From: Arthrobacter sp. H5
GTDB lineage: Bacteria > Actinomycetota > Actinomycetes > Actinomycetales > Micrococcaceae
Direction of reading: 5' to 3'
Assembly (NCBI RefSeq): GCF_000520595.1
Contig: NZ_KI914978.1
Coordinates: forward strand, 141,114 to 184,510
Length of the DNA stretch: 43,397 nucleotides
The notes under the pieces are model-generated. The model was not told the DNA's origin. It made no database searches and saw nothing but the letters and a program-made list of their open reading frames with translations. Each line of letters opens with the position of its first letter. The first letter of the stretch is position 1. Below, one piece after another: positions 1 to 43,397 of the stretch. The translations under genes and the position numbers were made by a program.

Positions 1-1
1 C

Positions 2-136
2 CGAGCCGCTGCCTACGTCGAATGCGCGGTGGGTGAGCGGGTTCTCTGGGGCGTGGGCATCGATTCCAACACCACCATGTCCTCGCTCAAAGCCGTGATC
101 TCAGCCGTCAACCGCGCCATCCGGGACCGCGGCTAG
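2..136 (+). CDS. leuA: 2-isopropylmalate synthase, C-terminal end (partial)
   Basis: Open reading frame entering from the left edge, 44 codons then TAG. The visible tail contains VLWGVGIDSN and ends in a helix like SLKAVISAVNRAIRDRG. This resembles the C-terminal regulatory domain of LeuA, which carries the leucine feedback site; the enzyme condenses acetyl-CoA with 2-oxoisovalerate in leucine biosynthesis. The phrase 'W(G)VGID.NT..SSLKAVISA' is what suggests LeuA rather than another condensing enzyme. The catalytic domain is outside the window, so the assignment rests on about 44 residues. leuA next to recO-uppS is a familiar actinobacterial neighbourhood. The gap to recO is 78 bp. Confidence 0.72.
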   Translation, partial: RAAAYVECAVGERVLWGVGIDSNTTMSSLKAVISAVNRAIRDRG

Positions 137-214
137 ACCGCTGCCGGCAGGTCCGCCGCAATTTTCGACGGCGCGCCAGCACACACGATCGCGATCAAGT
201 GGGAAAATAATACG

Positions 215-964
215 GTGTCCAAGTCATTCGCGTCGCGCAGCTACCGGACCGAAGGTGTGGTCCTGCGTACCTACAAACTTGGCGAGGCGGACCGCATCAT
301 CGTCCTGCTGACGCGCGAACACGGGCAGGTGAGGGCAGTCGCTAAAGGCATCCGCCGCACCAGCAGTAAGTTTGGTGCGCGGCTGGAACCCTTCATGACC
401 GTTGATCTGCAACTCGTTGCGGGACGCACGCTTGACGTGGTGACGCAGGTGGAGACCAAGGGTGCATACGGGCATGGAATCGCTTCGGATTACTCCCGGT
501 ACACGGCTGCGGCCGCCATCGCGGAGACCGCCGAGCGGCTAACGGACGCCGACGGCGAGTCGGCGGCCGCGCAGTACAACCTGGTTGTCGGCGCTCTCTC
601 TGCGCTCAGCAGGGGCCTGCATCCCGCCGAGCTGATCCTCGACTCGTACCTCCTGCGGGCGCTCGCAACCGCTGGCTGGGCTCCAAACTTCACCGACTGT
701 GCCCGATGCGGTGCCGTTGGGCCGCACACCGCGTTTTCGGCGCCGCTTGGTGGAGCGGTGTGCGCGGGCTGCCGTCCCCCCGGGTCGGCATCGCCGTCTC
801 CTGAGTCCATGATCCTGCTCGCTGCGCTGCTCTCGGGTGACTGGTCCACGGCCGACACGTCGGAAAATCAGGAACGCCGTGAAAGTGCCGGTCTGGTCGC
901 CGCCTATCTCCAATGGCACCTTGAACGGGCCGTAAAGTCTCTCAAATACGTGGAGCGTGTGTGA
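215..964 (+). CDS. recO: DNA repair protein RecO
   Basis: 249 residues, normal RecO length. RecO helps RecR load RecA at single-strand gaps by displacing SSB and annealing strands (RecF pathway). The N-terminal OB fold is visible in residues 9-80 ([18 protein letters not shown], then [20 protein letters not shown]). A zinc-finger-like pair of CxxC motifs follows at about C162/C165 and C183/C186. The start is GTG; no good Shine-Dalgarno precedes it, but GAAAAT at 203-208 lies 6 nt before the GTG, so a leaderless or very short-leader mRNA is possible. The stop overlaps the GTG start of uppS (GTGA), indicating translational coupling. Confidence 0.95.
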
Positions 965-1755
965 AAAATAAGCCATCAGTCCCCGTCCCGCCATGGCCGC
1001 ATCCCTCCGGTGCCGTGCCGCCTTCGGTTCCACCCGAGCTGGTGCCAGGCCATGTGGCCATTGTCATGGATGGCAACGGGCGCTGGGCCAACAGCCGTGG
1101 GCTGCCGCGCACCGAGGGCCACCGGGCGGGTGAAGCCGCGCTCCTGGACGTCATGGCCGGAGCCATCGAGATAGGTGTCCGGCACGTCTCGGTCTACGCC
1201 TTCTCCACAGAGAATTGGAAGCGGTCGCCGGAGGAGGTCCGGTTCCTGATGGGGTTCAGCAAGGATGTCCTCCGCAGGCAGCGTGACCAGCTTAACCAGT
1301 GGGGAGTGCGGATCCGTTGGTCGGGCCGCCGTCCCCGCCTCTGGCGGTCGGTGATCAATGAACTGGAGATCGCCGAGGAGCAGACCAGGTACAACTCCGC
1401 CTGCACCCTGACCATGTGCGTCAATTACGGCGGCCGGGCAGAGATAGCCGATGCGGCCAAGGCCATCGCCGAAGAGGTGCGGGCGGGTAGGTTGAAAGCC
1501 TCCGCCGTGTCGGAGAAAACCATCCAGAAGTATCTGGACGAACCGGACCTTCCGGACGTGGACCTGTTCCTCCGGACGTCGGGCGAGCAGCGCATTTCCA
1601 ATTTCATGCTCTGGCAGTCCGCCTACGCCGAGATGGTCTTCATGGACACGCTGTGGCCCGATGTGGACCGCCGGACGCTGTGGGCCGCCGTGCAGGAGTT
1701 CGCGTCCCGCGACCGGCGTTACGGCGGTGCCGTGGATCAGTCCGCGACAGGCTGA
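961..1755 (+). CDS. uppS: Isoprenyl transferase (undecaprenyl/decaprenyl diphosphate synthase family)
   Basis: 264 residues. This cis-prenyltransferase adds isopentenyl units to an allylic diphosphate, making the polyprenyl phosphate carrier used for cell-wall glycan export. The signature [12 protein letters not shown] is at about residues 32-43 with the catalytic Asp at D37. Further family motifs are [18 protein letters not shown] and [19 protein letters not shown] near the C-terminus. Residues 1-28 are a proline-rich extension. The GTG start overlaps the recO stop by 4 nt. The 3' end overlaps the convergent hydrolase by 19 nt. Actinobacteria often carry two such enzymes with different chain lengths; sequence alone does not say which product this one makes. 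Confidence 0.95.
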
Positions 1756-2789
1756 CCGGTGTGCAGATAACAGGAGATCCAGCGGTCCAACTCGTTGTAT
1801 ACCTGGCTGCGAACGGCGGGTGCTGAGAGCAGGACGTCGTGCAGGGCACCATCAAACCTGCAGACGGTGACGTGCGATCCCAGCTGCAGTGCGCGCTGGG
1901 TCATGAGTGTTACGTCAAGCACGCTGTCGGTGGTGAGCATCGAGTTGCTCCATGCGGCGCTCACCGTCGACTTCGCCGAAGCGAGGACGAGGACCGGAAC
2001 ATCGACGGAGAGACCGCGGCGCACCTGAGCGTGCCCAAGCATCACTGCGGTCAGCCACCCGGCACGAATGGGAAAGCCAAATTGCGGTCTCCACTGCGGA
2101 TCAAGCTCCCATTCGCCGTCGCCCGCATTGCTGATGCTCCACCAGTAGAACCCAAACTCGGGAAGTTTCAGCCGGGCCTTCGGCCGGAAGCGGGTGATCG
2201 GATCCAGCAGTCCCTGCGTGGTGGTTCGTAGAATCGAGCTGCCCTGCACATCCAGCCAGGGGCTGTTGAGGATCAGGGAGCGGATCCTCCCCGGAAAGCG
2301 GTGGACCCACAGTGCGGCCACCAACGCGCCGGTTGAATGGGCCATGATGGAAATGCTCTCGGGCCCCACACCATGTTTCTCCACTACGTCGGGCGCCAGA
2401 GTGTCGAGCGCCGCGCTGATGTCGGCGTCATACTCGGTCAGATCCGCAACGTAACCGGGCGTCTGCCACGGGCGGAGACTGCGGCCGTACTTCCTCAGGT
2501 CCAGTGCGTAGAACGCTGTCCCACGCGTTGAGAAAAACGAGGCAAGCTCCCGTTGGAAGAAGTAGTCGCTCCACCCATGGATGTAAAGAACGGCCGGAAC
2601 GGACCCGCGCGGTTTCCCTGCTCCGGTAAGCCGCCGGTAAAAAGCCTCCAGATGGCCTGGAAGTTCCTTCGGTGGCTGAGTGTAGGAGACCAGAGTGGCT
2701 GGGCTGGGCCCCTCATCGTCGCTCCCGAGGTCAAGTTCCACGCAGGCGTAACCGTCACCCAGGTGATCCGGTTTCCAATCGATGACCAT
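1737..2789 (-). CDS. Alpha/beta hydrolase (serine aminopeptidase S33 / lysophospholipase-like)
   Basis: 350 residues, apparently cytoplasmic (no signal peptide). The alpha/beta hydrolase fold is shown by the oxyanion-hole segment [11 protein letters not shown] (about 67-77), the segment [10 protein letters not shown] (about 95-104) and the nucleophile elbow IMAHSTGAL (Ser at about 152). The elbow has A-H-S-T-G, so the first Gly of GxSxG is replaced by Ala. A likely catalytic His lies in the C-terminal segment GALHDVL. The family includes monoacylglycerol lipases and lysophospholipases; the substrate cannot be read from sequence. The gene is monocistronic, convergent to uppS and divergent from pyrD. 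TACTCT 5 nt before the ATG and no Shine-Dalgarno suggest a leaderless message. Confidence 0.85.
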
Positions 2790-2794
2790 GCTTG

Positions 2795-2800
2795 AGAGTA
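2795..2800 (-). promoter_or_regulatory. Candidate -10 element for the alpha/beta hydrolase
   Basis: TACTCT on the minus strand ends 5 nt before the ATG at 2789. No Shine-Dalgarno is present, so the mRNA may start at or next to the start codon. Confidence 0.4.
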
Positions 2801-2851
2801 TCCCGCCCCGCCGAGTTGTTCAGGCGGCGACAAGCATGGCAACTTTAGACC

Positions 2852-3940
2852 ATGCGCATTTATCCCGCCTTCTTCCGGCTCGTTCTCAGTGGCATGGATG
2901 CCGAAAGGGCGCACCGAATCGGATTCAACCTGATCCGCCTGGCCGGACGGACACCCGCATCGGCAGTGCTGAGGCGGATCGCAACCCCGCATGTGGGATT
3001 GCAGACCACCGCGTTCGGTATAACCTTTCCCTCGCCCTTCGGCCTGGCTGCCGGCTTCGACAAGGAAGGTCACGGCATTGCCGCGCTGACGGATCTCGGA
3101 TTTGGCCATGTCGAGGTGGGAACCATCACCGGCCGGGCGCAGCCCGGCAACCCGAAGCCAAGGCTGTTCCGTCTGGTGGAGGACAAGGCGGTCATCAACC
3201 GGATGGGATTCAACAACGACGGCGCCGCCGCCGTGGCCCCGCGCCTCGCGCGTGCCCGCGGAGTGCTGGAGCGCCGCTACCGCGCGAACAGGCCGATTGT
3301 GGGAGTGAACATCGGCAAGACCAAATCCGTGGACCTGTCTGACGCTGTGGAGGACTACCTGATATCCACGAGGGAACTTGCTCCGGTGGCGGACTATTTG
3401 GTGGTGAACGTCAGCTCACCCAACACCCCCGGGCTTCGGCTGCTGCAGAGCGTCAAGTCCCTGAGACCCCTGCTCAGCGCTGTACGCGTGGCCGCGGACT
3501 CAAGTGCTGGCAGGCATGTCCCCCTGCTGGTGAAGATTGCGCCCGATCTGACCGATCAGGACATCGATGATGTTGCTGCGCTTGCACTGGAACTGGGGCT
3601 GGACGGCATCATTGCCACCAACACCACAATTACCCGTGAGGGCTTGTCCAGCCCGGATGCAGAAGTGATGGAGTGCGGGGTGGGTGGTTTGAGCGGAGCG
3701 CCGCTGCGTGCGAGGTCCCTCCAGGTGCTGAAGCGGCTAAGAACCGCAGCGGGCCCCGACCTCGCAATCGTTGCGGTAGGGGGAGTGGAGAGTGCGGCAG
3801 ACGTCCTGGAGAGACTGGATGCCGGAGCCACCCTGGTTCAGGGCTACACGGCATTCCTCTATGAAGGTCCTTTTTGGGCTGCGCGGATCAACCGGCAGCT
3901 GGAACGCCTGCTGCGTCTGCGCCCGCATGGGGCGTCGTAG
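2852..3940 (+). CDS. pyrD: Dihydroorotate dehydrogenase (quinone), class 2
   Basis: 362 residues, typical class 2 length. This peripheral membrane FMN enzyme oxidises dihydroorotate to orotate with menaquinone as acceptor, the fourth step of de novo pyrimidine synthesis. The N-terminal amphipathic helices of class 2 enzymes are present (residues 1-35). FMN- and substrate-binding motifs are GLAAGFDKEG (64-73), INRMGFNN, GVNIGKTK, and VNVSSPNTPGLR with the class 2 catalytic Ser at about 189. ATNTT, GLSGAPL and VAVGGV follow in the C-terminal part of the barrel. No Shine-Dalgarno precedes the ATG. The stop codon sits in an 18-bp direct duplication (see repeat at 3932-3962). Confidence 0.97.
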   Translation: MRIYPAFFRLVLSGMDAERAHRIGFNLIRLAGRTPASAVLRRIATPHVGLQTTAFGITFPSPFGLAAGFDKEGHGIAALTDLGFGHVEVGTITGRAQPGNPKPRLFRLVEDKAVINRMGFNNDGAAAVAPRLARARGVLERRYRANRPIVGVNIGKTKSVDLSDAVEDYLISTRELAPVADYLVVNVSSPNTPGLRLLQSVKSLRPLLSAVRVAADSSAGRHVPLLVKIAPDLTDQDIDDVAALALELGLDGIIATNTTITREGLSSPDAEVMECGVGGLSGAPLRARSLQVLKRLRTAAGPDLAIVAVGGVESAADVLERLDAGATLVQGYTAFLYEGPFWAARINRQLERLLRLRPHGAS

Positions 3941-3962
3941 GCACGCAGAGCGTCGTAGGCAC
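3932..3962 (+). repeat. Direct duplication spanning the pyrD stop codon
   Basis: GCGTCGTAGGCAC occurs at 3932-3944 and again at 3950-3962, a period of 18 bp. The period is a multiple of three, so a second in-frame TAG follows the pyrD stop six codons later. Confidence 0.85.
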
Positions 3963-4009
3963 ACGGGGCCCCGTAAGGTCACGGGGCGGCGTGGGTCCTG
4001 GCCAGGACC
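3963..4009. repeat. Palindromes between convergent pyrD and the DUF3043 gene
   Basis: ACGGGGCCCCGT (3963-3974) and GGTCCTGGCCAGGACC (3994-4009) are perfect palindromes in the 85-bp gap between two convergent genes. They have no unpaired loop and no T-run, so a terminator role is possible but not clear. Confidence 0.5.
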
Positions 4010-4025
4010 GGAGGCAAGGTCCAGG

Positions 4026-4613
4026 CTAGGACGGCGCCTGACCGCGTCCAACCTGGGGCTTCGGAAGACGCAGACGACGAATCTGGAGTGCCCGGGTGAT
4101 GCCGTACCACAGGTCACCGCGCATCGGTTCGCCGAACTTCTCAGTCAGCCGCGACTTCAGCTTCCTCCTCAGGAGGATGCAGTCCAGGACCACCGCCACA
4201 ATGATCACCCAGAACGCGAGCATGACAATGCTCTGAACGCTCAGGCTCGGGATGAAGCTGAACACCACAAAGACCAGAGCGGCAATCATCAGGAACTCAC
4301 CGAGATTCCACCGCGCATCGACGGTATCCCGCACAAACCGGCGGTTCGGTCCCTTGTCTCGGAAGGGGAGGAAACGCTCATCACCGGTGTCGAGGGCCTG
4401 GCGCATGCGGAGCCGCTCTTCCCGCTGGGCTGTACGGCCCGCTTCTTTGGCGGCCTTCCGGTCATTGGGTACCAGGGGACGCCTGCGCGCTGCCTCCTGC
4501 GCGCTCCGCTTGGGAGTGGGCACCCCTTTACCCGCAGCATGCAGTGACTGCTCCGCGGTCAATTGGTCGAGAACATCCTGGGCAGCGGGGGCTTCTTTTT
4601 TTCGTCCAAACAC
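4026..4613 (-). CDS. DUF3043 family membrane protein
   Basis: 195 residues. The N-terminal half is highly charged and rich in Lys, Arg and Ala (GRKKEAPAA..., PTPKRSAQEAARRRPLV). It is followed by the segment RRFVRDTVDARWNLGEF and two hydrophobic helices (about 107-125 and 127-145). A basic C-terminal tail ends the protein. This layout matches the actinobacterial DUF3043 family, whose function is unknown. The GTG start has TATCCT 6 nt upstream and only a GAAGG flush against it, favouring a leaderless message. The gene is divergent from the dipeptidase gene and convergent with pyrD. Confidence 0.82.
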   Translation of the reverse strand: MFGRKKEAPAAQDVLDQLTAEQSLHAAGKGVPTPKRSAQEAARRRPLVPNDRKAAKEAGRTAQREERLRMRQALDTGDERFLPFRDKGPNRRFVRDTVDARWNLGEFLMIAALVFVVFSFIPSLSVQSIVMLAFWVIIVAVVLDCILLRRKLKSRLTEKFGEPMRGDLWYGITRALQIRRLRLPKPQVGRGQAPS

Positions 4614-4619
4614 CCTTCA

Positions 4620-4625
4620 AGGATA
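4620..4625 (-). promoter_or_regulatory. Candidate -10 element for the DUF3043 gene
   Basis: TATCCT on the minus strand, then 6 nt, then GTG at 4613: the spacing expected if transcription begins at the start codon. Confidence 0.5.
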
Positions 4626-4704
4626 CCCGCCGTGCCGAACCAGCCGGACACTGCTCCGCGGGACGGAACGGTGTGCGTCCACCGGCGGCCGGACGGCTGC
4701 TGTG

Positions 4705-4710
4705 TAGGCT
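4705..4710 (+). promoter_or_regulatory. Candidate -10 element for the M20 dipeptidase
   Basis: TAGGCT lies 8 nt before the ATG at 4719, with no Shine-Dalgarno between them, consistent with a leaderless or near-leaderless transcript. Confidence 0.45.
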
Positions 4711-4718
4711 GAATTGCT

Positions 4719-6122
4719 ATGAACCATGAACCTGATGATCAACAGTCCGGCATCAACGTGGATGCCTTCCGCTCCAGCGTCGAGGACAACTTCGACCAGA
4801 CCGTGCGGGAGCTGACATCGCTCGTAGCCATCCCCGGCATTGCCTGGGAAGCATTCGATGCCGCTGAGCTTGACCGGAGCGCTGAGGCCGTTGCCGCGCT
4901 GATCCGTGCCGCCGGCATCGAAGATGTCCGCATCCTGCGGGTGGATAACAATGGCGTTCCCGGTGGTCCCGCCGTCGTCGCGCGCCGTCCCGCGAAGGAA
5001 GGCAGGCCCACGGTGCTCCTGTACGCGCACCACGATGTTCAGCCTCCGGGCGCGGCTGAACTGTGGGACAGCAGCCCCTTTGAAGCGACGGAAAGGAACG
5101 GGCGGTTGTACGGACGGGGCGCGGCAGATGACAAGGCCGGCATCATGGCGCACATCGCAGCTCTTCGGGCGGTTGACGACGTTCTGGGCGTCGACTTTGG
5201 CGTAGGTGTCACCTTGTTCATCGAAGGCGAGGAGGAAGCGGGATCCCCGACATTCCGGCGGTTCCTGGAGGAGTACAAGGACCTCCTGCATTCCGACGTC
5301 ATTGTCGTGGCCGACTCAAGCAACTGGAAGGTGGGCACTCCGGCGCTCACTACGAGCCTGCGCGGGCTGGTTGACGGCACCGTGGAGGTGAAGGTTCTTG
5401 AGCATGCCGTTCACTCGGGAATGTTCGGTGGACCGGTCCTGGACGCACCGACGCTGCTCGCGCGCCTGATCTCGACCTTCCATAACGACGACGGCGATGT
5501 TGCGATCGCCGGTCTCACCCGCCGAGATGACGCCGCCGTGGAGTACCCGGAGGCTGACTACCGCATGGATGCTTCAGTCCTGGATGGTGTGAGGCTGGCC
5601 GGAACCGGCTCAATAGCGTCACGGTTGTGGACCAAGCCCGCGCTGTCCATCATCGGGTTCGATGCACCCTCCGTTGCCGTCTCCTCCAACACGCTTCTCC
5701 CGAGCGCGCGCGCAAAGTTCAGCCTGCGGCTGGCGCCCGGTGACAATCCCGTCAAAGCGATGGAAGCCGTGAAACGCCATGTCGTCGACCACGCACCGTT
5801 TGGTGCGTACGTGGTCTTCACGCCGGGGGAGTCGGGCAACGCCTTCGCCACGGATACCTCTGCGCCGGCGGCCCGCATTGCTCTGTGGGCACTCGAGCAG
5901 TCCTGGGGTGTTGCACCGGTCGAGGCGGGAATGGGTGGATCCATTCCGTTCATTGCGGACTTGACTGAACTCTTCCCCGCCGCGCAGATTCTCATTACAG
6001 GTGTGGAGGACCCCGATTCACGTGCGCATAGCGCCAACGAGTCGCTTCACCTGGTGGAATTCAGCAAGGCCGTGCTGGCCGAGGCACTACTGCTTGCGCG
6101 CATCGACGCGGACGGACTATAG
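4719..6122 (+). CDS. M20 family metallopeptidase (dipeptidase)
   Basis: 467 residues, usual for M20 dipeptidases of the ArgE/DapE/carnosinase group; no signal peptide, so probably cytosolic. The two-zinc site is visible: LLYAHHDVQP (HxD, His about 104), GRGAADDKAG (bridging Asp about 138), the general-base pair in FIEGEEEAGS (about 168-175), VVADSSNW, and the C-terminal SRAHSANESLH with the last His. A dimerisation insertion lies between about 205 and 320 (LTTSLRGLVDGTVEV...). It probably trims peptides to amino acids; the exact substrate is not readable. It is a single gene, separated from erpA by about 200 bp that holds a nested dyad and a candidate promoter. Confidence 0.9.
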   Translation: MNHEPDDQQSGINVDAFRSSVEDNFDQTVRELTSLVAIPGIAWEAFDAAELDRSAEAVAALIRAAGIEDVRILRVDNNGVPGGPAVVARRPAKEGRPTVLLYAHHDVQPPGAAELWDSSPFEATERNGRLYGRGAADDKAGIMAHIAALRAVDDVLGVDFGVGVTLFIEGEEEAGSPTFRRFLEEYKDLLHSDVIVVADSSNWKVGTPALTTSLRGLVDGTVEVKVLEHAVHSGMFGGPVLDAPTLLARLISTFHNDDGDVAIAGLTRRDDAAVEYPEADYRMDASVLDGVRLAGTGSIASRLWTKPALSIIGFDAPSVAVSSNTLLPSARAKFSLRLAPGDNPVKAMEAVKRHVVDHAPFGAYVVFTPGESGNAFATDTSAPAARIALWALEQSWGVAPVEAGMGGSIPFIADLTELFPAAQILITGVEDPDSRAHSANESLHLVEFSKAVLAEALLLARIDADGL

Positions 6123-6162
6123 CCGCGCATCAACCGAGGGACAGGGTCAGGACAAGGGCGCC

Positions 6163-6233
6163 GGAATGATCCCGTTGCCTCTGTCGTTGTTCCCAATGCA
6201 GGCAACCGTCGTACCATGGAAAGGGATCGTTCC
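6163..6233 (+). repeat. Nested inverted repeats upstream of erpA
   Basis: Outer arms GGAATGATCCC (6163-6173) and GGGATCGTTCC (6223-6233) are complementary at 10 of 11 positions. Inside them GTTGCCT (6174-6180) and AGGCAAC (6200-6206) are perfectly complementary. The element lies between the dipeptidase stop and erpA and overlaps the candidate erpA promoter. It could be a terminator, a structured leader or a regulator-binding region. Confidence 0.5.
6187..6217 (+). promoter_or_regulatory. Candidate erpA promoter
   Basis: TTGTTC (6187-6192), a 19-bp spacer, and TACCAT (6212-6217). This would start a roughly 100-nt leader before the erpA ATG. The match is moderate. Confidence 0.3.
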
Positions 6234-6323
6234 ACGCGGCGTCGGTGCGCAGGACCACAACGGCCAGGCCAGCCACACGCAAAGATCGCACCCGGCCAGG
6301 CAACAGCAAGGAGAACCCAGAAC

Positions 6324-6716
6324 ATGAGCACTTCCACCAGCGAATCCAGTTCCGTCGTCACTGAGGAATCCACAGACAGCGGGCTCCCTGTCCATGAAGT
6401 AAATCTCTCCGATGTCGCAGCGGACAAAGTACGCAGCCTGCTTGAGCAGGAAGGCAGGCTGGATCTACGCCTGCGGGTGGCAGTTCAACCCGGCGGCTGT
6501 TCAGGCCTCATCTACCAGCTCTACTTCGACGAACGCGTTCTGGATGGAGATGCAGTCCGCGGGTTCGACGGCGTTGAGGTCATTGTTGACAAGATGAGTG
6601 TTCCCTACCTCGCAGGGGCTTCCATCGACTTCGAGGACACCATTTCCAAGCAGGGTTTCACCATCGACAACCCCAACGCGGGCGGATCCTGCGCTTGCGG
6701 AGACTCCTTCCACTAA
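6324..6716 (+). CDS. erpA: HesB/IscA-type iron-sulfur cluster insertion protein
   Basis: 130 residues. A-type carrier proteins receive Fe-S clusters from the SUF scaffold and deliver them to apoproteins. The three conserved cysteines are present: PGGCSGL (C59) and the C-terminal GGSCACG (C123, C125). Between them are the family segments YQLYFDERV and PYLAGASIDFEDT. The first 22 residues are a Ser/Thr/Glu-rich tail not seen in the enterobacterial protein. The start is the ATG with AAGGAG at 6309-6314; a longer upstream frame exists but has no family similarity. Location just before the ctaC operon fits a need for clusters in respiratory enzymes such as the Rieske subunit. Confidence 0.93.
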   Translation: MSTSTSESSSVVTEESTDSGLPVHEVNLSDVAADKVRSLLEQEGRLDLRLRVAVQPGGCSGLIYQLYFDERVLDGDAVRGFDGVEVIVDKMSVPYLAGASIDFEDTISKQGFTIDNPNAGGSCACGDSFH

Positions 6717-6721
6717 CACGC

Positions 6722-6768
6722 CGGACCCGACCGCGCAAAACGGCAATTTACGCCGTGCGGCGGGTCCG
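6722..6768 (+). terminator. Hairpin downstream of erpA
   Basis: CGGACCCG (6722-6729) pairs with CGGGTCCG (6761-6768). An inner stem ACGGC/GCCGT and a CGC/GCG pair lie within it. There is no following T-run, so it is a hairpin-type terminator candidate separating erpA from ctaC. Confidence 0.55.
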
Positions 6769-6828
6769 CAGTTGTCACAGGATGGCCTACGTTACGGGTA
6801 AGCTCTACAGTGAGTAGTAAAACTGAAT

Positions 6829-6847
6829 GTGCACGCTTTCGGTGCAC
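6829..6847 (+). repeat. Hairpin in the ctaC leader
   Basis: GTGCAC (6829-6834), 7-nt loop, GTGCAC (6842-6847), about 55 nt before the ctaC start. It could be an RNA stem-loop or a dyad for a DNA-binding protein. No convincing -35/-10 pair was found for ctaC in 6769-6828. Confidence 0.4.
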
Positions 6848-6902
6848 GGGAGCCGTTGCCGCCCAAGGGCGGTGAAGCACGTAAGAAAAGGAAGGGCCGT
6901 CT

Positions 6903-7754
6903 GTGAGTTCGCAGGACCGAACCGGCAGCCGACGCGCAAAGATCCTCAAGATCTCCAGCCTCATGTTGGTGGGCGCGCTGTTTTTGTCGGGATGTTCATC
7001 AGAAGTCCAAAAGGGATGGTTGCCTGCTGAGCGGGACAATACCAACCACACCGGCCGAATCATCGATTTGTGGGTGAATTCCTGGATCGCAGTCCTCGTA
7101 GTGGGTGTGATTACGTGGGGCCTGATTATCTGGTGCATCGTGGCCTACCGCCGCCGTCGCAATGAGACCGGCTATCCCCGCCAGATCAGCTATAACCTCC
7201 CACTGGAGGTTTTCTACCTGACCATCCCGCTGTTCATGGTGTTGGTCTTCTTCTACTTCACAGACCGCGACCAGCAGGTGATTGACGCCCGCGTCGACAA
7301 CCCGGACGTCATAGTGGACGTCCGCGGCAAGCAGTGGTCCTGGGACTTCAACTATGTGAATGAGAACAAGTACGACGCCGGTGTGCAGGCGCAGCTCGAT
7401 GGCGAAGAGGGAGTGCCTGCAACCCTTCCCACTCTGTACCTTCCGGTGAATCAGACGGTCGAATTCCAGCTGAACTCACGTGACGTCATCCACTCATTCT
7501 GGATACCGGCGTTCCTCCAAAAGAGGGACATGATCCCGCAGCGCACCAACTACATCACGTTGACTCCCACCAGGGAAGGTACCTTCGAGGGTAAGTGCGC
7601 CGAGTTGTGCGGCGAGTCTCACTCGGAGATGCTGTTCAATGTCCGAGTTGTGTCCCAGGCGGAGTATGAAGCCCACTTGGAGACGCTTGAGGATGGCCAG
7701 CTTGGCGAAGAATACGACCGCAATCCGCAGCCAGCTCTCGAAGACGAAGAGTAG
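6903..7754 (+). CDS. ctaC: Cytochrome c oxidase subunit II (aa3 type)
   Basis: 283 residues. CtaC carries the CuA centre that takes electrons from the cytochrome c domain of QcrC and passes them to haem a. A lipoprotein signal with lipobox LSGC (Cys about 31) is followed by two transmembrane helices (about 58-80 and 100-122). The periplasmic cupredoxin domain then shows GKQWSWDFNY and VIHSFWIPAF (CuA His). CAELCGESHSEM holds the two Cys, the second His and the Met ligand. The C-terminus is acidic. The GTG start has AAGGAAGG about 9 nt upstream. It is first gene of ctaC-ctaD-ctaF. Confidence 0.96.
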   Translation: MSSQDRTGSRRAKILKISSLMLVGALFLSGCSSEVQKGWLPAERDNTNHTGRIIDLWVNSWIAVLVVGVITWGLIIWCIVAYRRRRNETGYPRQISYNLPLEVFYLTIPLFMVLVFFYFTDRDQQVIDARVDNPDVIVDVRGKQWSWDFNYVNENKYDAGVQAQLDGEEGVPATLPTLYLPVNQTVEFQLNSRDVIHSFWIPAFLQKRDMIPQRTNYITLTPTREGTFEGKCAELCGESHSEMLFNVRVVSQAEYEAHLETLEDGQLGEEYDRNPQPALEDEE

Positions 7755-7772
7755 AGGGGACAGGAGAAACTG

Positions 7773-9497
7773 ATGTCTACCTACGAATACACCGCTGAGG
7801 ATACCGGGACCACCGTTGCGCCGCGGGTCGTTCCGCGGTCCAAGGGACGGATTGTGGTCAACTGGATCACCACCACCGACCATAAGACCATCGGGTACAT
7901 GTACCTGATTGCTTCGTTCATCTTCTTCTGCCTTGGCGGAGTGATGGCGCTTGTCATCCGCGCTGAGCTGTTTGAGCCCGGGATGCAGATCCTGCAGACC
8001 AAGGAACAGTACAACCAGCTGTTCACGATGCACGGAACAGTCATGTTGCTGCTTTTCGCCACTCCGTTGTTCGCTGGTTTCGCGAACGCGATCATGCCGC
8101 TGCAGATTGGTGCGCCGGATGTTGCTTTTCCTCGGTTAAATGCGCTGGCCTTCTGGTTTTTCCTGTTTGGCGGCATCATCACGGTGTCCGGCTTTATCAC
8201 TCCGCAGGGCGCAGCGTCCTTCGGCTGGTTTGCCTATGCGCCCTTATCAAACACCACGTTCTCCCCGGGGGTAGGAGGGGACCTATGGGTCTTTGGTCTG
8301 GCCTTGACCGGTTTCGGGACCATTCTCGGTGCGGTGAACTTCATCACGACCATCATCTGTATGCGGGCACCGGGTATGACCATGTGGCGGATGCCGATCT
8401 TCACCTGGAACACGCTGGTGACCTCCATCCTGGTGCTGATGGCGTTCCCACCACTGGCTGCCGCACTCTTTGCACTGGGCGCCGACCGCCGGTTTGGAGC
8501 ACACATCTTCGATCCGGACAACGGGGGGGCCATACTCTGGCAGCACCTTTTCTGGTTCTTCGGACACCCCGAGGTGTACATTATCGCATTGCCCTTCTTC
8601 GGTATTGTGTCCGAGATCTTCCCCGTCTTTAGCCGGAAACCGATCTTTGGCTACAAGGGACTTGTCTACGCCACCATCGCCATCGCAGCGCTCTCAGTCA
8701 CGGTATGGGCGCACCACATGTACGTGACCGGGGCCGTACTACTGCCCTTCTTCGCCTTCATGAGCATGTTGATCGCCGTGCCCACCGGCGTGAAGTTCTT
8801 CAACTGGATAGGCACCATGTGGCGGGGGTCGCTCACCTTCGAAACTCCGATGCTCTGGAGCCTCGGCTTCCTGGTGACGTTCCTCTTCGGCGGATTGACG
8901 GGCATCATCCTCGCGTCCCCGCCACTCGATTTCCATGTGTCGGACACCTACTTCGTGGTGGCGCATTTCCACTACGTGGTCTTCGGAACCGTGGTGTTCG
9001 CAATGTTCGCCGGATTCTACTTCTGGTGGCCAAAATGGACCGGAAAAATGCTGAATGAACGTCTGGGCAAGATTCATTTCTGGATGCTGTTCCTCGGGTT
9101 CCACGGCACGTTCCTCATCCAACACTGGCTCGGCGTGATCGGAATGCCCAGGCGTTACGCCGATTATCTGCCGGAGGACATGTTCACCGCAATGAACCAG
9201 TTCTCCACCATCGCTTCGTTTGTGCTCGGTGCCTCCTTGATTCCATTCTTCTGGAACATCTATGTCACGTGGCGAAGCGGTACCAAAGTAGAGGTAGACG
9301 ATCCCTGGGGCTTCGGCGCCTCACTGGAGTGGGCGACATCCTGCCCACCACCACGGCACAACTTCACGTCGCTGCCGCGTATCCGTTCGGAACGCCCCGC
9401 CTTGGACCTGCATCATCCGGAGCTTGCGCAGTGGCACACTCCCAACGAGTCTGCAGCGGGAGCACTGCTTGGTGCGGCCGACAGGAAGGACGCCTGA
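7773..9497 (+). CDS. ctaD: Cytochrome c oxidase subunit I (aa3 type)
   Basis: 574 residues, about 12 transmembrane helices. This catalytic subunit holds low-spin haem a and the haem a3-CuB centre and reduces O2 to water while pumping protons. Seen: FTMHGTVML (haem a His), GHPEVYI (CuB His and the cross-linked Tyr, with the E of the D-channel family), VWAHHMY (two CuB His), [13 protein letters not shown], and VAHFHYV (haem a and a3 His). The ATG is preceded by AGGAGA with good spacing, 18 bp after ctaC. The C-terminus ends in a soluble His/Pro-containing tail (about 530-574), as usual in actinobacterial CtaD. Confidence 0.97.
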
Positions 9498-9499
9498 GC

Positions 9500-9901
9500 A
9501 TGAAGATTGAAACCAAGCTCTTCCTCTGGGGAGTACCCTTCTTTGTCCCCGTTGCGCTGGTTTACGGATTTCTCACCAACTGGTCCGAGTGGGTAGGCAT
9601 CCTGGGTCTCATGCTGGTCGGTGGGCTCGCCGGAATGATCGGCTTCTATCTGGGCTTCACCGGCCGGCGGGTGGGCATGCGCCCCGAGGATCGCCTGGAT
9701 GGGGAAATCCACGAGGGCGCCGGTGAACAAGGGCACTTCAGCCCGTGGAGCTGGTGGCCGCTGATGCTGGGCCTGGCCGCCGCCGGCGGTTTCCTTGGAC
9801 TGGCCGTGGGATGGTGGATCCTTTACATCAGTGCGGGGCTGGCAGCGATCGCCCTGGTTGGTTGGGTGTACGAATACAGCCGCGGTGATCACGCGCACTA
9901 A
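9500..9901 (+). CDS. ctaF: Cytochrome c oxidase subunit IV, actinobacterial type
   Basis: 133 residues with four hydrophobic helices (about 9-27, 34-53, 84-104, 107-123). CtaF is a small actinobacteria-specific subunit that packs against CtaD in the aa3 oxidase. Recognisable features are MKIETKLFLWGVPFF at the N-terminus, GFYLGFTGRRVG followed by an RPEDR segment after helix 2, and GHFSPWSWWPL before helix 3. The ATG lies 2 nt after the ctaD stop, so the genes are translationally linked. An upstream in-frame extension overlaps ctaD and was not used. A terminator-like hairpin follows at 9914. Confidence 0.93.
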   Translation: MKIETKLFLWGVPFFVPVALVYGFLTNWSEWVGILGLMLVGGLAGMIGFYLGFTGRRVGMRPEDRLDGEIHEGAGEQGHFSPWSWWPLMLGLAAAGGFLGLAVGWWILYISAGLAAIALVGWVYEYSRGDHAH

Positions 9902-9913
9902 TAGGACATTGTT

Positions 9914-9950
9914 TTGAAAGGGGTCCGCACGGTTGAGTGGGCCCCTTCAA
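9914..9950 (+). terminator. Hairpin terminator of ctaCDF
   Basis: TTGAAAGGGGTCC (9914-9926) pairs with GGGCCCCTTCAA (9939-9950), with one bulged A and one G-U pair and a 12-nt loop. It lies 13 nt after the ctaF stop. No clean T-run follows. Confidence 0.65.
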
Positions 9951-9980
9951 CAGTTAACGTTCAAAAAATTTAGCGGGACC

Positions 9981-10012
9981 GTGACGGATTGGCGATGCCT
10001 AGACTTAGGTAA
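9981..10012 (+). promoter_or_regulatory. Candidate promoter and dyad for the GntR-family gene
   Basis: GTGACG (9981-9986) and TTAGGT (10005-10010) are 18 bp apart. The palindrome CCTA-GACT-TAGG (9998/9999-10009/10010) overlaps the -10 region and could be an autoregulatory operator, since HutC-type repressors often bind short dyads at their own promoters. The assignment is inferred. Confidence 0.35.
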
Positions 10013-10046
10013 GTGGCCAAAAGGGCCTCAGGAAGAGGCGCATCAA

Positions 10047-10838
10047 ATGGTATCGGGTCAGCTCCAGTCCATTGCGGGTTCCCTTGACCCGGACTCTGCC
10101 GTAGCCAAACACGTACAACTGCGGGAAATACTGCGGAGCTTTGTGATGGGGCATGCCGAGCCCGGAACCGCCATTCCATCTGAACGCGAGCTCACTGTGC
10201 ACTTCGGCGTAGCCCGGATGACTGTCCGTCATGCAATAGATGCGCTCGTGGCCGAGGAGGTCCTCGAACGCATCGTGGGTCTGGGAACCTTTGTTGCACA
10301 CACAAAGCTCGACCTACAGATGAAGCTCACCTCCTATAGCGAGGAAATGCACCGCCGAGGCATGGTGCCAGATGCCCGGGTGCTGAGTTTCGAGCAGATG
10401 GCCGCCACACCGCTTATTGCCAGGGAACTGCAACTGGAGCAGGGTCAACCGGTTATCAGGTTTCGACGACAGCTCCTCGCTGACGGGGAACCCATGAGTG
10501 TGGACGAGAATTTCATTCCAGCGCACCGGGTGCCCGGCATCCTTGACGATTCTCCGCCAACCTCCCTGTACAACGTGCTCAGTGAGCGCTTTGGGCTGGT
10601 TATGGAGTGGGGAGAGGACACCATCGAGGCAACTGCCGCATCACCGTCGATTGCCCGGCTCCTCAACGTGGAGATGGGTGCCCCGTTGCTGAAAATTCAG
10701 CGCCACGCCTATGTTGCGCGCGCGATGGTGGACTACTCGGTCTCCTATTACCGCGCGGACCGTTACAAGCTCTGGGTGCCGTTGCAGAGGCCGGGAGTGC
10801 GGACTCCGCGTGCGTACAGCTCAAAACGCCTGGGCTGA
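10047..10838 (+). CDS. GntR family transcriptional regulator, HutC/UTRA subfamily
   Basis: 263 residues. The N-terminal winged helix (about 20-90) has the GntR pattern PGTAIPSERELTVHFGVARMTVRHAIDALVAEEVLER with GLGTFVA after the wing (quoted in parts; key residues P-S-E-R-E-L and R-M-T-V-R). The C-terminal UTRA ligand-binding domain (about 100-250) has SYSEEMHRRGMVPDARVL and VDYSVSYYRADRYKL. Such proteins repress sugar, amino-sugar or histidine catabolic genes and release DNA on binding a small effector; the effector is not predictable here. The ATG at 10047 has GGAAGAGG 8 nt upstream; an earlier in-frame start at 9933 lies in the promoter region. It sits between ctaCDF and qcrB with no obvious metabolic partner. 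Confidence 0.85.
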   Translation: MVSGQLQSIAGSLDPDSAVAKHVQLREILRSFVMGHAEPGTAIPSERELTVHFGVARMTVRHAIDALVAEEVLERIVGLGTFVAHTKLDLQMKLTSYSEEMHRRGMVPDARVLSFEQMAATPLIARELQLEQGQPVIRFRRQLLADGEPMSVDENFIPAHRVPGILDDSPPTSLYNVLSERFGLVMEWGEDTIEATAASPSIARLLNVEMGAPLLKIQRHAYVARAMVDYSVSYYRADRYKLWVPLQRPGVRTPRAYSSKRLG

Positions 10839-10871
10839 ATTTCCTGATCCCAAGAATCTTGGTTCAAAAGA

Positions 10872-10912
10872 ATGAGGGACCGTTCGCCCGGTTCGGGCGA
10901 ACGGTCCCTCAT
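10872..10912. terminator. Bidirectional terminator between the GntR gene and qcrB
   Basis: A perfect 19-bp stem (10872-10890 with 10894-10912) and a 3-nt formal loop between two convergent genes, whose stops are at 10838 and 10929. It is the strongest hairpin in the window. Confidence 0.85.
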
Positions 10913-10928
10913 CAGCCTTGGATGTCCA

Positions 10929-12614
10929 TCAGTGGCTTGAGATGGACGCCTTATCGTGCTCTCCAGCTACCTCACCGTGGTGACCATGGGAGTGGGCGGC
11001 CTCAAGCTCAGCCGGCGTAACAGGAGCAACACGGTCCTCAAAGAAGAACTTCGAGATCCAGGCACGCCGTTTCTCATTTTTGGGCACGTGCCCATTCACA
11101 TCCGCTTCCGCAGGCAAAACCTCATGCGACTCGAAGTTCACCAACGTGTAGCGCTTGTAGGCGTCAACCTGTTCGTGTACTTCGATGAACTCGCCGTGGG
11201 GGAGACGCACAATTCGTCCGGTCTCCCTTCCGTGGAGGGCTATCTCGCGGTCCTTGCGCTGCAGGGCCAGAGCAATGCGGCGCGCGACAATGAATCCGAT
11301 GAATGGACCGATCACAAACAACACACGCAGCCAGTACGTGACGTCGTTCAGCGAAACCATGAAGTGGGTTGCAATCAGATCGGAGCTGGCTGCTGCCCAC
11401 ATGACGCAGTAGAAGACCACGCCAGCCACGCCGACCGCAGTGCGCGCGGGCGCGTTACGGGGCCGGTCGAGCAAATGGTGTTCACGCTTGTCCTTGGTAA
11501 TCCAGGACTCGATCCACGGCCACGCGAACATGAGGGTGAAGACTAGTCCTGCTGGCACCAGTGCCGGGAGGAGGACGTTGAGGGAGAGCGTGTTCACGCC
11601 CCAGGGGAACGGGATCTCCCACTCCAATGGAATTCCAGCAATAATGCCCGGCATCAAACGAAGGGCACCATCAACCCAGCCGATGTACCAGTCAGGCTGG
11701 GTTCCAGCAGACACCGGTGATGGGTCGTAAGGACCGTAATTCCAAATCGGGTTGATGGTGAATGCAGCGGATATAGCTGCGACCACACCGAAGACAATGA
11801 AGAAGAAGCCGCCGGCTTTGGCTGCATAGACAGGGCCAACCGGGTATCCGACTACATTGTCATTGGTGCGCCCCGGGCCGGGGAACTGAGTGTGCTTGTG
11901 AGCAACCACCATGAACAGGTGGATAGCGATCAGCAGCAGGATCAACGCAGGGATCAGCAGGATGTGGAGGACGTACAGCCGGGGGATGATGACTGTTCCC
12001 GGAAATTCCCCGCCAAAGAGGAAGAAGCTGATGTAGGTGCCGATGACGGGGATCGACTTGATGACACCGTCGATGATGCGCAGCCCGTTACCCGAGAGCA
12101 GGTCATCCGGGAGGGAGTAACCCGTGAATCCCGCTGCCATTGCCAGGATCAGCAGTACGCTGCCTACTACCCAGTTCAGTTCGCGGGGCTTCCGGAAGGC
12201 TCCGGTGAAGAATACGCGAAGCATATGCACGGAGACCGCTGCTACAAACAGGAGCGCTGACCAGTGATGCACTTGCCGCATGAACAGACCGCCGCGGATA
12301 TCAAACGAAATGTCCAGCGAAGACGCATACGCCGCTGACATCTCTATGCCGCGCAGAGGCACGTAGCTTCCGTCGTAGGCAACCTCCGTCATGGAGGGGT
12401 CAAAGAAGAATGTCAGGAAGGTACCGGACAACAGCAAAATGACAAACGTGTACAGCGCGACTTCACCAAACATGAACGTCCAGTGATCAGGAAATATCTT
12501 GCGGCCAAATTCTTTGACCATGGCGGAGCCACCCACACGGGAGTCCACAAAGTTGGTGATACGCCCAACGCTGGTCTTAGGTTGGTACTCGTTGACGACG
12601 GTTGAGCTGCTCAT
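10929..12614 (-). CDS. qcrB: Menaquinol-cytochrome c reductase cytochrome b subunit
   Basis: About 561 residues, long like other actinobacterial QcrB. It forms the two quinone sites and two b haems of the bc1 complex. Features: N-terminal segment PDHWTFMFGEVALYTF, FDPSMTEV...LRGIEMSAAYASSLD (key residues), VHHWSALLFV and SVHMLRVFFTGAFRKPRE with haem His. GYSLPDDLLSGNGLRI is the Qp-site loop, and LYVLHILLIPAL/AIHLFMVVAHKHTQFPG has the second His pair. PDWYIGW holds the PxWY equivalent. About eight helices are followed by a C-terminal hydrophilic extension of about 130 residues. The ATG at 12614 has GGGAG 10 nt upstream; a GTG at 12623, inside the end of qcrA, is an alternative. Confidence 0.95.
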   Translation of the reverse strand: MSSSTVVNEYQPKTSVGRITNFVDSRVGGSAMVKEFGRKIFPDHWTFMFGEVALYTFVILLLSGTFLTFFFDPSMTEVAYDGSYVPLRGIEMSAAYASSLDISFDIRGGLFMRQVHHWSALLFVAAVSVHMLRVFFTGAFRKPRELNWVVGSVLLILAMAAGFTGYSLPDDLLSGNGLRIIDGVIKSIPVIGTYISFFLFGGEFPGTVIIPRLYVLHILLIPALILLLIAIHLFMVVAHKHTQFPGPGRTNDNVVGYPVGPVYAAKAGGFFFIVFGVVAAISAAFTINPIWNYGPYDPSPVSAGTQPDWYIGWVDGALRLMPGIIAGIPLEWEIPFPWGVNTLSLNVLLPALVPAGLVFTLMFAWPWIESWITKDKREHHLLDRPRNAPARTAVGVAGVVFYCVMWAAASSDLIATHFMVSLNDVTYWLRVLFVIGPFIGFIVARRIALALQRKDREIALHGRETGRIVRLPHGEFIEVHEQVDAYKRYTLVNFESHEVLPAEADVNGHVPKNEKRRAWISKFFFEDRVAPVTPAELEAAHSHGHHGEVAGEHDKASISSH

Positions 12615-12615
12615 G

Positions 12616-13641
12616 TCAGCCACGCTCCCAGAAACTCGGTCCTACTGGCTCTTGGAAATCGCTCGTGGCTACCAGATAACCTTCATCGTCAACTGAGATG
12701 GGTAACTGGGGGAGCGGACGAACGGCCGGGCCGAAGATAACCTTGCATTCCTGAGTCAGGTCAAAGGTTGACTGGTGGCACGGACACAGCAGATGGTGGG
12801 TCTGCTGTTCGTAGAGGGCCACGGGACAGCCCACATGCGTGCAGATCTTGGAGTAGGCGACAATTCCCTCGTAACCCCAGTCCTCGCGGCCCGGCGAAGG
12901 AGCCAGAGACTCAGGGTTCAAACGCATCAAAAGAACCACCGCTTTGGCTTTTTCTTCCAGCTTGTGTTCAAGATCGTTCAAGCCATCCGGGATTACGTGA
13001 AACGCTGATCCAATGGTCACGTCTGAGGCCCTGATCGGCGTTCCGCTGGGGTCCCTGGTGAGGCGGACGCCTTCATCCCACATGGTGTGTTTCAGCACGT
13101 CACCGGGCAGTGGTCCAAGATCGCGGAAGATAGCAATGGCGGGAAGAACAGCCAATACTCCAGCACCGAGGAGGGTGTTGCGGATCAACGGCCGGCGTTT
13201 AATTCCGGTTTCCTCCAGGATGTCGCCCACTATCTTCTCCGCGTCAACCCTGTCCGCTTCCGAGCGAAGCACATGGCGGTCCTCGGAAACCTCGTGATCC
13301 GGCATCAGAGTTTTGGCCCAGTGAACAATGCCTACACCGATCCCGAGCATCGCGAAGGCGGTTCCCAGCCCAAGGAGCAGGTTCTGCAAGCGTAAGGTGG
13401 CAATGGTCTCGTCCAGCGGGATAAAGAAGTAACCGAAGAAGAAGATCAGTGTTCCAAGAATCGACACCGTGAACAGCATGCCCACTTGGCGCTCGGCCCG
13501 CTTCTCCGCGCGCGGGTCCACGTCCGCCAGGCGCGGGCGGTGCGGCGGAAGGCCCGGATCCTGGAACTTCTGCACCTCGCCCTGACCAGGCTTAGCAACG
13601 GTGCCCGAGTGCTCCGGACTGCCGTGACTACGATCGGCCAT
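12616..13641 (-). CDS. qcrA: Menaquinol-cytochrome c reductase Rieske iron-sulfur subunit
   Basis: About 341 residues. QcrA carries the 2Fe-2S cluster that takes one electron from menaquinol. The N-terminal cytoplasmic tail is followed by three hydrophobic helices (about residues 55-75, 88-108 and 155-172), the actinobacterial layout. The last helix follows IKRRPLIRN, a twin-Arg-like stretch typical of Tat-dependent Rieske insertion. The cluster motifs are CTHVGC and CPCHQSTF, and the Pro loop is GPAVRPLPQLP. ATG at 13641 follows AGAGGG closely; an ATG at 13653 is the alternative. The qcrA stop overlaps the qcrB start region, so the two are coupled. tatA and tatC are encoded elsewhere in the window. 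Confidence 0.95.
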   Translation of the reverse strand: MADRSHGSPEHSGTVAKPGQGEVQKFQDPGLPPHRPRLADVDPRAEKRAERQVGMLFTVSILGTLIFFFGYFFIPLDETIATLRLQNLLLGLGTAFAMLGIGVGIVHWAKTLMPDHEVSEDRHVLRSEADRVDAEKIVGDILEETGIKRRPLIRNTLLGAGVLAVLPAIAIFRDLGPLPGDVLKHTMWDEGVRLTRDPSGTPIRASDVTIGSAFHVIPDGLNDLEHKLEEKAKAVVLLMRLNPESLAPSPGREDWGYEGIVAYSKICTHVGCPVALYEQQTHHLLCPCHQSTFDLTQECKVIFGPAVRPLPQLPISVDDEGYLVATSDFQEPVGPSFWERG

Positions 13642-13708
13642 GATCCCTCTCATCCTTCGTGTGATGCTTCATAGTGGTCCTGTGTGTAAATTGCGGTGAC
13701 AGCCCAGG

Positions 13709-14503
13709 TCAGGAGGACCTGGATGTCAGCCAGACGGTAAAGGCAATAATCACGCCGAGTCCTGCAACCCAGATGAACAATCCCTCGGAGACCGGCCCAA
13801 GGGCTCCCAGATCGGCTCCGCCCGGTGAGCCCTGCTCATCAATAACCTCGAGGAATGCGATGATGTCCTGCTTTTCCTCCGGGGTGATGTTTGCGTCGTT
13901 GAAGACTGGCATGTTCTGGGGCCCGGTAACCATAGCTTCGTAGGTGTGCTTCGCGCTCACACCTTCCAGGCCTGGAGCAAACTTGCCTCTGGTGAGTGCG
14001 CCACCGGCCGCTGCGGCATTGTGACACATGGCGCAGTTGACGCGAAACAATTCGCCGCCATTGGCAGGATCCACTCCCTCACCGGTGGTGTCGAGCACCT
14101 CTTCGCCCGGAATCGCCGGCCCGGCTCCCAAGGAAGCCACGTAAGCCGCCATCTGGCGCGTCTGCTCGTCGGTGAACTGCGGTGGCTTGACCTGCGCCTG
14201 TGGGCCCTGCATCTGGAGCGGCATGCGTCCGGTACCAACCTGGAAATCGACCGAGGCGGCGCCGACACCGACCAGGGACGGGCCGTCCTCCGTGCCGGAG
14301 GCTCCCATTCCGTGACAGGTTGCGCAGTTGGCTACGAAGAGTTTTTCGCCTTCCTCCACATCGCTGGCAGAAACGGCGGTTTGAGCCTGGGCCTCGTTAG
14401 CCGTGCTCGCAACGGCGTAAATGCCGCCCGTTACTAACAGTCCCATCAGGAGCAGAGCTATCGCTGCCAGAGGATGACGTCGCCTTTGCGAAAGTGCCTT
14501 CAC
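13709..14503 (-). CDS. qcrC: Menaquinol-cytochrome c reductase di-haem cytochrome c subunit
   Basis: 264 residues. QcrC is a fused cc-type cytochrome that passes electrons directly to CtaC, replacing a soluble cytochrome c. An N-terminal hydrophobic segment (about 11-33) acts as signal sequence or anchor. There are two c-type haem motifs: CATCH (C60-H64) and CAMCH (C157-H161). Likely Met ligands occur in TGRMPLQM and QNMPVF. A C-terminal transmembrane helix (about 243-260) ends in a basic tail. The GTG at 14503 has AGGA about 8 nt upstream; the longer reading frame start at 14575 precedes the predicted transcription start. It is first gene of qcrCAB, driven by the promoter at 14580-14607. Confidence 0.94.
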   Translation of the reverse strand: MKALSQRRRHPLAAIALLLMGLLVTGGIYAVASTANEAQAQTAVSASDVEEGEKLFVANCATCHGMGASGTEDGPSLVGVGAASVDFQVGTGRMPLQMQGPQAQVKPPQFTDEQTRQMAAYVASLGAGPAIPGEEVLDTTGEGVDPANGGELFRVNCAMCHNAAAAGGALTRGKFAPGLEGVSAKHTYEAMVTGPQNMPVFNDANITPEEKQDIIAFLEVIDEQGSPGGADLGALGPVSEGLFIWVAGLGVIIAFTVWLTSRSS

Positions 14504-14579
14504 GTGCTGGTTCCTGCCTTCTGTATTGCTTTGATCCTGTGCACAGCCTCTGCCGCATTCTGCCTGCACTGCCACGCCA

Positions 14580-14607
14580 ATTCTACACCGGGTAGAAAAC
14601 GGTTCAA
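14580..14607 (-). promoter_or_regulatory. Promoter for qcrCAB
   Basis: TTGAAC (14602-14607), 16-bp spacer, TAGAAT (14580-14585) on the minus strand, directly after the ctaE stop. Transcription would begin near 14573, giving a leader of about 70 nt before qcrC. It suggests qcrCAB can be expressed separately from ctaE. Confidence 0.55.
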
Positions 14608-14614
14608 GTAAAAA

Positions 14615-15253
14615 CTACTTCAAGAAATAGATAATGATGAACAGCCCGATCCATACCACGTCGACAAAGTGCCAATAGTAGGAGGTGACGATGGCGGAGG
14701 TCGCCTCGAAGTGGCCGAAACGTTTAGCCGCGTAAGCGCGGCCAATGATGAAGAGGAAGGCTATTAGCCCGCCAAGGACGTGGATTCCGTGGAACCCGGT
14801 AGTGATATAGAACGACGAGCCGTAGGCATTGGAGGACAGGGACACGCCTTCAGACACCAGGACGGCATACTCATATCCCTGCACGGCGACGAACACGGAG
14901 CCCAGCAGGAAGGTCAGGAAGTACCACTCGACCATTCCCCACTTGGGCAGGGAGAACATGCTGCCGATGCGCCTTGGCTGCAGCCGCTCCGCTGCGAAGA
15001 CGCCCATCTGGCACGTAAACGAGCTGGACACCAGAATGATCGTGTTCATCAGGGCAAACGGAACGTTCAGCTTCTCCGTCTCCAGTGCCCACATTTCTCC
15101 GGACGTGGAGCGGAGGGTGAAGTACATCGCGAACAGTCCCGCAAAGAACATCAATTCGCTGGAAAGCCATACAACGGTTCCCACCGAGACCATATTTGGC
15201 CGGTTCAACGTTGGATGCGCAGTGGTGCTGGGGGCATGGGTCGCTGTCGTCAC
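14615..15253 (-). CDS. ctaE: Cytochrome c oxidase subunit III (aa3 type)
   Basis: 212 residues, five transmembrane helices as expected for the short actinobacterial subunit III. Seen: [22 protein letters not shown] (split: [10 protein letters not shown] and [11 protein letters not shown]), [41 protein letters not shown] and [12 protein letters not shown], the last two being hallmark helices. Subunit III stabilises subunit I and maintains proton uptake. CATAAT at 15260-15265 lies exactly 6 nt before a GTG at 15253, favouring a leaderless mRNA starting there; a second GTG at 15259 is the alternative. The gene is divergent from trpD and heads the ctaE-qcrCAB cluster. Confidence 0.95.
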
Positions 15254-15259
15254 AGACAC

Positions 15260-15265
15260 ATTATG
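15260..15265 (-). promoter_or_regulatory. Candidate -10 element for ctaE
   Basis: CATAAT on the minus strand, 6 nt before the GTG at 15253. TTGGTG lies 19 bp further upstream as a possible -35. Confidence 0.5.
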
Positions 15266-15375
15266 TCTCTAAAACAGGGCACTTCACCAATGCGCAAACC
15301 CCATCGGCGCGTCCCGCGGAGTACGCAACCCGCTTTGCTCCCTGCAACGGCGCGGAAGTAAAGAAAAGAGGACTT

Positions 15376-15396
15376 TCTACAATTCGTAGATAACCT
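15376..15396 (+). promoter_or_regulatory. trpD promoter with operator-like dyad
   Basis: TAACCT (15391-15396) lies 6 nt before the trpD GTG. It is abutted by the dyad TCTAC-AATTC-GTAGA (15376-15390), which occupies the promoter spacer where a repressor could act. No strong -35 is visible. Confidence 0.5.
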
Positions 15397-15402
15397 AGAG
15401 CT

Positions 15403-16461
15403 GTGACACGTAAATCGCTGCCGGAAGAGGTTCACACCACGTGGCCCGCACTGATCTCGAAACTCATTTCGGGACAGGACCTGAGTGCCGACCAGACCCG
15501 TTGGGCCATGGACACCATCATGGAGGGTGCAGCCACCCATGCCCAGGTTGCGGGCTTTCTGGTGGGCCTGCAGGCAAAGGGCGAATCAGTTGAGGAACTG
15601 GTGGGGCTGGTCGAAGCGATGCTTGCACGGGCGCACCGGATCCAGGTCTCGGGAGCTGCGCTCGACATCGTGGGCACCGGCGGCGACGGCTTGAACACGT
15701 TGAACATTTCGACCATGTCCTCACTGGTTGCAGTTGGGGCCGGCGCCAAGGTGGTCAAGCATGGCAACCGCAGTGCTTCCTCGTCTGCGGGTGCCGCCGA
15801 TGTCATTGAAGCTCTCGGCGTGCGCTTGGATCTCTCGATCGACGACGTTGCCCGCTCGGCGGAGGAGGCGGGCATCACCTTTTGTTTTGCACAGGTTTTT
15901 CACCCATCGATGCGCCACGTCGCTGTTCCGCGCCGGGAACTTGGCGTGCCGACCGCCTTCAACTTCCTCGGACCGCTCAGCAATCCCGCAGGTGTTGAAG
16001 CGCAGGCACTGGGCTGTGCCAACGAACGCATGGCACCCCTGATGGCGGGTGTCCTGGCCGCACGGGGTATCCGGGCCCTGGTTTTCCGGGGGAGCGACGG
16101 GCGGGACAAACTGACCACCAGCGGTTCGTCCACCATCTGGGAGGTCCGCGGCGGAACCGTCACGGAACATTCAGTCCATCCGGAGGATTTCGGTATCCCG
16201 GTAGCGTCCGTCGATGCTCTCCGCGGCTCCGACGCCGCCAGCAACGCTGACGTGGTGCGCGCACTCCTGAGGGGCGTTCACGGACCCGTGCGCGACGCCG
16301 TCGTCCTCAATGCCGCAGCAGGACTAGTAGCGCTGGATAACGGCCACAACACGCCGCTGATGGAGCGGATCAAGGACAGCATGGCCCGCGCGGAGGAATC
16401 CATTGATTCCGGTGCCGCGCAGGAGGTCCTCAACCGTTGGATCCGCGTCACCAGCTCCTAG
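15403..16461 (+). CDS. trpD: Anthranilate phosphoribosyltransferase
   Basis: 352 residues. TrpD transfers phosphoribose from PRPP to anthranilate in tryptophan synthesis. The PRPP loop [12 protein letters not shown] is at about 88-99, NISTMSS at 101-107, and [12 protein letters not shown] at 119-130. The anthranilate-binding segment [18 protein letters not shown] follows. The fold is the usual N-terminal helical domain plus alpha/beta domain. GTG start with no Shine-Dalgarno and TAACCT 6 nt upstream indicates leaderless expression. The gene is not linked to other trp genes here. Its last codons and stop form the first copy of a 24-bp tandem triplication, and its 3' side is convergent with cutC. 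Confidence 0.97.
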
Positions 16462-16510
16462 GGGATCCGCGTTACCAGCTCCTAGGGGATCCGCGTTACC
16501 AGCTCCTAGG
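16439..16510. repeat. 24-bp tandem triplication at the trpD/cutC 3' ends
   Basis: Three adjacent 24-bp copies (16439-16462, 16463-16486, 16487-16510), each starting GGATCCGCGT and ending CAGCTCCTAGG. Copies 2 and 3 are identical and differ from copy 1 by one base (C to T). Copy 1 encodes the end of TrpD with its TAG; copies 2 and 3 repeat the stop in frame. The CTAG in copy 3 also supplies the cutC stop on the minus strand. Confidence 0.95.
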
Positions 16511-17231
16511 GAAGGGAAGAGCCAAGTTCGACGGCGGCGGCAACCTGCTGTGGATCGGTCACCTGGTGGTTAGCGCCGTCGTGATCAGCGTTGCCCAGCG
16601 GAACACTCCTTCCTGTGCCGCCGCGAACTGTCTTCGCCGAAAGGTGGACGTCCCGGATTCCCGCGGCGGACAGTGCGGGAAGGTCCTCAATCCGCACCCC
16701 GCCGCCAGCCATCACCGTCACCGTGCCGGCTAGCGAAACCATTGCCTGCAGCGTCCGGATGCCCTGCCCTGCGGCAGGCGCACCTCCCGAGCTCAGCACC
16801 CGGTGCAGCCCAAGTTCCTGCAGCGCAGCCAGCGAATCCACCGGAGAGGCGGTTTGGTCGATTGCGCGGTGGAAAGTGCATTCGAGCTGTCCTGCTGCAG
16901 TGACCAGGCGCCGCACAGCCTCCGCATCGACGAGTCGGTCCGTTGTCAGGGCACCGAGGACAACGCCTGCAGCGCCGAGGTCGGAGACATGGCGAATATC
17001 GGCTTCCATAACGTTGAGTTCCGCGGGGGAGTAGTCAAACCCTCCCGGACGGGGCCTGATGAGAACGTGGACCTGCAGCCCCGGCAGTTCCGCCCGCACC
17101 GCCTCGAGCAGACCAAGCGAGGGTGTGAGGCCGCCGAGGGGAAGTCCCACGCACAATTCAACACGCTGCGCGCCGCCGTCGTGCGCTATCTGCGCACCCT
17201 CGACGTCCTGAACCGCAATTTCTACACGCAC
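16506..17231 (-). CDS. cutC: CutC family protein (putative copper homeostasis protein)
   Basis: 241 residues, the usual CutC length. CutC proteins are cytosolic TIM barrels originally linked to copper tolerance; their biochemical role is unsettled. Family motifs seen: GGAQRVELCVGLPLGGLTPS (about 19-38), HVLIRPRPGGFDYS (about 55-68), GVVLGALT, LECTFHRAID (about 115-124), LSSGG and VMAGGGVR. The ALxxxGxxxVHLSAK-like end is present as AAGIRDVHLSAK. The GTG start directly follows the stop of the Lrp-like gene (TGA then GTG), so the two are probably cotranslated. The C-terminus ends within the third copy of the 24-bp repeat, so its last residue(s) may be a recent change. Confidence 0.9.
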   Translation of the reverse strand: MRVEIAVQDVEGAQIAHDGGAQRVELCVGLPLGGLTPSLGLLEAVRAELPGLQVHVLIRPRPGGFDYSPAELNVMEADIRHVSDLGAAGVVLGALTTDRLVDAEAVRRLVTAAGQLECTFHRAIDQTASPVDSLAALQELGLHRVLSSGGAPAAGQGIRTLQAMVSLAGTVTVMAGGGVRIEDLPALSAAGIRDVHLSAKTVRGGTGRSVPLGNADHDGANHQVTDPQQVAAAVELGSSLP

Positions 17232-17513
17232 TCAGCCCTCGAAGCCGAGGGAGAACGCAGCGTCGAGGTCATGCTTCGAATACGAGCGGAAAGCGATCTG
17301 CGTTGTGGTCGATTCCACACCGTCGATCTTGGACAGGCGGTCGGCGATGACGTCGGCAAGGTCTTCATGACGGTTCACCCGGGCGATGGCAATCAGATCC
17401 CATTCCCCGGTGACTGAGTACACCTCACTGATTCCTTCGATGTCGGAGATCTCCTGGGCGGATTCCGGAATGCGTGATGCATTGGTCTGGATGAGGACGA
17501 AAGCAGTGATCAT
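17232..17513 (-). CDS. Lrp/AsnC ligand-binding (RAM) domain protein
   Basis: 93 residues. The entire protein is a stand-alone RAM/SAM domain: MITAFVLIQTNASRIPE, then VYSVTGEWDLIAIARV and HEDLADVIADRLSKIDGV. It has no helix-turn-helix, so it does not bind DNA alone. Such proteins form oligomers that bind amino acids, and in actinobacteria they are common near many unrelated genes. The start is an ATG with AAGGAG (17521-17526) 7 nt upstream; the longer frame upstream is Arg/Pro-rich and not conserved-looking. Its first 89 nt lie inside the 3' end of the DUF3054 frame, so its Shine-Dalgarno is within that coding sequence. Confidence 0.88.
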   Translation of the reverse strand: MITAFVLIQTNASRIPESAQEISDIEGISEVYSVTGEWDLIAIARVNRHEDLADVIADRLSKIDGVESTTTQIAFRSYSKHDLDAAFSLGFEG

Positions 17514-17982
17514 GTGTCGGCTCCTTGGTTCGGTTGGCGGGGGAGGTGGTCTGCGGCGCGGCAGGGCCCGCCGGGGATTTGCGGACGCTGAGCGCCGTTG
17601 CGGCGAGGGCGCGTGGAAGCAGGAGGAAGATCGCCAGCACAAGCAGGGTAACTACCTGGAAAGCCACCTCAACTCCACCGTCGAACAGTGCGCGGATTGC
17701 GAGGCCTCCGGCCGCGGTTCCCAACCAGATAACCACGCCGGAAGGCCATATAGCCTGTGGTGCCCGCCAGCCGCGTATAGCCGCCCAGCCAAGCAGGCAA
17801 GCGACCGCAAAGGGAGCCGCCGTCAGCAGGACGCCTCCTGCGTCCAGGCCATTGCCGTGCGAGGTCCGCCCCAACGCGGCAAAAGCGAGAATAAGCATAA
17901 GATCCAAGGCGAGCCAGAATGGCCAGGGTGCATGGTGCCGGCCGCGATGGACAGGGTGTTCTGCGGGTTTCTCCGGCGACAT
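17425..17982 (-). CDS. DUF3054 family membrane protein
   Basis: 185 residues. Four hydrophobic helices (about 23-38, 52-68, 78-97, 105-125) carry the DUF3054 pattern: LALDLMLILAFAALGR followed by an SHG segment, then AWRAPQAIW-like RGWRAPQAIWPSG, VVIWLGTAAGGLAIR and a final LLVLAIFLLLPR. Function unknown. The start ATG is preceded 6 nt upstream by TAGGCT, implying leaderless transcription. The last 29 codons plus stop overlap the downstream Lrp-like gene by 89 nt in another frame. This tail, rich in His, Arg and Pro, is probably not functional, or a frameshift has lengthened the frame. Confidence 0.75.
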   Translation of the reverse strand: MSPEKPAEHPVHRGRHHAPWPFWLALDLMLILAFAALGRTSHGNGLDAGGVLLTAAPFAVACLLGWAAIRGWRAPQAIWPSGVVIWLGTAAGGLAIRALFDGGVEVAFQVVTLLVLAIFLLLPRALAATALSVRKSPAGPAAPQTTSPANRTKEPTHDHCFRPHPDQCITHSGIRPGDLRHRRNQ

Positions 17983-17988
17983 GTTCCA

Positions 17989-17994
17989 AGCCTA
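17989..17994 (-). promoter_or_regulatory. Candidate -10 element for the DUF3054 gene
   Basis: TAGGCT on the minus strand, 6 nt before the ATG at 17982, with no Shine-Dalgarno. Confidence 0.5.
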
Positions 17995-18049
17995 GTGGTT
18001 GGGCGCACCGCCTCCACACCCCGCTGTTTCAATAGCCGCGCACTGGTCC

Positions 18050-18055
18050 TACCCT
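18050..18055 (+). promoter_or_regulatory. Candidate -10 element for the DUF2277 gene
   Basis: TACCCT, 7 nt before the ATG at 18063, with no Shine-Dalgarno. Confidence 0.45.
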
Positions 18056-18062
18056 TGACTAC

Positions 18063-18335
18063 ATGTGCAGAAACATCAGGACCCTTCACAATTTCGAGCC
18101 GGAAGCCACCAGCGACGAGGTGCACGCAGCGGCGCTCCAGTTTGTCCGGAAAGTCAGCGGTTCCACCAAGCCGTCAAAGACGAATCAGGAAGCATTCGAC
18201 CAGGCCGTCATTGACATCGACGTGGTTACCACGCGTTTGCTGGCGCAGTTGGTGACCTCCGCGCCTCCCAAGGACCGCGAAGAGGAATCACTGAAGGCCA
18301 AGGAGCGCTCGGCCAAACGGTTTGCCACCGCGTAG
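18063..18335 (+). CDS. DUF2277 family protein
   Basis: 90 residues, soluble and mostly helical. The diagnostic N-terminus MCRNIRTLHNFEPEAT followed by AALQFVRKVSGSTKPS matches DUF2277, a small family of unknown function widespread in actinobacteria and proteobacteria. Cys2 sits immediately after the initiator Met and is conserved in the family. The C-terminal third is charged. It is a single gene, divergent from the DUF3054 gene and convergent with lysE, with a hairpin terminator between it and lysE. Confidence 0.85.
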   Translation: MCRNIRTLHNFEPEATSDEVHAAALQFVRKVSGSTKPSKTNQEAFDQAVIDIDVVTTRLLAQLVTSAPPKDREEESLKAKERSAKRFATA

Positions 18336-18350
18336 GCGGACAACCGTACA

Positions 18351-18371
18351 ACCGGACGACGGCGGTCCGGT
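18351..18371. terminator. Bidirectional hairpin between the DUF2277 gene and lysE
   Basis: ACCGGAC (18351-18357), 7-nt loop, GTCCGGT (18365-18371) in the 37-bp gap between convergent genes. Confidence 0.6.
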
Positions 18372-18372
18372 C

Positions 18373-18981
18373 TCACACGCCCAGCGCCATTTTTGCGCCC
18401 AGTGCAATCATGACGAAGGCGACCGCACCGTCGAGGATCTGCCATGATCGGGGACGCGCGAAGAATCTCCGCAACGCGCGGGCTCCGAAGCCCAGCGCAC
18501 TGAACCACAGCAGGCTGGCGGTGACGGCGCCTGCGCCGAACCACCAGCGGCCTGCAGGACCATTTTGGTTGGCAATCGTGCCCAGCAGAAGAACCGTGTC
18601 CAGGTAGACATGGGGATTGAGCCAGGTCAGCGCCAGGATGGTGAGCACGGCTGAGCGCGTGGTCTGTTGATTGTGTTCGACCGTGAGGGAGCCCGGACGG
18701 AAGACCCGGCGGGTGGCCATCGCGCCGTAGGCGAGAAGGAACGCCGCGCCGGCCCACCTGATGATCTCCACCGCTGCCGGCGCCGAGTCGAGCAGACGGC
18801 CGATTCCTGCGATGCCCGCAACGATCAGGACCGCGTCTGACAGCGCGCAAATGAGGACAACCACCGCAACCCTGTGTCCACGCAACCCGTGGCGGAGTAC
18901 AAACGCGTTCTGTGCGCCGATGGCAACAATGAGCGCCAGCCCTGTTCCAAAACCGATGACGAGGTGCTGGATGAACATCAT
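18373..18981 (-). CDS. lysE: LysE/ArgO family amino acid exporter
   Basis: 202 residues, six hydrophobic segments, as in LysE/ArgO. The N-terminal signature is GFGTGLALIVAIGAQNAFVLRHGLRG (key residues GAQNAF, about 22-27), followed by ICALSDAVLIVAG and ALTWLNPHVYLDTVLLLG in the centre, all characteristic. It exports basic amino acids, lysine and/or arginine, when they accumulate. It is divergent from an ArgP/LysG-type LysR regulator, the classical lysE-lysG arrangement of corynebacteria, so that regulator probably activates it. TAGGTT lies 6 nt before the first ATG; a second ATG follows at once (18978). Confidence 0.93.
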   Translation of the reverse strand: MMFIQHLVIGFGTGLALIVAIGAQNAFVLRHGLRGHRVAVVVLICALSDAVLIVAGIAGIGRLLDSAPAAVEIIRWAGAAFLLAYGAMATRRVFRPGSLTVEHNQQTTRSAVLTILALTWLNPHVYLDTVLLLGTIANQNGPAGRWWFGAGAVTASLLWFSALGFGARALRRFFARPRSWQILDGAVAFVMIALGAKMALGV

Positions 18982-18987
18982 TCAGCA

Positions 18988-18993
18988 AACCTA
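18988..18993 (-). promoter_or_regulatory. Candidate -10 element for lysE
   Basis: TAGGTT on the minus strand, 6 nt before the ATG at 18981. It lies in the 68-bp region shared with the divergent regulator, which presumably holds the regulator site. Confidence 0.5.
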
Positions 18994-19049
18994 TTATCCG
19001 GAATCGAAGATGACCAGCTAATGTTTTTTACGATACCTAAGGGGTGCTT

Positions 19050-19949
19050 ATGATAGATCTCCAGCTGGACCAGCTGCGTACTTTTGCCGTGGTCGTGGAG
19101 GAGGGCAGTTTTGAAGCGGCAGCGCGGCGCCTGAGCATCACAGCCTCGGCGGTTTCGCAGCGTATCAAGACGATGGAGCAGTCAATTGGAAAAGTGCTGG
19201 TGCGGCGCAGCTCACCCGTGGCGGCCACCGAGCCGGGCGAGGTGATCCTCCGCCTTGCCCGGCAGTTCCATCAACTCGAGTTGGACGCAGCGGGGGAGTT
19301 GAGTGCTGGGCAGGGGAGTGAGCAACCCGTCACCATTCCGCTCGCCGTCAACGCAGACTCGCTGGCCACCTGGTTCATGGAAGCTGTCGGTGGAATCACC
19401 GGCAGGCGGGCCGTGAGATTCGATCTTCGGCAGGACGATGAGAGGCATACAGCCATGATGCTCCGTTCCGGCAGTGTCATGGCAGCGGTGACCGCGGCCC
19501 CGGAAGTGGTGCAGGGCTGCAGCTCCCAGCTGCTCGGAATCATGCGCTACCGCGCTGTGGCAAGCCCGGAGTTTGTCGCGGAATGGCTGCCCGACGCTCC
19601 TGCACTGGGCGGACTCTCACGGGCGCCGATCGTCAATTTCGACCGCAAGGACACGCGGCAGGAGGAGTTCCTGTTGGCCGCCACGGGGAAACGGCCTCTT
19701 TTCCCAGCACACTACGTACCGTCGTCCGTCGAGTTTGCCGCCGCCATCACGTCCGGCCTGGGATGGGGGATGCTGCCCGAACTGCAATGCGTCGGGAGCT
19801 TGGATTCGGGGCGCCTGATCGACCTTGCGCCGTCGAGCCCGCAGGACGTGCCGCTGTATTGGCAACGATGGCGGATCGGGTCGCGGCTGTTGGATGTCGT
19901 ATCGGATTCAGTGCGCTCGACGGCGCGCCGTCAGCTCATCCAGAAGTGA
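19050..19949 (+). CDS. LysR family regulator, ArgP/LysG type
   Basis: 299 residues. The N-terminal helix-turn-helix is DQLRTFAVVVEEGSFEAAARR followed by LSITASAVSQRIKTME (key S-A-V-S-Q-R-I-K; about 6-42), where the SAVSQRIK helix is typical of ArgP/LysG. The C-terminal effector-binding domain (about 90-295) follows. In Corynebacterium LysG activates lysE when lysine or arginine is high; divergent placement next to lysE supports the same role here. ATG at 19050 has AAGGGG 5 nt upstream and is preferred over the GTG at 19044. TACGAT at 19029-19034 is a possible -10. Confidence 0.9.
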   Translation: MIDLQLDQLRTFAVVVEEGSFEAAARRLSITASAVSQRIKTMEQSIGKVLVRRSSPVAATEPGEVILRLARQFHQLELDAAGELSAGQGSEQPVTIPLAVNADSLATWFMEAVGGITGRRAVRFDLRQDDERHTAMMLRSGSVMAAVTAAPEVVQGCSSQLLGIMRYRAVASPEFVAEWLPDAPALGGLSRAPIVNFDRKDTRQEEFLLAATGKRPLFPAHYVPSSVEFAAAITSGLGWGMLPELQCVGSLDSGRLIDLAPSSPQDVPLYWQRWRIGSRLLDVVSDSVRSTARRQLIQK

Positions 19950-20047
19950 TGGGCCGCTAACCTTTTCATCCGTCAGACGGTCCGCGATGATTGACCATGG
20001 GGCGCAAAAGTACTCCAACCGAGCGAGACAAAACCAGGAGGCCGGAC

Positions 20048-20467
20048 ATGACCACCAGACTGAATCCTTACCTGAGTTTCCGCGACAACGCACGCGAGGC
20101 CATGTCTTTTTACCATTCCGTTTTTGGCGGTGAACTCACGTCCGGCACGTTTGGTGAATTTCAGACCAGCGAAGATCCATCCGAGCAGGAAAAGATCATG
20201 CATTCGATGCTGGAAACCGACCGCGGCCTGGTGTTGATGGGCGCCGATACTCCAAATGGAATGGAGCTCAATCCTGGCAATTCCTGCTCCATTTCGCTCA
20301 GTGGCGAGGATGAAACCGAGCTGCGCGGCTCCTGGGAGAAGCTGTCCGACGGCGGAACTGTCGCCCTGCCGCTCGAGCCGGCGCCGTGGGGCGATTCTTT
20401 CGGAATGTGTACCGACAAATTCGGCGTCGACTGGCTGGTCAACATCGCGGGAAAGCCGGCGGAGTAA
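20048..20467 (+). CDS. VOC family protein (PhnB-like glyoxalase/bleomycin resistance fold)
   Basis: 139 residues. The fold of paired beta-alpha-beta-beta-beta modules of the vicinal oxygen chelate superfamily is indicated by NPYLSFRDNAREAMSFYHSVFGG at the start (key YLSFRDNAREAMSFY), LMGADTPNGME in the middle and WGDSFGMCTDKFGVDWLVN at the end, which together match the PhnB/YjdN-like subgroup. Function is not assigned; many members bind metals, while PhnB-like ones often lack a complete metal site. The ATG at 20048 has AGGAGG 6 nt upstream, one of the strongest Shine-Dalgarno sites in the window. It is probably a single gene; a candidate degenerate element follows. Confidence 0.88.
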   Translation: MTTRLNPYLSFRDNAREAMSFYHSVFGGELTSGTFGEFQTSEDPSEQEKIMHSMLETDRGLVLMGADTPNGMELNPGNSCSISLSGEDETELRGSWEKLSDGGTVALPLEPAPWGDSFGMCTDKFGVDWLVNIAGKPAE

Positions 20468-20835
20468 TTGGAACGGACGCGACGCCACACCTGCGCGGAA
20501 ATACAGTACTTGACATAATGTTGATTATCGGCACTTATCGAAGTGGCGGATTGGGTGCAATTCCCTTGCGTTGATGTGGTTGCGTCGATCTGCCTGGACC
20601 AACCCGTTCATACGAGGATGGCGGTGGCATTGAGCGTCGGATCTTATGGCGGCTTTCATGCAAGCGCAAACCAAGCCGCACAGTGGGCGGACGCACAGCA
20701 GGCGGAGTCGTCACGGAACTGCCTGAATCGCGGCACCGAAATTCTCAACACTTTCCAGCACGTAGAAGCATCAATTACTTGACATAATTCTGCGCCAACC
20801 GCGATATCCCGATATCCGCCGGAGATGCGTCCGCA
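20468..20835. other. Gene-free stretch bounded by a 13-bp direct repeat
   Basis: 368 bp with no credible coding sequence; the longest frame (20543-20782) has no recognisable similarity. TACTTGACATAAT occurs at 20507-20519 and 20776-20788. The left copy is followed by ATTATCGGCACTTATCG, containing TTATCG twice, and ATAAT-GTTG-ATTAT forms a small dyad there. These repeats could be the ends of a degenerate mobile element or recombinase-binding sites. Next to the right end GATATCCCGATATC lies near the uvrA-like stop. Confidence 0.5.
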
Positions 20836-23229
20836 TCACGTGTTGACGTACGCCGCGAGGTGCCGTGCGGTGAGGGTCAAGCGGGCTCCAACAAGCTCGG
20901 CGGGCGTACCCTCAAAGACAACCCGGCCGCCGTCGTGGCCGGCGCCAGGGCCAAGGTCGATGATCCAGTCGGCGTGAGCCATGACCGCCTGGTGGTGCTC
21001 GATCACAACCACCGACTTGCCCGAATCGACCAACCGGTCAAGGAGACCGAGCAGCTGCTCAACATCGGCCAGGTGGAGGCCCGTGGTCGGCTCGTCAAGC
21101 ACGTAGACGCCGCCCTTCTCACCCAGATGGGTAGCGAGCTTGAGCCGCTGCCGTTCGCCGCCGGACAACGTGGTGAGTGGCTGACCGAGGCGCAGGTAAC
21201 CCAGGCCCACATCCACAAACCGGTCGAGGATTTTCGACGCCGCCGGGACTTTGGTCACACCGCCGCCAAAGAACTTCGCGGCCTCAGTCACCGGCATTGC
21301 CAGCACTTCGGCGATGTTCGAGTCGCCGAGTCGATATTCCAGCACTGACGCCTGGAACCGTTTGCCTTCGCACTCCTCGCAGGTGGATTCGACGGTGGCC
21401 ATGACGCCCAGCTCGGTGTAGATCACACCGGCACCGTTGCATGCTGGGCAGGCTCCCTCGGAGTTCGAGCTGAACAGCGCGGCCTTGACGTCGTTCGCCT
21501 TCGCGAAGGCCTTACGTATCGGTTCGAGCAACCCGGTGTACGTTGCGGGATTGCTGCGCCGGGAACCGCGGATAGCACCCTGGTCGATTACCACCACGCC
21601 CGGCCGTCCTGCCACCGAACCGTGAATCAACGAACTCTTGCCGGAGCCGGCAACTCCCGTGACCACACAGAGCACCCCGAGCGGGATATCTACGTCCACC
21701 TCCTGCAGGTTGTGCGTCGACGCGCCACGGACTTCCAGCGCGCCGGACGAGGAACGCACTTCGTCCTTGAGGCGGGCGCTGTCGTCGAGGTGGCGTCCGG
21801 TTGTGGTGTCACTCCCCCGCAGCTCCTCCACCGTGCCCTCGAAGCAGACAGTCCCGCCCGCCGTACCGGCACCGGGACCCAGGTCGACCACGTGGTCACC
21901 GATCGCGATGGTCTCCGGCTTGTGCTCCACGACGAGCACAGTGTTCCCCTTGTCCCGCAGTTGCAGCAGCAGGTTGTTCATCCGCTCAATGTCGTGTGGA
22001 TGCAGACCAATCGTGGGCTCGTCGAAGACATACGTGACATCGGTGAGGGACGAGCCAAGGTGCCGGATCATCTTGGTGCGCTGGGCTTCTCCGCCGGACA
22101 GAGTGCCGGACGGCCGGTCGAGCGCGAGGTAGCCCAGGCCAATCTCCGCAAACGAGTCGAGCAGGTGCTGGAGCCCGGCGACCAGTGGTGCCACCGACGG
22201 CTCGGCAATGCCACGGACCCACACGGCCAGATCGCTGATTTGCATCGAACAGACCTCCGCGATGTTCTTACCGTTGATTCGTGACGACCGGGCCTCCTTA
22301 CTGAGCCGGGTGCCGTCGCATTCGGGGCAGGACGTGAACGTCACCGCCCGCTCCACGAAAGCGCGGATGTGCGGCTGCATCGCCTCCCGGTCCTTGGAGA
22401 GCATTGACTTCTGGATTTTCGGAATCACACCCTCGTACGTCAGGTTGATGCCCTCAACCTTGATCTTGGTTGGTTCCTTGTACAGCAGGTTGTCCAGTTC
22501 CTTTGGAGTGAACTCCCCGACGGGCTTGTCCATGTCGAGGCCCGCGCCGCTGAAGATGCGGCCATACCAGCCGTCCATGCTGTACCCGGGGATGGTGAGT
22601 GCGCCCTCACTGAGTGACTTGGTGTCGTCATACAGTGCGGTCCGGTCGAAGTCCGTCACCGAGCCCATGCCCTCACACTGCGGGCACATGCCGCCGAGGT
22701 AGACCGTGTTGCGCACCACATTTTTCTCGACCCTGCCGCCTTTCTCGGTGCTCATCACCCCGCTCGCCTTGCGCGTCGGAACATTAAATGAAAAGGCAGT
22801 TGGCGGCCCCACCTGTGGGTCGCCGAGCCTGCTGAACAGGATCCGCAACATCGCGTTGGCGTCCGTGGCGGTCCCCACGGTGGAGCGGGGGTTGGCGCCC
22901 ATCCGCTCCTGGTCGACGATGATCGCGGTGGTCAGTCCCTCAAGGAAGTCAACGTCCGGCCGGGCAAGGTTCGGCATAAACCCCTGCACAAAGGCACTGT
23001 AGGTCTCGTTGATCATCCGCTGCGACTCCGCAGCGATTGTGCTGAATACCAGCGAGCTCTTTCCCGAGCCAGACACGCCGGTAAACACCGTCAGGCGGCG
23101 CTTCGGTATCTCCAAGCTGATGTCTTTGAGATTGTTCTCGCGCGCGCCCTGAATACGAATCAGGTCGTGATTGTCGGCTGCGTGCAGTTCGGGAGAGGGT
23201 GCGTCGCTGCTCGTATCCATGCTCATCAT
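20836..23229 (-). CDS. UvrA-like ABC ATPase (class II UvrA paralogue, drug-resistance type)
   Basis: 797 residues, about 150 shorter than canonical UvrA. Two ABC modules are present: Walker [10 protein letters not shown] (51-59) and GVAGSGKSS, signature loops TLSGGEAQR and TLSGGERQR, and Walker B segments [10 protein letters not shown] and [10 protein letters not shown]. Zinc-type pairs occur as CPQCEG, CPECDG, CPACNG and CEECEG. The N-terminal part lacks the UvrB-binding domain, as in UvrA2/DrrC-type proteins that protect against DNA-binding drugs rather than act in standard excision repair. The exact start is uncertain: GGAG is too close to the first ATG (23229) and better placed for ATG 23226 or 23220. 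It is divergent from def. Confidence 0.88.
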
Positions 23230-23336
23230 GTCTCCATCGGTAGGGCGGAGCAGCTTTCACAGTCATACTAACTGCGGCCTGCGAGCAGCGCTTCTCGATC
23301 CTGCCCGGAGTTTTCCGGCGCGGTTGTACCCGCGAA

Positions 23337-23342
23337 TACGAT
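23337..23342 (+). promoter_or_regulatory. Candidate -10 element for def
   Basis: TACGAT, 6 nt before the GTG at 23349, with no Shine-Dalgarno. Confidence 0.5.
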
Positions 23343-23348
23343 AGAACC

Positions 23349-23978
23349 GTGTCCCTCACATCACCGGCCAATGTCCGCGACATTGTGCAGCTCGTCCTCA
23401 GCCAGGAAAGCCCGCCCATTGTGCAGCTTGGGCATCCTGCACTTCGGGGGCGGGCGATGGAATTCGACGGTCAATTATCCGACAGTGAACTCACCGCCCT
23501 TCTGGCCAAGATGCGGGAGGCAATGCACGCCGCACCCGGCGTCGGACTGGCTGCCCCACAGCTGGGCATCCCACTCAGGGTTGCCGTGATTGAAGATATC
23601 CTGATGCCCGACTCCGAGACAGCGCTGCACAGGGAACGGACCCCGCTCCCCTACTTCGCCGTCGTCAACCCGCGGTACACCGCGGTGGGTCGGGAGACGT
23701 CGTCGTTCTTTGAAGGTTGTCTCTCATTTGCAGGCTGGCAGGCGGTGGTGGAACGCGCAACGACCGTGCGACTGGACTGGACGATGCCAGACGGGACCGC
23801 CGCAACCCAGCAGTTCGCCGGCTGGCCTGCACGAATCATCCAGCATGAAACGGACCATCTCGACGGCGTCATTTACATCGACAAGGCAAGCTCGCGCTCC
23901 CTGATGAGCAGCGTCGAATACGGCGAACGCTGGGCCCGGCCCGGGATCGAGGAGGCCCAGCGCGCGCTCGGCTTCTAG
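23349..23978 (+). CDS. def: Peptide deformylase
   Basis: 209 residues. The enzyme removes the formyl group from nascent proteins. The three hallmark motifs are present: GVGLAAPQLG (64-73), EGCLSF (metal Cys about 124) and QHETDHLDG (His about 166, catalytic Glu 167, His about 170). The C-terminal extension beyond the last motif is about 35 residues. This actinobacterial form has an N-terminal extension of about 20 residues before PIVQLGHPALR. The GTG start is leaderless-looking. The stop TAG overlaps the stop of the convergent S9 peptidase gene through a shared CTAG at 23975-23978. Confidence 0.96.
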   Translation: MSLTSPANVRDIVQLVLSQESPPIVQLGHPALRGRAMEFDGQLSDSELTALLAKMREAMHAAPGVGLAAPQLGIPLRVAVIEDILMPDSETALHRERTPLPYFAVVNPRYTAVGRETSSFFEGCLSFAGWQAVVERATTVRLDWTMPDGTAATQQFAGWPARIIQHETDHLDGVIYIDKASSRSLMSSVEYGERWARPGIEEAQRALGF

Positions 23979-26005
23979 GCGGCGGGCTGGTTGCCAGCGG
24001 TTGGCAGCCAGGTTGCCCACCAGCGCAGAATGTGTTCGAAGCGCTGGCGGCGGTGCCACGGCGATCCCGCGCGGGAGAGCTCATGGGTCTCGCCCGGGAA
24101 AACAAGCATCTTGGTGGGAACTCCCTGCAGTTTCAGCGCTGTGTAGTACCGCTGCGCCTGCTCCAACGGGCAGCGGAGATCTTCCTCCGAGTGCACCACA
24201 AAAGTGGGCGTTTGCACCTTGTCCACGTGTGCAAAAGGGCTCTGCGCCTGTATCTTGACTGGATCCTTGCCGGTGTACTCCTCGGAGAAGAACCAGCCGA
24301 TATCGCTTGAGCCGGCAAATGATGCGGGGTCCAGATAGCCGCGCTCAACAATCGCTGCAGTGAAGCGGTGATCATGCGCGATGGTCCAGGCGGTGAGATA
24401 CCCGCCGTAGGAACCGCCCATGATGCCAAGCCGCTCCCGGTCCATGTCCGGGTACTTGTCCAACGCGCCTTCCAAGAATCCCAGCACGTCGAGCAGATCC
24501 ACCGTGCCCATTGCTTCCTTGATGACCCGGCCATGTTCCTGCCCGTAGCCTGCCGCCCCGCGTGGATTGCACATCACCACCGCGTAGCCAGCTTTGACGT
24601 ATACCTGGGCCTCGTCGAAGTATCCCCAGCCATACTGCGCAAAAGGCCCCCCGTGGATGTTGAGCAGGACCGGGTGCGCTCCCGGCGTGTCCGGTCTGAG
24701 GACCCAGCCGTGCACGGGGTGTCCGTCGGATGCGGTGAAGGTCTCCTCAACCAGATCCGCCACGGCGCTCTTCTCCCTCAGCTCCGCCGAGAAGTCTGTG
24801 ATGGGCTCCAGAGCGCCGTCCACTACGCGGGCCAGATCCCCCATTGTCTGTGGATCGGTATAAGCAACCACGACGACGCCGGCCGCACCGGCCGCACCGG
24901 TGACAATGAACTCGCCGGCGGCGAGGGTGGTGATCGTGCCGCCGGTGGTGATTTCGAGAAGCTCACCCGCCCCACGCGTGCGGCTGAAGACCATGACCGA
25001 TTCTGGGCCGTTGGGCACAATGTCCCCCACCTCGCCGAGGTCCATGACATCCGCGTCGGTCAGGGGCTTTGCCTGATCGGGTGCCGAGGTTGGAGCTGCA
25101 TACAGTGCGGTGTTCCTGGCCACAAAGTCGCGTCCGCTCTTGGACAGATCACTTCCGAGGTAGTAAAGCCACCGGCCGTCCGGGCTTTCCACGGGTCGCG
25201 CGCAGCCCACGTTGCCGCCGGACAGATTACTGAGCCGGCGGCAATCAGATCCATCGGTTCCCATTGAGTAGATGTCGGAACGCAGGGTGGAATCCGAGTT
25301 CTCCTCCAGCGATGCCTCGAACAAAATGCGGGTTCCGTCGCTGGAAAAGACCGGAGAGCCGTGGTCCGCATCCGCGTTGGTCAACTGGACCGCCTTGGGG
25401 AATCCGGTGGGCGTGTCCTTGCCTGCGGCTTCCTTGACACTTTCCTTGGCACGGCCAACAGGCTCAACATGCGGCTGTTCGTCGAGCGATGGAACCTCGA
25501 GGAGAAACACCTGGTTCCGTTTGTCGTTGGTGTAGCCCGTTCCGTTCATGCGGTACTTGAACCCGGTGATCAGGCGCGCATCCTCCAGCCCGGGGGACAC
25601 GCCGTCAACCGTGCCGTAACGACCTTGTTCCGGCACCCGGGAGCTGAAGACGATGCGGCCGGATTCCGGCGACCAATCGAACCAGGAAACTCCGAGCAAC
25701 TGGTCAGTGAGTCGGCGCGGCTCGCCGCCACGGCTGTCAACCACAAACAGTTGGGGCTTGTCGCCGGGCGTTGCACGAAGGAAGGCAATAACGGTGCCGT
25801 CCGGCGAATACATGGGGGAGACGTCGCGGAAGCCACGCGTGAGCCGACGGGCGTTCCTGCCGTCCACTGAAAGCTCCCATAGCTGGCCAACGTAGCTGTC
25901 GGCGTCGAAATCGGGCCGCGTCACCGAGACGACGCACCGCTGTGCGTCCGGGTGAAGTGCGGGTGCGCTGACGGAGTTCATAAGGTTCAATGTGTTTGGT
26001 TTCAC
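23975..26005 (-). CDS. S9 family peptidase (acylaminoacyl-peptidase / dipeptidyl peptidase-like)
   Basis: About 676 residues. The N-terminal half (about 10-400) is a beta-propeller of TolB/PD40-like repeats (SPDGTVIAFLR, WSPESGRIVFSS, SSDGTRILFEAS). The C-terminal alpha/beta hydrolase domain (about 415-676) has the oxyanion segment LLNIHGGPF. Ser is in GIMGGSYGGYL (about 532), Asp in HSEEDLRCP (about 609) and His in FPGETHELSR (about 641): a complete prolyl-oligopeptidase triad. It cleaves short peptides, probably in the cytosol, as no signal peptide is seen. The GTG at 26005 has TACGCT 7 nt upstream; the open frame continues to 26626 but that stretch overlaps the rlmA-like gene and is not conserved-looking. 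ATG at 25981 is an alternative. Confidence 0.9.
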   Translation of the reverse strand: MKPNTLNLMNSVSAPALHPDAQRCVVSVTRPDFDADSYVGQLWELSVDGRNARRLTRGFRDVSPMYSPDGTVIAFLRATPGDKPQLFVVDSRGGEPRRLTDQLLGVSWFDWSPESGRIVFSSRVPEQGRYGTVDGVSPGLEDARLITGFKYRMNGTGYTNDKRNQVFLLEVPSLDEQPHVEPVGRAKESVKEAAGKDTPTGFPKAVQLTNADADHGSPVFSSDGTRILFEASLEENSDSTLRSDIYSMGTDGSDCRRLSNLSGGNVGCARPVESPDGRWLYYLGSDLSKSGRDFVARNTALYAAPTSAPDQAKPLTDADVMDLGEVGDIVPNGPESVMVFSRTRGAGELLEITTGGTITTLAAGEFIVTGAAGAAGVVVVAYTDPQTMGDLARVVDGALEPITDFSAELREKSAVADLVEETFTASDGHPVHGWVLRPDTPGAHPVLLNIHGGPFAQYGWGYFDEAQVYVKAGYAVVMCNPRGAAGYGQEHGRVIKEAMGTVDLLDVLGFLEGALDKYPDMDRERLGIMGGSYGGYLTAWTIAHDHRFTAAIVERGYLDPASFAGSSDIGWFFSEEYTGKDPVKIQAQSPFAHVDKVQTPTFVVHSEEDLRCPLEQAQRYYTALKLQGVPTKMLVFPGETHELSRAGSPWHRRQRFEHILRWWATWLPTAGNQPAA

Positions 26006-26012
26006 CTTCCCG

Positions 26013-26018
26013 AGCGTA
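26013..26018 (-). promoter_or_regulatory. Candidate -10 element for the S9 peptidase gene
   Basis: TACGCT on the minus strand, 7 nt before the GTG at 26005. It shares a 57-bp divergent region with the methyltransferase promoter. Confidence 0.45.
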
Positions 26019-26050
26019 GACCGTGCTCCGCGGCCACCCCAAGCCGGGCC

Positions 26051-26056
26051 TAGGAT
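26051..26056 (+). promoter_or_regulatory. Candidate -10 element for the RlmA-like gene
   Basis: TAGGAT, 6 nt before the ATG at 26063, with no Shine-Dalgarno. Confidence 0.5.
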
Positions 26057-26062
26057 TGGCAC

Positions 26063-26896
26063 ATGCCGCCAAGCTTCGACGAGATGTTGCTCTGTCCGGT
26101 GTGCTCCGCCAATCTGCGGGGCAGCGGTACGCGGAGGCTGGAATGCGGCGCCGGGCATCGATTCGATGCGGCGAGGCAGGGATACTTCAACCTGCTGTCC
26201 GGCCGTGGAACCGGATTCACCCCGGATTCCGCCGCCATGGTCCAGGCGAGAATCGATTTTCTGGCACGCGGCCATTATCAACCGTTGGCGGATACGGTTG
26301 CGGAAGCCGTGGTGGCACACGTCGGCCGGGAGCCGGTGATTCTCGACGCGGGCGCCGGGACGGGTTACTACCTCGATTCGGTGCTCAGGCGGACCCACGC
26401 CGCCCGGCCAATCGCGCTGGACATTTCGAAATTCGCCCTGCGGCGGGTTGCCAAAGCCATTCCCGACGGCGTCAGCCTGGTCTGGGATGTGTGGCGCACC
26501 TTGCCAGTGGCTGACCAGTGCGTGGATGCCACACTGAACGTATTTGCTCCCCGGAACGGGCCTGAGTTCCACAGAGTCACACGGGCGGGAGGAATTCTGG
26601 TGGTCGCCACTCCCCTGCCCGGGCATCTCCGTGAAATTCGCGAGGCTTTCTCAATGTTGGGAATCCGGCAGGATAAGGCCGCGGACGTTGCGCAGGGACT
26701 GGATGGATTGTTCGAGCGGCAGGCTCTTGCCCGTGTTGAGTTCACAATGAACCTGACGCCCGGCGACGCACTGAACGTTGCGCTGATGGGCCCGGCCGGC
26801 CACCACGCGGAGCGTGTGGCCCGGCAGCCGGACCTGCACGACGGCGTAGCGGTTACGGCAGCGTTCACTGTCCAGACCTTCCGGCGGAAAGCGTAG
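26063..26896 (+). CDS. 23S rRNA guanine-N1 methyltransferase, RlmA/TlrB family
   Basis: 277 residues. The N-terminal zinc-finger has C11, C14, C28 and H32 (LLCPVCSANL...CGAGHRFD), followed by ARQGYFNLL, the RlmA signature. The SAM motif is ILDAGAGTGYYL (about 93-104). The later segments NVFAPRNGPEFHRV and GHLREIREA match the family. RlmA(I) methylates G745 and RlmA(II)/TlrB methylates G748 of 23S rRNA; the latter confers tylosin resistance together with RlmA-like partners. Actinobacterial housekeeping copies are common and the sequence does not tell which base is modified. Leaderless-looking start, divergent from the S9 peptidase. Confidence 0.85.
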   Translation: MPPSFDEMLLCPVCSANLRGSGTRRLECGAGHRFDAARQGYFNLLSGRGTGFTPDSAAMVQARIDFLARGHYQPLADTVAEAVVAHVGREPVILDAGAGTGYYLDSVLRRTHAARPIALDISKFALRRVAKAIPDGVSLVWDVWRTLPVADQCVDATLNVFAPRNGPEFHRVTRAGGILVVATPLPGHLREIREAFSMLGIRQDKAADVAQGLDGLFERQALARVEFTMNLTPGDALNVALMGPAGHHAERVARQPDLHDGVAVTAAFTVQTFRRKA

Positions 26897-27034
26897 AAGG
26901 CAACGACCCTGACACCAAGATTGCTTGCAATGTCATAACAGCGGGGGTGCAGCACTCAGGCGCCCTAGGTTATGCAGCTCGGTTTTGGCATGATGGAGGT
27001 AGGCATGTATCTGTCCTATCCAAAGGGGAGCGCA

Positions 27035-27514
27035 ATGTTTGACTGGCTTATCGAGAACGGCTGGATTCTCTGGCTTGTGCTGATGCTCGGACTCGCGGCG
27101 GTGGAGACCCTCACACTGGATCTCTTTTTCATCATGATGTCCATCGGAGCACTCGCGGCCCTTGCCGGAGCACTGTTCGGTGCGGCCTTCTTCCTTCAAG
27201 TCATAATATTCTGCGTGGTCTCGCTGATGATGGTCCTGCTGATCCGGCCACTCGCGTTGAAACACCTTAAGCGGGGAAACCCCGATCAACTCAGCAACAT
27301 TGACCGTCTGCTTGGTGAGCACGCGTTAACTCTCGAGCCTGTCACGGGCCTTTCAGGAACCGTAAAGATCGGCGGGGATACGTGGACCGCCCGAACGGCT
27401 GACGGGTCAAGCGTTCCTGCGGGGCAGCGCGTTGCAGTGTCACGCATAGATGGAGCCACGGCCGTGGTCAGCCCGGTCACCCATCCCGAAACCACTGAGT
27501 CAGGCGCCATTTAA
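27035..27514 (+). CDS. NfeD family protein
   Basis: 159 residues. Three or four hydrophobic helices near the N-terminus (about 8-70: WILWLVLMLGLAAVETLTLD, FFIMMSIGALAALAGA in parts) are followed by a soluble OB-fold domain (about 90-150: LSGTVKIGGDTWTA, QRVAVSRIDGATAVV). NfeD proteins partner SPFH proteins in membrane-domain organisation; the SPFH gene lies directly downstream. Two starts are possible: ATG 27035 after AGGGGAG (4 nt) and ATG 27005 after GGAGG (5 nt), the latter adding ten residues. TAGGTT at 26966-26971 is a candidate -10. I prefer 27035 because the family usually begins just before the first helix. Confidence 0.87.
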   Translation: MFDWLIENGWILWLVLMLGLAAVETLTLDLFFIMMSIGALAALAGALFGAAFFLQVIIFCVVSLMMVLLIRPLALKHLKRGNPDQLSNIDRLLGEHALTLEPVTGLSGTVKIGGDTWTARTADGSSVPAGQRVAVSRIDGATAVVSPVTHPETTESGAI

Positions 27515-27561
27515 GCAGCTGGAACAGTAGTGTCATCCAAGTAATCGATAAAAGGGGAAAC

Positions 27562-28497
27562 ATGCCAAGCGACGCCGGAGCAATCGGCCTGACGATAGTG
27601 CTCATAGTTCTCATCATTTTCGTGCTTATTGTGCTTGTGAAATCGGTGCGGATTGTTCCGCAAGCGCGGGCTGGCGTCGTAGAGCGTCTCGGAAAATACC
27701 AGCGCACGCTCCAACCTGGCCTGACCATCCTGATTCCGTTTGTCGACAGGCTGCTTCCCTTGCTGGACCTTCGCGAGCAGGTGGTTTCCTTCCCCCCACA
27801 GCCGGTCATCACCGAGGACAACTTGGTGGTGTCGATCGACACGGTGGTCTACTTCCAGGTTACGGATCCACGCGCCGCAACCTATGAAATTGCAAACTAC
27901 ATCCAGGCGGTTGAGCAACTGACCACCACCACACTCCGCAACGTGGTGGGTGGACTGAACCTGGAAGAAGCGCTGACCTCCCGCGACCAGATCAACGGAC
28001 AGCTCCGCGGTGTACTTGACGAGGCCACCGGCCGCTGGGGTATCCGCGTGTCCAGAGTCGAGCTGAAAGCCATCGATCCTCCCCTGTCCATCCAGGACTC
28101 CATGGAGAAGCAGATGCGTGCCGAACGTGACCGCCGGGCCGCAATCCTGACGGCTGAGGGCACCAAGCAGTCGCAGATCCTCACAGCCGAAGGCCAGCGC
28201 CAGGCGGCCATCCTCGCGGCGGAGGGTGACGCGAAGGCCGCAATTCTGCGCGCTGACGGAGAGTCGCAGGCCATCCAGAAGGTATTCGACGCAATCCACA
28301 AGGGGAACCCCACACAGAAACTGCTGGCCTACCAATACCTCCAGACCCTGCCCAAGCTGGCGAATGGCTCATCGAACAAGTTGTGGATCATCCCCAGCGA
28401 AGTTGGTGAAGCGCTCAAAGGTATTGGAAATGTCCTTGGCGACGCCACCGCTGATACAGCGCGTAATGACGAAACTGCGGGTACCGGACCGGTTTAG
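27562..28497 (+). CDS. SPFH domain / Band 7 family protein (QmcA-like)
   Basis: 311 residues. One N-terminal transmembrane segment (about 8-27) is followed by the SPFH domain (about 28-190: VPQARAGVVERLGKYQRTL, PFVDRL, YFQVTDPRAATYEI). A coiled-coil region of Glu-Ala-rich repeats (ILTAEGTKQSQ, ILTAEGQRQA, ILAAEGDAKA, ILRADGESQA) spans about 195-235. It is a stomatin/prohibitin-type scaffold that oligomerises at the membrane. The ATG has AAAAGGGGAA upstream. It forms an operon with NfeD 47 bp upstream, and a terminator follows at 28513. Confidence 0.93.
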   Translation: MPSDAGAIGLTIVLIVLIIFVLIVLVKSVRIVPQARAGVVERLGKYQRTLQPGLTILIPFVDRLLPLLDLREQVVSFPPQPVITEDNLVVSIDTVVYFQVTDPRAATYEIANYIQAVEQLTTTTLRNVVGGLNLEEALTSRDQINGQLRGVLDEATGRWGIRVSRVELKAIDPPLSIQDSMEKQMRAERDRRAAILTAEGTKQSQILTAEGQRQAAILAAEGDAKAAILRADGESQAIQKVFDAIHKGNPTQKLLAYQYLQTLPKLANGSSNKLWIIPSEVGEALKGIGNVLGDATADTARNDETAGTGPV

Positions 28498-28512
28498 TAG
28501 CCTCGTTCTCAT

Positions 28513-28543
28513 AGAGGAGGGCTCCCCTTGGGTGTCCTCCTCT
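28513..28543 (+). terminator. Terminator after the SPFH gene
   Basis: AGAGGAGG (28513-28520) pairs with CCTCCTCT (28536-28543), followed by GTTGATCTTT. It lies 15 nt after the stop. Confidence 0.7.
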
Positions 28544-28579
28544 GTTGATCTTTAATTACCGGCACAGCACACAAACGGG

Positions 28580-28585
28580 TATGAT
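28580..28585 (+). promoter_or_regulatory. Vegetative-type -10 upstream of rbpA
   Basis: TATGAT, five of six matches to TATAAT, with a poor -35 (TTACCG, 18 bp upstream). It would be a distal rbpA promoter. Confidence 0.4.
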
Positions 28586-28616
28586 TGGGTGTTTGCCGGG
28601 AAACCGGACAGGTCGG

Positions 28617-28642
28617 GGAACATTGCCGTTTTTTCCAGCGTT
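28617..28642 (+). promoter_or_regulatory. SigR-type promoter upstream of rbpA
   Basis: GGAAC (28617-28621), an 18-bp spacer, GTT (28640-28642). The Streptomyces oxidative-stress sigma factor SigR uses GGAAT-N18-GTT, and rbpA is a known member of its regulon. This predicts thiol-stress induction here. Confidence 0.5.
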
Positions 28643-28679
28643 ATACAACATGTGAGTCGCGGCTGACCACCGTGGTGAT

Positions 28680-28699
28680 GCGGATTGACAACAATCCGC
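28680..28699 (+). repeat. Hairpin in the rbpA leader
   Basis: GCGGATTG (28680-28687), loop ACAA, CAATCCGC (28692-28699), 55 nt before the rbpA ATG: a perfect 8-bp stem with a tetraloop in the predicted 5' UTR. Confidence 0.5.
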
Positions 28700-28753
28700 C
28701 ACAACAGAACGGCATCCTTTACCTTTGGGGTGCCACTTGAGTAGGGAGAGATC

Positions 28754-29101
28754 ATGAGCGACCGTAGCCTGCGGGGTATGCGTCTTGGTGCGCAAAGCAT
28801 GGAAACCGAGTCCGGTGTGGAGCCGGCACCCCGCCAGCGGATTGAATACCGCTGTGAGGACGGCGAGCGGGTTTTCGTCACGTTTGCCGCTGAAGCGGAG
28901 ATCCCTCCTGTCTGGGTTTCCAAGACCGGGAAAGAGGCGCTTCTCGTTGATGGGGAGCGTCCAGACAATTCCAACGACAAGCCAGTGCGCACGCACTGGG
29001 ACATGCTTCTAGAGCGCCGCTCAATGGATGAATTGGAGCAGATCCTTGAGGATCGGCTGAATATTCTCCGTGAGCGCAGGGGCGAGCGACGCTCGGCCTA
29101 A
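28754..29101 (+). CDS. rbpA: RNA polymerase-binding protein RbpA
   Basis: 115 residues. RbpA is an actinobacterial transcription factor that binds RNA polymerase and the principal sigma factor and stabilises the open complex. The N-terminal SDRSLRGMRLGAQSMETE and APRQ segments, the core domain EYRCEDGERVFVTFAAEAEIP with VWVSKTGKEALLVDG, the basic linker, and the sigma-interaction domain RTHWDMLLERRSMDELEQ are all present. The core here has one Cys (C35) and Ser in place of the usual second, so a zinc site is not complete. The ATG has GGGAGAG upstream. A vegetative -10 and a SigR-like promoter precede it. Confidence 0.96.
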   Translation: MSDRSLRGMRLGAQSMETESGVEPAPRQRIEYRCEDGERVFVTFAAEAEIPPVWVSKTGKEALLVDGERPDNSNDKPVRTHWDMLLERRSMDELEQILEDRLNILRERRGERRSA

Positions 29102-29115
29102 CACTTTGTCATGCA

Positions 29116-29151
29116 GTGCCCGGGACATCTCACGTCGAGGTTCCTGGGCAC
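29116..29151. terminator. Hairpin between convergent rbpA and ppm1
   Basis: GTGCCCGGGA (29116-29125) pairs with TCCTGGGCAC (29142-29151), with one G-U pair and a 16-nt loop, 14 nt after the rbpA stop. Confidence 0.6.
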
Positions 29152-29172
29152 AGCTCTTTAACACCGCCTCTA

Positions 29173-29895
29173 TTAGCGCCGCGTCAGTTTGCTCCACCGC
29201 GCGGCCAGACCCCATCGGGTGACATTGCCGATCGCCTCAAGCACAATGTTGCCGCTCATTTTGGAATCGCCGAACTCGCGCTCAACAAAGGTGATGGGGA
29301 CCTCAACTATCCGAAGACCAAGCTGCGCCACCCGGAATGTCATGTCCACCTGGAAGCCATAACCGACGGACTCCACCGTTGACAAGTCAACGCGTTCGAG
29401 CGTTTCCCGGCGGAAAGCGCGGTATCCGGCCGTGATATCGCGGACACCGATTCCCAGCATGACACGCGAGTAGGTGCTGCCCGCCTGTGAGAGCAGCTTT
29501 CGGTGCGACGGCCAGTTGACGACGCTTCCACCGGGAACCCAGCGGGATCCGATCACGAGATCCGCACTGTCCAGTGCGTCCAGCAGTGACTGTAGTTCCT
29601 CCGGTCGGTGCGAACCGTCTGCATCCATTTCAACCAGGACGTCATAGCCCTGGTCGAGTGCCCAGCGGAACCCCGCGATGTATGCGGCGCCCAGGCCGGC
29701 TTTCCCCTCCCGGTGCAGTACATGGATCTGTGAGTCAGCCTCTGCGCGCTCGGCGGCGAGTCCGCCGGTTCCGTCGGGGCTATTGTCGTCCACTATCAGG
29801 ACATCCGTGTGCGGAACCGCCCTGCGCAGACGGTCAAGAGTCCGTGGCAGGGATTCGAGCTCATTGAAGGTGGGAATGATGGTGACGGCACGCAC
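29173..29895 (-). CDS. ppm1: Polyprenol monophosphomannose synthase (GT2)
   Basis: 240 residues, a soluble glycosyltransferase domain without the C-terminal membrane part of eukaryotic DPM synthases. It transfers mannose from GDP-mannose to polyprenyl phosphate, the donor for extracytoplasmic mannosylation of lipoglycans and proteins. Motifs: IIPTFNELESL (6-16), IVDDNSPDGTG (34-44), AGLGAAYIAGF, EMDADGSH with the metal-binding DAD (91-93), GSRWVPGG, and GYRAFRRE. The GTG start has AAAGG 7 nt upstream. It is convergent with rbpA. On its 5' side lies a structured leader with terminator (30015-30254), which suggests regulated transcription of this gene. Confidence 0.93.
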   Translation of the reverse strand: MRAVTIIPTFNELESLPRTLDRLRRAVPHTDVLIVDDNSPDGTGGLAAERAEADSQIHVLHREGKAGLGAAYIAGFRWALDQGYDVLVEMDADGSHRPEELQSLLDALDSADLVIGSRWVPGGSVVNWPSHRKLLSQAGSTYSRVMLGIGVRDITAGYRAFRRETLERVDLSTVESVGYGFQVDMTFRVAQLGLRIVEVPITFVEREFGDSKMSGNIVLEAIGNVTRWGLAARWSKLTRR

Positions 29896-29993
29896 GCAGG
29901 AACCTTTCGTGGGACTGGGGATGCGCAGGGCGCAGATGGCCCGGGAACCTCCGGGACCAAGAAATCAGTCTATGGGACCGCACTGTGCGCACC

Positions 29994-30014
29994 TGCCTGA
30001 GGAGGCACGGCAGG
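29994..30014. repeat. Small hairpin between the leader terminator and ppm1
   Basis: On the plus strand CCTGCC and GGCAGG enclose the competing stem TGCCT-GAGG-AGGCA. It lies about 100-120 nt before the ppm1 start, directly after the U-run of the leader terminator. Confidence 0.4.
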
Positions 30015-30096
30015 AAAAATGGGTAGGTTCGTACGCCTTCGGGCCAGCAAGGGTCCACGGACCAATGCTGTTTTCTACTGACGCACGAACCTACCC
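30015..30096 (-). terminator. Branched intrinsic terminator of the ppm1 leader
   Basis: On the minus strand GGGTAGGTTCGT (30096-30085) pairs perfectly with ACGAACCTACCC (30032-30021); GC and GU pairs extend the stem to about 16 bp. Inside is a second stem, CAGCA (30070-30066) with TGCTG (30049-30045), with GGTC-CACG-GACC at its tip and a possible UUCG-loop mini-hairpin beside it. ATTTTT (30020-30015) follows directly, so it should act as an intrinsic terminator on the minus strand only. Confidence 0.7.
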
Positions 30097-30097
30097 G

Positions 30098-30142
30098 TTA
30101 TGAGTACCGAGTCCGCCGGCGCAAAGAAAACCCATCAGTCAC
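30098..30142 (-). CDS. Putative 14-residue leader peptide (uORF)
   Basis: GTG start with AGGGAG 8 nt upstream, encoding MTDGFSLRRRTRYS and ending in TAA at 30100-30098, one nucleotide before the terminator stem. Four of the 14 codons are Arg (CGC, CGG, CGG, CGG). An in-frame ATG at 30160 would give a 20-residue version but lacks a Shine-Dalgarno. The position is right for a leader peptide whose translation decides whether the downstream terminator folds: a ribosome paused on the last codons would cover the 5' arm. Two parts of this region can also pair elsewhere: 30125-30131 with 30070-30076 and 30107-30114 with 30176-30183. Function is inferred from architecture; coding is unproven. Confidence 0.45.
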   Translation of the reverse strand: MTDGFSLRRRTRYS

Positions 30143-30226
30143 GTGGTGGTCTCCCTGCATCGTTGCTGTGTGTGCGGTCTCGGCCAGGTTTATCCGTTGA
30201 AAGGATTTGCAACCCGTAGATCTAAA

Positions 30227-30254
30227 ATCTTACGTGCTGTGCAGGAACTGTCAA
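30227..30254 (-). promoter_or_regulatory. Strong promoter of the ppm1 leader transcript
   Basis: On the minus strand TTGACA (30254-30249), a 16-bp spacer and TAAGAT (30232-30227). It is the best -35/-10 pair in the window. Transcription would begin near 30220 and reach the U-run after about 205 nt. Confidence 0.6.
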
Positions 30255-30262
30255 CAGCGCTG

Positions 30263-30294
30263 TGACCTGCACAAACGTGCATTTGTGCAGGTCA
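30263..30294. terminator. Perfect 13-bp hairpin downstream of the amidohydrolase gene
   Basis: TGACCTGCACAAA (30263-30275), 6-nt loop, TTTGTGCAGGTCA (30282-30294). It lies 51 nt after the amidohydrolase stop and just upstream of the leader promoter, isolating the two transcription units. There is no T-run. Confidence 0.65.
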
Positions 30295-30344
30295 GAACCA
30301 TGTAGGCGGATGGAGTGGGATGTGCCGCCGCGATGCCGCTCAAG

Positions 30345-31994
30345 TCAGATACCAACCTCCGGTGCCCGATACAGGAGTTTTCCCCAATGAACTGTCTCGA
30401 GGCACCGGGGATTGGTCCCGGTATCCAGGGCAGGCAATAGCGGGGTGCCTGCCCGTGGATCCGTGCTCCAAGACTGGACACGGCTGTCGGGAGTCTGAAC
30501 CATCAGCTCGTCGATCTCCCACACGGCATAGGATGAGGGCGCGCCGGGAACAAGCTGCCCCAGCAGCGGGTGGTGTGAGCCGGTTGCCCGCCAACCCGCG
30601 CGGGTATGCGCGATGAAAGCGGCACGGGCGGAGATGCGTTCGTTTGGTGTACCGTGCTGCACGCAGGCGCGGACGGAATTCCAGGGGTCCAACGGAGTGA
30701 CCGGGCTGTCCGACCCAAGGCACAGGGGCACCCCGGCAGAGAGCATTGAACCAAATCGATTCATCGTGGTGTATCTGGTCGCGCCGAGGCGCTGTTCGTA
30801 TAGCGCACCCGGCCCACTCCACAGGGCATCGAAGGCAGGCTGCGCGCTGACGGTCACGCCGAAATGCACCAGCTGGCCAATGGCCCGGTCGTCGGCCATC
30901 TCCACGTGTTCCAGCCGGTGACGCGCACGTCGAACCGCTTCCAGACCGTTGGACGCGGCAACCTGTTCCAGACCTTCCAGCACGGTATCCAGGCCGGCAT
31001 CGCCGATGACATGGAAACCCGCCTGGACACCCGCCGTCGTCGTGACGGCCAGATGCGCTGCGACATCCTCCACGCTCAGGAAAGCCGACCCGGACTCGTG
31101 TGGCGCGTCCGTGTACGGTTCGCGCAGCGAGGCCGTGCGTGAACCGAGGGAGCCGTCCACGTTCAGGTCCCCGGCAAGCCCAAGAAGACGTCCATCAAAT
31201 GATGCAAGAACCGCCTGCAGTTCCTCCTCTGACCGCACAAGCTGACCCCAGTACGGCAGGACCTCGGGGACATTGCTGCCGAGTGAGAGCAGGTTGAGCA
31301 GATCGGACTCGGGCACAATGTGCGGCGCTGCCATCTCGGCGACAGCAACTATTCCCTGCGAGGCGGCGTGGCTCAGGGCTGCTTGCTGCAGATCCTGCCG
31401 CCGCCCGTCGCTGAAGTCCCTGGACGCAGTGCGCGCGGCTGTGTGTGCCTGACGCACAACAAAACCACTGTCCCAGCCCTCAAGCCTCTGCAGACCGAAG
31501 GATGCCGACATGGCCCCCGAGACTACGGCCGAGTGCACGTCGGCGCGGGCGAGATAGACATGGGCCCCTCTGGATGCTGCATCCAATTCGGCTGCACTGG
31601 GCGGCCTCCTCTCGGGCCACCGCGATTCATCCCAACCATGTCCAATGATCATTCCATCGACGTGCTTGGCTGCTGCCTCGACCTGCTGAAGAACCTGGGC
31701 AAGGCTTTCGGCATTGGAGAGATCGATCGACTCGAGGGCGAGGCCCGTCTCAGTGGTGTGCACGTGGGAGTCGACAAATCCGGGAGCTATCAGCGCGCCC
31801 TTTAGGTCCACCACCCGCATGGTGCCATCCTGGAGCGATTCAGCGGCATGCTCGGAGCCGACCCAGGCGATGGTGTCCCCGTCCACAAGCATGGCGGTGG
31901 CAAACGGATCAGCCGCGCTGTAGACCGAACCATTGCGGTACAGGATGGGACGCTGGACATCATGGGGCACGGTGGGAGTCTCTCTGAGGGGCAT
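30345..31994 (-). CDS. Amidohydrolase family 3 protein (YtcJ-like)
   Basis: 549 residues. A metal-dependent TIM-barrel hydrolase: GFVDSHVHTTETG (metal His 77 and 79), IGHGWDESRWPERRPPSAAELD in parts typical of the YtcJ/NfdA group, GDLNVDGSLGSRTA, AGFHVIGDAGLD (His), RHRLEHVEMAD (His), and LCLGSDSPVTPLDPW with the catalytic Asp. No signal peptide is seen. Relatives hydrolyse N-substituted formamides, imidazolones or other amides; the substrate is unknown. The ATG starts 3 nt after the helY stop, so it is translated from the helY mRNA. A perfect hairpin follows at 30263. Confidence 0.88.
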   Translation of the reverse strand: MPLRETPTVPHDVQRPILYRNGSVYSAADPFATAMLVDGDTIAWVGSEHAAESLQDGTMRVVDLKGALIAPGFVDSHVHTTETGLALESIDLSNAESLAQVLQQVEAAAKHVDGMIIGHGWDESRWPERRPPSAAELDAASRGAHVYLARADVHSAVVSGAMSASFGLQRLEGWDSGFVVRQAHTAARTASRDFSDGRRQDLQQAALSHAASQGIVAVAEMAAPHIVPESDLLNLLSLGSNVPEVLPYWGQLVRSEEELQAVLASFDGRLLGLAGDLNVDGSLGSRTASLREPYTDAPHESGSAFLSVEDVAAHLAVTTTAGVQAGFHVIGDAGLDTVLEGLEQVAASNGLEAVRRARHRLEHVEMADDRAIGQLVHFGVTVSAQPAFDALWSGPGALYEQRLGATRYTTMNRFGSMLSAGVPLCLGSDSPVTPLDPWNSVRACVQHGTPNERISARAAFIAHTRAGWRATGSHHPLLGQLVPGAPSSYAVWEIDELMVQTPDSRVQSWSTDPRAGTPLLPALDTGTNPRCLETVHWGKLLYRAPEVGI

Positions 31995-31997
31995 GGA

Positions 31998-34811
31998 CTA
32001 TTCAGTGACGGCAGAGTAGGCCACAACTCCGCGGCGTACCAAACCAATGGCTTCGCCGCACAGCCTGCGCAGCTGTGGCGGGAGATCGTGCACTTTTGCC
32101 AGCTGGTCGATCAGGTCAATGACCTGCTTTGCCCACCGTACAAAATCGCCGGCGGCAAGATCTGTGGACTTGAGGGAATTCTGCAGTGACTTACCGCTGG
32201 CCCACTTGTACATCGGCCAGATTAGACCAAGCTCGGGCTCGGCGGTTACCGTCAACCGCTGCTGCTCCTCAAGGTCGGTCAGCAGCGACCATTGGCGGAC
32301 CACGGTGTCGATCGCAGATTCCAGGGCCACGCTTGGCATTCTGGGGCGCAGTCCGCGCTCCTCGCGCTTCGCCTGAAAGACGAGGGCGGCCACCAGTGCT
32401 GCCAGTTCCACGGCGTCGAGATCTTCGAAGGCACCGTGCTCCAGACACAAGGCCACCAGCAGGTCCTTCTCGCCGTAGATCCTCCGCAGCCGCTGGCCCT
32501 GCGGCGTGACAGACTTCATACCAGGGGTGAGTGCTTCCAGGTACCCGTAGTGCGCCAGCACCTCGGATACCCGGTCAAACGTCTTGGCGATCGTATTCGT
32601 CCTGCCGCGGATCTGACCGGACAGACGGTCCGTTTCCCGACGCAGCTTCCACCAGCGTTCCGACCACCGGGCATGTTGCTCCCGGTCGCTGCAGCCATGG
32701 CACGGATGGGCCCGCAGCCGCCTGCGAAGCTCGGTAATTGCTTTCTCATGGCGGTCGATGCCCGCAGTGCGGAAGCCCTCGTCCCTCCCCCGTTGCGCGG
32801 GGCGCTGATCATGCAGTGCGTTGCGCAGCGACGAGGCCAGATCCCGCCTGTCCTTGGGTTTACGCGCGTCGAACTGCTTTGGGATCCGAATCCGTGAGAG
32901 GACCTCCACTGGACCGTCGAGGTCCTGGACACCAAGACGGCGCACCTGCTTCTCCAACGTGAGGACGGTCGGCCGGGGCTCCCGGGCAGTGTCCTTGGAG
33001 AGCACCACGGCAAAACCCTCCACGCGGCCGGCAGGCACATCGATCACGTCGCCTGGACGAAGGTTCTCCAGTGACAACGCGGCGGCCGATTTCTTGCTTC
33101 TGGCTCCCGCCTTGGCCGCCGTGGCTTCCAGATCAGTGAGTTCCCGCCGCAGCGCGGCGTACTCCCTGAAGTCACCAAGATGGCAGGTCATGGATTCCTC
33201 GTAGCCGCCCAGGGACTCTTCGCGGCTTCGCACCTGCCGGGCGAGACCAACCACTGAGCGGTCGGTCTGGAATTGGGCAAACGAGGTCTCCAGAATTTCG
33301 CGGGACCGGTCCTGGCCAAACTGCGCAATGAGATTGATGCTCATGTTGTACGTAGGCCGGAAACTGGAGTTCAGCGGGTAGGTCCGGCGGGATGCGAGAC
33401 CCGCTACAGCTCCGGGATCCGTACCCGGCTGCCACAGCACCACGGCATGGCCCTCGACATCGATTCCCCGGCGCCCCGCCCTGCCTGTCAGCTGCGTGTA
33501 CTCCCCTGCCGTGATGTTGACATGCGCTTCACCGTTGAACTTGTCCAGCTTCTCAAGCACCACCGATCTGGCAGGCATGTTCACACCCAGGGCCAGGGTC
33601 TCGGTGGCGAAGACAGCCTTCACCAGCCCCACTTCGAACAGCTTCTCCACCACCTCCTTGAAGGTTGGAAGCATGCCCGCATGGTGGGCAGCGAACCCGC
33701 GCAACAGTCCCTCCCGCCATGCCCAGAATCCAAGGATCTCCAGGTCATCCTCCGGGATGTCGAGCGCGGCCTCTTCAACCCGGCGTAGGATGAGCCCCCG
33801 CTCGTGCTCAGTTGTCAGCCACAGGCCGGCGTCAAGGCACTGGGTGACAGCGGCTTCGCAGCCGTTTCTTGAGAAGATGAAGGTTATTGCGGGAAGCAAA
33901 CCATTCCGGTCCAGTGCAGCAATAACCTGCGGCCTGCTTGCCCGCCGCACCCGTGAGACCTGCCCGGCCCGCTGCGGGTTTCCACGACCCCTCCGGCCAC
34001 CTGCGCCCCACCGGGCCCGCTGGTTCAGCCGAAGCTCCGTGGTGGCCAGCTCCAACAGCTCGGGATTCACGTCATACCGGTCGTCCGCGCCGGTTGCTGA
34101 ACCCTCGGGCGCTGCTTCATCGAATGCCACTTCGCCAGCGAACAGGTCAAGCATGTCCTGTCCAACCATGACGTGCTGCCAGAGTGGAACCGGCCGATGT
34201 TCGGAGACGATGACGTCCGTGTGTCCACGCACGGTGTCGAGCCACGCACCAAATTCCTCTGCGTTGGACACCGTTGCGCTCAGCGATACCAGCCGCACTT
34301 CGGTGGGAAGGTGGATGATCACTTCTTCCCAAACGGCTCCGCGGAAGCGGTCAGCCAGGTAGTGCACCTCGTCCATCACCACGTAGCCCAGATCATTCAG
34401 GGTGTCCGAGTTTGCGTACAGCATGTTGCGCAGGACTTCAGTGGTCATCACGACGACGGCGGCATCAGGGTTGATACTCGTGTCACCGGTGAGCAGGCCT
34501 ACCCTGTCCGCACCATGGATAGCGGAGAGTTCGGCATACTTCTGGTTGCTGAGAGCCTTGATGGGGGTGGTGTAGAACGCCTTCAGATTGTCGGCAAGTG
34601 CCATAAAGATGGCAAACTCACCCACCACCGTTTTGCCCGCGCCCGTGGGCGCCGCCACCAGCACTCCCCTGCCCGCTTCAAGCGATACGCAGGATTCACG
34701 CTGGAAGTCGTCGAGATCGAATCCGAGGCTTTGCTCAAACTGGTGCAGCCGCGTCCTCGAATGATCGTTGCGTGCCCGCGCGGCCTGGTACTGCTCGGCT
34801 GGGGAGGTCAT
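31998..34811 (-). CDS. helY: DEAD/DEAH box RNA helicase, Ski2/Mtr4-like
   Basis: 937 residues, standard for actinobacterial HelY. Motif I is APTGAGKT (54-61), motif Ia TTPIKALSNQK, motif II DEVH (147-150), motif III SATVSN, and in the second RecA domain FATETLALGVNMPA and motif VI QLTGRAGRRGID. A region rich in Arg and Gly (RWGAGGRRGRGNPQR) lies between the RecA domains. The C-terminal half has the DSHCT-type helical domain, with a segment HPCHGC before it. It is thought to act in RNA unwinding and turnover. TAGGCT 6 nt before the ATG implies leaderless expression, separate from tatC 51 bp upstream. Confidence 0.94.
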   Translation of the reverse strand: MTSPAEQYQAARARNDHSRTRLHQFEQSLGFDLDDFQRESCVSLEAGRGVLVAAPTGAGKTVVGEFAIFMALADNLKAFYTTPIKALSNQKYAELSAIHGADRVGLLTGDTSINPDAAVVVMTTEVLRNMLYANSDTLNDLGYVVMDEVHYLADRFRGAVWEEVIIHLPTEVRLVSLSATVSNAEEFGAWLDTVRGHTDVIVSEHRPVPLWQHVMVGQDMLDLFAGEVAFDEAAPEGSATGADDRYDVNPELLELATTELRLNQRARWGAGGRRGRGNPQRAGQVSRVRRASRPQVIAALDRNGLLPAITFIFSRNGCEAAVTQCLDAGLWLTTEHERGLILRRVEEAALDIPEDDLEILGFWAWREGLLRGFAAHHAGMLPTFKEVVEKLFEVGLVKAVFATETLALGVNMPARSVVLEKLDKFNGEAHVNITAGEYTQLTGRAGRRGIDVEGHAVVLWQPGTDPGAVAGLASRRTYPLNSSFRPTYNMSINLIAQFGQDRSREILETSFAQFQTDRSVVGLARQVRSREESLGGYEESMTCHLGDFREYAALRRELTDLEATAAKAGARSKKSAAALSLENLRPGDVIDVPAGRVEGFAVVLSKDTAREPRPTVLTLEKQVRRLGVQDLDGPVEVLSRIRIPKQFDARKPKDRRDLASSLRNALHDQRPAQRGRDEGFRTAGIDRHEKAITELRRRLRAHPCHGCSDREQHARWSERWWKLRRETDRLSGQIRGRTNTIAKTFDRVSEVLAHYGYLEALTPGMKSVTPQGQRLRRIYGEKDLLVALCLEHGAFEDLDAVELAALVAALVFQAKREERGLRPRMPSVALESAIDTVVRQWSLLTDLEEQQRLTVTAEPELGLIWPMYKWASGKSLQNSLKSTDLAAGDFVRWAKQVIDLIDQLAKVHDLPPQLRRLCGEAIGLVRRGVVAYSAVTE

Positions 34812-34817
34812 AGTTCA

Positions 34818-34823
34818 AGCCTA
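34818..34823 (-). promoter_or_regulatory. Candidate -10 element for helY
   Basis: TAGGCT on the minus strand, 6 nt before the ATG at 34811, in the tatC-helY gap. Confidence 0.5.
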
Positions 34824-34862
34824 GACTCTTCGGCCGGTGTTCCCGTCACCCGCCTGTGTGGC

Positions 34863-35690
34863 CTACAACCCGTCGATTGAGGAAGCTTTGTCCGCATTTG
34901 CTTCAAGATCCGCGTCCCGTGACGCGGTCCTGCGGTCACGGCGCCTGTCGTTCAGTAGGCATAAGCCGATGGCTATAAAGAACAGCAGGAGCATGGGTGC
35001 AGCCAGGTAGAACATACTCATGGCATCGGCACCCGGCGCAGCCATCGCCGCGAAAAGGCAGACGAGGAAGACTGTGATCCGCCATGCCTTCAGCACCTGC
35101 TTCCCGGTGACAAGGCCGACCATGTTCAGCCCAAAAAGCACCACGGGAAGGAGGAAGGCGATTCCGAAGGCCAGCATCAGGCGCAGCAAAAACGTGATGT
35201 AAACCGTCACGGTGATGATGTTGGCGAAACCCTCCGGCGTGAAGTCCGTCAGGACCAGGACCGCGTTGGGAAGGATCAGCCAAGCCAGATAAATGCCGGC
35301 CAGGAAGAGCGGAACGGCGGCGGCGATGAAGCCGAGTGCTGTGCGGCGTTCCTTCTGCCTCAGGCCCGGCGTCACGAACGCCCACAGTTGGTACAACCAG
35401 ACGGGGCTTGAAACGACAATGCCGAGAAAGACCGAAATCTGGATCATCAGGTCGAATGGCGAGCCAACGCCGTCGAAGTTAAGCTCCGCGGTGCGGCCGG
35501 TGCGTTCGCCGATTTCCTGAATCGGCTGCGACAGCGCAACCAAAACCGGATTGTAGATGAAGAATCCAACCACTGTGCCCAGCACAAGTGCAATAGCAGA
35601 TTTGAAGAGCCTGTTACGGGCTTCCTTTAGGTGCTCCTTGAGCGCCATCCTCCCTTCAGGGTTGGATTTGCGCCCCTTTCCCCGCGACAT
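34863..35690 (-). CDS. tatC: Sec-independent protein translocase subunit TatC
   Basis: 275 residues, six transmembrane helices. TatC is the receptor for twin-arginine signal peptides. The N-terminal MALKEHLKEARNRLFKSAIA (about 15-34, key EHLKEARNRL) contains the conserved Glu region. SPFDLMIQISVFLGIVVSSPVWLYQLWAFVTPGL (in parts: PVWLYQLWAFV-PGL) matches the helix 2/3 loop, and the later PVVLFGLNMVGLVT and PGADAMSMFYLAAPMLLL segments match helices 5-6. A charged C-terminal tail follows. The annotated ATG adds 14 basic residues; ATG at 35648 is an alternative. It is 5 nt downstream of tatA. Confidence 0.95.
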   Translation of the reverse strand: MSRGKGRKSNPEGRMALKEHLKEARNRLFKSAIALVLGTVVGFFIYNPVLVALSQPIQEIGERTGRTAELNFDGVGSPFDLMIQISVFLGIVVSSPVWLYQLWAFVTPGLRQKERRTALGFIAAAVPLFLAGIYLAWLILPNAVLVLTDFTPEGFANIITVTVYITFLLRLMLAFGIAFLLPVVLFGLNMVGLVTGKQVLKAWRITVFLVCLFAAMAAPGADAMSMFYLAAPMLLLFFIAIGLCLLNDRRRDRRTASRDADLEANADKASSIDGL

Positions 35691-35695
35691 TGGCC

Positions 35696-35995
35696 TTAGG
35701 GATTAGTGGGAGTATTGCCGGCACCCGGCTGGCGCGGCGGGCTGCCTGCATCCGAGTCGGCATCACGGGGGTGGGTGGTGCCGTGGGGTGGATTCACAAC
35801 CTTGCCTTCGACGGGTGAGGAACCCTGCGCGTCCGGATCATCCGTGTTGTTCTCGTCCTTCATCTGCTTCACTTCGGACTTGAAAATCCGCAGGGACTGC
35901 CCCACACTCCGTGCCAGGCCCGGCAGCTTGGGTGCCCCGAACAGGAGGATCGCAATGGCAATGATGATAATGATGTGCCAGCCTTCAAGCCGCAT
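35696..35995 (-). CDS. tatA: Sec-independent protein translocase subunit TatA
   Basis: 99 residues: a short N-terminus, one transmembrane helix (WHIIIIIAIAILLF, about 5-18), the hinge GAPKLPGLARSVG with the conserved FG/AP-KLP pattern, an amphipathic helix (LRIFKSEVKQM), then an acidic, Pro-rich tail. TatA polymerises to form the export pore with TatC. The start is the ATG at 35995 with GAGGAA 7 nt upstream; the longer frame upstream is not TatA-like. TAGACT (36025-36030) and TATAAA (36032-36037) on the minus strand are possible -10 elements. Confidence 0.94.
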   Translation of the reverse strand: MRLEGWHIIIIIAIAILLFGAPKLPGLARSVGQSLRIFKSEVKQMKDENNTDDPDAQGSSPVEGKVVNPPHGTTHPRDADSDAGSPPRQPGAGNTPTNP

Positions 35996-36032
35996 GATGG
36001 TGTTCCTCTCGTGGGTCTTGGTTAAGTCTAGT

Positions 36033-36368
36033 TTATAGGTGGGGCATATCACGCAGCAGTTGGGGTTGTCCGCGATGCGTCCGCCGTCTAATCCGTCGTT
36101 GGGATCTCGCCCGCGCCCGCAGAGCGGCTTTCAACCTGTTTTGGGACCTCACATCAGCAGGATCGAGGAACACGGCGGCAGACGGCTGGTCCGGATTCGC
36201 TCCTGTGTCCGGCGTGCGCTCCGAAAGCGCAAACAGCTGGCTGGCTCCTTCGACGTCCCGCAGGACCGCCATCACCTGACGGAAGATCCTGAATCCCAGG
36301 AACCCCAGGAAGAGGGCGCTCACCAACACCAAAACCACCCACAGCACGATCCAGAACCACCAAGGCAT
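36033..36368 (-). CDS. Small membrane protein of unknown function
   Basis: 111 residues. One N-terminal transmembrane helix (PWWFWIVLWVVLVLVSALFL, about 2-21) is followed by a helical, charged cytoplasmic region with a very basic stretch (RLKAALRARARSQRRIRRR, about 80-98). I do not recognise a family. It lies between pafBC and tatA. ATG at 36368 is chosen because it begins at the membrane helix and has TACACT exactly 6 nt upstream; a longer frame starts at 36416. The conserved placement beside tatA in actinobacteria is an inference and not proof of a Tat role. Confidence 0.6.
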   Translation of the reverse strand: MPWWFWIVLWVVLVLVSALFLGFLGFRIFRQVMAVLRDVEGASQLFALSERTPDTGANPDQPSAAVFLDPADVRSQNRLKAALRARARSQRRIRRRTHRGQPQLLRDMPHL

Positions 36369-36374
36369 ATGGCC

Positions 36375-36380
36375 AGTGTA
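36375..36380 (-). promoter_or_regulatory. Candidate -10 element for the small membrane protein gene
   Basis: TACACT on the minus strand, 6 nt before the ATG at 36368, with no Shine-Dalgarno. Confidence 0.4.
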
Positions 36381-36425
36381 GATCAGTGGCGACAACGGAT
36401 GGAAAGCGCCCACCACTGAACATGA

Positions 36426-38405
36426 TCATGCGTAGTGGGACACCGCCGAGTCTATGACGCGCGCGGCGCGCTCCCGCAGTGGTTCCGGAGCCGCGATCGT
36501 GGCGGCTCCTCCGAGACTGGCGACGAGCCCAGGGACCCAGGTGCTGGTGGCGACCCTGATCTCGGCCGCCAGCCGGCCGTCGTCGAGCAGAGCAGTCCGC
36601 TCCGCTCCGTAGCTTTCGGCCACCCAGGCAGCACCTGGAGCCAGCACCAGGGTCACCAGTTCATCCGTCGAGGACGGCTCGAAGAGTGCTCCGGGGAACC
36701 CTCCCGATGACTGGCTGGACCGGTGTTCGGCGGGCACATCAGTTAGTTCGACGGACTGCATGCGGTCAAGCCGGAAGTTCCGCTTCGACTCCGCCGTCAG
36801 GCACCATGCCTCGAGGTACCAGACATCATTGTGGAGGAAAGCACGAACCGGCTCTATCTCCCGATGGGTGATCTCATCGCGGGCGGGAACCAGGTACGTC
36901 AGCTTGATCCGCACACCGGCCGCTATCCCGGACCGGATGCGCTCAAGTGTGGGCGTGACATCCTCCTCGGCAAGGCTGGTGGCGATGGAGCTCCCTATCC
37001 GTCCGGCGTCCCCGGCCGCCTCCATCAGCTTGGCCTGTGCGGTGGCAACCGCAGAGTCCTCTTCAAGCCCGGGAAGGTTCCGCAGCGTGTCAAGCCCGAC
37101 GATGAGGGTGCACGCCTCGTCCATGCCCAAGCGCACCGGTTCTGCGAGTCCCTGCGGATTGCTGATGTGGATCCGGTCATCCTCAAGCTGGATATCGATA
37201 AGTCCGTCGGGGTAATACCGTGGCCCGCTGACGAAAAGGAGCCTGAGATCGCTCTCGAGTTCGGTCCTGGTCACCCCGAAGTTCGCTGCGGCCGAGTCAA
37301 TGTGGACCCCCGGGTTGTTCATGAGATAGGGCACGAGGTCCAGCAGACGCCTCAGGTGTGCCTCTGCTGACGATTTTCGGGGCAGGGCCCGGGGTGGCGG
37401 GGGGATCGGAAAGCTGAACGACGGCGGCGCCTCCCTCAGCGCGGAGCCCGCAGCTCCCAGCCGGGCCTTGACGGAGCGCACCAGGCTGGAGGGCATCTTT
37501 ACCACGGCATGCGGTCCGAGGGAGGCGATCCGGGCGGCGGCGGCTGGCTCGTCGCCGTATGGGTAGCGCACCGTGTCCCACCCATCTCCGGTATCTTCTT
37601 CGATCGTTGCACCGTGCATGGTCCGCAAAATCTGGCAGGTCAGAGACCGCACTGAAACACGCGCCTGATGTGTGTCGCCCACCCGATCCAGATCCGCCAG
37701 GGATACGGACATGGAAAAGTCTGCCGGCACGGTGTAGGTGCCCTCCACCACGGCGGGGGCGGATGTCATCCGTGACAGCCTGAACCACCGCTCGCTGCTG
37801 CGTGCCGCATCGAATCCCACCAGGTACCAGTGCCCAAAACGGGTACCCATTCCCCAGGGATGAACCGTGCGGCCCTGCTCTTCTCCGGTACTGGCGGCGC
37901 GATATGTAAACCGGATGATCCGGCGCGACGTCGTTGCCCGCCACACTTCTTCCCAGTGCGGTTCGTTGGTACGAATTCTCGGTTCGAGCGCCCGGCCGGT
38001 ACCCGCATCCGGAGCAACCCCCCGGGCTTGAAGCTTTCGCATCGCGCGTGTGGCCGCGGAATCAAGTGAAGCCTGATCCCACATTCCCGCGGCGAGGGCA
38101 AGAGCGGCGGATTCGGCCGGTGTGAACACCATGCCTGGCAGGCGGTACTCCTCGGCGTTAATGCGGTACCGGCGGGCTGAGTTGTCATTCTCGAACAGTG
38201 CATCGTCGCTGAACGATTCGATCGGAATGCCCTGCTCGCGGAGGATCGCCTTATCACGGTCAAAAAGCTTCTCCCGCGCCGCCGCGGACGAGGCCTGCGC
38301 GTACAACTCGATCTCGCGGAAAAGTTCTTCCTTGGTGTAGCCGCGGCGTGTGGACAGCAACAGCACCACCAGCGTGAGAAGTCGTTCGGTTCGTTTTGCG
38401 GACAC
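36426..38405 (-). CDS. pafBC: PafBC fusion, WYL-domain transcriptional regulator
   Basis: 659 residues, two PafB/C-type modules in one chain. Module 1: helix-turn-helix MSAKRTERLLTLVVLLLSTRRGYTKEEL in parts (about 1-80), then a WYL domain around RRIIRFTYRAA...WGMGTRFGHWYLVGFD (about 160-210). Module 2: a linker rich in Pro (about 345-362), a helix-turn-helix at about 365-430 (HLRRLLDLVPYLMNN), then a second WYL domain with VRAFLHNDVWYLEAWC and RNFRLDRMQSVEL (about 540-575). In mycobacteria PafB and PafC are separate proteins that activate the LexA/RecA-independent DNA-damage response. Natural fusions are known in Arthrobacter. The GTG start has TAACGT 7 nt upstream. Located beside the Pup-proteasome genes, as usual. 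Confidence 0.93.
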   Translation of the reverse strand: MSAKRTERLLTLVVLLLSTRRGYTKEELFREIELYAQASSAAAREKLFDRDKAILREQGIPIESFSDDALFENDNSARRYRINAEEYRLPGMVFTPAESAALALAAGMWDQASLDSAATRAMRKLQARGVAPDAGTGRALEPRIRTNEPHWEEVWRATTSRRIIRFTYRAASTGEEQGRTVHPWGMGTRFGHWYLVGFDAARSSERWFRLSRMTSAPAVVEGTYTVPADFSMSVSLADLDRVGDTHQARVSVRSLTCQILRTMHGATIEEDTGDGWDTVRYPYGDEPAAAARIASLGPHAVVKMPSSLVRSVKARLGAAGSALREAPPSFSFPIPPPPRALPRKSSAEAHLRRLLDLVPYLMNNPGVHIDSAAANFGVTRTELESDLRLLFVSGPRYYPDGLIDIQLEDDRIHISNPQGLAEPVRLGMDEACTLIVGLDTLRNLPGLEEDSAVATAQAKLMEAAGDAGRIGSSIATSLAEEDVTPTLERIRSGIAAGVRIKLTYLVPARDEITHREIEPVRAFLHNDVWYLEAWCLTAESKRNFRLDRMQSVELTDVPAEHRSSQSSGGFPGALFEPSSTDELVTLVLAPGAAWVAESYGAERTALLDDGRLAAEIRVATSTWVPGLVASLGGAATIAAPEPLRERAARVIDSAVSHYA

Positions 38406-38412
38406 GCTGGCT

Positions 38413-38418
38413 ACGTTA
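38413..38418 (-). promoter_or_regulatory. Candidate -10 element for pafBC
   Basis: TAACGT on the minus strand, 7 nt before the GTG at 38405, between the terminator hairpin at 38449 and the gene. Confidence 0.45.
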
Positions 38419-38448
38419 CCCCGAAGCCGCAGCGCTTAACACACGAAT

Positions 38449-38487
38449 GGGGTGCGGAAGGGACACATGTGTGTCCTTCCGCACCCC
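38449..38487. terminator. Terminator hairpin between the FKBP genes and pafBC
   Basis: A stem of 18 bp with one bulged G: 38449-38467 (starts GGGGTGCGGAAGG) with 38470-38487 (ends CCTTCCGCACCCC). It separates the FKBP genes from pafBC. Confidence 0.8.
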
Positions 38488-38509
38488 GAACAGGCAGGCA
38501 CTGCTGTGG

Positions 38510-38905
38510 TCAGCGGACGCCCATCAGGTCGACAACGAAGATCAGCGACTCTCCGGGTGCTATGGCCGAGCCCGCGCCGCGGTCCCCATAGGCAAGGTGG
38601 GAGGGAATCTCAAGCCGACGGCGCCCGCCGACCTTCATTCCCGGAATCCCCTGGTCCCAGCCCTGGATGACCTGTCCAACGCCCACGCGGAAATCAAGCG
38701 GGGCTCCGCGGTTCCAGGAGGAATCGAACTCTTCGCCGGTGGAGAATGCCACGCCAACATAGTGGGCCGACACGGTGTCTCCGGCCTGGGCCTCCCGGCC
38801 GTCGCCGTCGATCAGGTCCTTGATGACCAGATCTTCCGGTGTCTCTGCTCCCGGGAACTCCACCTCGGGCTTCTGGCGGTCATACTCACGTTGTCCAAAA
38901 GACAT
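38510..38905 (-). CDS. FKBP-type peptidyl-prolyl isomerase
   Basis: 131 residues, a single cytosolic FKBP domain. Active-site signatures: YVGVAFSTGEEFDSSW (FD pair), GQVIQGWDQGIPGMKVGGRR, LEIPSHLAYGDRGAG and LIFVVDLMGV. It accelerates prolyl cis-trans isomerisation in protein folding. The N-terminal 20 residues (REYDRQKPEVEFPG) are typical of actinobacterial FKBPs. ATG is 8 nt after the stop of the upstream FKBP lipoprotein; the AAGGAG Shine-Dalgarno overlaps that TAA, indicating coupling. Confidence 0.95.
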   Translation of the reverse strand: MSFGQREYDRQKPEVEFPGAETPEDLVIKDLIDGDGREAQAGDTVSAHYVGVAFSTGEEFDSSWNRGAPLDFRVGVGQVIQGWDQGIPGMKVGGRRRLEIPSHLAYGDRGAGSAIAPGESLIFVVDLMGVR

Positions 38906-38913
38906 GATGCTCC

Positions 38914-39876
38914 TTACTCCGCTGCTGCTTTCTCAACAATTTCCACATAGAACGCCAGTGGTCCGGCTGGCTGGCCACCCGTCGGCGCATCTCCATAGGC
39001 AAGTTCCGACGGGATCACCAGCAGCACCTTGGCGCCGACCTTCTGTCCCGAGAGGCCCTGTGTCCAGCCGGGGATGACTCCGGTCAGTGGAAACTCGATG
39101 GGTTCGCCTCCGGCGAAGCTGGAGTCGAACTCCTCGCCGCCCCAGCTCCAACCGGTGTAGTTGGCTGAGATGGTGTCCGCTTCAGTGACTTCCTCACCCG
39201 TGCCTTCCTCAAGCACCTTGACCACCAGGTCAGCCGGGGCCTCATTCTCCGGGAACTCGATGGACGGTACACCATCATCGCCAACGGTGATGGTCGGCAG
39301 TTCTCCGGCGTCATCCAGCTGTGCCACTTCCTCGGGTGTGAGGACCTCCGGAGGTGGCGGCGGCACCTCAGCACTCAACACCTTGAAAACCAGAAGGCGG
39401 TTCTGTGATGCTTCCTGTCCCTCCTGCGCCTCGATGGGTGCTGTGTAAGCCACCTGCGCGCCGACCTTGGTTCCTACCAGCACCTCATACAAGACGGGAT
39501 CAGCCGTTTTGAGTTCTTCGGTTACCTGGATTTTTTGCGGCTGCCCCTCGGAATAGGAATCCTGGAGCACAGTGCCGTCATCGGCGTTGAGGAACATCAG
39601 GTGAAGCGAAACCTCGTTTCCGGCCTCGATGACTGCACCGTCCCCTTCTGTGACCGCACGCGCAGCGGTTTCAGTGATGGTCAGTGGAGAGTCAAACTCC
39701 ACTGTGGGGGCAGTTTCATCTCCGGCGTCGGTGACCCGGACGGATTCAAGGGACTCTGCGGCTCCGGCCGTCTTGCCGTCGGTGTAGACGTCGGCCTCCG
39801 ATTGGCCGCCGCCGCCGCCGCCGCAGGCCGTCAGGAACAGCAGGACGGGCAGAAGGATGGCTAATACTTTTCGCAC
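38914..39876 (-). CDS. Lipoprotein with tandem FKBP-type domains
   Basis: 320 residues. A lipoprotein signal ends in LTAC (Cys about 18) followed by a Gly-run, so the protein is anchored outside the membrane. A first FKBP-like domain (about 60-185) is degenerate but keeps YSEGQPQKIQVTEELK and VGTKVGAQVAY. The second (about 215-320) is complete: ISANYTGWSWGGEEFDSSF, GVIPGWTQGLSGQKVGAKVLL, IPSELAYGD, FYVEIVEK. It probably folds secreted proteins, which would complement Tat and Sec export. The GTG at 39876 is chosen because the signal peptide starts there; a longer frame begins at 39996 in the hairpin-rich leader. The Shine-Dalgarno is weak. Confidence 0.9.
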   Translation of the reverse strand: MRKVLAILLPVLLFLTACGGGGGGQSEADVYTDGKTAGAAESLESVRVTDAGDETAPTVEFDSPLTITETAARAVTEGDGAVIEAGNEVSLHLMFLNADDGTVLQDSYSEGQPQKIQVTEELKTADPVLYEVLVGTKVGAQVAYTAPIEAQEGQEASQNRLLVFKVLSAEVPPPPPEVLTPEEVAQLDDAGELPTITVGDDGVPSIEFPENEAPADLVVKVLEEGTGEEVTEADTISANYTGWSWGGEEFDSSFAGGEPIEFPLTGVIPGWTQGLSGQKVGAKVLLVIPSELAYGDAPTGGQPAGPLAFYVEIVEKAAAE

Positions 39877-39899
39877 GGTGCATCTTTCAACGTTGGTGG

Positions 39900-39919
39900 G
39901 GATGCGTTGTGTAGCATCC
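39900..39919. repeat. Dyad in the leader of the FKBP lipoprotein gene
   Basis: GGATGC (39900-39905), 8-nt loop, GCATCC (39914-39919), 24 nt upstream of the GTG start. Confidence 0.4.
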
Positions 39920-39944
39920 GCGCCGGTACCCATTGAAGGACCGG

Positions 39945-39977
39945 ACTTACCTAGCCTAACGGGTTGGCTGGGTAAGT
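39945..39977. terminator. Hairpin after pafA
   Basis: ACTTACCTAGCC (39945-39956) pairs with GGCTGGGTAAGT (39966-39977), 12 bp including one G-T pair read on the plus strand (an A-C mismatch on the minus strand). It lies 29 nt downstream of the pafA stop. There is no T-run. Confidence 0.45.
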
Positions 39978-40005
39978 TTCTCCCTGGAAACTTCATGTGT
40001 TGGTC

Positions 40006-41367
40006 CTACAAATGCTCGAGGAGCGCGTCCACCCGCTCGTCAACGGAGGCGAAAGGATCCTTGCAGAGGATGGTCTGTTGCGCCCGGTCATTGAGTTTCA
40101 GGTGCACCCAATCCACCGTGAAGTCCCGGTTGGCCTCTTTGGCTCGGCGCACAAAATCTCCGCGCAGCCGCGCCCGCGTGGTCTGCGGAGGTACATCAAC
40201 GGCGGACTTGATGTCGACGTCCTCCACCACCCGTTCGGCTTCACCGCGGGCCTGCAGCATGAAGAACAAACCTCGGGTACGGGAGATGTCGTGATATGTC
40301 AGGTCAAGCTGCGCCGCCCGCGCGGAATCAAGATCCAGTCCGTTCTTTAGCAGGTATCGGTCCAAGAGCTTCTTTTTGATGGCCCAGTCGATCTCCCTGT
40401 CCACCGTGGAATGGTCGCCGCTCTCGACTGCGGTGAGGGTCCTGTCCCACAAATCAAGAATCCGCTCGATGTGCGGCGTGTGCGCACCCTCCGCGTCGAT
40501 AAACTTTTTTGCGCGGGCAAGGTACTCCCGCTGGATCTGGGCGGCGGAGATCCTCCGCCCATTCGCCAGTTTCAGCGGTTGCCGCCCGGTCAGGTCGTGG
40601 GAGATTTCCCGAATGCTTCGGATGGGATTCTCCAGCCTGAAGTCCCGCATGATCACGCCTGCCTCGATCATCCGCAAAAGGAGGTCAACCGTGCCGACCT
40701 TCAAGAGCGTAGTGGTCTCCGACATGTTGGAGTCGCCTGCGATGACGTGGAGCCTCCGGTAGTACTCGGCGTCCGCGTGCGGCTCATCCCGTGTGTTGAT
40801 GATGGGACGCGACCGGGTGGTGGCCGACGAGACGCCTTCCCAGATATGGTCGGCGCGCTGCGAGAACGCGTAGATAGAGCCGGTTTGGGTCTTAAGCACC
40901 TTCCCGGCACCAACGAGGAGCTGCCTGGTCACGAGGAACGGGATCAGGATGTCCGCAAGGCGCGAAAACTCCAGCTTGCGCGGAATGAGATAGTTTTCGT
41001 GGCTGCCATAGGAGTTGCCTGCGGAATCGGTGTTGTTTTTGAACAGATAGACACTTCCGTCGTAGCCCTCCTGACCCAGCTTTCGCTGAGCCTCGGCCAC
41101 CAGATCCTCAAGGATCAGTTCACCCGCGCGGTCGTGCGCAATCAGCTGCGCGACGTCGTCGCACTCGGCCGTTGCATACTCAGGGTGTGAGCCCACGTCC
41201 AAATATAGCCGCGAGCCGTTGGTGAGGAAAACGTTCGACGACCTTCCCCAGCTCACCACCTTCCGGAACAGGTAGCGGGCAACCTCCTCCGGCGACAGTG
41301 GGCGCGAGTTGGGTCCGGAATATGCAATGCCAAATTCCGTTTCAATTCCGAAGATGCGGCGGTCCAT
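40006..41367 (-). CDS. pafA: Pup-protein ligase PafA
   Basis: 453 residues. PafA attaches the C-terminal Glu of Pup to substrate lysines using ATP, in the carboxylate-amine ligase/glutamine synthetase fold. [16 protein letters not shown] (metal Glu 9 and 11), [15 protein letters not shown] with the catalytic Asp57, [26 protein letters not shown] and [13 protein letters not shown] are present. A C-terminal small domain spans about 380-453. It starts 4 nt after the prcA stop, so the proteasome and ligase genes form one operon here. No separate promoter was seen. Confidence 0.97.
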
Positions 41368-41371
41368 GGCC

Positions 41372-42097
41372 TTAGCGCTCCGTCACGGCCAGGACCGCGT
41401 CCACTTCCGCAGGCGTGATGCGGCGGAAAGCCCTCCGCGTGCCGCGGGAGGACAGCGGATCGCGGTCCAATACCGCAATCTCCAAAGAACCGGAGTCGAG
41501 TCCAGGACGCGGCTCCCCGGAGGTTCCGCCGTCGTACCTCAGCGAATCCACCGCCGCACGCACAACCTGGCTGAAATCCAATTCCGCCGACCAACGCCCG
41601 GACAGGGCATCCACCACCGCACCGGCCTGGCCACCCATGACAATAAAGCGGCGCTCATCTGCGATGGAACCGTCAAAGGTCAGGCGGTACAGATGGTCAT
41701 GCTGCGCCGATTTACCCACTTCAGCGACGGCCAGCTCCACTTCAAACGGTTTGCTCTCGGCGGTGAAGACGGCGCCGAGACTCTGTGCGTAGACGCTGGC
41801 AAGCCCTCGGGCGGTGACATCCTCACGGTCGTAGGAGTAGCCCCGGACGTCGGCATACCGGATGCCGGCCTGCCGAAGGCTTTCAAATTCGTTGTACTTA
41901 CCCACGGCGGCGAAGGCGATGCGGTCGTAGATTTCGCCGACCTTGTGCAGGGAAGGCGAGGGATTCTCGGCAACCAGTGCTATGCCGTCCCGGCAACTGA
42001 GTACCAGCACTGAGCGGCCGCGGCCGATTCCCTTCCGCGCAAAATCAGCGCGGTCCTTCATCAACTGTTCCGGTGAGACATAGAACTGCTGCGTCAT
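41372..42097 (-). CDS. prcA: Proteasome alpha subunit PrcA
   Basis: 241 residues. The N-terminal segment [29 protein letters not shown]-type (key [19 protein letters not shown]) is the alpha-subunit gate helix, followed by [37 protein letters not shown] and the [14 protein letters not shown] segment. Alpha rings cap the 20S core and dock the Mpa/ARC ATPase. The C-terminus lies near IAVLDRD. It has no catalytic Thr. The ATG overlaps the end of prcB by a 3-nt gap, consistent with coupled translation. Confidence 0.95.
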
Positions 42098-42100
42098 GGG

Positions 42101-42922
42101 TCACGCCTCCCTTCCGGAAACAGACCGCGAGGCGATGACCTCGCCGGCCGCCTGGGCGAGATCCCGTTCCGGGATCCGCCGCGAACCCGCACCGTTCACT
42201 GTGTATACAACGGGCCACAGCTGGCGAACGACGTCGGGGCCCCCGGTTGCTGAATCGTCGTCGGCTGCGTCATAGAGCGCTTCAACGGCCACTTTGACCG
42301 CCTGCCCTTCATCCAGATTGGGTCTCCAAAGCTTCTTGAGCGCACCGCGTGCAAATGACGAACCGGATCCGACACTGTGATGTTCCTGTTCCTCATAGCG
42401 GCCGCCCGTCACATCGAAGGAGAACAGGCGCCCCTCCCGGCGGGCCGTATCGAATCCAGCCAAGAGCGGAACCACAGCGAGTCCCTGCAGCGCAAGTGGC
42501 AAGTTGGCCCGAATCATGGCGGCCAGCCTGTTGGCCTTCCCATCCAGGCTCATCAACGTGCCTTCGATCTTCTCGTAGTGTTCCAGTTCCACCTGAAACA
42601 GGCGCGTGATGTCCAGAGCGATCCCGGCACTGCCTGCAATGCCGAGCACGGAAAACATGTCGGCGGGAAAGACCTTCTCGATGTGCCTGCTCGCAATGAT
42701 GTTTCCCATGGTGGCGCGGCGGTCCCCCGCCATCAGCACTCCACCGGCGAACGTCATCGAAACAATCGTGGTTGCGTGCGGGGCAATATCGCCGGAGGAG
42801 GTTGACCCTGGCCCCAGATTAAGTCCCGAGGGCAGGAGCTCGGGACTGTGCCTACCCACGTATTCGGAAAATGACGTGGAGGCGGCGCGTCCGATGGCCG
42901 CGGCAGCGTCTTCCGGGAGCAT
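42101..42922 (-). CDS. prcB: Proteasome beta subunit PrcB
   Basis: 273 residues. A 50-residue propeptide precedes the catalytic Thr51 ([10 protein letters not shown]); mature protein then shows [35 protein letters not shown] and PLLAGFD. Lys and Asp partners of the N-terminal nucleophile hydrolase site lie in this region (AGDRR and EKVF). The subunit degrades pupylated proteins in the 20S chamber. The gene starts 3 nt after pup and ends 3 nt before prcA. The propeptide contains [14 protein letters not shown], typical of actinobacterial PrcB. Confidence 0.96.
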
Positions 42923-42925
42923 GCG

Positions 42926-43135
42926 TTACTGTCCGCCCTTCTGGACGAAGCCCCGCACAAACTCCTCCGCGTTGGATTCGAGCACACCGTCAATTTCGTC
43001 CAGGAGATCGTCCACGCCCTCAGTCTGAGTGGTGTCCTGCGCCTGCCCGGCGTCACCGGCGGGCACGGGGTCCTGATCCACGTCCTCCTGCTCTTCGGCG
43101 CGTGATCCGGTGTTCCGGTGTTCCTGTGTTGCCAT
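42926..43135 (-). CDS. pup: Prokaryotic ubiquitin-like protein Pup
   Basis: 69 residues, intrinsically disordered N-terminal half rich in Glu, Gln and Asp, then the coiled-coil/ligase-interaction segment VDDLLDEIDGVLESNAEEFV and the C-terminal VQKGGQ. The final Gln means Pup must be deamidated by Dop to GGE before PafA can use it. RBS GGAAGGG lies 8 nt upstream of the ATG. The 38-bp gap to dop holds no clear promoter. Confidence 0.97.
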   Translation of the reverse strand: MATQEHRNTGSRAEEQEDVDQDPVPAGDAGQAQDTTQTEGVDDLLDEIDGVLESNAEEFVRGFVQKGGQ

Positions 43136-43173
43136 GATGAGAGCCCTTCCTCGCGGCCGGTTTGCTGCTACTT

Positions 43174-43397
43174 CTATGGTGCCATGCTGGGTTCTGGACC
43201 GCTCAAAAGCCGGGCAACGAATTGTTCCGCGTCCGCCGATCCGGCAAAGAGGTTCTCCGTGAGTTCTGCCGTGCCGCGGAGCGGCTCGCGCGTTTGAATT
43301 CGTTGAAGGCGCCGTTGGGAGGCGAGCTCAAAGATGATCGAGTCCCAACTCGCGCCCACAACCTCACGGGGGAAGCGGGTGATGCATGTTCCGCGGA
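43174..43397 (-). CDS. dop: Pup deamidase/depupylase Dop, C-terminal part (partial)
   Basis: The frame runs off the right edge; about 74 residues remain before TAG. The tail contains RFPREVVGASWDSIIFELAS (in part: ASWDSIIFEL), RRLQRIQTREPLRGT and LFAGSADAEQFVARLL, matching the end of actinobacterial Dop and not PafA. Dop converts Pup-Gln to Pup-Glu and removes Pup from substrates. The gene order dop-pup-prcB-prcA-pafA is the canonical actinobacterial arrangement and supports this reading of a short fragment. Confidence 0.9.
   Translation of the reverse strand, partial: RGTCITRFPREVVGASWDSIIFELASQRRLQRIQTREPLRGTAELTENLFAGSADAEQFVARLLSGPEPSMAP

Follow-up and report, generated by a model that had tools for sequence, protein, structure and literature searches.

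A putative stand-alone structured RNA encoded upstream of lnt or ppm1 in Arthrobacter sp. H5 and other actinobacteria

The minus strand of the analysed stretch of the Arthrobacter sp. H5 genome (contig NZ_KI914978.1; 43,397 nt, hereafter the window) probably carries, at positions 30222-30021, a stand-alone gene for a structured noncoding RNA about 200 nt long, the transcription of which is predicted from sequence features. The existence of a stand-alone gene is the firm part of the proposal. The fold, the covariation, the promoter pattern, the distribution and the independence from any small open reading frame (ORF) are supported by the computation. The minus strand at 30294-30021 carries a dyad, a promoter, a small hairpin, the pairing CCGAGACC/GGACTCGG, a long terminal hairpin and the motif ATTTTT. 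The conserved unit begins further upstream than in the original prediction, namely at the 32-bp dyad (30294-30263). The element is preceded by an amidohydrolase-like gene (31994-30345), and the next gene on the strand is a ppm1-like ORF (29173-29895, minus strand), whose product finds the gene following the RNA in relatives. The name ppm1 and those of the other neighbours, in part taken from the original prediction, are used here as our assumption; gene names were transferred between loci by tblastn.

The folding energy of a 210-nt stretch was -86.3 kcal/mol (z = -4.82), and none of the 200 shuffled sequences was as stable. The modelled RNA (30021-30222, minus strand) has a predicted start about 7 nt after the -10 box, and its 3' end was taken to be the end of the terminal hairpin, P4. 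The small 5' hairpin claimed previously is present in the window as P1 (30185-30216, minus strand), with 95.2% of the cells paired in its outer helix (helix 1). It is followed by the P2 domain (30106-30184, minus strand), which is closed by CCGAGACC/GGACTCGG (helix 3; 90.8% of cells paired, four of seven pairs changed on both sides). This pairing had been considered one of two alternative states. The pairing does exist, but it is no alternative to the terminal hairpin, since both are contained in the same minimum-energy fold and form helices of one covarying structure. P4 (30021-30096, minus strand) ends the RNA model, and in the window it is followed by ATTTTT as had been described. Its outer stem (helix 7; 96.6% of cells paired), formerly given as 12 bp, is formed by 17 consecutive pairs including G-U (30096-30080 with 30037-30021). 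The proposed search for compensatory changes in this stem revealed that 11 of the 17 pairs were changed on both sides among 28 aligned sequences. P4 was not listed by a terminator pattern scan of the window because its loop is longer than the scan allows.

Covariation was evaluated in two alignments. In the alignment of 28 sequences of the genus, the structure of 57 pairs had 89.6% of its cells paired vs 80.3% after shuffling, and changes on both sides were found in 35 pairs and 196 cells (24.4 and 76.0, respectively, in shuffled alignments). The covariation score was 0.401, compared with 0.242 for shuffled alignments and at most 0.135 with slid partners. For P4, 74 of 198 class-wide matches were kept after the removal of near-duplicates, 18 loci without the looser pattern being left out. 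The score of these dereplicated hairpins was 0.603 vs 0.232 shuffled and 0.058-0.196 slid, with 492 double-change cells vs 209.5, while the count of pairs changed on both sides in the 74 sequences was not above that of shuffles (23 vs 22.6). G-U cells outnumbered A-C cells in both alignments (177 vs 45 in the genus and 188 vs 83 in the P4 alignment), and this excess points to RNA pairing on the minus strand.

The internal loop of P4 has the consensus CAGUAGAMAAC/GGYMCGAAG in the P4 model. In the window its 5' strand is CAGUAGAAAAC (30070-30080, minus strand) and its 3' strand is GGCCCGAAG (30037-30045, minus strand). The 28 genus sequences were collected with blastn, independently of the motif, and in them 7 of the 11 positions of CAGUAGAAAAC and 7 of the 9 positions of GGYMCGAAG are invariant; the loop letters of the 74-sequence P4 alignment are conserved partly by construction, which does not apply to the genus alignment. 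The signature of the sarcin-ricin (bulged-G) motif is AGUA opposite GAA between canonical pairs. These letters fit most sequences, with A-G-U variants in a few, and by its letters the loop may be sarcin-ricin-like. A resemblance between GGUCCGAAGG and the letters of Y RNA was also considered and was dropped due to a misfit of the opposite strand.

The promoter named in the original prediction was found as described, with TTGACA at 30254-30249, a 16-nt spacer and TAAGAT at 30232-30227 of the minus strand. This sigma-70-like promoter (30227-30254) is conserved in the genus alignment and represents the sole 10-of-12 promoter match in the region 26500-34000, where three matches of 9 or more were found (1.4 +/- 1.4 in shuffles). 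Within the 350 nt that precede the hairpin loop, the pattern TTGAC-N15-19-TANNNT was located in 155 of 191 loci and in 7 of 1910 shuffles. Starts predicted in this way lie 83 to 207 nt before the loop (5th-95th percentile). Measured from this start to a point 26 nt beyond the motif, partial alignments gave lengths of 145-191 nt for ten Cellulomonadaceae-like loci, 244-246 nt for six loci of Streptosporangiales and 257-307 nt for eighteen of Streptomyces; a promoter match was absent from two further Streptomyces and seven Streptosporangiales/Nocardiopsis loci of this survey. In five loci of Micromonosporaceae (L115, L153, L167, L201 and L231), a nearly identical stretch continues from P4 into a GC-rich hairpin with a T-run, which suggests that the RNA may be longer there. 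The genus alignment shows one order of elements, namely the dyad, the promoter with its spacer, P1, P2, P4, a TATACT-like box and ppm1. The last box is aligned with TAGACT of the window (29967-29972, minus strand), a candidate -10 box of ppm1.

The dyad, of the form TGACCTGC-N16-GCAGGTCA, lies 8 nt upstream of the -35 box on the minus strand and is a candidate regulator site. A perfect copy was found at the element in 16 of the 18 genus genomes scanned; genome G010 has a one-mismatch copy at the element and a perfect copy elsewhere, and G016 has none. Copies elsewhere in these 18 genomes, with up to one mismatch, were as few as those of a control pattern. In genus genomes the 32-bp dyad is thus close to unique, as might be expected of the site of a protein with only one target. 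With up to two mismatches, the dyad was found in 24 of 134 loci, which include the window itself (L222) and some Arthrobacter. After duplicate removal (loci L061 and above), 20 remained, 19 of them with the dyad 8 nt and one with the dyad 9 nt before the -35 box. These loci include Frankiaceae (L117 and L142) and other families (L239, L242-L244, L251, L255 and L257), and shuffled sequences contained no dyad even at four mismatches. The 42 loci found at up to four mismatches include many from Streptomyces in which the arrangement differs and lies 30 nt from the -35 box; it was not counted as the dyad. The TGACCTGC-N16-GCAGGTCA form was not found in the Streptomyces loci examined. Instead of the dyad, Streptomyces loci such as L100, L113 and L118 have another conserved sequence (CGACCTGCGYATCCTC..GCTGACCAGG) about 30 nt before the -35 box. 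From the dyad, we infer a dedicated regulator that would bind it.

To evaluate the distribution of the element, several searches were combined. With blastn, it was found in 28 of 57 genomes, including its own, and all 28 are among the 35 genomes of the window's genus. Model R1 matched 37 of 38 genus genomes in the family search (28 used in building the model and 9 not; no match in G028). Across the family it matched 182 of 395 genomes, from 17 of 32 genera; in the order, where matches with E up to 0.01 were counted, it matched 45 of 297 genomes from 22 of 94 genera, many distant ones through P4 alone. The P4 model R2 matched 148 of the 296 genomes of the class, which represent 66 of 115 genera. 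In a phylum sample of 396 genomes it matched 19, and 16 of these belong to the class. The absence of R2 matches from half of the class sample and from 377 of the 396 phylum genomes counts against the stand-alone reading, as weak evidence because large genome searches apply stricter filters. A loop-pattern scan of named genomes yielded at least 119 stretches (L098-L216); among the matches listed, all titles are actinobacterial and the carriers include Streptomyces, Micromonospora and Kribbella. Most of the listed genomes have one match and G834, G1071 and G1156 have two. The second P4 match of G834 (L236) is weak (31.9 bits) and lies beside a strong one in the same genome. Most likely, a class-wide family includes the RNAs of Streptomyces, Micromonospora and Arthrobacter, the RNA of the window being its local member.

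The Rfam search suggested in the original prediction gave no family at the gathering threshold (Rfam 15), either in the window or in 10 loci of other lineages, and membership of any Rfam family was rejected on these grounds. A relaxed scan around the element of the window gave three weak matches only (E 5.7-7.9), and three loci of other lineages were scanned in the same way; in all four short stretches the scores were well below the thresholds, the best being CsrB on the opposite strand (19.2 bits vs 71). Full-text literature searches listed no paper on an RNA at the lnt/ppm1 locus, and the RNA may still stand as an unlabelled entry in a Streptomyces sRNA table. The accessible part of the work by Moody et al. 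(PMC3765725) speaks of 105 sRNAs of S. coelicolor, and the RNA may be among these without an assigned function.

The neighbours of the RNA were surveyed in 207 loci including duplicates (197 distinct), 24 loci without the pattern being left out. Of the 190 distinct loci with room, 187 have ppm1 (101) or lnt (86) directly after the RNA. On the other side, 51 of 72 loci with room gave an amidohydrolase-like match upstream; these loci were obtained from 80 of the at least 119 pattern stretches. The constant downstream and varying upstream neighbour favour some link to lnt/ppm1. In L071, the upstream amidohydrolase gene is represented by two separate partial matches and may be diverged or degraded. 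In Streptomyces radiopugnans (L163), the hairpin is separated from lnt by about 1 kb and from ppm1 by about 2 kb, while ppm1 is directly next in the other Streptomyces examined.

This adjacency, which is tighter than a trans-acting RNA needs and counts against a stand-alone gene, is an argument for a cis-acting role within the lnt/ppm1 operon, as a leader or riboswitch-like element, in which read-through of P4, governed by P4 folding or a ligand, would set the expression of the mannosyl-lipid and lipoprotein-acylation genes. Of the 28 genus sequences, 27 have no T-run behind P4. This would permit such read-through and at the same time leaves the stand-alone RNA with no evident end signal there. 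However, promoter-like boxes were found between the hairpin and the gene. TATA[ACG]T occurs there in 35 of the 101 loci with ppm1 first (1.75 in shuffles), and in the 86 lnt loci TANNNT precedes the candidate lnt start by 6 nt in 24 and by 7 nt in 7, with at most 8 loci at any other spacing. This spacing is the layout of leaderless genes. Such boxes are recognised by the patterns in a minority of loci, which again counts against a stand-alone gene. In Micromonosporaceae, the GC-rich hairpin with a T-run, resembling an intrinsic terminator, is located after P4 and well before lnt, which speaks against a leader as well. In addition, the RNA is kept in three loci with a convergent next gene, namely L201 (Micromonospora sicca), L239 and L124, and it is not the leader of that gene there because the gene runs towards the RNA. 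L239, located far from the ends of its contig, is the sole clean case, since in L201 and L124 a contig end is less than 200 nt away, and this also weakens the stand-alone reading. A switch between two folds is not conserved in the 28 sequences either. Taken together, a leader appears unlikely and is outweighed by the stand-alone gene in our weighing. The more specific idea of the original prediction, ribosome-dependent attenuation of ppm1, can hardly hold. An ORF, two pairings and a U-run do occur together in the window, the ORF having 20 codons (from ATG, or from a GTG six codons later). Beyond the window, ATG is present in 0 of 27 other aligned sequences, GTG stands at the inner start in 4 of 28 and the frame is not kept. 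The second pairing, GTTTTCT/AGAAAAC, is complete in 1 of 28 sequences, and at least four T among the nine nucleotides after the stem were likewise found in 1 of 28, the window in both cases. Attenuation is not supported because ATG, the T-run and the complete second pairing are each confined to the window; in addition, many ppm1 and lnt genes are preceded, past the hairpin, by promoter-like boxes of their own. In related genomes, conservation had been expected for promoter, stem and U-run alike, and it was found for the first two and not for the U-run. The other option of the original prediction, a stand-alone RNA of about 200 nt, is backed by the compensatory changes, the conserved promoter and the three convergent loci.

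Two further readings concern the nature of the element itself. The conservation of the letters of the dyad, as in a protein-binding site, would agree with an untranscribed DNA-level element such as an operator or a cruciform, but the compensatory changes and the excess of G-U over A-C in the stems point to RNA pairing and make this highly improbable. Only slightly less improbable is an RNA that binds RNA polymerase in the manner of 6S or Ms1. It would share the similar size, the sigma-70-like promoter and the wide spread, and rbpA, whose product is presumably an RNA polymerase-binding protein, is located nearby. The 5' and 3' ends are, however, not paired with each other in the predicted fold, and Ms1 has different neighbours in the accessible part of its description (PMC9130861). 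In the portion of PMC11077062 available, two other RNAs, scr3559 (Ms1) and scr0792, are the only ones reported on RNA polymerase by RIP-seq in S. coelicolor, which speaks indirectly against polymerase binding, provided that the strain carries the present RNA.

For the preferred reading, a stand-alone RNA gene, the following mechanism can be assumed. A dedicated regulator would bind the dyad and control the sigma-70-like promoter, and the transcript would fold into P1, the P2 domain and P4, ending at or soon after P4. The free RNA would then act through P4, with the conserved, by its letters sarcin-ricin-like internal loop docking a partner, either a protein or a second RNA. A docking RNA is our best guess for the molecular role, and protein docking through P4 is a tentative suggestion. 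We infer the transcription, both ends of the RNA, the regulator, the partner and the cellular role from the features described above. The fullest version, in which a class-wide RNA with its own near-unique dyad regulator and a sarcin-ricin-like docking loop forms part of a so far undescribed ribonucleoprotein tied to lipoprotein maturation and envelope mannosylation (lnt/ppm1), is rather doubtful as a whole. If real, the RNA, with matches in half of the genomes sampled from a class to which the main antibiotic producers belong, would be among the most widely conserved actinomycete noncoding RNAs without a described function. Direct handles on it are provided by the models, by the letters of the loop and by the dyad.

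A comparison with known systems indicated partial likeness in each case. Like riboswitches and structured leaders, the RNA has a conserved fold and an invariant internal loop and lies upstream of one operon type; unlike them, it is often followed by genes with promoter-like boxes of their own, and neither a terminator nor a switch is conserved. It shares with 6S RNA the character of a single-copy structured RNA with a long hairpin, whereas the closing stem that joins the ends of 6S RNA around a large central bubble is absent from the predicted fold and the consensus, and no Rfam match was obtained. CoRP of Corynebacterium glutamicum is likewise a recently found actinobacterial RNA of one lineage; it differs in its length of 516 nt and its position between tRNA genes, and its homologues are reported within Corynebacterium only, as far as the accessible part of PMC11077062 goes. 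Ms1 (mycobacteria; scr3559 in S. coelicolor), reported in many genera in the available part of PMC9130861, is also a stand-alone structured actinobacterial RNA of about 200-300 nt, as proposed here. According to the same part of that source, its neighbours are a HAD hydrolase and an oxidoreductase, whereas the RNA described here has lnt or ppm1 downstream and mostly an amidohydrolase upstream.
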